From the NCBI GenBank assembly GCA_026709535.1, contig JAPOST010000106.1, positions 1 through 38,616 on the forward strand: DNA of 38,616 bases, given 5' to 3'. The notes beneath the pieces are model-generated. The model saw only the letters and a list, made by a program, of their open reading frames with translations, made no database searches and was not told the DNA's origin. A program made the position numbers and the translations under genes. Of this stretch, positions 1 through 38,616 are shown piece after piece. Source of the stretch: Rhodospirillaceae bacterium (GTDB lineage Bacteria; Pseudomonadota; Alphaproteobacteria; Bin65). Every line of letters starts with the position of its first letter. Within the stretch, counting starts at the first letter, position 1.

Positions 1-348
1 AAGAGGGAATTCGGATCGTGGATTTTCAAGGCCTTCGCCGTGTTGGCGCAGTTCAGGTTCCTGCGCGGCACAATCTTCGATCCTTTCGGAAAAACCGCTG
101 AACGAAAGGCCGAACGCAGTCTGATCGTGGAATACGAAGAGACCGTGCAGGAACTCATCGCCGACCTGTCCCCAGAGACCCATGATCTGGCAGTCCAGAT
201 CGCTGAAATCCCCGATTCAATTCGAGGCTATGGCCACGTCAAGGAAGCCAACACGATCATCGCCGCCGACCGGCAATCCGCGTTGCTCCGCCTGTTCCGC
301 GATCCGATCGCCCGACGCCAGTCCGCAGTCCAAGAAGCGGCGGAGTAG
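1..348 (+). CDS. Indolepyruvate ferredoxin oxidoreductase, C-terminal fragment
   Basis: This is the last 115 codons of a gene whose start lies before the window; the reading frame is open from base 1. The residues LRGTIFDPFGKTAERKAER, then IRGYGHVKEAN, match the extreme C-terminus of the large fused alphaproteobacterial indolepyruvate:ferredoxin oxidoreductases. Those enzymes oxidatively decarboxylate aryl-2-oxoacids to aryl-acyl-CoA with reduction of ferredoxin. The catalytic and Fe-S domains lie outside the window, so only the tail is visible. The gene converges on petC across a 198-bp spacer. The family call rests on recognised sequence pattern; the substrate is inferred from the family. 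Confidence 0.8.
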   Translation, partial: KREFGSWIFKAFAVLAQFRFLRGTIFDPFGKTAERKAERSLIVEYEETVQELIADLSPETHDLAVQIAEIPDSIRGYGHVKEANTIIAADRQSALLRLFRDPIARRQSAVQEAAE

Positions 349-546
349 CCCTCCGCTGCATGGAGAATTCCAAATCGGAGCAAGACCCACCGCCGGGGAC
401 GCGAACGCCGGCCGGGGCAATCCAACCGAGGAACATGACGGGGAAGGCGCGCCTGAGCCACGGGCAGCATCAAGGGATGCTGGCGGTCTCAACGTCAACC
501 CGATTGACTTGTCCGCCAGACTGTCCGGCGAACCGGGGCAATTCCG
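349..546. other. Convergent spacer between the oxidoreductase tail and petC
   Basis: No convincing gene. An open frame beginning near 360 runs into the petC 3' end and resembles no family. A hairpin sits at 514-530: arms CGCCAGA and TCCGGCG around CTG, pairing with one G-U wobble. It could end petC transcription on the minus strand, but no T tract follows it. Confidence 0.3.
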
Positions 547-1383
547 CTATGCGTTGCCCTTTACGTCTTTCTTGATATGACGGTAGATCGCGTACATGAA
601 GCCGGTGAACAACAGGAGGAACAGCATCACCTTGATGCCCATTCGCTTGCGCTCTGCCAGATAGGGCTCGGCTGCCCAGGTCAGAAATGCGGTCACATCC
701 TTCGACATCTGATCGACAGTAGCCTTCGGAGCGCCCTCGTCTTCGTACTCCACCTGCCCTTCATCAAGCAGTGGCGGCGCCATGGCGATGATGTGCCCCG
801 GCATGTAGGTGTTGCAATATTGCCCATCGGCGGGCACCAACGGCTTGCCTTCGGAGTCCTTGTATCTCTTCTTGCACTCGGCTTCCGACACATAACCGAC
901 GAGCAGCGAGTAGAGGTAGTCAGGCCCCCCGGCGCGCGCCTTGACAAGCAGTGACAAGTCCGGCGGCGCAGCACCATTATTGGCTGCCTTGGCCGCCTGA
1001 AGGTTGGCGTAAGGGCCGACAAACTTGTCCTTCGGCAGCGCCGGGCGCGTAGTCGGCTCACCATCCTCGTCCGGATCGCCGGCCACTTCCCTGTCACCGG
1101 CGATTGCCTTTATCTCAGCCTCGCTAAGACCTATCGCGGCAAGGTTGCGATAGGCTACCAGACGCAAACCGTGACACGCGGCGCAAACCTCCTGATAGAC
1201 TTGCAGGCCCCGGCGCAACTGGGCATGGTCGAACTTGCCGAAGACGCCGTTGAAAGACCAGTCTACCGATTTGGGCGTCACGGCGCTACCGGCTGCCATG
1301 GCCGGCACCGAAACAGGAGCGGTGCCGAGCAGTCCGACGACAACTGCAGCGTGTGTCAGAAAATGACGGCCAATACGCGTCAT
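547..1383 (-). CDS. petC: Cytochrome c1, cytochrome bc1 complex
   Basis: This is the heme-c subunit of respiratory complex III, which passes electrons from the Rieske centre to soluble cytochrome c in the periplasm. The 278-residue protein has an N-terminal signal peptide ending near AMAAG, a heme-binding motif C67-A-A-C70-H71, the axial Met in MAPPL (M201), and a C-terminal anchor helix at about residues 249-267 followed by basic residues. The start at 1383 was chosen because it begins the signal peptide and overlaps the petB stop as ATGA. A longer open frame upstream only shadows petB. It is the last gene of petA-petB-petC. The acidic stretch around residues 100-110 is usual for bacterial c1. 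Confidence 0.95.
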
Positions 1384-2693
1384 CCGGACTTCTCCATCGG
1401 CGACGCGGACGACGCAGCGGCCCCTCCGCCGCCGCCAAGGACAGCCTGACTGATACTGTACGGCAGTGGCTTCGGACGCTCGATTCGGGACAGGAGCGGC
1501 AGGATGATCAGGAAGTGGGCGAAGTAGTAGATCGTAGCCCACTGGCCGATCAAGGTCCATGGTTGCTCCGCCGGCTTGGCACCAATCCATCCCAACAACA
1601 GGCAATCGGCCACGAAGACCCAGAAGAACAGCCGGTACATTGGACGGAACCTGGCGCTGCGCACCCTGGAGGTGTCAAGCCATGGCAGGAAAAAAAGCAC
1701 CACGATGGCGCCAGCCATGGCCAGCACGCCCGCCAGCTTGGCGGTCATGCCCCACCAGCCCAGCAGTAGCTGGAAAAGCCACCAGTCGTCGGTAAATGCC
1801 CTCAGGATCGTGTAAAACGGCAGGAAATACCATTCCGGCACGATATGCGGCGGCGTCTTGAGGGGATCTGCCTGAATGTAGTTATCCGGATGCCCGAGAT
1901 AGTTGGGCGCGAAGAAGACGAAGGCGGCCAACACCAGCAGGAACACACCAACGCCGAACATGTCCTTCGCCGTATAGTACGGATGGAAGTCTATCGAATC
2001 CTGCGGGCCTTTCGTGTCGATGCCCAGTGGATTGTTCGCCTTGACGGTGTGCAGCGCCCAGATGTGGAGAATCACGACGCCGAGGATCACGAAGGGCAAC
2101 AGGTAGTGCAGGCTGAAGAAGCGGTTCAGGGTCGGGTTATCGACGGTAAAGCCGCCCCACAACATCGCCGTCAGGGAATCACCGACCAGCGGTACCGCTC
2201 CCACCATGCTTGTGATCACCTTGGCGCCCCAGAAGCTCATCTGCCCCCACGGCAGGACGTAACCCATGAAAGCGGTCGCCATCATCAGCAACACGATGAA
2301 GACTCCGAGCCACCAAAGCAACTCCCGCGGTGCCTTGTAGGAGCCGTAATAAAGGCCCCTGAAAATATGGAGGTAGACGATGATGAAGAACATCGAGGCG
2401 CCGTTCATGTGAACGTAGCGCAGCAACCAGCCATAATTGACGTCACGCATGATCCGTTCGACCGAATCGAACGCGTAAGTGGTATGCGGGGTGTAATGCA
2501 TCGACAGCACCACCCCGGTCACGATCATGATGATCAGCGCCAGACCAGCCAGGGAACCGAAGTTCCACATGTAATTCAGGTTGCGCGGCACCGGATAGTA
2601 TAGCGTGTGCTCAACCATGGATACGATCGGCATGCGATCGTTGATCCATTTCAGCGTCCGGTTTCGTGGTGCGCCGTGCGCTTCTGTGCTCAT
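1380..2693 (-). CDS. petB: Cytochrome b, cytochrome bc1 complex
   Basis: This is the core membrane subunit of complex III, carrying both b hemes and the quinol oxidation and reduction sites. At 437 residues it is full length for an alphaproteobacterial cytochrome b. The two heme-ligand pairs are visible as His-x13-His in helix B (VHMNGAS...YLHIF) and helix D (LHYLLPF...ILHIW), and the Qo-site PEWY motif is present ([11 protein letters not shown]). The C-terminus carries a short Gly/Ala/Ser-rich tail. The 3' end overlaps petC by 4 bp, implying translational coupling. Separate b and c1 genes distinguish this locus from the fused fbcH type. Confidence 0.97.
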
Positions 2694-2782
2694 TCCCTGA
2701 CCCCGATCGGGACGCCTGCCGGCGCGATGGCCTCAAGGCGACAAATGGGTAATTCTTGCTTCAACGCTTCAGCCGCCCGTGA

Positions 2783-3388
2783 TCAGGCGGTCCTGCTTCC
2801 TTCGGACTGTTCGCGGCCGATGATCAACTTGTTGTCAGCCGTGATCGTGTAGGGTGGAACAGGCAGGTTATTGGGTGCCGGCCCCTTGCGAATGCGGCCG
2901 GACACGTCATAGTGCGAGCCGTGACACGGGCAGAACCAGCCGCCGAACTCGCCCCTGTTATCGTTGGCCTTCTGGCCGAGCGGAATGCAGCCCAGATGGG
3001 TGCACACACCTATCACGACGAGCCACTGCTCCCGGTTGCCATCACCAAAGCGCTGTTGGTCCGTCTCGGGATCCGGCAAGTCGTCCAGCACCACGGCCTG
3101 CATCGCCGTCACTTCCTCATCGGTCCTGCGACGAACAAAAACCGGCGAACCGCGCCATTTGACGGTGATGGATTGACCTTCCTCAATCGGAGACAAATCC
3201 ACTTCGGTGGTCGACGCCGCAAGAGTATCCCTAGCCGGATTCAGGCTGTCCAGGAGAGGCCATGCCGAAGCCCCTGCCGCGAAGACGCCAAAGGCACTGC
3301 CGGTGAGAATCAAGAAGTCCCGCCGACCCTTGCCGCCATCACGCTCATCAACCTCGTCAGCGGCCTCGGAACTGGCGTCATTCGCCAT
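2783..3388 (-). CDS. petA: Rieske iron-sulfur subunit of cytochrome bc1
   Basis: This [2Fe-2S] subunit of complex III carries electrons from quinol to cytochrome c1. The 201-residue protein begins with an acidic leader, then GRRDFLILTG, a twin-arginine-type signal that stays as the membrane anchor (about residues 22-48). The cluster motifs are CTHLGC (C129, H131) and CPCHGS (C153, H156), with C134 and C155 as the structural disulfide pair. GAGG lies 9 bases before the ATG. It is the first gene of the minus-strand petABC operon, 89 bp ahead of petB and divergent from trmL. Confidence 0.97.
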   Translation of the reverse strand: MANDASSEAADEVDERDGGKGRRDFLILTGSAFGVFAAGASAWPLLDSLNPARDTLAASTTEVDLSPIEEGQSITVKWRGSPVFVRRRTDEEVTAMQAVVLDDLPDPETDQQRFGDGNREQWLVVIGVCTHLGCIPLGQKANDNRGEFGGWFCPCHGSHYDVSGRIRKGPAPNNLPVPPYTITADNKLIIGREQSEGSRTA

Positions 3389-3448
3389 TCAGAACTGCCT
3401 CTTTGAGTGCCCGAAAAAGCAAATAAAATCCAATAGTTAGCCCTCATT

Positions 3449-3468
3449 TATCCTTTCCTGACAGGATA
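3449..3468. promoter_or_regulatory. Inverted repeat in the petA/trmL divergent region
   Basis: TATCCT (3449-3454) and AGGATA (3463-3468) form an inverted repeat, and inside it TCCTG-A-CAGGA (3456-3466) is a tighter dyad. It lies 60-80 bp upstream of petA in the only spacer between the divergent genes, so it could be an operator. No regulator is encoded nearby, and chance palindromes of this size are common. Confidence 0.25.
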
Positions 3469-3607
3469 TTGAAGGTTATGGTCCGGCCTTGCGCGCACGA
3501 AATAGGACATCGCGCCGCAGAGACATCCGGGCTCCCGGATTCAGGCCGATTCGAAGCGTTAGAATCATCGTTCCGAAGGAAGTTTGCACAGATCCGGAAA
3601 GGAGCGA

Positions 3608-4060
3608 ATGAGACTCGTCCTGTTCCAGCCCGACATTCCACAAAATGTCGGAGCCGCCATAAGGCTGGGGGCCTGCCTTGGTGTTGGAATCGACATCGTC
3701 GAGCCGTGCGGTTTCGTTCTGGACGGCCGTCGTCTGCGCCGGGCCGCGATGGACTATGCAGATATCGCCTCCGTCGTTCGTCATCGCGCCTGGGATGCGT
3801 TTCTGGATGCGAATGACTGTCGGCTGGTCCTGTTATCCACAAAGGGGACAGTGCGATTGCCCGATTTCAGTTTCGAGGCGGATGACCGGTTTATCCTCGG
3901 CCGGGAAAGTGGCGGTGTTCCGGAAACAGTCGTCAGGCGGGCGGATGCCGTCGTCCGGGTCCCCATGATCGCGGCGGCCCGGTCGCTCAATGTCGTGACA
4001 ACCGGCGCCATTGTGCTGGCGGAGGCACTGCGCCAGACAAACGGATGGTCTGCCGACTGA
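3608..4060 (+). CDS. trmL: tRNA (cytidine/uridine-34-2'-O)-methyltransferase TrmL
   Basis: This SPOUT-family enzyme methylates the wobble ribose of some leucine tRNAs using S-adenosylmethionine. The product is 150 residues, the usual length. It opens [15 protein letters not shown] like other TrmL proteins. The knot region appears as [11 protein letters not shown] and the C-terminal stretch as [14 protein letters not shown]. The ATG at 3608 was chosen over an in-frame start at 3584 because it matches the family N-terminus and has AAAGGAG just upstream, with an unusually short spacing of 3 bases. hemF follows after 31 bp on the same strand; the petC-petB-petA / trmL / hemF neighbourhood is familiar in alphaproteobacteria. 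Confidence 0.9.
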
Positions 4061-4091
4061 CCCTTCGCGCATCCTGGTCCGGATTCTCCCC

Positions 4092-4979
4092 ATGCCCCAC
4101 TCCCCTTCAAGTGCCGATCAACGCAATGCTGCGAAAGCCTGGTTCGAATCCCTGCGCGATCGGATATGCTCTGCCTTCGAAGCCTTGGAAGACAGTCTTC
4201 AAGGTACCCCTCTCGACTTGCTGGATCATCCCCCTGCGGGACGGTTCGAGCGCCGCGCCTGGCAGCGCGATGGTGCGAACGGCCCGGGTTCGGACGGTGG
4301 CGGCGGGGTGACGTCGGTAATGCGCGGCCGGGTGTTCGAAAAGGTGGGCGTCAACGTCTCGACGGTCTACGGTGAGTTCTCGGAAGCCTTCCGCGACCAG
4401 ATCCCCGGCGCGCAGAAAGATCCGCGTTTCTGGGCCAGCGGAATCAGCCTTGTCGCCCACATGCAGTCGCCAAGGATTCCGGCGGTGCACATGAACACCC
4501 GCCACATCGTCACCACCCATGGCTGGTTCGGCGGCGGGGCGGATCTCACACCCATGGCACCGGACGATGCCGACACGGCGACCTTCCACGAAGCCCTGAA
4601 AGATGCCTGCGACCGGTTCGGCCCGGATCGTTATCCCCGTTTCAAGGAATGGTGCGACCGCTATTTCTACCTGCCGCATCGGAAGGAGCCGCGTGGAGTA
4701 GGCGGCATTTTCTATGACCAGTTGAGCGACGACTGGGATCGGGATTTCGCGTTTACCAAGGCCGTGGGCGAGGCTTTCCTGGACGCCTATCCTCGGATTG
4801 TCCGGCGGCATCTGTCCGAATCGTGGACGCTGGCCGACCGCGAGCACCAGCTGGTCCGGCGGGGACGCTATGTCGAATTCAATCTGCTCCACGACAGAGG
4901 GACCAAGTTCGGCCTGATGACTGGCGGCAATACGGAAGCGATCCTGATGTCCATGCCGCCGGAAGTGCGCTGGCCCTAG
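4092..4979 (+). CDS. hemF: Oxygen-dependent coproporphyrinogen-III oxidase
   Basis: The enzyme decarboxylates two propionates of coproporphyrinogen III to give protoporphyrinogen IX, using O2. Family blocks are clear: [11 protein letters not shown], the [10 protein letters not shown] loop, [14 protein letters not shown] and [11 protein letters not shown]. The start at 4092 gives 295 residues; the open frame extends upstream into trmL without homology. The protein stops at [10 protein letters not shown], about 30 residues shorter at the C-terminus than the E. coli enzyme. From memory, alphaproteobacterial HemF proteins end near here, so I do not call it truncated. It converges on the cca gene. 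Confidence 0.95.
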
Positions 4980-5031
4980 CGGCCGATGCGTTCCCCCGGC
5001 GTAGTGGGTCTGGCCGAGGCCTTCGCATGTC

Positions 5032-5083
5032 ATCCCGGCAAAAAACCGGGATCACGCTGCCGGAAACGCAGCGGAACTCCGCT
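5032..5083. terminator. Paired hairpins between convergent hemF and cca
   Basis: The 127-bp convergent spacer holds two hairpins. The first has arms ATCCCGG (5032-5038) and CCGGGAT (5046-5052) around a CAAAAAA loop. The second has arms AGCGG (5070-5074) and CCGCT (5079-5083) around AACT. Neither has a clean T tract, so a terminator role is suggested mainly by position between two 3' ends. Confidence 0.4.
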
Positions 5084-5106
5084 TGCAGCAGGCAGTTTCC
5101 GCTTCT

Positions 5107-6414
5107 TCAGGAGCCGGATTTCGGCAACAAACGCACCAGGGCAACGGCTTCCTCCAGCTTGTCCAGCGCTTCGGCTCGCCCGGGAGAGAAATCGTTTGCG
5201 ACCCACCAGCGCTCGATGAAATCGAGTCCCTTTCCCACTGCGGGCCCGGTGATGCCCCGGGCAACAAGATCAGCGCCCCTAACCGGAAGCGTCGGCAATT
5301 GCCAGACGTCGGCGGCTTCAGAAAGAGCCCGAAGCCGCAGCATATCCCCTGCTTCCGATTGTCGTGAACAGACCAGCAGCGTCGCGTCGCGCCACGCTTC
5401 CGCACCGTACCGATAAAATGCCGCTCTCCATCGTTTCGCTTCGCCCCTGCCATTGTCGCCTGATCGCCAATGCGCGGCGGCGGCGGGTTCATGCTGGACC
5501 ATTGCCAGCAAACGGTCGGTCGTTCGTGCCGACGAATTGAGTGATCGAACCGCCGGCTCGACCGCCGCCGCATCGGCAATCAGGGACACCAGGCGCCGAC
5601 CGGCGTCGGCCGGCAAGCCCAGCCCCTCTTCCAACGCGATCATCCGGGCAAAGCGGTCCGGCGCCCAAGGCGCAACGACAGCTCGATCCAGGATCTTGTC
5701 GGCGGTAAGGACATTGACAGCGTCGGGGGCATGGCGCGCCGTCAGCGTCTTGAAGATCTCCTGGCTGATCCGTTCCCGGGACAGGTTGCTGACCAACGCC
5801 GCCAGATCCCGGCACGCGCGTCGGCTGAGCGCATCTGCGCCCGACAATCCGAAGCGAGCGACGAAGCGATAAAACCGCAGGATGCGCAGAGCGTCTTCAC
5901 GGATCCTTTTTTCCGGATCGCCGACGAACCGGACCGTCCGGGTTTCCAGATCCGCCATTCCGCCACAGTAATCGAAGATTGCTCCATCCGGAGTCATGGA
6001 CAAGGCATTGATCGTGAAGTCGCGCCGTCGAGCGTCTTCCCGCCAGTCTTCCGTGAACCGGACGACAGCATGCCGGCCATCGGTTTCGATGTCGCGGCGG
6101 AGCGAGGTCACCTCGACGTCCTGGTCCTCAAGAACGGCTGTAATCGTGCCCTGAGCCAGCCCTGTCGGAACCGCCTTGATACCAGCCGCCGACAAACACG
6201 CCATCACGGCATCAGGCGGACGCGGAACGCCAACATCAAGATCGACGACATCCTCGCCAACCAGCGCATCGCGCACGCAGCCGCCGACAAATCGGACGTC
6301 TGCCCCGTCGGCGGCAAGCGCCTGCATCAAGCACCGGACGGGCGCGCGCACCATCCAGTTGGGCGCAAAGACCACATGCGTCCGACCGGTTTCAGAATAG
6401 CCGGGGTCCAGCAT
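5107..6414 (-). CDS. CCA tRNA nucleotidyltransferase / poly(A) polymerase family
   Basis: A class II nucleotidyltransferase that builds or repairs the 3' CCA end of tRNA (or adds poly(A) to RNA). In 435 residues it shows the head-domain motif GGCVRDALVG (from residue 44), the metal-binding DLD at 58-60, RRRDFTINALS and the neck motif RILRFYRFVARFG. The C-terminal half is the diverged helical body. The start at 6414 leaves 2 bp after the DUF6111 stop; the open frame continues upstream only in the shadow of that gene. It is the last gene of the minus-strand DUF1285-NUDIX-DUF6111-CCA operon. Sequence alone does not separate CCA addition from polyadenylation, but no other CCA enzyme is visible here. 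Confidence 0.9.
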   Translation of the reverse strand: MLDPGYSETGRTHVVFAPNWMVRAPVRCLMQALAADGADVRFVGGCVRDALVGEDVVDLDVGVPRPPDAVMACLSAAGIKAVPTGLAQGTITAVLEDQDVEVTSLRRDIETDGRHAVVRFTEDWREDARRRDFTINALSMTPDGAIFDYCGGMADLETRTVRFVGDPEKRIREDALRILRFYRFVARFGLSGADALSRRACRDLAALVSNLSRERISQEIFKTLTARHAPDAVNVLTADKILDRAVVAPWAPDRFARMIALEEGLGLPADAGRRLVSLIADAAAVEPAVRSLNSSARTTDRLLAMVQHEPAAAAHWRSGDNGRGEAKRWRAAFYRYGAEAWRDATLLVCSRQSEAGDMLRLRALSEAADVWQLPTLPVRGADLVARGITGPAVGKGLDFIERWWVANDFSPGRAEALDKLEEAVALVRLLPKSGS

Positions 6415-6416
6415 GA

Positions 6417-6668
6417 TCAGGTCTGCGGGCCCGTCGGCGGGATCACTGGCGCCAGGGGATTGGTGTCTTTGAGAACGGCGAACAGGACGAAGGCCATAAC
6501 GGTCAGCACGAGACCGGACAGCGTAATCCAGAACCACGGGCTGTCCTCCCACCGCGGCCCGATCAAGCCTCTTTTTTTTGCGCGGCGACGCTCGACATAG
6601 AAGTAGATGATGTAGAGAATCAGCGGGATCAGAAAGATCGCCAACTGCTGGATGATCGTTCGAACCAT
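6417..6668 (-). CDS. DUF6111-type small membrane protein
   Basis: An 83-residue protein of unknown function. The first helix (about residues 6-25) is followed by the basic cluster VERRRAKKRG, the motif RWEDSPWFW and a second helix (about 46-67). It ends in a proline-rich tail. The two-helix layout and its place between the NUDIX gene and the CCA gene fit the alphaproteobacterial DUF6111 family; that name is recognised from pattern and context, not a search. Three bases separate it from the NUDIX stop and two from the CCA start, so it is very likely co-translated with both. No catalytic residues stand out. Confidence 0.75.
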   Translation of the reverse strand: MVRTIIQQLAIFLIPLILYIIYFYVERRRAKKRGLIGPRWEDSPWFWITLSGLVLTVMAFVLFAVLKDTNPLAPVIPPTGPQT

Positions 6669-6671
6669 GGA

Positions 6672-7322
6672 TCAGCCTGCCACATTTTCAGTTAGAACTT
6701 CGTAGAGGTTCACCAGCATCGCGGCTGTCGCGCCCCAGATATATCGGTCCCGCCAGGGCATCGCGTAGAATGTCCGGTCGATGCCGCGCCAATGTTTCGT
6801 TTCGCGTTTGTGATTTGCCGGATCCATGAGGTAGGCCAGCGGCACCTCGAACACGTCATCGACCTCTGCGGGTTCCGGCGCATAGTCGATTCCCGGTTCG
6901 ACAAACCCGACGATCGGCGCTACCAGATAACCCGTTCCTGTCACATAGTCATCCAGTCGACCGACAATATCCACGGCGTGCGCAGGCAGGCCTATCTCCT
7001 CCTCCGATTCCCGGAGGGCCGTATAAACCGGATCGGGATCAGTGTGGTCCAGCCGCCCACCGGGAAAGGCTACCTGGCCAGCATGACGCGACAGCGCTGC
7101 CGTGCGTTGAGTCAGGACAACATGGATCTCGTCTGCATGGTCCACCAGCGGGAGCAGCACGGCTGCCTCGCGCAACGCGTCTGGAAGGGGCAAATTGGTA
7201 TCGACGACATGATCGCCGCGCAATCGGACCTGCCGTCGCGACAGCGCGGCATCCGGATCCAGCGGGTCACGCAGTCGCGACAACGTGCCTGACAGGGTAC
7301 CGGCGATGAAAGGACGGTTCAT
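6672..7322 (-). CDS. NUDIX hydrolase, CoA pyrophosphatase (NudL) type
   Basis: A 216-residue NUDIX protein of the group that cleaves the pyrophosphate of coenzyme A or acyl-CoA. The UPF0035/NudL-type lead-in LSRHAGQVAFPGGR is present, and the NUDIX box continues to ALRESEEEIGL with the metal-binding glutamates intact. The C-terminal WGATAAML is also typical of this group. It overlaps the upstream DUF1285 gene by 4 bp (ATGA) and is followed 3 bp later by DUF6111. The CoA substrate is inferred from the subfamily. Confidence 0.88.
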   Translation of the reverse strand: MNRPFIAGTLSGTLSRLRDPLDPDAALSRRQVRLRGDHVVDTNLPLPDALREAAVLLPLVDHADEIHVVLTQRTAALSRHAGQVAFPGGRLDHTDPDPVYTALRESEEEIGLPAHAVDIVGRLDDYVTGTGYLVAPIVGFVEPGIDYAPEPAEVDDVFEVPLAYLMDPANHKRETKHWRGIDRTFYAMPWRDRYIWGATAAMLVNLYEVLTENVAG

Positions 7323-7873
7323 GCAGCAGCCTCATCCAGCCGACCGATACCCCAGAACCGGCCCCCGGCCCAGACGCCGTAATCTGCGTCGCCGGCATCG
7401 ATTCCCGCCGGAGTTTTCTCGCCCAGATCAATCAATTCGAAAAAGACCGGGCGCGAGAGACGCGCCTCAAGCCCGCGATGAACGTGCACATAAGGCCGCG
7501 ACTCCCCTGTTTTCCGATCGTGATCGAAGCGCAGCGGATTTTGTGGTCCGACAGTCACATTGTCGTCAAGATTGGTGCGCAGCGTTATCTTCCTGTTGCG
7601 TCCTTCGCCATCGACCGTCATCTCAACGGCGACGAATGGTACATCTTCAACCTCGATCCGGCCCTTTTCCACCGGTGTGATGAGCCAATATTTCCCGCCA
7701 TCGTCCTTCTCGAGAACGGACGAAAAAAGTTTGACCAGCGACATCCTGCGAATCGGGGAGTTATGGTGATACCACGTCCCGTCGAAACCGATGCGCATAT
7801 GCAGATCATGCACCATGGACCGAAAACTCTCCCGGTCGCTGCCTGTCACATCGTCATGCGCGGTTTCGATCAT
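7319..7873 (-). CDS. DUF1285 domain protein
   Basis: A 184-residue cytosolic protein of unknown function. The family features are the WYHHNSPIRRMSLVKLFSSVL segment near residue 34, a KYWLITPVEKGRIEVEDVPF segment and TVGPQNPLRF further on. There is no signal peptide or membrane helix. I start it at 7873, where an ATG precedes the conserved part by about 25 residues; the frame stays open further upstream into the moxR promoter side without family sequence. It heads the minus-strand operon ending in the CCA gene and is divergent from moxR, with only 74 bp between their starts. Confidence 0.82.
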   Translation of the reverse strand: MIETAHDDVTGSDRESFRSMVHDLHMRIGFDGTWYHHNSPIRRMSLVKLFSSVLEKDDGGKYWLITPVEKGRIEVEDVPFVAVEMTVDGEGRNRKITLRTNLDDNVTVGPQNPLRFDHDRKTGESRPYVHVHRGLEARLSRPVFFELIDLGEKTPAGIDAGDADYGVWAGGRFWGIGRLDEAAA

Positions 7874-7936
7874 GCAAGCGCCTGTGTCGCTCCCCCTACG
7901 TCTCGCCGGACGACCACACCCCCGGGCGTCGCCCTT

Positions 7937-7940
7937 GGAG
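7937..7940 (+). promoter_or_regulatory. Shine-Dalgarno site supporting the moxR TTG start
   Basis: GGAG lies 7 bases before TTG at 7948. No ATG or GTG in that frame has comparable support before the conserved AAA domain, so this site decides the unusual start. Confidence 0.6.
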
Positions 7941-7947
7941 ATCGACC

Positions 7948-9003
7948 TTGACCATCGATTCAGCAATCCAGCCGACCGACAATACAACCAGCCCCGTCTC
8001 CCGGAATCTTGTGACGGAAGAGGCTCCTGACAAGGTGGTCGCCGAGATCGAGAAGCTGGGCGACACGCTTGATCGCGTTCGCGCCGGCGTCGGTCGCGTC
8101 ATATTCGGTCAGGAAAAGGTGGTGGAACAGACACTGATAACACTGCTGTCCGGCGGCCATGTGCTGCTGATCGGCGTACCCGGCCTTGCGAAGACCAAGC
8201 TTGTCGAGACATTATCCACGGTCCTTGGCATGGATACCAACCGGATCCAATGTACACCGGACCTGATGCCTGCTGACATTCTGGGTTCTGAGGTCTTGGA
8301 AGAACAGGAAGCCAGCCGCCGCGCGTTCCGTTTCATCAAGGGACCAGTGTTCTGCCAGTTGCTGATGGCGGACGAAATCAACCGCGCCAGTCCGCGAACC
8401 CAGTCAGCCTTGCTGCAAGCCATGCAGGAACATCGGGTATCCATCGCTGGTCAGTATCATGCGCTACCCGAGCCCTTTCATGTGCTGGCCACCCAAAACC
8501 CGCTCGAACAGGAAGGCACCTATCCGCTTCCGGAGGCCCAACTTGACAGGTTCCTGCTGCAGGTCACGGTCGGCTATCCGGAACTTGCGTCCGAACGCCA
8601 GATCCTGCTGGCGACGACGGGCGTCGAAGAAGAGACGGCCAGCCGAGTGATTACCCCTGCGGAGCTGCAAAGAGCGCAACGCCTCATCCGCCAGATCCCG
8701 GTGGGCGAAAGCGTGCTGGAATCGATCCTGACACTGACGCGCAGCGGCCGTCCGGAAACAACATCGCTGGATGATGTCAAACGACATGTCGCCTGGGCCC
8801 CGGGACCGCGCGCCAGTCAGGCGCTCATGCTGGCCTGCCGCGCCCGCGCCGTTCTGAACGGTCGTCTGGCGCCATCGATCGACGATGTGATCGCGCTGGC
8901 CCCGCCTGTCCTGCGCCATCGCATGGCCCTGAACTTTGCCGCCCGCGCTGACGGCTTGGTGGTGGATACCGTCATCGACCGAATGTGCGATCCGCTCCGC
9001 TAG
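7948..9003 (+). CDS. MoxR-family AAA+ ATPase
   Basis: A 351-residue cytosolic AAA+ ATPase of the MoxR class, which acts as a chaperone-like partner of proteins with von Willebrand or MIDAS domains. Walker A is GVPGLAKT (76-83), Walker B is LLMADEIN (D142, E143), and sensor 1 falls in HVLATQNPLEQEGTYPLPEAQ. The C-terminal lid includes WAPGPRASQALML. It opens with TTG at 7948 behind a GGAG site. It heads a plus-strand operon with a DUF58 protein and two large membrane proteins, as in Bat-type aerotolerance loci. The client protein is not known from sequence; the DUF58 product is the obvious candidate. Confidence 0.93.
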   Translation: MTIDSAIQPTDNTTSPVSRNLVTEEAPDKVVAEIEKLGDTLDRVRAGVGRVIFGQEKVVEQTLITLLSGGHVLLIGVPGLAKTKLVETLSTVLGMDTNRIQCTPDLMPADILGSEVLEEQEASRRAFRFIKGPVFCQLLMADEINRASPRTQSALLQAMQEHRVSIAGQYHALPEPFHVLATQNPLEQEGTYPLPEAQLDRFLLQVTVGYPELASERQILLATTGVEEETASRVITPAELQRAQRLIRQIPVGESVLESILTLTRSGRPETTSLDDVKRHVAWAPGPRASQALMLACRARAVLNGRLAPSIDDVIALAPPVLRHRMALNFAARADGLVVDTVIDRMCDPLR

Positions 9004-9032
9004 TCGATCATTACCCGGCGATCCATACAGGC

Positions 9033-9920
9033 ATGAGCGAACTCGCTTCCCGATTCCGTATCCGGCGTGATGCCGAGACGAGCTCGAGTCGGCTACCGCC
9101 GCTCCTGGTCGCTGCACAGCGCGTCGCCGCCACGGTTGAACAGGGTGTCCACGGCAGGCGGCGTGTGGGCCTCGGGGAAACCTTCTGGCAGTTCCGTCAG
9201 TACGAACCGGGGGATTCGCTGCGCAGTATCGATTGGCGGCAGTCGGCAAAGACAGATCATATCTACATCCGGGAAACCGAATGGGCGGCCGTCCAGAGTG
9301 TTTGGCTTTGGCGCGATGCGTCAGCATCGATGCGGTGGCGATCGGGCAAGAAGATCCCGGCGAAGCGCGACCGCGCTGATCTGATGGCGCTGGCCCTGGC
9401 GTCGCTGCTGACCCGGGGTGGGGAGCAGATCGGCATGCTCGGCCTCGACGAGCGCGCGTCCAGCGGCTCGGTGGCACTGGATCGAATGGCCTTCAGCCTG
9501 CTAGGCAATGGTCCAGAACAGCAATCGCCTAACCTGCCCCGCTTTGAAAGCCTTCCGCGGCATTGTCATCTTGTCCTTTTCGGCGATTTTCTAACTCCCC
9601 TGGAAGAGATCGACCATCGGCTAAGGCAATTCGCGAGCAACCAGATCAGCGGCTATATCGTTCAGGTACTGGACCCGGCCGAAACCTCGCTGCCGTTCGA
9701 CGGACGCACCCGGTTCGAAGGCCTGGAAGATGAGGGCCGCATCCTGATCAAGCGCGTGGAGAATGTGCGCGAAGAGTATGTCGCCCGAATGGCCCGGCAA
9801 CGGGCCGGCCTTCAGGAAATCGCCCGCAGCATCGGCTGGAGCCTCGTAAGCCACATGACAGACCAACCGCCGGAGCAGGCACTGCTCGCACTTTTCGTCC
9901 GCATTGCGGCCGAGGTATGA
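9033..9920 (+). CDS. DUF58 protein with MIDAS-type motif
   Basis: A 295-residue soluble protein. The DUF58 hallmark QYEPGDSLRSIDWRQSAKT spans about residues 57-75, followed by a von Willebrand-like fold whose metal site D95-A-S-A-S99 keeps the DxSxS pattern. The start at 9033 (MSELASRF) follows moxR by 29 bp; an upstream in-frame ATG would overlap moxR. DUF58 proteins are regular partners of MoxR ATPases. The 3' neighbour begins 19 bp on. Whether the MIDAS binds metal here, and what it binds, is not known. Confidence 0.9.
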   Translation: MSELASRFRIRRDAETSSSRLPPLLVAAQRVAATVEQGVHGRRRVGLGETFWQFRQYEPGDSLRSIDWRQSAKTDHIYIRETEWAAVQSVWLWRDASASMRWRSGKKIPAKRDRADLMALALASLLTRGGEQIGMLGLDERASSGSVALDRMAFSLLGNGPEQQSPNLPRFESLPRHCHLVLFGDFLTPLEEIDHRLRQFASNQISGYIVQVLDPAETSLPFDGRTRFEGLEDEGRILIKRVENVREEYVARMARQRAGLQEIARSIGWSLVSHMTDQPPEQALLALFVRIAAEV

Positions 9921-9939
9921 CAAGGCGGGGCACAAGGAC

Positions 9940-12663
9940 ATGCTGACGCTCGGCGCTCTCGCCTTCGCCGCGCCCTGGATCCTGCTGGCCTTGGTGGGCG
10001 TTCCTGTTCTCTGGTGGTTGCTGCGCGTCACACCGCCATCGCCGAAGTTGGTGCAGTTTCCGGCAATCCGCCTGCTGTTCCGGCTTCAGGAAAAAGAGGA
10101 TACGCCGGCCCGAACGCCTTGGTGGTTGCTTTTGCTACGCGTCCTGATCGTCCTCCTGATCATCTTTGGTGTCGCCCACCCGCTGATGAATCCGGAGGAA
10201 GGGTTCAAGGAAAAAGGGCCGCTGGTGATCGTGATCGACAATGGTTGGTCAGCAGCGCCGAACTGGCAAACGCGCCAGAACAGCGTTTCCGAACTGCTGG
10301 ATACGGCGAGCCGGGAAGACCGCAAGGTCATTCTCATGGCGACCGCACGCCGCGCGCCGGCACAGCAGATCTCTGCCTCGAAGCTGATGCGCGCAGCCGA
10401 TGCCCGCGCCGTGTTCCAGGCCATGACACCCCAGCCATGGCCTGAAAATTACAAGGAAACCGCCCGCTCCCTAGACGAGTTGGCCAAGCGCACAAGCGAC
10501 GGTAACGTCGTCTGGCTATCCGATGGCCTTTTGCATCAGGACACAGAGACACTTATGGCCTCTCTCCAGAAGGTCGGCCGAGCCATGGCGCTGATCGACG
10601 CTGCTGGGGACCTGCCGGTGCTGCTGCACCCAGCTCGCTTGGCCGGCACCCACCTGGCCATCGCGCTGGAAAGGGCCAAGGTCGGTCGGCCCAAGCAGTA
10701 TGAACTTCAGATGATGGACGAAAACGGCCGCGTAATCGGGCGGCGCACCGTCTCCTTCAAGGCGTCGGATCGCAAGATCGATACGGTGTTGTCGCTGCCC
10801 GCCGAACTGCGCAACCGACTCGCGCAAGTCAGTGTGGACAGACATCAAGGCGTCGGGGCCACATTGCTTCTGGACGAGCGGTTGCGCCGCCGACCCGTCG
10901 GCGTGGTTTCCGCCGCGGCGCTGACCGGCAGCCATCGCCTGTTATCCGACCTGTTCTATATCGAGCGGGCGCTTTCGCCGTTCAGTGAGGTCCGCAAAGG
11001 TCCTATTGACCAGTTGTTGCAACGTCCTCTGTCGGTGATCTTCCTGCCTGACTGGGCACCGCTTACTCGGCAGGAAAGGGAGCGATTGGCGCGCTGGGTA
11101 AAGGGTGGTGGGTTGCTGGTCCGATTTGCTGGCCCTGCCCTGGCCCGGAACAGCGACGACCTAGTGCCCGTACGATTACGGAGCGGCGATCGATCCTTCG
11201 GCGGCGCGATGACGTGGGCGCAACCACTGGGTCTGGCCGACTTTGATGCCGACAGCCCATTTGCCGGATTGTCGGCGCCGAGTGATGTTTCCGTCAGGCG
11301 GCAAGTCCTGACCGAACCGGGGATCGAACTGGCGCGCAAGACCTGGGCGCGACTACGGGACGGTACGCCGCTGGTCACCGCCGATAAACGTGGAAAGGGC
11401 ATGATCGTGCTGTTCCACACGACGGCCAATCCGGATTGGTCGAACCTGCCGCTTTCCGGCATTTTTGTCGAAATGCTCCAGCGAACAGTGGCCTTGGGCC
11501 GCGGCGTCGCGGAAGGCGGCGCGCGGCAAACCATGCTGTTACCCTATCGAATTCTGGACGGCTTCGGCAAGTTGGTCGAAGCACCGGAATGGGTCCGCCC
11601 GATAGAAACCGTGAACTTCTCGAAAACTGTCGTTCGCCCCGCGAACCCGCCGGGCTTGTATGGCGATTCGGCCAGTCGGCGCAGCTTGAACCTGTCGTCG
11701 ACGGTCAGAAAACTGGAACCGCTGGATGCATTGCCGACAGGGATCACCAGATTAGGATACAAGAAGGCCAAAGAAATTGATCTTCGTCCTTGGCTGTTGA
11801 TGGCGGCGCTGGCCTTGTTCCTGCTTGATTTGCTGATCAGTTTCCTGATGCGCGGACTTCTGTCTCAAAGAACGGCAGCGAGGACGACAGTCCTGGTGGC
11901 GCTACTGGCTCTTCCTGGCGCTGTCCTGCTCGCTTCTGGTGTCGCGCCAGTCCAGGCCCAGATTCTGGAAGAGGATGCTATCCGAGCAACGCGCGAAACG
12001 GTTTTTGCTTACGTGAAGACCGGCAACAGCGGTGCGGACCGCGTCAGTCGACGCGGCCTGATCGGCTTGGGGATTGTTCTGGCCTCGCGAACCTCCGTCG
12101 AGCCCGGTCCGCCACGCGCAGTGGACGTGAACACCGATGAGTTGGCATTCTACCCCCTGTTGTACTGGCCGGTGATTGACGGCCAGACGCCGCCCACAAA
12201 ACAGGGCAATAGTCGGTTGCAAGCCTTTTTGCGCAACGGCGGCATGATCGTCTTCGACATTCGCTTGCCGGAAGGATTCCGGTCCAACGCACTGAAGAAC
12301 CTGGTAGCGGGATTGAAGATGCCCGCGTTTCAGGAGACGCCGTCAAACCATGTGTTGACCCGAGCTTATTACCTGCTTCAGCGGTTCCCGGGTCGCCGGA
12401 CGGGCGAGCCGGTCTGGGTTGCTCGGCAAGATCAGACAGCCAACGACGGCGTATCCCCGATTATCATCGGCTCCAACGACTGGGCCTCGGCTTGGGCGGT
12501 CGATCTGTCCGGCCGTCCAATGTTCCCGGCACCGCCGGGCGGCGAGTATCAGCGCGAACTGGCCTATCGGGTTGGCATCAATATCGTGATGTACGCCCTG
12601 ACCGGCAACTACAAATCAGACCAGGTTCACATCCCGACCATCATTCGACGGCTGGGGCAATAG
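9940..12663 (+). CDS. Membrane protein: BatA-like N-terminus fused to DUF4159
   Basis: A 907-residue envelope protein. It has two N-terminal helices (about 8-28 and 61-80, the second after a TPWW motif) as in BatA-like proteins. A von Willebrand-like strand follows, VIVIDNGWS, where the MIDAS pattern is degraded to D100-N-G-W-S104. Next comes a glutamine-amidotransferase-like segment GGGLLVRFAGPALA, a helix near 617-637, then a hydrophobic stretch ending PVQAQ that looks like an internal signal peptide. The C-terminal DUF4159 domain (about 675-905) contains RNGGMIVFDIR. I see no cysteine anywhere in it. ATG at 9940 begins the conserved helix. Function unknown; it is probably the periplasm-facing part of the MoxR system. 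Confidence 0.85.
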   Translation: MLTLGALAFAAPWILLALVGVPVLWWLLRVTPPSPKLVQFPAIRLLFRLQEKEDTPARTPWWLLLLRVLIVLLIIFGVAHPLMNPEEGFKEKGPLVIVIDNGWSAAPNWQTRQNSVSELLDTASREDRKVILMATARRAPAQQISASKLMRAADARAVFQAMTPQPWPENYKETARSLDELAKRTSDGNVVWLSDGLLHQDTETLMASLQKVGRAMALIDAAGDLPVLLHPARLAGTHLAIALERAKVGRPKQYELQMMDENGRVIGRRTVSFKASDRKIDTVLSLPAELRNRLAQVSVDRHQGVGATLLLDERLRRRPVGVVSAAALTGSHRLLSDLFYIERALSPFSEVRKGPIDQLLQRPLSVIFLPDWAPLTRQERERLARWVKGGGLLVRFAGPALARNSDDLVPVRLRSGDRSFGGAMTWAQPLGLADFDADSPFAGLSAPSDVSVRRQVLTEPGIELARKTWARLRDGTPLVTADKRGKGMIVLFHTTANPDWSNLPLSGIFVEMLQRTVALGRGVAEGGARQTMLLPYRILDGFGKLVEAPEWVRPIETVNFSKTVVRPANPPGLYGDSASRRSLNLSSTVRKLEPLDALPTGITRLGYKKAKEIDLRPWLLMAALALFLLDLLISFLMRGLLSQRTAARTTVLVALLALPGAVLLASGVAPVQAQILEEDAIRATRETVFAYVKTGNSGADRVSRRGLIGLGIVLASRTSVEPGPPRAVDVNTDELAFYPLLYWPVIDGQTPPTKQGNSRLQAFLRNGGMIVFDIRLPEGFRSNALKNLVAGLKMPAFQETPSNHVLTRAYYLLQRFPGRRTGEPVWVARQDQTANDGVSPIIIGSNDWASAWAVDLSGRPMFPAPPGGEYQRELAYRVGINIVMYALTGNYKSDQVHIPTIIRRLGQ

Positions 12664-12675
12664 GCCGGCGCATTG

Positions 12676-14757
12676 ATGAGCGATCTGGGTACAAGCATTG
12701 CTTTCTCGCCGTTGGCGCCTTGGGAGGCGCTGTATACCTTTGCCGGCGTCACGGCGATCCTCGTTCTGACAGGCCTCTTCCTCAAGGCGCGCGGCATTTT
12801 TTTCCGGGCGCTGGCCGCCATCGTCCTGTTGGCCGTGCTGGCCAATCCGTCTCTGGTGATGGAAAACCGCAATACGCTGAGCGACATCGCGGTGGTGGTC
12901 GTCGATGAATCGCCAAGTCAGGATATGAACAACCGGCGGGAACTGAACACTAGAACTCTTGCAGACGTCCGCAAGAAATTACAGGCCATGGTTGGCCTGG
13001 AAATCAAGGTCGTTCGCGTCGGCCTCGACCGGTCAGAGGACGGCACGATAGTCTTCGGCCCCTTGGAAAGAGCGCTGGCTGACGTCCCGCGCAAGCGGCT
13101 GGCCGGAGTCATCATCATCACCGATGGGCAGATCCATGACGCACAGACCAAGAATCAGATGGTCCGCGACATTGGTCCGGTCCATTTCCTGCTGACTGGC
13201 AAGAAGCACGAAGGCGATCGCCGGCTTGTGGTCGAATCGGCGCCATCCTACGGCTTGGTGGGCAAGCCCCTGACGATGAAGATCCGGGTCGACGACAATG
13301 CCGCGCAGCCTGGTGACAATGCCGTCGTTCGCGTGAAACGGGACGGCAAGCTGTGGCGCAGGTTCGCGCTCAACGTCAATTTAACCACCCCGATCGACAT
13401 TCGCCTGGAACACCGCGGGCAGACTTTCTTCGAGTTGGAAGTCGATCGCGGCCGTCAGGAACTGACGCTGGAAAACAATAGCAAGGTCATCACCATCAAC
13501 GGTATCCGCGACCGGCTTCGTGTGCTCTTGGTCTCCGGTGAACCGCATCCCGGCGAGCGCGCATGGCGCAACATTCTGAAGGCGGATCCGGGCGTGGATC
13601 TCGTGCATTTCACCATTCTGCGCCCGCCGGAAAAGCGCGACATGACGCCAGTCAACGAATTGGCCCTGATCTCCTTTCCGGTTCGAGAACTGTTCCAGGA
13701 AAAACTGGATCAGTTCCACCTGATCATCTTCGACCGCTATAGGCGACGGGGCGTAATCCGAGCCCATTATCTGCAGAACATCGCCGAGTACGTCAAGCGA
13801 GGCGGCGCGCTAATGGTAGCGGCCGGACCGGCCTATGCCGGCCCGCTGAGTCTGGCGCACACGGCGGTCGGCCCGCTGTTGCCCGGACGGCAGACCGGCG
13901 AAATCTATCGCCGGGGCTTTCGCGCCACACGGACGGAAGAAGGCAAGCGGCATCCGGTCACTGCGCGCCTTTCCGGCGCTGGCGCGGGCCCCAGCCCCTG
14001 GGGCCGCTGGTTCCGCCAGATCGAGGTGTCAAGATTGCGTGGTAACGTCCTGCTCGACGGATTGTACAGCAAGCCGCTGCTGATCCTGGATCGAGTCGGC
14101 AAGGGCCGGGTTGCACAACTGTTATCCGACCAGGCATGGCTGTGGGATCGCGGCTTTGAAGGCGGTGGCCCCCAGGCCGAATTACTGCGTCGCGTCTCGC
14201 ACTGGCTGATGAAAGAACCGGAACTAGAAGAAGAGTATCTCCAGGCGCAGATCCGCAACCGCCGACTGGAGATCCTGCGTCGCAGCCTGAAGCCCTCAAA
14301 CCGGTCGGCCCGCCTGACCATGCCGGACGGCAAGGCTGTTCAGATGCCGATGAAAGACAGAGGCGATGGCACGGCTATCGGATCAATGGCAGTGAAATTG
14401 CCCGGCCTTTATCGGATCACAGACGGTGCGTTGAGCACGATGGTCGCGATTGGCTCACTAAATCCGCAGGAAATCTCGGACGTGCGCACCACCGACAAGA
14501 TGGCAAAAGCATTGATCGAAGCCAACACCGGCAGTGTGGTGTGGTTGGGCGAAAGCGGAGCGCCGGACATCCGCAGGGTGGATCGGGAGCGCCGGACCAG
14601 CGGCACGAGCGGCGTGTCCGGCCAATGGATCGGTCTGATCCGTAATGGCGACTATATGGTTACCGGCATTCGCGACACTCCGATGTTGGTCGGCCTTCTG
14701 GCATTGTTGCTGGCCCTGTTGCCGATACTCACAGGATGGCGCCGTGAAGGCAAGTAA
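12676..14757 (+). CDS. Large membrane protein with VWA-like and GATase-like regions
   Basis: A 693-residue protein with two N-terminal helices (about 16-35 and 41-58), a large soluble region and a C-terminal helix just before the end (TPMLVGLLALLLALLP). After helix 2 comes VVVVDESPSQ, whose D77-x-S79-x-S81 keeps a MIDAS-like pattern. Around residue 370, KRGGALMVAAGPAYAG resembles the nucleophile-elbow region of class I glutamine amidotransferases without the Cys. No cysteine is present in the protein. It starts at ATG 12676, 12 bp after the DUF4159 gene, and ends the moxR operon. Homologues are usually annotated only as membrane or glutamine-amidotransferase-like proteins; function unknown. 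Confidence 0.82.
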   Translation: MSDLGTSIAFSPLAPWEALYTFAGVTAILVLTGLFLKARGIFFRALAAIVLLAVLANPSLVMENRNTLSDIAVVVVDESPSQDMNNRRELNTRTLADVRKKLQAMVGLEIKVVRVGLDRSEDGTIVFGPLERALADVPRKRLAGVIIITDGQIHDAQTKNQMVRDIGPVHFLLTGKKHEGDRRLVVESAPSYGLVGKPLTMKIRVDDNAAQPGDNAVVRVKRDGKLWRRFALNVNLTTPIDIRLEHRGQTFFELEVDRGRQELTLENNSKVITINGIRDRLRVLLVSGEPHPGERAWRNILKADPGVDLVHFTILRPPEKRDMTPVNELALISFPVRELFQEKLDQFHLIIFDRYRRRGVIRAHYLQNIAEYVKRGGALMVAAGPAYAGPLSLAHTAVGPLLPGRQTGEIYRRGFRATRTEEGKRHPVTARLSGAGAGPSPWGRWFRQIEVSRLRGNVLLDGLYSKPLLILDRVGKGRVAQLLSDQAWLWDRGFEGGGPQAELLRRVSHWLMKEPELEEEYLQAQIRNRRLEILRRSLKPSNRSARLTMPDGKAVQMPMKDRGDGTAIGSMAVKLPGLYRITDGALSTMVAIGSLNPQEISDVRTTDKMAKALIEANTGSVVWLGESGAPDIRRVDRERRTSGTSGVSGQWIGLIRNGDYMVTGIRDTPMLVGLLALLLALLPILTGWRREGK

Positions 14758-15500
14758 TCGATGGCCCTTATCGACATCCGCGCGGCGCATTTGATGATGA
14801 CGTCAAACCCTCTGAAGCGTTCGGCATAACACAAAATTAGCGGACTGCCGTGAAACGGGTCCGTACGAGGCGTGCTTGGAAGCTTTCCGAGCCCATCAGT
14901 ATGGAGTTGACGAGACAGCCGGGTACGGCATCGCGCGATAACAGGCCTCGAACTGGCGGCCTTTGGTTCAGGCCACGCCGTGTACGCACTCGACGAAGCT
15001 GGCGCGCAGGGTCCTGAAGCCTCTTCGGATGCGGTCGTTATGGTGCTTTTCTCCGCTTTCGTTGTTGTCGGAGCAGTGTCTGGCCCAAGCGAAGCGGACG
15101 TATTTCGCGGTCGTTTGCACTTGTTGTGCCCAAGCAGTTTGCCGATCATCGACAGCGATTCGCCGCGCGTCAGCGCCATGCTCGCAAAGGAGCGCTGAAG
15201 ATGGCAGATCCGCACGCCGTCGAAATCGGTGTGTCCTTATCGGGATGATCCCGACGAATCCGTGCGATCGCCGCCACAACCAGCATCTCCCCCCACCGCG
15301 TTGGTCCAACAATGAAGCGCGTTCAAAAGTCAAAAATAACCAAGGTCAATTTTCTACGTCGAACAACACCAAACAATACAAGAGCTTGCAAACCCGTGTT
15401 CCAGCCGCTACATTCCAAGAGAAAAACAATGCTATATCAAACAGTTGGTATCGAAGGTGCGCCGTATGGCGTCAGTTCTTCTTGACTGCATCCCGGAAGC
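14758..15500. other. Gene-poor region holding an integrase fossil
   Basis: About 740 bp without an intact gene. The part from 15017 to 15224 is a decayed integrase (separate entry). The remainder has only short open frames with no family resemblance. Bases 15340-15500 are visibly richer in A and T than the flanks and probably carry the promoter of the epimerase gene, but I could not pick out convincing -35 and -10 boxes. No tRNA or obvious attachment-site repeat was seen. Confidence 0.6.
15017..15224 (-). pseudogene. Tyrosine recombinase (phage-type integrase) remnant
   Basis: Reading the minus strand from 15224, the sequence FDGVRICHLQRSFASMAL, then TRGESLSMIGKLLGHN, is the C-terminal catalytic region of a tyrosine recombinase. 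The usual form is R-I-H-D-L-R-H-S-F-A-S; here the conserved HDLRHSFAS reads CHLQRSFAS. Near 15119 the frame breaks: one missing G would restore V-Q-T-T-A-K-Y in the neighbouring frame, the expected continuation before the catalytic Tyr. A second shift seems to follow, because the first frame again reads TTTKAEKS. A stop codon at 15237-15239 precedes the remnant. Everything N-terminal is gone, so it is a fossil of an integrated element. Confidence 0.75.
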
Positions 15501-16481
15501 ATGATCGTCCTTATAACCGGTGTCGCCGGCTTCATTGGCATGAATTGCGCTGCCGCCTTGTTGAACCGGGGAGACACCGTTGTCGGTATCGATAATCTGA
15601 ATGATTACTACGATCCAGCTCTCAAGAAAGCTCGGCTAGAGCGCTTGCAGGATCGGAAGCGGTTTCAATTCCAAAGGGTGGATGTCGCAGACGAAGAAGC
15701 CATGGCGCGGTGTATCGGCGCACTACCCGACCAATCGTCGGTCCTCCACCTGGCGGCCCAAGCTGGGGTCCGCTACTCACTGGAGAAGCCGACCGCCTAT
15801 CTGCAATCCAATGTACGTGGCCAGTTATCGATCCTGGAAGCGGTCCGCCATCACGGAACGATCCGCCACTTGGCCTATGCCAGTTCGTCATCGGTCTACG
15901 GCGGCAATACAACGATGCCCTTTTCGACCGATCACCGCGTCGACAGACCCATTTCACTCTATGCGGCGACCAAGCGCTCTGCCGAACTGATGAGCTGGTG
16001 CTATGCACATCTTTATGGCCTTCCGCAGACGGGTTTGCGGTTCTTCACCGTTTACGGGCCCTGGGGTAGGCCGGATATGTCAGCATATCTGTTTACCAAG
16101 GCCATCTTGGCCGGCAAACCGATCAAGGTCTTCAATCGCGGGGAAATGCGCCGTGACTTCACCTATATCGACGATATAGTTGCTGGCACTCTCGCAGCTC
16201 TTGACCGTCCGCCAGCCAGTGAGAGCGCTGCACCACCTCATACGATCTACAATCTCGGCAACAATAATCCACAGGAACTCTTGACATTTATCCGCACCGT
16301 GGAAGCGGCTTGTGGCCGCAACGCGATCCTGGAAATGCAGCCGATGCAACCGGGCGACGTCAAGGAAACCTGCGCAAACATCGACTCCAGCAAGCGCGAT
16401 CTGGGCTATCAGCCCAAGACGACCATCGCAGAAGGAATCCCGAAATTTGTGCATTGGTTTCGGCAATACCACGCCATTTAA
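15501..16481 (+). CDS. NAD-dependent epimerase, UDP-glucuronate 4-epimerase-like
   Basis: An extended short-chain dehydrogenase of 326 residues that likely interconverts UDP-glucuronate and UDP-galacturonate for surface polysaccharide. It has the NAD-binding GVAGFIG near the N-terminus, the D-N-L-N-D-Y-Y-D-P segment characteristic of UDP-glucuronate epimerases, SSSSVYGGN, the catalytic Y-A-A-T-K, and RFFTVYGPWGRPDM. CCGGAAGC just before the ATG gives a modest ribosome site. It stands alone between an integrase fossil and pepF, not in a polysaccharide cluster. UDP-glucose 4-epimerase is the main alternative, but the RPDMA-type motif favours the glucuronate group. Confidence 0.85.
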   Translation: MIVLITGVAGFIGMNCAAALLNRGDTVVGIDNLNDYYDPALKKARLERLQDRKRFQFQRVDVADEEAMARCIGALPDQSSVLHLAAQAGVRYSLEKPTAYLQSNVRGQLSILEAVRHHGTIRHLAYASSSSVYGGNTTMPFSTDHRVDRPISLYAATKRSAELMSWCYAHLYGLPQTGLRFFTVYGPWGRPDMSAYLFTKAILAGKPIKVFNRGEMRRDFTYIDDIVAGTLAALDRPPASESAAPPHTIYNLGNNNPQELLTFIRTVEAACGRNAILEMQPMQPGDVKETCANIDSSKRDLGYQPKTTIAEGIPKFVHWFRQYHAI

Positions 16482-16486
16482 GCATG

Positions 16487-16517
16487 GCGCCACCCCGCAG
16501 CGTCGCCGTGGTGGTGC
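16487..16517 (+). terminator. Candidate terminator after the epimerase gene
   Basis: Arms GCGCCACC (16487-16494) and GGTGGTGC (16510-16517) pair over 8 bp with one G-U wobble, 6 bp after the epimerase stop. TTTTT occurs at 16532-16536, 14 bases past the stem, which is farther than usual for an intrinsic terminator. Confidence 0.4.
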
Positions 16518-16642
16518 GAATTCTTGATAAGTTTTTCCGCGATTGCAATATGCGACAAACATCAGGATATCCCTGAAATCTGCGTCAGCGATACCAGACA
16601 TCCTGCTTTCAACCCGATACTTCAACGAAATCAGAGACGTCA

Positions 16643-18457
16643 ATGATACGGTCGTTACAGGATTCGAATAGCAAATCTTCCCCGAAAACCGGGGATCTGG
16701 GCGATCTGCCGACCTGGAATTTGGCCGACCTTTATCGATCTCCGGATGATGCTGCCTTGGCGAAAGACCTCGACCGGATTGATGCCGAGGCCAGTCATTT
16801 CGCAGAGCATTGGGCCGGCAAGATCAGCGACGTCTCGGGAGATCGTCTGGCCGACGCGATCGAAGAATACGAGCGCATCGAAGAACAGATGGGTCGTCTG
16901 GCCAGCTACGCCCAGCTTCTCCATGCGGGCGACCAGCTTGATCACGAGATCGGTCGCTTCTTTCAGACCGTCAATGAACGCCTCAACGACGCTTCCGCCC
17001 AGCTGGTTTTCTTCGCACTGGAAATCAATCGGATCAAGGACCCTCGCCTTCACGCCATGCTGTCCGACAGCCCGCGTCTTCAGGCATGGCGGCCCTGGTT
17101 GCGCGATACGCGCGCTTATCGTGATCATCAGCTGTCCGACGAGGCGGAATGCCTGCTGCACGACAAGCAAGTTGCCGGCCGCAACGCGTGGAATCGACTG
17201 TTCGACGAAACCATTGCCAGCCTTCGTTTTCCACTGAACGGCGAAGATCTAACCGAAACAGAAGCCCTACACCGCCTGTCAGACCCGGACCGGTCGGTAC
17301 GTGAGGCAGCCGGCAAGGCCATCGCGTCCACGCTTCAGCAAAATGTCAAGCTGTTTGGCCACATCACTAATACGCTTGCCAAGGACAAGGAGATCGAAGA
17401 CCGATGGCGCCGTTATCCGCGTGCGGTTTCCGCCCGCAATCTCGCCAATCATGTCGAAGACACAGTCGTTGATGCGCTATCTTCGGCGGTGCGGAATGCT
17501 TATCCTCGACTGTCCCACCGATACTATCGCATAAAGGCGGACTGGCTGGGTCTGGATCGGTTGAAGTACTGGGACCGCAATGCGCCACTTCCAGAAGCTC
17601 CAGAGCGTCTGCTAGGCTGGTCGTCAGCGCAGGAGACAGTCCTGGATGCTTATCGACGATTCTCGCCGACTCTCGCGGAAATCGGCCAGCAGTTCTTTGC
17701 CGAACACTGGATCGACGCCCCGCCGCGGCTCGGAAAGGCCTCGGGCGCCTTTTCTCACCCGACAGTTCCGTCTGCGCATCCCTATATTCTGATGAATTAC
17801 CAAGGCCATATCCGTGATGTGATGACCTTGGCCCACGAATTGGGGCATGGAGTACATCAGGTCCTGGCTGCCGAACGGGGCCATCTCCTGAGCCGGACGC
17901 CGCTGACGCTGGCGGAAACAGCCTCCGTCTTCGGCGAAATGTTGACCTTTCGCGCGCTGCTGGAAAACGAGTCGGACCCGCAGCGGCGGCGCGTTCTTCT
18001 TGCCGGTAAGGTAGAGGATATGTTGAATACGGTGGTCCGACAGATCTCATTCTACGAGTTTGAACGGCGTCTGCACGACCGACGCCGGGAGGGCGAGTTG
18101 CTACCCGAGCAGATCGGACAGATCTGGATGGACACCTCTCAGGAGAGCCTGGGCCCGGCCTTTGATCTGGATGAGGATTATGCCGTCTTCTGGACTTATG
18201 TTCCCCACTTCATTCATGTGCCGTTTTACGTCTACGCCTATGCGTTCGGCGATTGCCTCGTGAATGCCCTCTATGCCGTTTATCAGGAGAAACCGGAAGG
18301 CTTCGCCGAAAAATACCTGGACCTGCTGAAAGCGGGCGGGACGCTTCGGTATCGCGAGCTTCTGGCGCCATTCGGCCTCGACGCCTCGGATCCGACCTTC
18401 TGGGACAAGGGCCTTTCGGTCATCGAAGTTTTCATTGGCGAACTCGAAAGCATGTGA
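16643..18457 (+). CDS. pepF: M3-family oligoendopeptidase, PepF type
   Basis: A 604-residue cytosolic zinc metallopeptidase that degrades short peptides. The zinc motif is H-E-L-G-H at 398-402, with the third ligand in LAETASVFGEML about 25 residues later. Other M3B features are the helical N-terminal region with YERIEEQMGRLASYAQL, and SHPTVPSAHPYILMNYQG before the active site. The ATG at 16643 has only a weak ribosome site, and the preceding 160 bp carry a possible terminator for the upstream gene, so it probably has its own promoter. Length is normal and all key residues are present. Confidence 0.93.
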   Translation: MIRSLQDSNSKSSPKTGDLGDLPTWNLADLYRSPDDAALAKDLDRIDAEASHFAEHWAGKISDVSGDRLADAIEEYERIEEQMGRLASYAQLLHAGDQLDHEIGRFFQTVNERLNDASAQLVFFALEINRIKDPRLHAMLSDSPRLQAWRPWLRDTRAYRDHQLSDEAECLLHDKQVAGRNAWNRLFDETIASLRFPLNGEDLTETEALHRLSDPDRSVREAAGKAIASTLQQNVKLFGHITNTLAKDKEIEDRWRRYPRAVSARNLANHVEDTVVDALSSAVRNAYPRLSHRYYRIKADWLGLDRLKYWDRNAPLPEAPERLLGWSSAQETVLDAYRRFSPTLAEIGQQFFAEHWIDAPPRLGKASGAFSHPTVPSAHPYILMNYQGHIRDVMTLAHELGHGVHQVLAAERGHLLSRTPLTLAETASVFGEMLTFRALLENESDPQRRRVLLAGKVEDMLNTVVRQISFYEFERRLHDRRREGELLPEQIGQIWMDTSQESLGPAFDLDEDYAVFWTYVPHFIHVPFYVYAYAFGDCLVNALYAVYQEKPEGFAEKYLDLLKAGGTLRYRELLAPFGLDASDPTFWDKGLSVIEVFIGELESM

Positions 18458-18906
18458 CTGCCGGACCAATAGCTTTCGCGATACTCATGCTGCGGCGGGT
18501 GTCGCAGGCAGGACATCGTTGTGATGACCGCTGACCGCCAAAGAAAGGGAAGGCCAAACGCATGCCGGTGTCGATCGTCGGGCCGTCATGTTTCCTGTTC
18601 CTGCCATCAATTCCCTGAATTCAGCGTCGTTGCTGCCGGACACACCAATGTCAGGCGGTAACCGCAGAAGCCCTCATCAACCCGGCAAACGACTTCCGGC
18701 TCCCCCGATCCGAAGACAAACCGGCGACCCTCGGCCATCAGTATGGCTCATCCGTCGAGTAGAGTCAGCCAGTCGGAAATGGTCTAATATTTGACCACAT
18801 CGTCCTGACTCACGCCGCTTTCCAGACCACGGGTAAAGAAGCTTGACACCGAGAGATGGATTGACCATCGACCGACCCATGGCGTCTACAATCGCAAGCT
18901 GGCGCG
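18458..18906. other. Convergent spacer between pepF and xseA
   Basis: About 450 bp with no recognisable gene. On the minus strand an ATG at 18738 opens a 43-codon frame ending at 18607. Its product begins MAEGRRFVFG and contains EVVCRVDEGFCGYRLTLVCP, with three cysteines, but it has no clear ribosome site and I recognise no family. Longer frames here are compositional shadows. I looked for a DUF2093 gene, often found beside xseA in alphaproteobacteria, and did not find one. Confidence 0.5.
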
Positions 18907-20355
18907 TCAAAGAAGGGATCCTTGCTGGTTGTCCGACGACGGTTTTCGGCCTCTCGGTTTCCTGGTCGATGGTCCATTCCCGTCCGGTGCAACGGTCGCC
19001 GCAACGCTTCCGTCGCCAAATCGAATCGTCACGTCAACAGCCCGGCACGCCGCCTTGCAATCCGTTATCGGCTGGCCGCCCCGTTCCCGGACCAGCGCGA
19101 AACCACGATCCAGCACCCGCTCGTACGAGTACGAGTCCAGAAGCCGCCTGCGTTGCTCGAGACGTTCGTACAGATCCACGAGCCGCCGGGACATTTGTGG
19201 CTGCAGTCGGTCGCCAACATTCGCCAGACGCTCTTGTGCACGGGAGACAAGCTGATGCAGTGCCGTCAGACGGACTCCGGCCGCAACCTGAGCCGCCGCT
19301 GAGGATTTTTCGCGCACCAGACGCTGCAAGCCGAGATTCAGACGCTCGGCTTGATCGTCCAACCGTTGGGATTTCGTGGCGAGCAAGGACCGTGGATCAG
19401 GTAGTCCGCGCGCGGCGCTTTCCAGACGCAGTCTGTTCTCCTCGAGGAGCCGTCCCAGCCCGGACACCAGTCGCCGGCCATCATCCAGCACCTGGGCGAC
19501 CAGTTCGCTGCGGACCGGCACTGCGATTTCCGCCGCAGCCGTCGGGGTCGGGGCCCGTCGATCCGACGCGTAGTCGATGAGAGTCCAGTCGGTCTCGTGC
19601 CCAATGGCGCTGATCAAGGGGATTGCAGAGGCCGCAGCCGCTCGGACCACATCTTCTTCGTTGAAGGCCCAAAGGTCTTCGACTGATCCGCCGCCACGCG
19701 CCACGATCAGCGCGTCCGGCCGCGGTATGGGGCCATCCGCGGCGATGGCGTTGAAACCTTCGATAGCCGCCGTAATTTCGCCGGCGGCGGAGTCACCCTG
19801 GACCCGAACTGGCCATAGCAGGACATGCCTTGGAAACCGGTCTCGCAGGCGGTGCAGGATATCTCGGATGACAGCCCCCGTCGGCGACGTGACGACACCG
19901 ATGACGGCAGGGAGGTAAGGCAAAGGCTGTTTCCTTGCATCATCGAACAGGCCTTCGGTCGCCAGTTTTCGGCGCCGCGCCTCCAAGAGCTTCAACAATG
20001 CGCCTTCACCGGCAAGCTCCATTTCTTCAATGACGATCTGATACTTGGAACGGCTTGAGTAGGTTGTGATTTTGCCGGTCGCAATCACTTCCAGACCGTC
20101 TTCCGGGTTGATCGCCAACCGGCTGGCGGTGGTACGCCAGCAGACAGCATCCAGCGTTGCGCTGTCATCCTTGAGCGCCATGTAGAGGTGGCCCGATCCG
20201 GCCCGCTTGAAGCCGGAAATTTCGCCCCGTACCCGGACGCGCCCGAACTCTCCTTCGACAACCCGCTTCAGCGCCGCAGAGAGTTCCGAGACTGAAGCAA
20301 CCGGCGTATTGTGTCCGGGACCAGCGGTGTCGGGTAATCGACCGGACTCGCTCAT
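18907..20355 (-). CDS. xseA: Exodeoxyribonuclease VII large subunit
   Basis: The catalytic subunit of exonuclease VII, which degrades single-stranded DNA from both ends together with XseB. The 482-residue protein has the N-terminal OB domain (VSELSAALKRVVEGEFGRVRVRGEISGFK), the catalytic-domain motif ARGGGSVEDLWAFNEE, IGHETDWTLIDYASDRRAPTPTAAAE, a long arginine-rich coiled-coil region, and the C-terminal YERVLDRGFALVR. A basic, low-complexity tail follows. Its start overlaps the ybaK stop by 4 bp and it ends the ybjN-proC-ybaK-xseA run. The small subunit gene xseB is not in the window. Confidence 0.96.
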   Translation of the reverse strand: MSESGRLPDTAGPGHNTPVASVSELSAALKRVVEGEFGRVRVRGEISGFKRAGSGHLYMALKDDSATLDAVCWRTTASRLAINPEDGLEVIATGKITTYSSRSKYQIVIEEMELAGEGALLKLLEARRRKLATEGLFDDARKQPLPYLPAVIGVVTSPTGAVIRDILHRLRDRFPRHVLLWPVRVQGDSAAGEITAAIEGFNAIAADGPIPRPDALIVARGGGSVEDLWAFNEEDVVRAAAASAIPLISAIGHETDWTLIDYASDRRAPTPTAAAEIAVPVRSELVAQVLDDGRRLVSGLGRLLEENRLRLESAARGLPDPRSLLATKSQRLDDQAERLNLGLQRLVREKSSAAAQVAAGVRLTALHQLVSRAQERLANVGDRLQPQMSRRLVDLYERLEQRRRLLDSYSYERVLDRGFALVRERGGQPITDCKAACRAVDVTIRFGDGSVAATVAPDGNGPSTRKPRGRKPSSDNQQGSLL

Positions 20356-20846
20356 CGCGGTGTGATCGCGATATCACCAACCTCGCCGTTCGTGAGACTG
20401 ACGAGTTCGTCCGGCGTTAACGGAAACACGGCAAACGGCGTGCCCGCAGCCGCCCATATTTTCGGCAGAGCCAGCAAGTCTCGGTCGATCACCACCACCG
20501 ATTGCTCTGCGTGCGCAAAAGGCGGAACGCCGCCGATCACATACCCTGTCCTGGACCGGACAAAGTCCGCATCAGCCTTGCCAATCTTCTCGCCGACCAG
20601 TGCCTCGACCGCCCGTTCGTCGACTCGATTATTGCCGCGGGCGATCACCAACACAGCCCGGCCGCTTTTCCTAGCGCGGAAAATGATGGATTTCGCAATT
20701 TGGGAAACATCGCATCCGATAGCTGCCGCCGCTTCAACACTGGTTCGAGTGACATCCGCCATTACTTGCACTTCCCTGACCAGGCCAGCGGCGGTCAGGG
20801 CGTCCTGGACACGCTGCGCAGACGCAGGCAAGCCGTCGACGGTCAT
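20352..20846 (-). CDS. YbaK/EbsC-type aminoacyl-tRNA deacylase
   Basis: A 164-residue protein of the YbaK/ProX editing family, which hydrolyses misacylated tRNAs in trans. The conserved lysine is in QIAKSIIFRA, and GYVIGGVPPFAH is the family's Gly-Gly-x-x-P-x loop. It overlaps proC upstream and xseA downstream by 4 bp each, so the three are translationally coupled. Which amino acid is edited (Cys-tRNA-Pro, Ala-tRNA-Pro or another) cannot be told from sequence. Confidence 0.9.
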   Translation of the reverse strand: MTVDGLPASAQRVQDALTAAGLVREVQVMADVTRTSVEAAAAIGCDVSQIAKSIIFRARKSGRAVLVIARGNNRVDERAVEALVGEKIGKADADFVRSRTGYVIGGVPPFAHAEQSVVVIDRDLLALPKIWAAAGTPFAVFPLTPDELVSLTNGEVGDIAITPR

Positions 20847-21667
20847 ACCCCCAACTCCCGGGACCGGTTGGCGGCTGCTGCAACAGCCCGCTTCACCAGA
20901 GCGCTCAATCCGTTGTCGGCCATCAGCACTTCCAGCGCGGCAGCGGTTGTGCCTCTCCGACTGGTCACGTTATCTCGCAAGGTGGAAGCAGACTCCGGCG
21001 ATTGATGCAGCAGTTCCCCGGCACCAGCCACCGTCGCGCGAGCCAGCCTGCTGGCCACTTCAGGCGACAAACCCTCGGCAATACCCGCCGTCGTCATGGC
21101 TTCAACCAGATGAAAGACATAAGCCGGCCCGCTGCCGGAGACCGCTGTAACGGCATCAATATCGGCCTCGTCAGTGATCCAGACGACATCCCCGATCGAT
21201 CGCAACAACTGCTCGCACAGAACCCGGTGAGGCTGCCGGACGTAGGCGTTACATATGGCAGCGGTAACGCCCCGGCCAACGGCGGCCGGCGTGTTCGGCA
21301 TGGACCGGATGATGGGCGCCGCTGCGGACAGGGCCTTTTCAAGAAAGCCGATAGTTGTTCCGGCTGCGATCGAGAGGAAGACAACTCCCGTATTCGAATA
21401 CCTAGTGTAAGCTGGCGCCACCGCTCCCATCAATTGCGGCTTCACCGCCAAGATGATGACATCAGGATGGAATGTATCAGGAACGTTTTCTGGCCTTTCG
21501 ACAAACGGGGCGCACCGATCATCGGCAAACGCCGCCATTGCGTCTTTCGAAGGTTCCACCACAATGACGTTGGCGGGGTTTGCGCCGCCAGCAATCCAGC
21601 CGCACAGCAGGGCAGTTCCCATTTTTCCGCAGCCAACAAGCATCAGACGCGCTGCGGCAAAGTCCAT
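20843..21667 (-). CDS. proC: Pyrroline-5-carboxylate reductase
   Basis: Catalyses the last step of proline synthesis, NAD(P)H-dependent reduction of pyrroline-5-carboxylate. The 274-residue protein has the N-terminal Rossmann motif VGCGKMGTALL, then AVKPQLM, IRSMPNTPAAVGRG, and the signature SGSGPAYVFHLVEAM with LRDNVTSRRGTTAAAL near the C-terminus. It starts 12 bp after ybjN and overlaps ybaK by 4 bp. The ybjN-proC pairing is common in alphaproteobacteria (recalled). Confidence 0.96.
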   Translation of the reverse strand: MDFAAARLMLVGCGKMGTALLCGWIAGGANPANVIVVEPSKDAMAAFADDRCAPFVERPENVPDTFHPDVIILAVKPQLMGAVAPAYTRYSNTGVVFLSIAAGTTIGFLEKALSAAAPIIRSMPNTPAAVGRGVTAAICNAYVRQPHRVLCEQLLRSIGDVVWITDEADIDAVTAVSGSGPAYVFHLVEAMTTAGIAEGLSPEVASRLARATVAGAGELLHQSPESASTLRDNVTSRRGTTAAALEVLMADNGLSALVKRAVAAAANRSRELGV

Positions 21668-21679
21668 GGATAGAGTTCC

Positions 21680-22180
21680 TTATGCTTCTCCGACGGTATC
21701 CAGAAGGGATGCTGCCACAGCTTCCTTGGCGCTTTTTCCGCCCCAGGTCACGAACTGAAAGGCGGGATAAAATCGCTCGCATTCGGTGAGCGCGATGTCA
21801 ACCAGATCTTCAAGCTGTTCGACGCTGGCGCCCTGATGGCCGCGCAACAGGACTGTGTGACGGAAGACCGGATTCGAGTCATCTTCCGGCACCACGAAGG
21901 AACCCAGCCACAGCTTGTTATTGATCATCAACAGCAACTGCGAAATGTCATCCAGCTTTTTCTTCGGGATGCGCATGTCCATGAAGCAGGACAGATGCAC
22001 TGCATTCAAATGTGCGCTCCAGACAAAGTGCATATGATAGCCGCACCAGTGACCGGGATATTCGACCGCCATTTCGTCGTCGCTGTTGCGTTCGAAGATC
22101 CACTCGTTGGCGTTGACGATTTCTTCCAGCATGTCAAGCGGGTTCGGGGTCTTCCAAGTATCAAGCGCGATGCCAGACAT
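21680..22180 (-). CDS. YbjN domain protein
   Basis: A 166-residue protein of the YbjN family, thought to act in stress or motility control with no defined biochemistry. Recognisable parts are EEIVNANEWIFERNSDDEMAV, HFVWSAHLNAVHLSCFMD, and MINNKLWLGSFVV. There is no signal peptide and no membrane helix. A strong ribosome site (AGAGGAGAG) lies just before the ATG. It heads the operon ybjN-proC-ybaK-xseA, so it is probably made constitutively with a proline-synthesis enzyme. The call is from family pattern and context. Confidence 0.85.
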   Translation of the reverse strand: MSGIALDTWKTPNPLDMLEEIVNANEWIFERNSDDEMAVEYPGHWCGYHMHFVWSAHLNAVHLSCFMDMRIPKKKLDDISQLLLMINNKLWLGSFVVPEDDSNPVFRHTVLLRGHQGASVEQLEDLVDIALTECERFYPAFQFVTWGGKSAKEAVAASLLDTVGEA

Positions 22181-22478
22181 GATTCACTCTCCTCTAGCAG
22201 CTTCGCGATAACACCGGACCGGAAGCGTGGATACGAGCGAGACCCGTCACGGGAGACGGAATTTCATGCAGATGGCTGCCAATAATGTGTGGAATCACGA
22301 CAACCGCATGCTATCTGGCGCGGAGTCTGCCACTTCAAAGGCAAGCTGGCAACAAGATTTATTGTCGGTTTTCGGGTATTGCACCAGATATTGATTCGAC
22401 GAACACCGCCCAGCCTTAGTCCTGAGCCGTCCCCCGTCGTCGAACTAAGGGCGCGAAAAGATTCGAATCCCGGGGCGC
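22181..22478. other. Spacer upstream of ybjN
   Basis: About 300 bp without a gene, probably holding the ybjN promoter. A perfect dyad CCCGT-C-ACGGG lies at 22243-22253, roughly 65 bp before ybjN, and could be an operator. The tRNA-like string near 22461 is not a tRNA because its stems do not pair. Confidence 0.4.
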
Positions 22479-22778
22479 CTATGCTGCCTTGACACGGGAG
22501 CCTTTCCTGCCCCCGCGGGCTGGCTTTTCAAGTTTTTCCAATCGGGCAAGAGCTTCAGCCAACTGCACCGTCAGGGCTTCCTGTTCGTCGCGTGCCCTGG
22601 CCGCCATGAGGCGGACCACATCGAACTCTTCACGAGTGACAAGGTCCATATCAGCCAGCAATTCCTGCAGGCGCGCTTTCACGTTCGCTTCGATCTCGGT
22701 GCGAACGCCAGCGGCGACGCCCAGCATGCCCGTCGTCATCCGCGCGAAATCATCGAGCAACCTCTTGTTGGACTGCAT
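22479..22778 (-). CDS. ubiK: Ubiquinone biosynthesis accessory factor UbiK (BMFP)
   Basis: A 99-residue, mostly helical protein that assists the ubiquinone-synthesis complex and binds lipid in E. coli. The sequence MQSNKRLLDDFARMTTGMLGVA at the start, the amphipathic stretch to LLADMDLVTREEFDVVRLM, and a C-terminal coiled coil (REEFDVV to LEKLEKP) match the BMFP/YqiC family; a basic tail follows. The start at 22778 is set by GGAG nearby and by the family N-terminus; the open frame continues upstream without homology. It lies 70 bp after modC, on the same strand, with a possible terminator between them. Confidence 0.85.
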   Translation of the reverse strand: MQSNKRLLDDFARMTTGMLGVAAGVRTEIEANVKARLQELLADMDLVTREEFDVVRLMAARARDEQEALTVQLAEALARLEKLEKPARGGRKGSRVKAA

Positions 22779-22808
22779 GATGCGTTCTCCTTCCGGCACT
22801 GAGGTAAA

Positions 22809-22847
22809 GATGGTGCGCGGGCATCGTCCAGGCAACGGCGTGCCATC
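22809..22847 (-). terminator. Candidate terminator of modABC
   Basis: Arms GATGGTGCGC (22809-22818) and GCGTGCCATC (22838-22847) pair over 10 bp with two G-U wobbles. The stem begins directly after the modC stop and is followed on the minus strand by only TTT, so it may be a weak or factor-assisted terminator separating modABC from ubiK. Confidence 0.4.
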
Positions 22848-23957
22848 TCAAGCTACGATATCGTCCCGAGGCGGCAGAGCCATGCTGCGGCGATCCATGG
22901 CGACGGACTTGATCAGGGCAAAAACCGACTTTCCGGGGATGAGATCCAGATCGGCGACCGCGCTGGCCGTCACGGTCGCGGCGATGCGGTTTTCGCCAGC
23001 CTCGTCGGAAACTTTCACGATGACGGTTCGAAACGGGTCTTCGGTATCGGTCAGGCTTTCCACCGTACCGGCCAGGATGTTCCGGATGCTGATGTCTTTC
23101 GGTCGGTCGAGTGCGAGAGAAACATCCCGGGCACGAATTCGAACGCGAACCTGACGACCTTCCGGCAGCGGAATGGATGGCACGATGAGAGCGCCGCCCG
23201 GGAAAACGAGGCGGCTCATCTTGCGGTCGGCGTCATGGCATGTCACTGCCGCTGTCAGGACAGAGCCGGCCTGAAAACGACCGGTCATCGGCATGAGGTC
23301 GGGTCGCGAGAACACTTCATCTACCGTCCCGGTCGCCAGGACCTTTCCGTCGGACAACAGCACGACCGTGTCGGCGAGGCGGGCGACCTCCTCGATCTGG
23401 TGGCTGACATACAGGATCGGCAATCCGGCTTCGTCCCGCAGGCGTTCGACATAGGGCAGGATTTCTGCCTTGCGCGCCGCGTCGAGAGAGGCAAGAGGCT
23501 CGTCCATCAACAGGATGTCGGGAGCGGACAGCAAGGCCCGCCCGATAGCCACCCGCTGCTGCTCTCCACCCGACAATGTGGACGGCTTCCGTTGAATCAG
23601 ATCACCCAATCCCAAGAGATCGACAATACGCTCGAATTCGGGATTCTGACGGGCCGCATGGGCGTAGAGCAGGTTGCGGCGGACGCTCATATGCGGGAAC
23701 AGCCGGCCTTCCTGAAAGACAACGCCGACTCTACGTTCCGGCGCCGACAGATCGACCTTCTGCCTAGAGTCGAACAGGACACGGTCGCCGAGCGCAATTC
23801 TTCCGTAGTCAGGACGCAGCAGTCCGGCAACAATCTGCACTGTGCTTGTCTTCCCGGCGCCCGATCGTCCGAACAGCGCGGTGACTCCTAGGTTGGACGC
23901 AAAGCAGATATCCAGTTGCAAAGCGCCAAGACGCTTGACAATGGCGATATCAAGCAT
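22848..23957 (-). CDS. modC: Molybdate ABC transporter, ATP-binding protein
   Basis: The ATPase of the molybdate importer. In 369 residues it has Walker A GRSGAGKTS, the Q-loop in VVFQEGRLFPHMSV, the ABC signature LSGGEQQRVAIGRALL, Walker B ILLMDEPLASLD, and the H-loop VSHQ. The C-terminal third carries the TOBE (molybdate-binding) domain, with RARDVSLALDRP then SIRNILAGTV, typical of ModC. The start at 23957 overlaps modB by 8 bp (ATGCTTGA). It is the last gene of modA-modB-modC. Confidence 0.96.
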   Translation of the reverse strand: MLDIAIVKRLGALQLDICFASNLGVTALFGRSGAGKTSTVQIVAGLLRPDYGRIALGDRVLFDSRQKVDLSAPERRVGVVFQEGRLFPHMSVRRNLLYAHAARQNPEFERIVDLLGLGDLIQRKPSTLSGGEQQRVAIGRALLSAPDILLMDEPLASLDAARKAEILPYVERLRDEAGLPILYVSHQIEEVARLADTVVLLSDGKVLATGTVDEVFSRPDLMPMTGRFQAGSVLTAAVTCHDADRKMSRLVFPGGALIVPSIPLPEGRQVRVRIRARDVSLALDRPKDISIRNILAGTVESLTDTEDPFRTVIVKVSDEAGENRIAATVTASAVADLDLIPGKSVFALIKSVAMDRRSMALPPRDDIVA

Positions 23958-24654
23958 CGTTGGCCTGGTCAGGCCGGATCCGCCGACGCGTCCGCTGGGC
24001 AAGGATTTCGGCGATGACGACCGCCAGCACCGAAATGCCGATGGCAATGACAGTGAGGCGCAGCACGGCATTTTCCTGGCCCGGCACCTGCAGCAACGAA
24101 TAAACGGCCAGCGACAATGTCTGCGTTTCGCCAGGAATATTGGAAACCAGCGTGATCGTGGCGCCAAATTCGCCTAGCGCCTTGGCGAAACCCAACACGG
24201 CCCCGGCAATGATGCCGGGCTGGGCGAGCGGCAGGCTGACAGTCAGGAACCGCCGCCAATGTCTGGCACCCAAGGTGGCGGCGGCCTGCTCCAGTCTTGG
24301 ATCGACAGCCTCAAAGGACAGACGTATCGGCCGGACGATGAGCGGAAACGCCATCACGGAGGCCGCGACAACCGCACCGGTCCAGCGAAAGGCGATTTCG
24401 ATGCCGAACCAGCGGTCCAGCCAGACGCCGATCCAACCTTGCTTGCCCAACAGAATCAGCAAGACAAAACCAGTCACGACCGGCGGCAGAACCAGAGGCA
24501 ATGTCAGGAATGAATTGACCAGCATTTTACCGGGAAACTCCCGCCTGGCCAGCACCCAGGCGAGGGCAACGGCCAGCGGCAGCGTAACGACCAGACTCCA
24601 GAACGCCACACTCAGACTCAGCAACAGGGCATCGGTTTCGGCGTCGCTCAACAT
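23950..24654 (-). CDS. modB: Molybdate ABC transporter permease
   Basis: The membrane channel of the molybdate importer. The 234-residue protein has about five to six hydrophobic segments, and the permease EAA loop reads EQAAATLGARHWRRFLTVSLPLAQPG. It also has LTLPLVLPPVVTGF, common in ModB. The start at 24654 (MLSDAETDALLLSLS) begins the family sequence and comes 5 bp after the modA stop. The open frame extends upstream only as a shadow of modA. Confidence 0.95.
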   Translation of the reverse strand: MLSDAETDALLLSLSVAFWSLVVTLPLAVALAWVLARREFPGKMLVNSFLTLPLVLPPVVTGFVLLILLGKQGWIGVWLDRWFGIEIAFRWTGAVVAASVMAFPLIVRPIRLSFEAVDPRLEQAAATLGARHWRRFLTVSLPLAQPGIIAGAVLGFAKALGEFGATITLVSNIPGETQTLSLAVYSLLQVPGQENAVLRLTVIAIGISVLAVVIAEILAQRTRRRIRPDQANDA

Positions 24655-24659
24655 GCGTG

Positions 24660-25451
24660 CTATCGAGCGTCTGGGGCGCCGTAACCGGCAGCCTGGAAGA
24701 TGCGGCGGGCCTCCGGCCCCATCAAGCCCTTTAACCAGACACCCGCACACCGAACGCTACCGCCTCTCACTACTGCGCCTATGTAACGAATCGGCGGGTG
24801 GCTGCCGGCCGGAAACCGTGCAATCGTCTGCACACGAGGGTCCGCGGCGGCATCAGTCCGGTAAACGATGCCCAGCGGCGCTTCGCGACGCGCCACGTAG
24901 GACAGGGCAATCCGGACATTGGCCGTCAGGATCGCCTTGGGCTGCAGATTCTTCCACAGCCCCATTTCCCGCAATGCCGCCCGTGCATAGCGGCCTGCGG
25001 GCACGTGGCCCGGATCACCAATGGCAAATCGTTCTATACGAAGGCGCTCGGCGATCGCCGATTCCGGGTGCAATGTCGTCGTCCGGGCAACAGACCTCGC
25101 GCCAATGACAACCAGCTGGTTCGTTAGCAGCACTGCTTTTGCCCGGCCTTCGACCTGGAGGCGGCCGCGCTCGACAAGAAAGTCAATCCAACGCCGGTCA
25201 GCCGAGATGAACAGATCAGCCGGCGCGCCTTGCTGGATCTGTCTTGCAAGGATACCGCTGGATGCATAGGAAATGCGGATGGTGGCGCCCGGTGCGACGC
25301 AGCGCCCTTCCCGCACCAGCAGCGCCACTGCCTTGTCCAGCGGGCCCTTCAGGCTTGCGGCGGCAAAGATGACGCCGTTCTTGCCGACAAGCGCTTGGGC
25401 AGATGTGGCGACAGACGCCAGAAACAGGAACGGGGCGAGAAAACGCAGCAT
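24660..25451 (-). CDS. modA: Molybdate ABC transporter, periplasmic binding protein
   Basis: Captures molybdate (and tungstate) in the periplasm for ModBC. The 263-residue precursor has a signal peptide ending near TSAQA. The mature protein shows the oxyanion-site motifs AAASLKGPLD and SYASSGILARQIQQGAPADLFISAD. AAGG-type purines sit close to the ATG. It heads the operon and is divergent from hldD with a 70-bp spacer. No modE regulator gene is in the window and I could not identify a Mo-box. Confidence 0.93.
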   Translation of the reverse strand: MLRFLAPFLFLASVATSAQALVGKNGVIFAAASLKGPLDKAVALLVREGRCVAPGATIRISYASSGILARQIQQGAPADLFISADRRWIDFLVERGRLQVEGRAKAVLLTNQLVVIGARSVARTTTLHPESAIAERLRIERFAIGDPGHVPAGRYARAALREMGLWKNLQPKAILTANVRIALSYVARREAPLGIVYRTDAAADPRVQTIARFPAGSHPPIRYIGAVVRGGSVRCAGVWLKGLMGPEARRIFQAAGYGAPDAR

Positions 25452-25509
25452 GGCCCCTTAATACGCAATCCGGCGGATTTGCCCAATCCCGAACGTTACC
25501 GCCCAACCG

Positions 25510-25515
25510 TATAAT
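25510..25515 (+). promoter_or_regulatory. Perfect -10 box placing the hldD start at the start codon
   Basis: TATAAT occurs at 25510-25515, 6 bases before the hldD ATG at 25522. A transcript initiated at the usual distance would begin at or next to the A of ATG. No good -35 box is at 17 bp (TCCCGA), which weakens the call. No Shine-Dalgarno sequence precedes this ATG. Confidence 0.45.
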
Positions 25516-25521
25516 TGTCTT

Positions 25522-26517
25522 ATGATTCTAGTCACCGGCGGTGCCGGCTTTATTGGCTCCAATCTGCTGGCGGCACTGGAAACGCGTGGTCTTCATGATC
25601 TCGTGGTGTGCGATTGGCTTGGCCGGGACGGCAAGTGGCGCAACATTGCGAAGCGCGAGTTGGCCGAAATCGTGATGCCGGAAGATCTGCGGGCGTTTCT
25701 GGAGCGGCACGACGTCAAGACAAGCCTGAAGGCGATCTTCCACATGGGCGCGGTTTCGTCGACGACCGAGACCGATGCGGATCTGATTGCCCGAACCAAT
25801 ATCGCGCTGCCGCAATACCTCTGGTCGTGGTGCGCGGAAAACGATTGTCGTTTCATCTATGCCTCCTCGGCCGCGACCTATGGCGACGGAACTCAGGGTT
25901 TTGCAGATCACTGTTCGCCAATGGCGCTAGGCAAGTTGCGTCCGCTCAATCCCTATGGTTGGAGCAAACTGGCCTTCGATCGGTTGGTCGCGCGGCAAGT
26001 TCAGACCAATGCTCTCGGCCGGCCGCCGCAATGGGCAGGCATTAGATTCTTCAACGTGTACGGCCCAAACGAATATCACAAAGGGCCAATGAAAAGCGTG
26101 GCCGCCCAGATCTTCTCTAGACTGGCAGCGGGCAAACCAGCCCGCTTGTTCCGTTCGCATCGCCCCGAGTATGAAGATGGTGGCCAAATGCGCGATTTCG
26201 TGTCAGTAGATGATTGCATCGCGGGGATGCTCTGGTTGTTTGATCACCCCGATGTGTCAGGCCTCTTCAACATGGGGTCGGGCAAGGCGCGAAACTTCTT
26301 GGCACTTGCCAATGCAGTGTTCGCCGCCATAGGCCGCGAGCCCGAAATCGAATATGTCGATACACCGGTCGAAATCCGCGACCGGTACCAGTACTTCACC
26401 CAAGCCGACATGACCCGGCTTCGTGCTGCGGGGTTCAATCAACCACCTACCGAGTTGGAAGACGGGGTGCGGGATTACGTGACCCGGTACCTGATGGCCG
26501 ACGATCCATACAGGTAG
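25522..26517 (+). CDS. hldD: ADP-L-glycero-D-manno-heptose 6-epimerase
   Basis: The last enzyme making the heptose donor for the LPS inner core. The 331-residue protein begins MILVTGGAGFIGSNLL with the NAD(P)-binding glycine motif at the extreme N-terminus. SSAATYGDG and the catalytic Y-G-W-S-K follow, then RFFNVYGPNEYHKGPMKSVA and RYQYFTQADMTRLRAAGF, which separate this enzyme from other epimerases. The ATG has no ribosome site and a TATAAT box 6 bases upstream, so the mRNA may be leaderless. It starts the operon hldD-lgt-midA-pgeF-M24; lgt follows after 6 bp. Confidence 0.94.
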   Translation: MILVTGGAGFIGSNLLAALETRGLHDLVVCDWLGRDGKWRNIAKRELAEIVMPEDLRAFLERHDVKTSLKAIFHMGAVSSTTETDADLIARTNIALPQYLWSWCAENDCRFIYASSAATYGDGTQGFADHCSPMALGKLRPLNPYGWSKLAFDRLVARQVQTNALGRPPQWAGIRFFNVYGPNEYHKGPMKSVAAQIFSRLAAGKPARLFRSHRPEYEDGGQMRDFVSVDDCIAGMLWLFDHPDVSGLFNMGSGKARNFLALANAVFAAIGREPEIEYVDTPVEIRDRYQYFTQADMTRLRAAGFNQPPTELEDGVRDYVTRYLMADDPYR

Positions 26518-26523
26518 CCTGAC

Positions 26524-27369
26524 ATGGATCCGATGCTCTTGGCCATTCGCTACCCCCAGATCAACCCGGTCTTGGTTGAAATAGGCCCGATCGCCATTCG
26601 CTGGTACGCCTTGGCATATGTTGGCAGTTTGGTTTTTGCTTGGTGGTTCGTTCGCCGCTTGGTCCGTAACCAGACGGCGGCGGCTAGGATAATGGATGAC
26701 AAGGCAGTCGACGATCTGCTGTTCTGGAGCACGCTGGGCGTCATTGTCGGCGGCAGGCTCGGCTATGTCGTTTTCTACAAGCCGGATTTCTATTTCGCCA
26801 ATATCGAGCGTATCCTGACCTTGTGGCAGGGCGGGATGGCCTTTCACGGCGGCCTGATAGGCGTGGTGCTGGCCATCATCCTGTTTTGCCGTCGCCGCGG
26901 TATCAACATTTACTCGGTCGGCGATCTGGTAGCGTGCGCCGCGCCCATGGGCCTGTTACTCGGACGGCTGGCAAACTTCATAAACGGCGAGCTTTGGGGC
27001 CGGGTGAGCGACGTGCCGTGGGCTATGGTCTTCCCGACTGGCGGGCCCTTGCCGCGCCATCCGTCCCAGCTTTACGAAGCGATCCTTGAAGGACTGCTTC
27101 TGCTGATTGTCATCAATCTGTGGCGTCATCGCACCCGGGCGCTTAACCGCCCTGGAGAACTCGCTGGCGTCTTCTGCATTGGTTACGGTCTGGCTCGCTC
27201 CTTTGTGGAATATTTCCGCCAGCCTGATGCGTTCCTCCCGAACGGCGGCTTTCTGTTCGGCTGTATTACCATGGGCCAACTATTGTCGCTGCCTCTGATC
27301 GCCTTCGGCATCTGGATGATCTGGCGGGCGCGCCGCAAGGCAGCAGTCGGCGCACAGGAGAACGGGTGA
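26524..27369 (+). CDS. lgt: Prolipoprotein diacylglyceryl transferase
   Basis: Inner-membrane enzyme that moves diacylglycerol from phosphatidylglycerol to the lipobox cysteine of prolipoproteins, the first step of lipoprotein maturation. The 281-residue protein has seven or so hydrophobic segments and the family motifs AIRWYALAY, GGRLGYVVFY, GGMAFHGGLIGV (catalytic-region His), and the signature GRLANFINGELWGR. It is 6 bp after hldD and overlaps the next gene by 4 bp (GTGA). lgt followed by a MidA homologue and pgeF is a familiar alphaproteobacterial order. Confidence 0.96.
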   Translation: MDPMLLAIRYPQINPVLVEIGPIAIRWYALAYVGSLVFAWWFVRRLVRNQTAAARIMDDKAVDDLLFWSTLGVIVGGRLGYVVFYKPDFYFANIERILTLWQGGMAFHGGLIGVVLAIILFCRRRGINIYSVGDLVACAAPMGLLLGRLANFINGELWGRVSDVPWAMVFPTGGPLPRHPSQLYEAILEGLLLLIVINLWRHRTRALNRPGELAGVFCIGYGLARSFVEYFRQPDAFLPNGGFLFGCITMGQLLSLPLIAFGIWMIWRARRKAAVGAQENG

Positions 27370-28454
27370 CACCGCTTGACAGGCTGATTCGGCGTTTGAT
27401 CACGCAAGATGGTCCGATGCCGGTATCGCTATATATGACGTTGGCGCTGCAGCACCCCAGGTATGGCTACTACAGGCAGGCAGCGCCCATCGGACTCGCC
27501 GGAGATTTCGTTACGGCGCCTGAAGTCAGCCAAGTGTTCGGCGAGTTGATCGGCTTGTGGATGGCGACAGTCTGGGCTGGAGCACAACGGCCGGGAAACA
27601 GCATCATGTGCGAAGCTGGACCGGGTCGGGGCGTGCTGCTGTCCGACGCGTTACGCGCGATTCGACAGGCGCTTCCGGACTTCGAGGCGTCTACCACGCT
27701 CCATTTGGTAGAAAGCAGCGAAACGCTGCGCGCCCAGCAGGCAGAAGCGTTGTCACCCTTGGCACCGACCTGGCACGACAGCGTGGAGGATCTTCCTGAG
27801 GGACCGCTTTTCCTGATCGCCAACGAATTTCTCGACGCCTTGCCGGTTACTCAATTCATCTACACAGCGGATGGCTGGCGCGAGCGGATGATTGGCCTTG
27901 ACGCCGAAAACCAACTTCTGTTCATACCCGGCACCGCTCCCGCTACGTCGGCAGCCGCTAACGGTCTTGGCTTGCCGAATGAAGCTGCAGTTGGCGATAT
28001 CCATGAAGTGCAGCCCGGCGTTCTCTCTTTTGTCAGAGAAATCGCGACACGGATCGCCCAGCATCACGGCGCGGCGCTGCTGATCGATTATGGTGAAAAC
28101 AGTCCCTTCGGCCATTCAACGCTGCGCGGTATCCGAAGCCATCGCATCATCAACCCTCTCACCAACGCTGGCGACTCGGACCTGACCGTCGACGTGGATT
28201 TTCGCGCCGTGCGACAGGTGGCGAGGTCAGCAGGGGCGATCGTACAGGGGCCTGTCGGCATGGGGCCGTTTCTGCACGCCCTCGGCGTTGAAACGCGTCG
28301 GACGGCGTTGACCAAAGTCGCTGATGCCAAACGTGCGGCTGTCGTTGATCAGGCGATTGACCGGCTGCTTGATCCCGACAGGATGGGCAAGATATTCAAG
28401 GTGCTGGCAATTGCCGCGCCCTCTTCTGGATCACTGCCTGGATTTTCCTCATGA
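27366..28454 (+). CDS. Class I SAM methyltransferase, NDUFAF7/MidA family
   Basis: A 362-residue homologue of mitochondrial NDUFAF7 (MidA), the protein arginine methyltransferase needed for complex I assembly. Family features are YMTLALQHPRYGYY, the FVTAPEVSQVFGELIG block, the SAM-binding EAGPGRGVLLSDAL, and NEFLDALPVTQF. It opens with GTG at 27366 inside the lgt stop (GTGA overlap) and ends in an ATGA overlap with pgeF. The bacterial role is inferred from the mitochondrial homologue; the complex I subunit substrate is not in the window. Confidence 0.88.
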   Translation: MTPLDRLIRRLITQDGPMPVSLYMTLALQHPRYGYYRQAAPIGLAGDFVTAPEVSQVFGELIGLWMATVWAGAQRPGNSIMCEAGPGRGVLLSDALRAIRQALPDFEASTTLHLVESSETLRAQQAEALSPLAPTWHDSVEDLPEGPLFLIANEFLDALPVTQFIYTADGWRERMIGLDAENQLLFIPGTAPATSAAANGLGLPNEAAVGDIHEVQPGVLSFVREIATRIAQHHGAALLIDYGENSPFGHSTLRGIRSHRIINPLTNAGDSDLTVDVDFRAVRQVARSAGAIVQGPVGMGPFLHALGVETRRTALTKVADAKRAAVVDQAIDRLLDPDRMGKIFKVLAIAAPSSGSLPGFSS

Positions 28455-29230
28455 GTCTCACTGTTGCATCGGCGTCGAATCTGGATGGCTTGCCGGGAAT
28501 CCGCTATGGCTTCTTCGGCAATCGGGGCGGCGTCAGCAGCGGCATTTACGAGTCGCTGAATGCCGACCCCGGCTCCGGCGATGACCCGGCAGCAATCAAG
28601 GAGAACCGGCGGCGAGTAGCCGCTGCGCTGGGGGTCGGAGAGCCTGATCTGGTCTCGGCGTTTCAGATCTTCAGCAACCTCGTCGCCAGAGTCGACGCGC
28701 CTTGGACCCAGCAGAAACGGCCGCGATGCGACGCCATGGTCACCGCCGTACCAGGGATTGCCCTGGGAGTCCTGACGGCGGACTGCGGCCCCGTTCTATT
28801 TGCCGATGTCGATGCCCGCATCGTTGGCGCTGCGCACAGTGGTTGGAAGGGCGCGTTAGGCGGCGTCTTGCAGAACACGGTCAAGGCCATGGAGACGTTG
28901 GGCGCAGCGCGAGGCCGAATCCAGGCGGCGCTTGGCCCTTGTATTCGTCAGAAATCCTACGAAGTCGGTCCGGAATTTCCATCGCCATTCCTGCAACAGG
29001 CGCCTGACAACGAGCGTTTTTTTAAGCCGGCGGCGCGTAACGGATACTTCCAGTTCGATCTGGGCGGCTACATTGTCGATCGGTTGATCCAAGTTGGCGT
29101 CGACGCCGTGTTCGATACCGAAACGGATACGTATCCAAACGCCGACAAGCTTTTCAGCTATCGCTTCAACACCCATCAGGGCGAAAACCGGTATGGGCGG
29201 AACATTTCCGCGATCTGTCTGGCGGAGTAG
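28451..29230 (+). CDS. pgeF: PgeF/YfiH-family peptidoglycan editing factor, first metal His replaced
   Basis: A 259-residue member of the YfiH (PgeF, laccase-domain) family, which removes misincorporated residues such as L-Ser from UDP-MurNAc peptide precursors. RYGFFGNRGGVSSGIYESLN, LTADCGPVLFAD (C112), AAHSGWKGALGG (H129) and ALGPCIRQKSYEVG are all typical. The family's first metal ligand, the His in Q-V-H, reads Q-I-F here (F74, codon TTC); Cys112 and His129 are kept. The ATG overlaps the MidA-like gene by 4 bp and an M24-family gene follows after 5 bp. The substitution may alter activity, or another residue may complete the site. Confidence 0.9.
   Translation: MSLTVASASNLDGLPGIRYGFFGNRGGVSSGIYESLNADPGSGDDPAAIKENRRRVAAALGVGEPDLVSAFQIFSNLVARVDAPWTQQKRPRCDAMVTAVPGIALGVLTADCGPVLFADVDARIVGAAHSGWKGALGGVLQNTVKAMETLGAARGRIQAALGPCIRQKSYEVGPEFPSPFLQQAPDNERFFKPAARNGYFQFDLGGYIVDRLIQVGVDAVFDTETDTYPNADKLFSYRFNTHQGENRYGRNISAICLAE
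29224..29227 (+). promoter_or_regulatory. Shine-Dalgarno site for the TTG start of the M24 gene
   Basis: GGAG at 29224-29227, within the last codons of pgeF, stands 8 bases before TTG at 29236. This supports TTG, since no ATG is available before the conserved N-terminal domain. Confidence 0.55.
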
Positions 29231-29235
29231 GTCTT

Positions 29236-30387
29236 TTGCCTCTGCATTTCACTAAAGAAGAACTGGCAGACCGACGACGGCGAACATGCCAATCAATGGC
29301 GGCGGCTCGCCTGGACGGCCTGCTCTGCTTTCGCCAGGAATCGATGTTCTGGCTGACCGGGTACGACACTTTCGGCTACGTCTATTTCCAGTGCTTGTAT
29401 CTAGGGGTCGACGGTCGTATGGCGCTGCTGACCCGCGCGCCAGACCTGCGGCAGGCGCAACAGACCTCTGTCATCGAAGATATCCGCATCTGGGTTGACA
29501 GACCCGATATTTCGCCAGCAGTCCAGCTTCGCGATTTGCTGGATGAATTGGGTTGCCGCAACAAACAACTGGGAATCGAATGGGAAGCCTATGGCCTGAC
29601 GGCAAGCAATGGCCGCGCAGTAGAAGCCTCCCTGAGCGATTTCTGTATGCTTGAAGACGCTTCCTGGCTAGTCAGCCGCCTACGGCTCATCAAAAGCCCT
29701 GCCGAGATGACCTATGTGCGTCAAGCAGGCTGTCTGGCCGATGCGGCCTGGCAAGCCGCCGTCGCCGCCGCCAGCCCAAACGCCTTCGAAGGAGATATCC
29801 TAGCCGACATGCAGAGTGCCGTCTTTCGGGGCGGCGGCGACTACCCCGGCAACGAATTTATCATTGGTTCCGGTCCGCAAGCCTTGCTGTGCAGGTACTT
29901 CACAGGCCGACGTTATCTGGATGCGCAGGATCAACTGACGCTCGAATTCGCAGGAACTTATCGGCGCTACCATGCCTGCCTGATGCGAACCCTAAGTATC
30001 GGCCCACCACCATCCCGCCAGATCGACATGCACAAGGTGGCTCTCGACTCGCTTGGAGCGGCGAAGGATGCCCTTCGCCCCGGGCGGCCGATCGGCGAAG
30101 TGTTTGACGCGCATGCGCGCGTAATTGATGCTGCCGGCATGCAGAAACATCGTTTGAATGCTTGCGGATATTCTCTGGGAACAACATATGCGCCGAATTG
30201 GATGGACTGGCCCATGTTCTTCCATGGCAATCCTGTCGAAGCGGCACCAGGCATGGTGTTTTTCATTCACGTCATCATCTTCGATTCGGACGCAGGCTTG
30301 GCGATGACAAGCGGCCAGACGGTTGCTGTCACGGAGACGGGACACGAAGTTCTGACCCACGCATCACTAGATTTGACAGTCAGGTAA
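29236..30387 (+). CDS. M24 (pita-bread) fold protein without metal ligands, ectoine-hydrolase/creatinase-like
   Basis: A 383-residue two-domain protein of the Xaa-Pro peptidase/creatinase superfamily. The N-terminal domain has SMFWLTGYDTFGYVYFQ and the C-terminal pita-bread domain begins near residue 155. All five usual metal ligands seem replaced: E237 (LEFAG) for the first Asp, C248 (RYHACLMRT) for the second, no His in the glycine-rich loop (CGYSLG), H345 (FFIHVI) for the first Glu, and none in the final motif (MTSGQTV). H246 in R-Y-H recalls the catalytic-His types such as creatinase and ectoine hydrolase. It opens with TTG behind GGAG, and ends 3 bp before a small hydrophobic ORF. The substrate is unknown. 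Confidence 0.82.
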   Translation: MPLHFTKEELADRRRRTCQSMAAARLDGLLCFRQESMFWLTGYDTFGYVYFQCLYLGVDGRMALLTRAPDLRQAQQTSVIEDIRIWVDRPDISPAVQLRDLLDELGCRNKQLGIEWEAYGLTASNGRAVEASLSDFCMLEDASWLVSRLRLIKSPAEMTYVRQAGCLADAAWQAAVAAASPNAFEGDILADMQSAVFRGGGDYPGNEFIIGSGPQALLCRYFTGRRYLDAQDQLTLEFAGTYRRYHACLMRTLSIGPPPSRQIDMHKVALDSLGAAKDALRPGRPIGEVFDAHARVIDAAGMQKHRLNACGYSLGTTYAPNWMDWPMFFHGNPVEAAPGMVFFIHVIIFDSDAGLAMTSGQTVAVTETGHEVLTHASLDLTVR

Positions 30388-30390
30388 GCC

Positions 30391-30459
30391 ATGCCTTGGA
30401 TGTTCATGCTGATGCTTTTCTGTATTCTGGGCTTGGTCGCCACCTGCGCAATGATCTAG
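30391..30459 (+). CDS. Candidate 22-residue membrane microprotein
   Basis: An ATG 3 bp after the M24 stop opens a 22-codon frame ending in TAG at 30457-30459. Its product starts MPWMFMLMLF and continues as almost pure hydrophobic sequence (CILGLVATCAMI), enough for one membrane helix, with five Met, two Cys and no charged residue. AGG in CAGGTAAGCC lies 6 bases before the ATG. It falls between the M24 gene and the operon terminator at 30491, so it would be the last cistron of hldD-lgt-midA-pgeF-M24. I recognise no family. A short hydrophobic frame can arise by chance, so the call stays tentative. Confidence 0.45.
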   Translation: MPWMFMLMLFCILGLVATCAMI

Positions 30460-30490
30460 AAACAAGAATTCCAGTAAATAGAGCTTTTTT

Positions 30491-30518
30491 CAGGCTGCTT
30501 CGGTGGCGCTGTTTTTTT
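30491..30518 (+). terminator. Intrinsic terminator of the hldD-to-M24 operon
   Basis: The 5' arm CAGGCTGC (30491-30498), the loop TTCG (30499-30502) and the 3' arm GTGGCGCTG (30503-30511) form a C(UUCG)G-capped stem with two G-U wobbles and one bulge. Seven T's follow at 30512-30518. It lies 31 bp past the microprotein stop. This is the clearest intrinsic terminator in the window. Confidence 0.75.
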
Positions 30519-31237
30519 CCGGGAGACGGGCTTTTTGACGGCGGGCTGGATATGGGCCGTTCCTCCGGTATGAACGGGGTGCTGGGTCCACAACATCCAG
30601 GCAGACGGCCCCCTGTCCGTGGGAGCGTTCGTATCGGCAGCCCGGCACCGCTTTCAAGGGGATGTCGGCCCGCCGGGCGAGACGCACCACAGGTTCGTCG
30701 CCGTGCACTGCGCAGGCTGCAGGGCCGATGCCGGGTCTCGAAGGTTCCCGGGCGGTCGTGGGACGGGAGATGCCCGCGCCGGGGCCGATTCCGTGCGAAT
30801 CGGGCAGCCATGCAGATTGGGATGCATCAGGTCTCGGCGAAGACGGTGGAATGGTTCGGCATCACGATCCTGCCGCAGTCCAGGCCCTTGGCGCGAGTTC
30901 GCCGTGGTTCGCGGCCAGATCGCGCGGGCGATCGAACCTGCCCTGCCGCCTGCGGAGATGCGCGCCGATTGGGGGGACGTCTGCCGAAGGCTGTCCGAAG
31001 CGCCGCGGGCCCGGAAGCGGCAGATGGAAAGGCACTGTCACCGCAGGACAGGGCCCGGGAAAAAGGTGCCACTTGTGGGGAGAAGCCTTCCCTTCCAGGC
31101 TGGTGATCCTCGTCTCATCCTGATTGATGCTAGAGGCTCATCCTGTTTGTCGCGCCACACGCAAAATGATCGAACTATGATCTGTGAGTGCTTAATGGCC
31201 CCTTTACTTTGTCCGCTGACATCATGCCAATGGCGTC
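30519..31237. other. GC-rich region with no readable gene
   Basis: About 720 bp. From roughly 30520 to 31090 the sequence is strongly GC-rich, about two-thirds G+C by eye, and all frames give arginine- or proline-heavy translations without family resemblance. One plus-strand frame contains HCAGCRAD, a Cys-x2-Cys pair, but the context is not convincing. The last 150 bp are less GC-rich and probably hold the yejA promoter; TATGAT at 31176-31181 is the best -10-like hexamer, with no -35 box at the right distance. This may be a decayed gene or insertion. Confidence 0.5.
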
Positions 31238-33094
31238 ATGCGCCGTGTTGTCATCTGCTTTGCACTGTTGGCGTCGTTGGCCGCCGCCCGCAGTCATGCA
31301 GCGGCAACGATACCTGATGTCGTCACCAGCCACGCCATTGCCATGCATGGCTCGGCCAAATATCCGGCTGATTTCAGAAACTTCGACTACGTTAACCCCG
31401 ACGCGCTGAAGGGCGGCAAGCTTTGGCTAGCGCTACAGGGTACGTTCGATAGTCTGAATCCATTCATCATCAAAGGCGCGCCCGCGAGTGGAGCGACGCT
31501 GATCTACGATACATTGATGAAAAAAGCAGAGGATGAGCCCTACACGCTTTATCCACTGCTTGCTGAACAACTTCGCTATCCGAAGGACCGTTCCTGGGTG
31601 GAGTTCACACTCAATCCCCAGGCGCGCTGGCACGATGGCCGGCAGGTCACCGTTGAGGACGTGATCTTCTCAATGAATGTCCTGCGCACCAAGGGGCGCC
31701 CCTTCTTTCGCTATTACTTCCGCGACGTCGCGAAGATGGAAAAGACGGGGCCACAAACCGTGAAATTCAGCTTTCGCAAGAGCAAGAACCGCGAACTGCC
31801 CCTGATCATTGCGGGAGATCTGGTCATCCTGCCAAAGCACTACTGGGCCAAGCATGATTTCACGAAGTTTTCGTTGAAACCGCCGCTGGGCAGCGGGCCC
31901 TACAGAATCAGCAAGGTTTCCCCCGGACGGAGGATCGAATATGTGCGGGTCAAGAATTACTGGGCCCGCGATCTGCCCGCGAATGTCGGCTACGGCAACT
32001 TCGACCTGATCCGGTATGAGTATTTTTTCGATTCATCGGTGATGCGCGAAGCCCTGAAGGCGGGCCAATTCGACTATCGCGCGGAAAATACGGCATCCGC
32101 TTGGGCGCGGGCCTACGACATCAAAGCCAAGCGCGAAGGGCAGTTGATCCAGAAGAAATTCCCGAATGGTCAACCTAGCGGCATGCAGGCCTTCGTTTAC
32201 AATATGCGCAGACCTGTGTTCAAGGACTGGCGAGTCCGGCGCGCCTTGGTCTACGCCTTCGACTTCGACTGGACCAACAGAAATCTTTTCTTCGGTCAGT
32301 ACAAGCGCACTCGGAGCTTCTTCGACAATTCGGAACTCGCGGCCCGGAAGGGCAAACCAGCCAGCGAAGTCCTGATGATACTGCAAAACTTGAAAAAGCG
32401 CTTCCCGAATGACGTGCCGGATCGGCTGTTCTCCATGCCCTACACCCTCCCGGTCTACAAGGACAGCAATATTCGCCCTGGCCTGCACGAGGCATTCCGT
32501 TTGCTGAAGCAGGCAGGATGGGTGGTCCGCGATTTCAAGCTGGTGCATGCAAAGACCGGAGCACCCCTTCGCTTCGAACTGCTGCTCCGCTCGCCGGCGT
32601 TCGAACGGATCGTCTTGCCGCTAAAGCGCAACCTCAGACGCCTCGGCGTGGACATGCGGGTCCGACTGGTCGATTTCTCCCAGTTCGTCAATCGCGTGCG
32701 CAAGTTTGATTTTGACGTCGTTGTCCTAGGCTGGGGCCAGTCGCTATCGCCGGGAAACGAACAACGTGGTTTCTGGAGCAGCAGCGCTGCGGAACGCCCT
32801 GGCAGCCAGAACTGGGCCGGTCTCCGAAACAGGGCGGTCGATTCACTCGTCGAGCAGTTAATCGCCGCGCCGGATCGGAAAAGTTTAGTCTTGCGCACGC
32901 GGGCGCTGGACCGCTTTTTGCTCAGCCTGCATTTCGTGATCCCGAACTGGCATATTCCCTATAACCGGGTCGTGTTCTGGAACAAGTTCGGCTACCCGGA
33001 CAAACCGACGATCAGTGGGGTCAACGTGATGAACTGGTGGGTCGATCCGGAAAAGGCGGCGAAACTGCGTGGCCGGATCTCGAGCCTCAAGTAG
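31238..33094 (+). CDS. yejA: Peptide ABC transporter substrate-binding protein, YejA type
   Basis: A 618-residue family 5 extracellular solute-binding protein with a signal peptide ending near SHAAA. YejA-specific blocks are HAIAMHGSAKYPADFRNFDYVNPDALKGG, FDSLNPFIIKG and the long ARWHDGRQVTVEDVIFSM region. WGQSLSPGNEQ and a C-terminal NVMNWWVDPEKA also fit. There is no lipobox. It delivers oligopeptides (microcin C and murein peptides are known cargo of relatives) to YejBEF. The ATG has no good ribosome site. yejB follows after 10 bp. Confidence 0.92.
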   Translation: MRRVVICFALLASLAAARSHAAATIPDVVTSHAIAMHGSAKYPADFRNFDYVNPDALKGGKLWLALQGTFDSLNPFIIKGAPASGATLIYDTLMKKAEDEPYTLYPLLAEQLRYPKDRSWVEFTLNPQARWHDGRQVTVEDVIFSMNVLRTKGRPFFRYYFRDVAKMEKTGPQTVKFSFRKSKNRELPLIIAGDLVILPKHYWAKHDFTKFSLKPPLGSGPYRISKVSPGRRIEYVRVKNYWARDLPANVGYGNFDLIRYEYFFDSSVMREALKAGQFDYRAENTASAWARAYDIKAKREGQLIQKKFPNGQPSGMQAFVYNMRRPVFKDWRVRRALVYAFDFDWTNRNLFFGQYKRTRSFFDNSELAARKGKPASEVLMILQNLKKRFPNDVPDRLFSMPYTLPVYKDSNIRPGLHEAFRLLKQAGWVVRDFKLVHAKTGAPLRFELLLRSPAFERIVLPLKRNLRRLGVDMRVRLVDFSQFVNRVRKFDFDVVVLGWGQSLSPGNEQRGFWSSSAAERPGSQNWAGLRNRAVDSLVEQLIAAPDRKSLVLRTRALDRFLLSLHFVIPNWHIPYNRVVFWNKFGYPDKPTISGVNVMNWWVDPEKAAKLRGRISSLK

Positions 33095-33104
33095 CAACCC
33101 GCCG

Positions 33105-34199
33105 ATGCTCGCCTATGTGATCCGACGACTGCTACTGATCATTCCGACCCTGTTAGGGATCATGGTCGTCAACTTCTTGGTCATCAATATGGCCCCCGGT
33201 GGCCCGATTGAGCAATTGATCGCAAACTTGCGACAGGGGGGAGACCAAGTTGCCGAGAGGACAGGTGCGTCCCGGGGACAGGAAACCGGTTTGGGCCAGC
33301 AGCAGGGACGAGCAGAGCAGTCGCGCGCAGGACGCGGCCTTGATCCGGATTTGCTAAAAAAACTGCGCAAGCAACTCAACATGGACAAGCCCCCGGTTGA
33401 GCGCTTCCTGTTGATGATCGCCGGCTATGCAACCTTCGATTTCGGCCAAAGTTTTTTCAAGAACCGGCCCGTCGTCGATCTGGTGATTGAAAAGCTGCCG
33501 GTTTCCATATCCCTAGGTTTGTGGACGACACTGATTATCTATCTGGTTTGTATCCCGCTCGGAATCCGCAAGGCAATGCGCGATGGGTCGGCCTTCGACG
33601 TCTGGACTAGTGGGATTGTCGTGGTTGCGAACGCAATTCCCAGTTTCCTGTTTGCCATTCTGCTTGTGATCGTCTTTGCGACCGGTTCGATATTCCAGTG
33701 GTTTCCGTTGAGGGGACTGGTGTCAGAAAACTTCAGCGAGATGTCCACGGTAGAGCAAGTGTTGGATTATTTGTGGCACATTACCTTGCCGGTATTCGCG
33801 ATGGTAATCAGCGGCTTCGCCGCGCTTACGCTTCTTACCAAAAACAGTTTCCTGGAAGAAATCAACAAACAGTATGTCATGACCGCCCGGGCCAAGGGTG
33901 TGGGCGAACGGAGAGTCCTTTACGGCCATATCTTCCGGAATGCGATGCTGATTGTCATCGCAGGATTTCCCAGTGCATTCATTGGCATCCTGTTTACGGG
34001 ATCGCTGCTGATTGAGGTGATATTCAATCTGGACGGTCTGGGTCTCTTGGGTTTTGAGGCGATCGTAAACCGTGACTACCCCATCGTCTTTGCAACCCTG
34101 TTCTTCTTCTCGCTTATAGGTTTGTCGGTAAAGCTGATCACCGACCTGACCTACATCTGGGTCGATCCCCGCATTGACTTCGAGTCGCGGCAGGCATGA
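33105..34199 (+). CDS. yejB: Peptide ABC transporter permease, YejB type
   Basis: One of two permeases of the Yej importer, 364 residues. The first helix follows MLAYVIRRLLLIIPTLLG. Then comes a periplasmic loop of about 60 residues, rich in Gln, Gly and Arg (residues 40-85), a known YejB-type insertion and not a frameshift. The EAA loop reads VMTARAKGVGERRVLYGHIFRNAM and the last helix precedes YIWVDPRIDF. The start at 33105 was chosen for the family N-terminus; an in-frame start at 33069 would overlap yejA. Confidence 0.93.
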   Translation: MLAYVIRRLLLIIPTLLGIMVVNFLVINMAPGGPIEQLIANLRQGGDQVAERTGASRGQETGLGQQQGRAEQSRAGRGLDPDLLKKLRKQLNMDKPPVERFLLMIAGYATFDFGQSFFKNRPVVDLVIEKLPVSISLGLWTTLIIYLVCIPLGIRKAMRDGSAFDVWTSGIVVVANAIPSFLFAILLVIVFATGSIFQWFPLRGLVSENFSEMSTVEQVLDYLWHITLPVFAMVISGFAALTLLTKNSFLEEINKQYVMTARAKGVGERRVLYGHIFRNAMLIVIAGFPSAFIGILFTGSLLIEVIFNLDGLGLLGFEAIVNRDYPIVFATLFFFSLIGLSVKLITDLTYIWVDPRIDFESRQA

Positions 34200-34209
34200 A
34201 GGTGCTTAC

Positions 34210-35349
34210 GTGAGCCTTTTGGCAACCCGAAAGGAAAAATTTCTTTGGTGGGGGATAACACCGGTCACCGCGCGCCGCATCACCAACTTCAAGGCCAACA
34301 GGCGCGGATATTGGTCGCTTTGGATCTTTGCAACCCTTTTCGTGCTGAGTCTGTTTGCGGAATTGATCGCTAACGATAGGCCCATAATCGTCTGGTATGA
34401 TGGCGGATTGTATCTATCATCGATCAACCGCTACGCCGAAAAGACGTTCGGCGGCGAATTTGAGACCGAAGCCGACTACACCGACCCCTTTGTGCAAAAG
34501 AAAATCCGCGAAAGGGGATGGATGGTCTGGCCGTTGATACCTTACCGCTACGACACCCAAGTGATTGGCCTGCCGAAACCCTCGCCAACAGCGCCCTCGG
34601 ATGGCAATTGGCTAGGAACCGATGACCAAGCTCGGGATATTACTGCACGAATCATCTACGGGTTTCGATTATCGGTTTTGTTCGGTCTGATCCTGACGTC
34701 ACTCAGCACTGTCATCGGCGTCTTCATGGGCGCAGTCCAAGGTTATTTCGGCGGATGGACGGATCTGTCCTTGCAGAGATTTATCGAGATCTGGGAATCG
34801 GTCCCGATTCTGTATCTGCTGATCATCCTGTCCGCGATCATCGAGCCAAACTTCTGGTGGTTGTTGATCATTCTGTTGCTTTTCAGCTGGATGTCGCTGG
34901 TTGGCGTCGTCCGGGCCGAGTTTCTGCGGGCTCGCAATTTCGATTACGTGCGGGCAGCGCGCGCCTTGGGCGCAAGCAATGCAACGATCATGTTCAAGCA
35001 TCTGCTGCCGAATGCGATGGTCGCAACACTGACCTTCATGCCTTTTGTTTTATCGAGCTCCATTGTCGCGCTCACGTCGCTCGATTTTCTGGGTTACGGG
35101 CTGCCGCCTGGCTCGCCGAGCCTCGGTGAGCTTTTGAAGCAGGGCCGATCAAACATCGAAGCGCCGTGGCTGGGCATTACGGCCTTTGTCGTGCTAGCGA
35201 TTCTGCTCAGTCTGTTGGTCTTTATCGGTGAAGCCGTACGCGATGCCTTCGACCCGCGCAAGAGCATCGCTGCTGCTGCGCCACCGCCGGAAGAGAATTC
35301 GGACTCAGCCCTGACCAAGCCCGCCCTGCGCGGCGCTTCCGTCCAGTGA
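34210..35349 (+). CDS. yejE: Peptide ABC transporter permease, YejE type
   Basis: The second Yej permease, 379 residues. N-terminal features are TPVTARRITNFKANRRGYWSLW and a periplasmic part with YRYDTQVIGLPKPSPTAPS and NWLGTDDQARDI, typical of YejE. The EAA loop is VRAARALGASNATIMFKHLLPNAM. The likely start is GTG at 34210, with GAAGG 6 bases upstream across the yejB stop; a TTG at 34174 inside yejB is less likely. It ends in a 4-bp GTGA overlap with yejF. Confidence 0.93.
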   Translation: MSLLATRKEKFLWWGITPVTARRITNFKANRRGYWSLWIFATLFVLSLFAELIANDRPIIVWYDGGLYLSSINRYAEKTFGGEFETEADYTDPFVQKKIRERGWMVWPLIPYRYDTQVIGLPKPSPTAPSDGNWLGTDDQARDITARIIYGFRLSVLFGLILTSLSTVIGVFMGAVQGYFGGWTDLSLQRFIEIWESVPILYLLIILSAIIEPNFWWLLIILLLFSWMSLVGVVRAEFLRARNFDYVRAARALGASNATIMFKHLLPNAMVATLTFMPFVLSSSIVALTSLDFLGYGLPPGSPSLGELLKQGRSNIEAPWLGITAFVVLAILLSLLVFIGEAVRDAFDPRKSIAAAAPPPEENSDSALTKPALRGASVQ

Positions 35350-36986
35350 AGCGCAGTATGATCGGCGACCGTCTCCTCAGCGTTGATAATCTGCAGGTTG
35401 ATTTCAGCACGCCCAATGGGCCGCTGCATGCAGTGAAGGGCATCTCGTTTTACGTCGACAGGGGAGAGACCTTGGCGATCGTAGGAGAAAGCGGCTCCGG
35501 CAAGTCGGTCTCGGCACTGTCGATCCTCCAGTTGCTACCCTACCCCCAAGCCAGCCATCCGAGCGGTCGCATCGTCTACCAGGACCACGAATTGATCGGC
35601 GCGCCGCAGCCGATCCTGCGCAAGATCCGGGGAAATCGGATTTCGATGATATTCCAAGAGCCTCTCACCGCCCTGAACCCGCTCCACACGGTCGAAAAGC
35701 AGATCAACGAAGTCCTGCGCCTCCACAAGGGCATGCTTAAGAGCGCCGCCCGCAGGCGAACGCTGGATTTACTTGACAAGGTCGGCATCAGGGATGCCGA
35801 GCGCCGTTTGAGTTCTTTCCCGCACGAACTGTCGGGAGGGCAACGCCAACGGATCATGATTGCGATGGCGCTGGCCAACGAGCCGGACTTGCTGATCGCC
35901 GACGAACCGACAACCGCCGTCGATGTCACAATTCAGGCTCAAATCCTCAAACTGCTGAAAGACTTGCAGGCGGAAATGGGGATGGGGATCCTGTTCATTA
36001 CCCACGATCTGGGCGTCGTGGAACATTTTGCTGACCGTGTAGCCGTCATGCGCCTTGGCGAAATCGTGGAGCAGGGCACCGTGCAATCAGTCTTTGGAAA
36101 CCCTCAGCACGAATATACCCGGCGATTGCTAGCGTCGGAACTGAAGGGCGCCCCGCCTGCAGTGCCCAATGACGCCAAAGAAATTCTCAGCGCCAAAGAT
36201 TTCAAGGTTTGGTATCCAATCAAGTCTGGCGTTTTCCGACGGACGGTCGGTCACGTGAAGGCGGTCGACAACGTCACTTTCAAGATAAGATATGGTGAGG
36301 CCGTCGGGATCGTCGGCGAAAGCGGCTCCGGCAAGACGTCGATGGGTCTCGGCCTTCTGCGCCTTATCTCCAGTCGGGGCTCGATTATATATCAAGGCCA
36401 GAACATCCAGGGTCTGGGTTGGAAGGCACTCCGGCCACTCCGCCGCGAAATGCAGATCGTCTTCCAAGATCCATTCGGAAGTTTGAGCCCGCGTCTTTCC
36501 GTTGGAGAAATTGTCGAGGAGGGCCTCAAGATACACGGAATCGGTTCCCCTGACGAACGAGAAAAGGCAGTGATTGAAGCTCTGGCCGAAACCGGGCTTG
36601 ATCCAGAAACACGGCACCGCTATCCGCATGAATTCTCCGGAGGGCAGCGTCAGCGCATATCAATCGCCCGCGCCATGGTCCTGAAACCCAACGTAGTCGT
36701 GTTGGACGAGCCGACTTCCGCCCTGGATCGGTCGGTGCAGAGTCAAATCATTGATCTGTTGCACCGGCTTCAACACGACCACAATCTGGCTTACCTGTTC
36801 ATCAGCCACGACCTGAAAGTCGTCCGAGCGATGAGCCATCATGTGATTGTTATGCGCGATGGCAAGGTGGTGGAACAGGGCCCGGCCATTGAGGTACTGG
36901 ACAATCCGCAGGCCCCCTACACCCAAGTCCTGATGGATGCTGCTTTCGACTTCAAAGCCGACGAAACGGGCGTCGTCACCGGGTAA
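35346..36986 (+). CDS. yejF: Peptide ABC transporter ATP-binding protein, YejF type (two ABC domains)
   Basis: A 546-residue fused ATPase with two nucleotide-binding domains. The first has Walker A GESGSGKS (47-54), signature LSGGQRQRIMIAMAL and Walker B LLIADEPTTAVD. The second has Walker A GESGSGKT near residue 320, signature FSGGQRQRISIARAM and Walker B VVVLDEPTSALD. Both ATP sites look intact. The oligopeptide-transporter C-terminal motifs are also present (PQHEYTRRLL and PQAPYTQVLM). It starts with GTG at 35346 within the yejE stop; an ATG at 35358 is possible. It closes the yej operon. Confidence 0.94.
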   Translation: MKRSMIGDRLLSVDNLQVDFSTPNGPLHAVKGISFYVDRGETLAIVGESGSGKSVSALSILQLLPYPQASHPSGRIVYQDHELIGAPQPILRKIRGNRISMIFQEPLTALNPLHTVEKQINEVLRLHKGMLKSAARRRTLDLLDKVGIRDAERRLSSFPHELSGGQRQRIMIAMALANEPDLLIADEPTTAVDVTIQAQILKLLKDLQAEMGMGILFITHDLGVVEHFADRVAVMRLGEIVEQGTVQSVFGNPQHEYTRRLLASELKGAPPAVPNDAKEILSAKDFKVWYPIKSGVFRRTVGHVKAVDNVTFKIRYGEAVGIVGESGSGKTSMGLGLLRLISSRGSIIYQGQNIQGLGWKALRPLRREMQIVFQDPFGSLSPRLSVGEIVEEGLKIHGIGSPDEREKAVIEALAETGLDPETRHRYPHEFSGGQRQRISIARAMVLKPNVVVLDEPTSALDRSVQSQIIDLLHRLQHDHNLAYLFISHDLKVVRAMSHHVIVMRDGKVVEQGPAIEVLDNPQAPYTQVLMDAAFDFKADETGVVTG

Positions 36987-37441
36987 CGCAAGGCTTGGAA
37001 TATTAAGGAGAAGTGACCAGTCTATCGTTCATGTTAGATCACCGCTGATTTCTCTTGGGGGAAGCAAGCATCATTCGCCTTCTCTCCGAGAGAGATTGTC
37101 AGACCGATTTTGAAGTTTGCCAGACTTTCGCTACTCTTTGCACTGACGGACAGGGCGGGCAGCTAACCTGTCATCATCAGTTGTGGAATTGTTGTCTGCC
37201 CAAGGCCAACAATGTCAGCCGATGACACTAGTCACGCAACAACCCTGCTGGCACCCACTGCGAACGTTCAAGGGTCGGGGCGACTACCAATATGCAATGC
37301 ACGCTACCAAGCCATCGTATCGCGCGGCAATCCAGAACAGCATGGTTGAGAGGCGCTGGCCACCACCAGATTTTTCTGTGTCGAGCCCGAGACTCTTTCT
37401 GTGGAACAAGCCCGTAGCCAGCAATCTGGAGCCGCGCGCCA
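36987..37441. other. Intergenic region between yejF and the dehydrogenase gene
   Basis: About 455 bp without a recognisable gene; open frames here resemble nothing. A short perfect stem lies at 37081-37095 (TCTCTC, CGA, GAGAGA) without a T tract. A nested inverted repeat occurs at 37169-37227: outer arms TGTCATC and GATGACA, inner arms TTGTTG and CAACAA. It might be a structured leader or operator of the downstream gene. Confidence 0.4.
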
Positions 37442-38386
37442 ATGAGCATACTCCTTGCGTCCTCGTGGACGGACATCAGCCCCTATTTCTCCCAATGGAA
37501 GAAAACTCTGGACCAGGAACAGCGAGACATCGACGTACGCCTGTATCCAGACGAAATTGGGGACATCGACGACATCACTACAGCCTTGGTATGGGATCCG
37601 CCTTCGGGCCTTTTGGCAAGCCTGCCCAAACTCAAGCTCATCCATTCCTTGGGTATGGGCGTGGACCACATCCTCAAACACGAGGATCTGCCGGAAGGCG
37701 TGCCGATCGCTCGCATCGTCGATCCCGATCTCGTTACCCGGATGAGCGAATACTGCGTTCACAGTATCCTGCATTATCACCGCGAGGCGGATCGGTACGA
37801 CCGGTATCAGGCCGAGCGTCTCTGGAAACCGATACCGTATCCGGCCGCCAGCTCTCGCCGGATTGGGATCATGGGTATGGGCAAAATCGGCGCCGATACG
37901 GCCATGAAGCTGAAATCCATCGGCTTTGATGTCGCGGGCTGGAGCCGGTCCCCAAAAAACGTGCCTAGCGTGCCCAGCTTCCATGACAAGGACGGATTCC
38001 GCCATTTCATGCAACATTCCGAATTCATTGTCTGTTTATTGCCGCTGACGCCTGATACAGAGGGAATATTGTGTGCCAGCACGTTCAACATGATGCCCGA
38101 CGGCGGCGGCATCATCAATGTCGCGCGCGGCGGGCATGTGGTAGAAGAAGACCTGATAGCCGCGCTTGATTCCGACAAGTTGAGCTTCGCCAAGTTGGAC
38201 GTCTTTCGGCAAGAACCGTTGCCGAAGCACCACCCATTCTGGACCCATCCAAAGATCCGGATCACGCCTCATAACGCTGGCATCACCAATCCGGAAACGG
38301 CAGCGGCGCAGATCATCAAGAACCATAGACTGGCGCTCCGGGGATTGACACCTAACAACATTGTGGACCGGGCACGCGGATACTGA
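37442..38386 (+). CDS. D-2-hydroxyacid dehydrogenase, glyoxylate/hydroxypyruvate reductase A-like
   Basis: A 314-residue NAD(P)-dependent dehydrogenase of the GhrA group, which reduces glyoxylate or hydroxypyruvate. The nucleotide site is GMGKIGADTAMKL. The catalytic triad is visible as Arg in NVARGGHVVEE, Glu in DVFRQEPLPKHHPFW and His in ITPHNAGIT. The DVFxxEPLPxxHPFW run is characteristic of GhrA. GGAG lies about 10 bases before the ATG at 37442. It stands alone, separated from yejF by 455 bp. The exact 2-oxoacid substrate is inferred from the family. Confidence 0.9.
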   Translation: MSILLASSWTDISPYFSQWKKTLDQEQRDIDVRLYPDEIGDIDDITTALVWDPPSGLLASLPKLKLIHSLGMGVDHILKHEDLPEGVPIARIVDPDLVTRMSEYCVHSILHYHREADRYDRYQAERLWKPIPYPAASSRRIGIMGMGKIGADTAMKLKSIGFDVAGWSRSPKNVPSVPSFHDKDGFRHFMQHSEFIVCLLPLTPDTEGILCASTFNMMPDGGGIINVARGGHVVEEDLIAALDSDKLSFAKLDVFRQEPLPKHHPFWTHPKIRITPHNAGITNPETAAAQIIKNHRLALRGLTPNNIVDRARGY

Positions 38387-38616
38387 ATACAATCTGTTTC
38401 ATCAAGCACCTCGTTTCTACCTTTGAGGTTGACCTTACTGCCCCATGCCATTGGTCAGGTGTAGCGGCCATCTCTTCATCTTCAGCAGAAATTCTCAGAC
38501 CGCACTTCTATACTTTGATCCGTGCCTATCCGGTCAGCGCACATAGCTACCAGATGTTGGGGCCAACCCGATGATTGATGCCGTTCATGAACTATCCCTA
38601 GTGGGTGTATGTGACA
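38387..38616. other. 3' flank of the window
   Basis: About 230 bp after the dehydrogenase stop. A weak stem with arms ACCTC and GAGGT lies just downstream of the gene, with no T tract. No coding sequence is recognisable on either strand before the window ends. Confidence 0.4.

Follow-up and report, generated by a model that had tools for sequence, protein, structure and literature searches.

Why two adjacent large membrane proteins of a MoxR operon should contain no cysteine is the question raised by P1 and P2, two open reading frames of a Rhodospirillaceae bacterium that lie within the 38,616 nt stretch of DNA analyzed here (the window). P1 has a chain length of 907 aa and P2 of 693 aa, and cysteine is found at none of the 907 and none of the 693 positions. 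The MoxR protein of the same operon has four cysteines (aa positions 102, 136, 297 and 347) and the DUF58 protein has one (aa position 194). The original prediction had the coordinates and lengths of both large proteins right, and its reading of zero cysteine in them, several in MoxR and one in DUF58 is borne out. It further proposed that catalytically dead glutamine amidotransferase (GATase) folds serve here as binding modules, perhaps in an oxidising periplasm where stray thiols are selected against. The absence of cysteine is attributed here mainly to compartment, i.e. to selection against unpaired thiols in the periplasm, with GATase-like domains from branches of the fold that, independently, have no Cys nucleophile, and with P1 and P2 as partners of MoxR and DUF58. 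We assign this reading a probability of about 0.75.

The MoxR operon and its cysteine-free proteins

The features of the operon are listed in Table 1. The gene order MoxR-DUF58-P1-P2 is found in all 66 loci that have the four genes, and the distance from the P1 stop codon to the P2 start is most often −4, a four-base overlap. P1 belongs to the BatA N-terminal family (PF07584) at aa positions 7–81 (68.9 bits, curated cut-off 25.9) and to the DUF4159 family (PF13709) at aa positions 689–887 (158.7 bits, curated cut-off 25.9).

Table 1. Features of the MoxR operon, in window positions; domain parts are from profile matches, hydropathy and structural models.
Feature	Position	Strand	Description and basis
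MoxR-type AAA+ ATPase	7948–9003	+	351 aa from TTG start; AAA_3 200.6 bits (cut-off 27)
DUF58 protein	8985–9920	+	311 aa; PF01882 127.5 bits (cut-off 23.4)
P1	9940–12663 (coding 9940–12660)	+	907 aa; PF07584 and PF13709 above cut-offs; model pLDDT 81.6
P1, parts in order			BatA N-terminal double-TM, degenerate vWA-like, GATase-like (318–522), TM3, signal-peptide-like TM4, DUF4159 (689–887)
P1 GATase-like domain	10891–11505	+	residues 318–522; Z 18.1–18.8 to 3soz, 2gk3, 3rht
P1 elbow FAGPALA	11125–11145		residues 396–402
P1 TM4	11884–11955	+	internal signal-peptide-like segment, residues 649–672; hydropathy; model helix 643–665
P1 DUF4159 domain	12004–12600	+	PF13709; 4i66 Z 23.4
P2	12676–14757 (coding 12676–14754)	+	693 aa; model pLDDT 85.2; fold matches; MIDAS columns
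P2, parts			TM-TM, vWA with DxSxS, CARDB-like beta domain, GATase-like (280–518), C-terminal beta parts, C-terminal TM
P2 GATase-like domain	13513–14229	+	residues 280–518; Z 23.0 to 2gk3 and 3rht
P2 elbow AAGPAYA	13819–13839		residues 382–388

A sample of the organism's own genome was taken for comparison (40 stretches totalling 712,251 bases, about one fifth of the genome, together with the window), in which a simple codon-score caller gave 570 genes. P1 and P2 are the two longest cysteine-free genes among these, and the only ones among the 47 called genes of at least 600 aa. The overall cysteine rate is 1.05% of residues, and it is 0.55% in a crude class of 28 genes that display a single N-terminal hydrophobic segment. 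About 17 cysteines are thus expected in 1600 residues at the first rate and about nine at the second, with Poisson chances of none near 5e-8 and 1.5e-4. The third longest cysteine-free gene of the sample is a 542 aa open reading frame at window positions 35358–36986; it has no membrane segment and by sight looks like a cytoplasmic two-domain ABC ATPase.

Cysteine in homologues and in other envelope proteins

A search with P1 gave 11 loci, which have the same gene order, and one with P2 found 80 loci among titled genome records. Of 289 genomes of the class searched for DUF4159, 154 had a match, and 40 further stretches were taken from these, favouring the weak end of the list. Profile searches of these loci gave a P1 match in 159, of which 120 are full-length and 39 are partial, mostly at short flanks, and were excluded; P2 matched in 117 loci, all full-length. 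The counts are slightly redundant, as a few loci appear to be from the same organism (e.g. L009 and L013). Cysteine is absent from 85 of the 120 P1 homologues (9/10, 54/71 and 22/39 by set) and from 90 of the 117 P2 homologues (67/78 and 23/39).

The cysteines that are present are mostly found in one type of region. Regions were assigned by alignment to the window proteins, whose topology was predicted from hydropathy, from charge judged by sight and from helices in the models. In P1 homologues the regions that contain TM segments have 39 cysteines in 12,168 residues, vs 11 in 93,509 predicted periplasmic residues, a 27-fold lower rate; in P2 homologues the numbers are 33 in 10,109 and 3 in 71,122, a 77-fold lower rate, and in both comparisons (Fisher) the homologous sequences are related and do not constitute independent tests. 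Predicted periplasmic cysteines number zero in 113 P1 homologues, one in three and two in four, and zero in 114 P2 homologues and one in three. The P1 sequences of L072 and L077 each have two such residues, 12 positions apart at the start of DUF4159, a spacing that might fit a disulfide. TM4 of P1 carries 13 of the 20 cysteines of the near homologue set. The predicted cytoplasmic loops of P1 homologues have none in 4,620 residues, a small amount of sequence. MoxR relatives at the same loci have 0.64% cysteine and DUF58 relatives 0.25%. The DUF58 relatives are thus also cysteine-poor (40 of 78 have none), though DUF58 is probably cytoplasmic here. Resolved by region, P1 and P2 are a clear example of cysteine exclusion, in which membrane segments tolerate the residue and the parts outside almost never do. 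The pattern foreseen by the original prediction, the exclusion of thiols outside the cytoplasm, is present in these counts.

Three envelope families, YidC, TamB and PBP1, were used as matched controls, each from 58 genomes of the class, with the strand taken from the match tables. YidC was analyzed in 29 of 30 loci (L274 was left out) and PBP1 in all 30. For TamB 18 loci were used, i.e. 17 of L204–L223 plus L224; L216 has an internal stop, L222 and L223 are below the cut-off, L225 is a second short match beside L217, and these were left out. The YidC periplasmic domain is cysteine-free in 28 of 29 loci and the C-terminal part of TamB in 14 of 18; for PBP1, counted from the transglycosylase domain onward, the number is 16 of 30. 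The cysteine rates are 0.0042% for the predicted periplasmic part of P2, 0.0123% for YidC, 0.14% for PBP1 and 0.22% for TamB. Long cysteine-free periplasmic stretches are therefore usual in the class, and the tally that the original prediction called for shows P1 and P2 to be no outliers beside these families. They are at the strict end, since only about half of the PBP1 loci are cysteine-free and the crude exported class of the organism's own genome averages 0.55%. The TamB sequences of L219, L220 and L221, which are kept in the count, have 19, 9 and 3 cysteines; the genomes concerned are 1.0 to 1.7 Mb in size, and oxidation in the periplasm may have been lost in such reduced genomes.

DsbB is found in the organism's own genome. 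Exported proteins are known to favour even numbers of cysteines, which limits wrong disulfides (Dutton et al. 2008, as cited in PMC7678975). Together with the control counts, these points make compartment the best cause of the absence. The lack of cysteine in P1 and P2 is real and conserved, and compartment is its probable main cause, much as for other envelope proteins of the class that have no disulfides.

GATase-like folds and the missing nucleophile

AlphaFold2 models were made from 43 (P1) and 48 (P2) sequences. These models display GATase-like folds in three places, in agreement with the original prediction, i.e. at aa positions 280–518 of P2 and at 318–522 and 686–888 of P1. The P2 region is closest to 2gk3 (rmsd 2.6 over 208 residues) and 3rht (rmsd 2.5 over 207 residues), followed by 3soz (Z 22.7). 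ThuA-like proteins and IFT52 rank lower, and then, less well, real GATases. The first P1 region matches the same three structures, and the DUF4159 region matches 4i66 (rmsd 2.4 over 193 residues). Active class I GATases are also similar to the modeled domains (1i7q with Z 14.0 to P2, and 2nv0 with Z 14.1 to P1). At the sequence level, the GATase1_like profile (PF07090) gives P2 11.3 bits vs a cut-off of 27, and 16 of 48 homologues have an E-value of 0.01 or below, the best being 5.7e-6. A search of P2 alone against the sequences of solved structures gave weak ICAM-1-like matches only.

The P2 vWA domain has no Pfam vWA match above cut-off. Its MIDAS residues are conserved, with D77, S or T79 and S81 in 118 of 118 rows and D150 in 117, and its CARDB-like part matches 2kl6. 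The P1 vWA-like domain has no DxSxS motif, and the comparable columns are mostly D (column 100, 116/121), G (column 102, 107/121) and A (column 104, 82/121). As to a possible paralogy of P1 and P2, an hhalign comparison places the two in register from TM2 through the GATase domain, elbows included, with a probability of only 25.6% and an E-value of 7.4e-4. FAGPALA of P1 is paired with AAGPAYA of P2 in this alignment, and both are therefore probably elbows of the same kind. The fold assignments thus give the two uncharacterised proteins a matching anatomy of a vWA and a GATase-like domain.

Class I GATases hold the nucleophile Cys on a strand-turn-helix elbow. The three segments noted in the original prediction, FAGPALA, AAGPAYA and the DUF4159 segment FDIR (P1 aa positions 772–775), are each located at the end of a strand in the models. 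The nucleophile is indeed absent, as P1 and P2 have no Cys of any kind, and both proteins have the fold of a class I GATase enzyme but not its nucleophile. The predicted periplasmic cysteines of the homologues do not fall at either P1 elbow, GATase-like or DUF4159, and one falls at the P2 elbow (L084, column 385, 1 of 118 rows). That residue is in frame in a sequence that resembles L092, and comes from a single metagenome record in which the P1 match is partial. Homologues with an elbow Cys, which would count against the original prediction, are thus lacking for P1, and occur once for P2 and in a stand-alone branch of DUF4159. In the fused class the DUF4159 elbow has the sequence FDTR or a close variant of it; 4i66 has IDSAEG, Gemmatirosa VDDFMRD, a Corynebacterium plasmid IDDNYG, and all five stand-alone proteobacterial proteins VDDCNHD. 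An Asp just before the elbow is common to all of these, and an elbow Cys is absent from the three examples examined from other phyla (Haliangium, Gemmatirosa and the Corynebacterium plasmid). The Cys is therefore particular to one branch, and no amidotransferase is seen dying in the operon.

It is nevertheless conceivable that the GATase-like domains descend from amidotransferases whose nucleophile was lost within the operon, and that they now act as binding modules and drive the lack of cysteine. The modeled folds, the similarity to active class I enzymes and the VDDCNHD branch are in keeping with such an origin. However, STM3548 (2gk3) and STM1381 (3soz), the nearest relatives, have Gly-Gly-Tyr and no Cys at the aligned elbow (profile alignment) although titled cytoplasmic, and the other-phylum DUF4159 sequences also have no elbow Cys. 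The missing nucleophile therefore belongs to that branch of the fold, and the claim that amidotransferases were killed in P1 and P2, or by the periplasm, is not supported. A lost nucleophile would moreover account for three residues and not for 1600. This origin is considered unlikely; the domains are probably scaffold or binding modules. The analysis thus separates a lack of cysteine driven by compartment from a lack of catalytic Cys that belongs to a fold branch.

BatA is named for aerotolerance, and the pair might work under strong oxidative stress, where crosslinking must be avoided. The predicted periplasmic rate of P2, below those of YidC, PBP1 and TamB, would fit such a function, but YidC and most TamB are similarly cysteine-free with no such role, and nothing here ties the operon to oxidants. 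A function of this kind appears improbable. Cysteine is a rare residue, and composition or chance could have left two long proteins with none, as in the probably cytoplasmic 542 aa open reading frame. Against this, the absence is conserved across the class, is concentrated in one topological region and affects two of 47 long genes. Chance is very improbable indeed, and was rejected on the region-resolved counts over 120 P1 and 117 P2 homologues.

DUF4159, a proposed role and comparison with known systems

Within the class, DUF4159 almost always forms part of a long open frame. In one genome (G022) it stands alone (299 aa frame, 233 aa protein) and is followed by MoxR and DUF58, with an upstream open reading frame that by sight resembles TldD. 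The four matches in other classes of the phylum are all in short frames as well, of 244–275 aa. A stand-alone DUF4159 gene is also found on plasmid pCRULAC1 of Corynebacterium crudilactis, between resistance genes and IS elements. The five stand-alone proteobacterial proteins (L319–L323) each have 3 to 6 cysteines, and three are common to all five, in FCYLAG, VDDCNHD and GCEWDY. By eye they have a basic start followed by a short hydrophobic signal-like segment, in one case with a twin arginine. The odd number of conserved cysteines in these exported-looking proteins suggests a metal or catalytic thiol. Compartment is therefore not an absolute rule, and export alone does not forbid cysteine in DUF4159.

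An AxA motif is found near TM4 in 91 of 121 P1 rows, vs 0 of 121 for TM1, 3 of 121 for TM2, 34 of 121 for TM3 and 1 of 118 for TM2 of P2. Shuffling of the same Ala-rich tails gave a mean of 64.7 and a maximum of 77 in 500 rounds. P1 of the window has VQA and not AxA in this location, with a possible signal peptidase site VQA-Q. TM4 may thus be a signal peptide kept after fusion, with modest support from the AxA counts. We tentatively suggest, as a possibility, that P1 arose by fusion of a BatA/GATase-like membrane protein with an exported DUF4159 protein that was once a chain of its own. The signal peptide of the latter would have become TM4 and may still be cut by signal peptidase, releasing DUF4159 into the periplasm; the stand-alone form would use a thiol or metal and the fused form would be thiol-free. 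The Cys-bearing stand-alone branch is the best lead, as a contrast to the fused form. Literature searches found no paper on DUF4159 by name, and for GATase-like, IFT52, CARDB, ThuA and BatA gave only unrelated papers among the matches listed.

Most likely P1 and P2 form a pair that serves a MoxR/DUF58 ATPase system for envelope integrity as its periplasmic partner. Both would be inner-membrane proteins with a predicted periplasmic location of the long soluble parts (about 770 residues in P1 and about 600 in P2), where the vWA and GATase-like domains would form a scaffold. MoxR and DUF58 would act from the cytoplasm on this membrane-anchored pair, in which the P2 vWA domain keeps a metal-binding motif. 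Selection against unpaired thiols in an oxidising, Dsb-containing periplasm most likely removed cysteine from the soluble parts. Cysteine is still found in the membrane segments, and two related loci have a close pair of it. The GATase-like domains would independently belong to fold branches with no Cys nucleophile.

In Rhizobium leguminosarum the partners of the MoxR protein RL3499 reportedly include a DUF58 protein and two large membrane proteins. By gene content, the RL3499–RL3502 operon is a candidate relative of the MoxR operon of the window. It is titled a broadly conserved operon, and RL3499 is cited as having an important part in both membrane integrity and cell morphology (Vanderlinde et al. 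2011). The exported proteins of Dutton et al. (2008), as reported in PMC7678975, resemble P1 and P2 in avoiding odd numbers of cysteines, P1 and P2 having none or rare pairs; the trend is however one of even counts, whereas P1 and P2 display a near-total absence over 1600 residues. Hoch_4089 (4i66) has a DUF4159 domain like that of P1, with 28% identity over the 193 aligned residues, but was solved as a separate 209 aa chain and shows one Cys among the aligned residues. STM3548, STM1381 and the Planctomyces protein 3rht, which are of the GATase1_like (PF07090) type, have their fold in common with P2 280–518 and P1 318–522. The two Salmonella proteins, STM3548 and STM1381, are titled cytoplasmic and have Cys elsewhere in the chain, whereas the comparable domains of P1 and P2 are located inside membrane proteins together with vWA-like domains.
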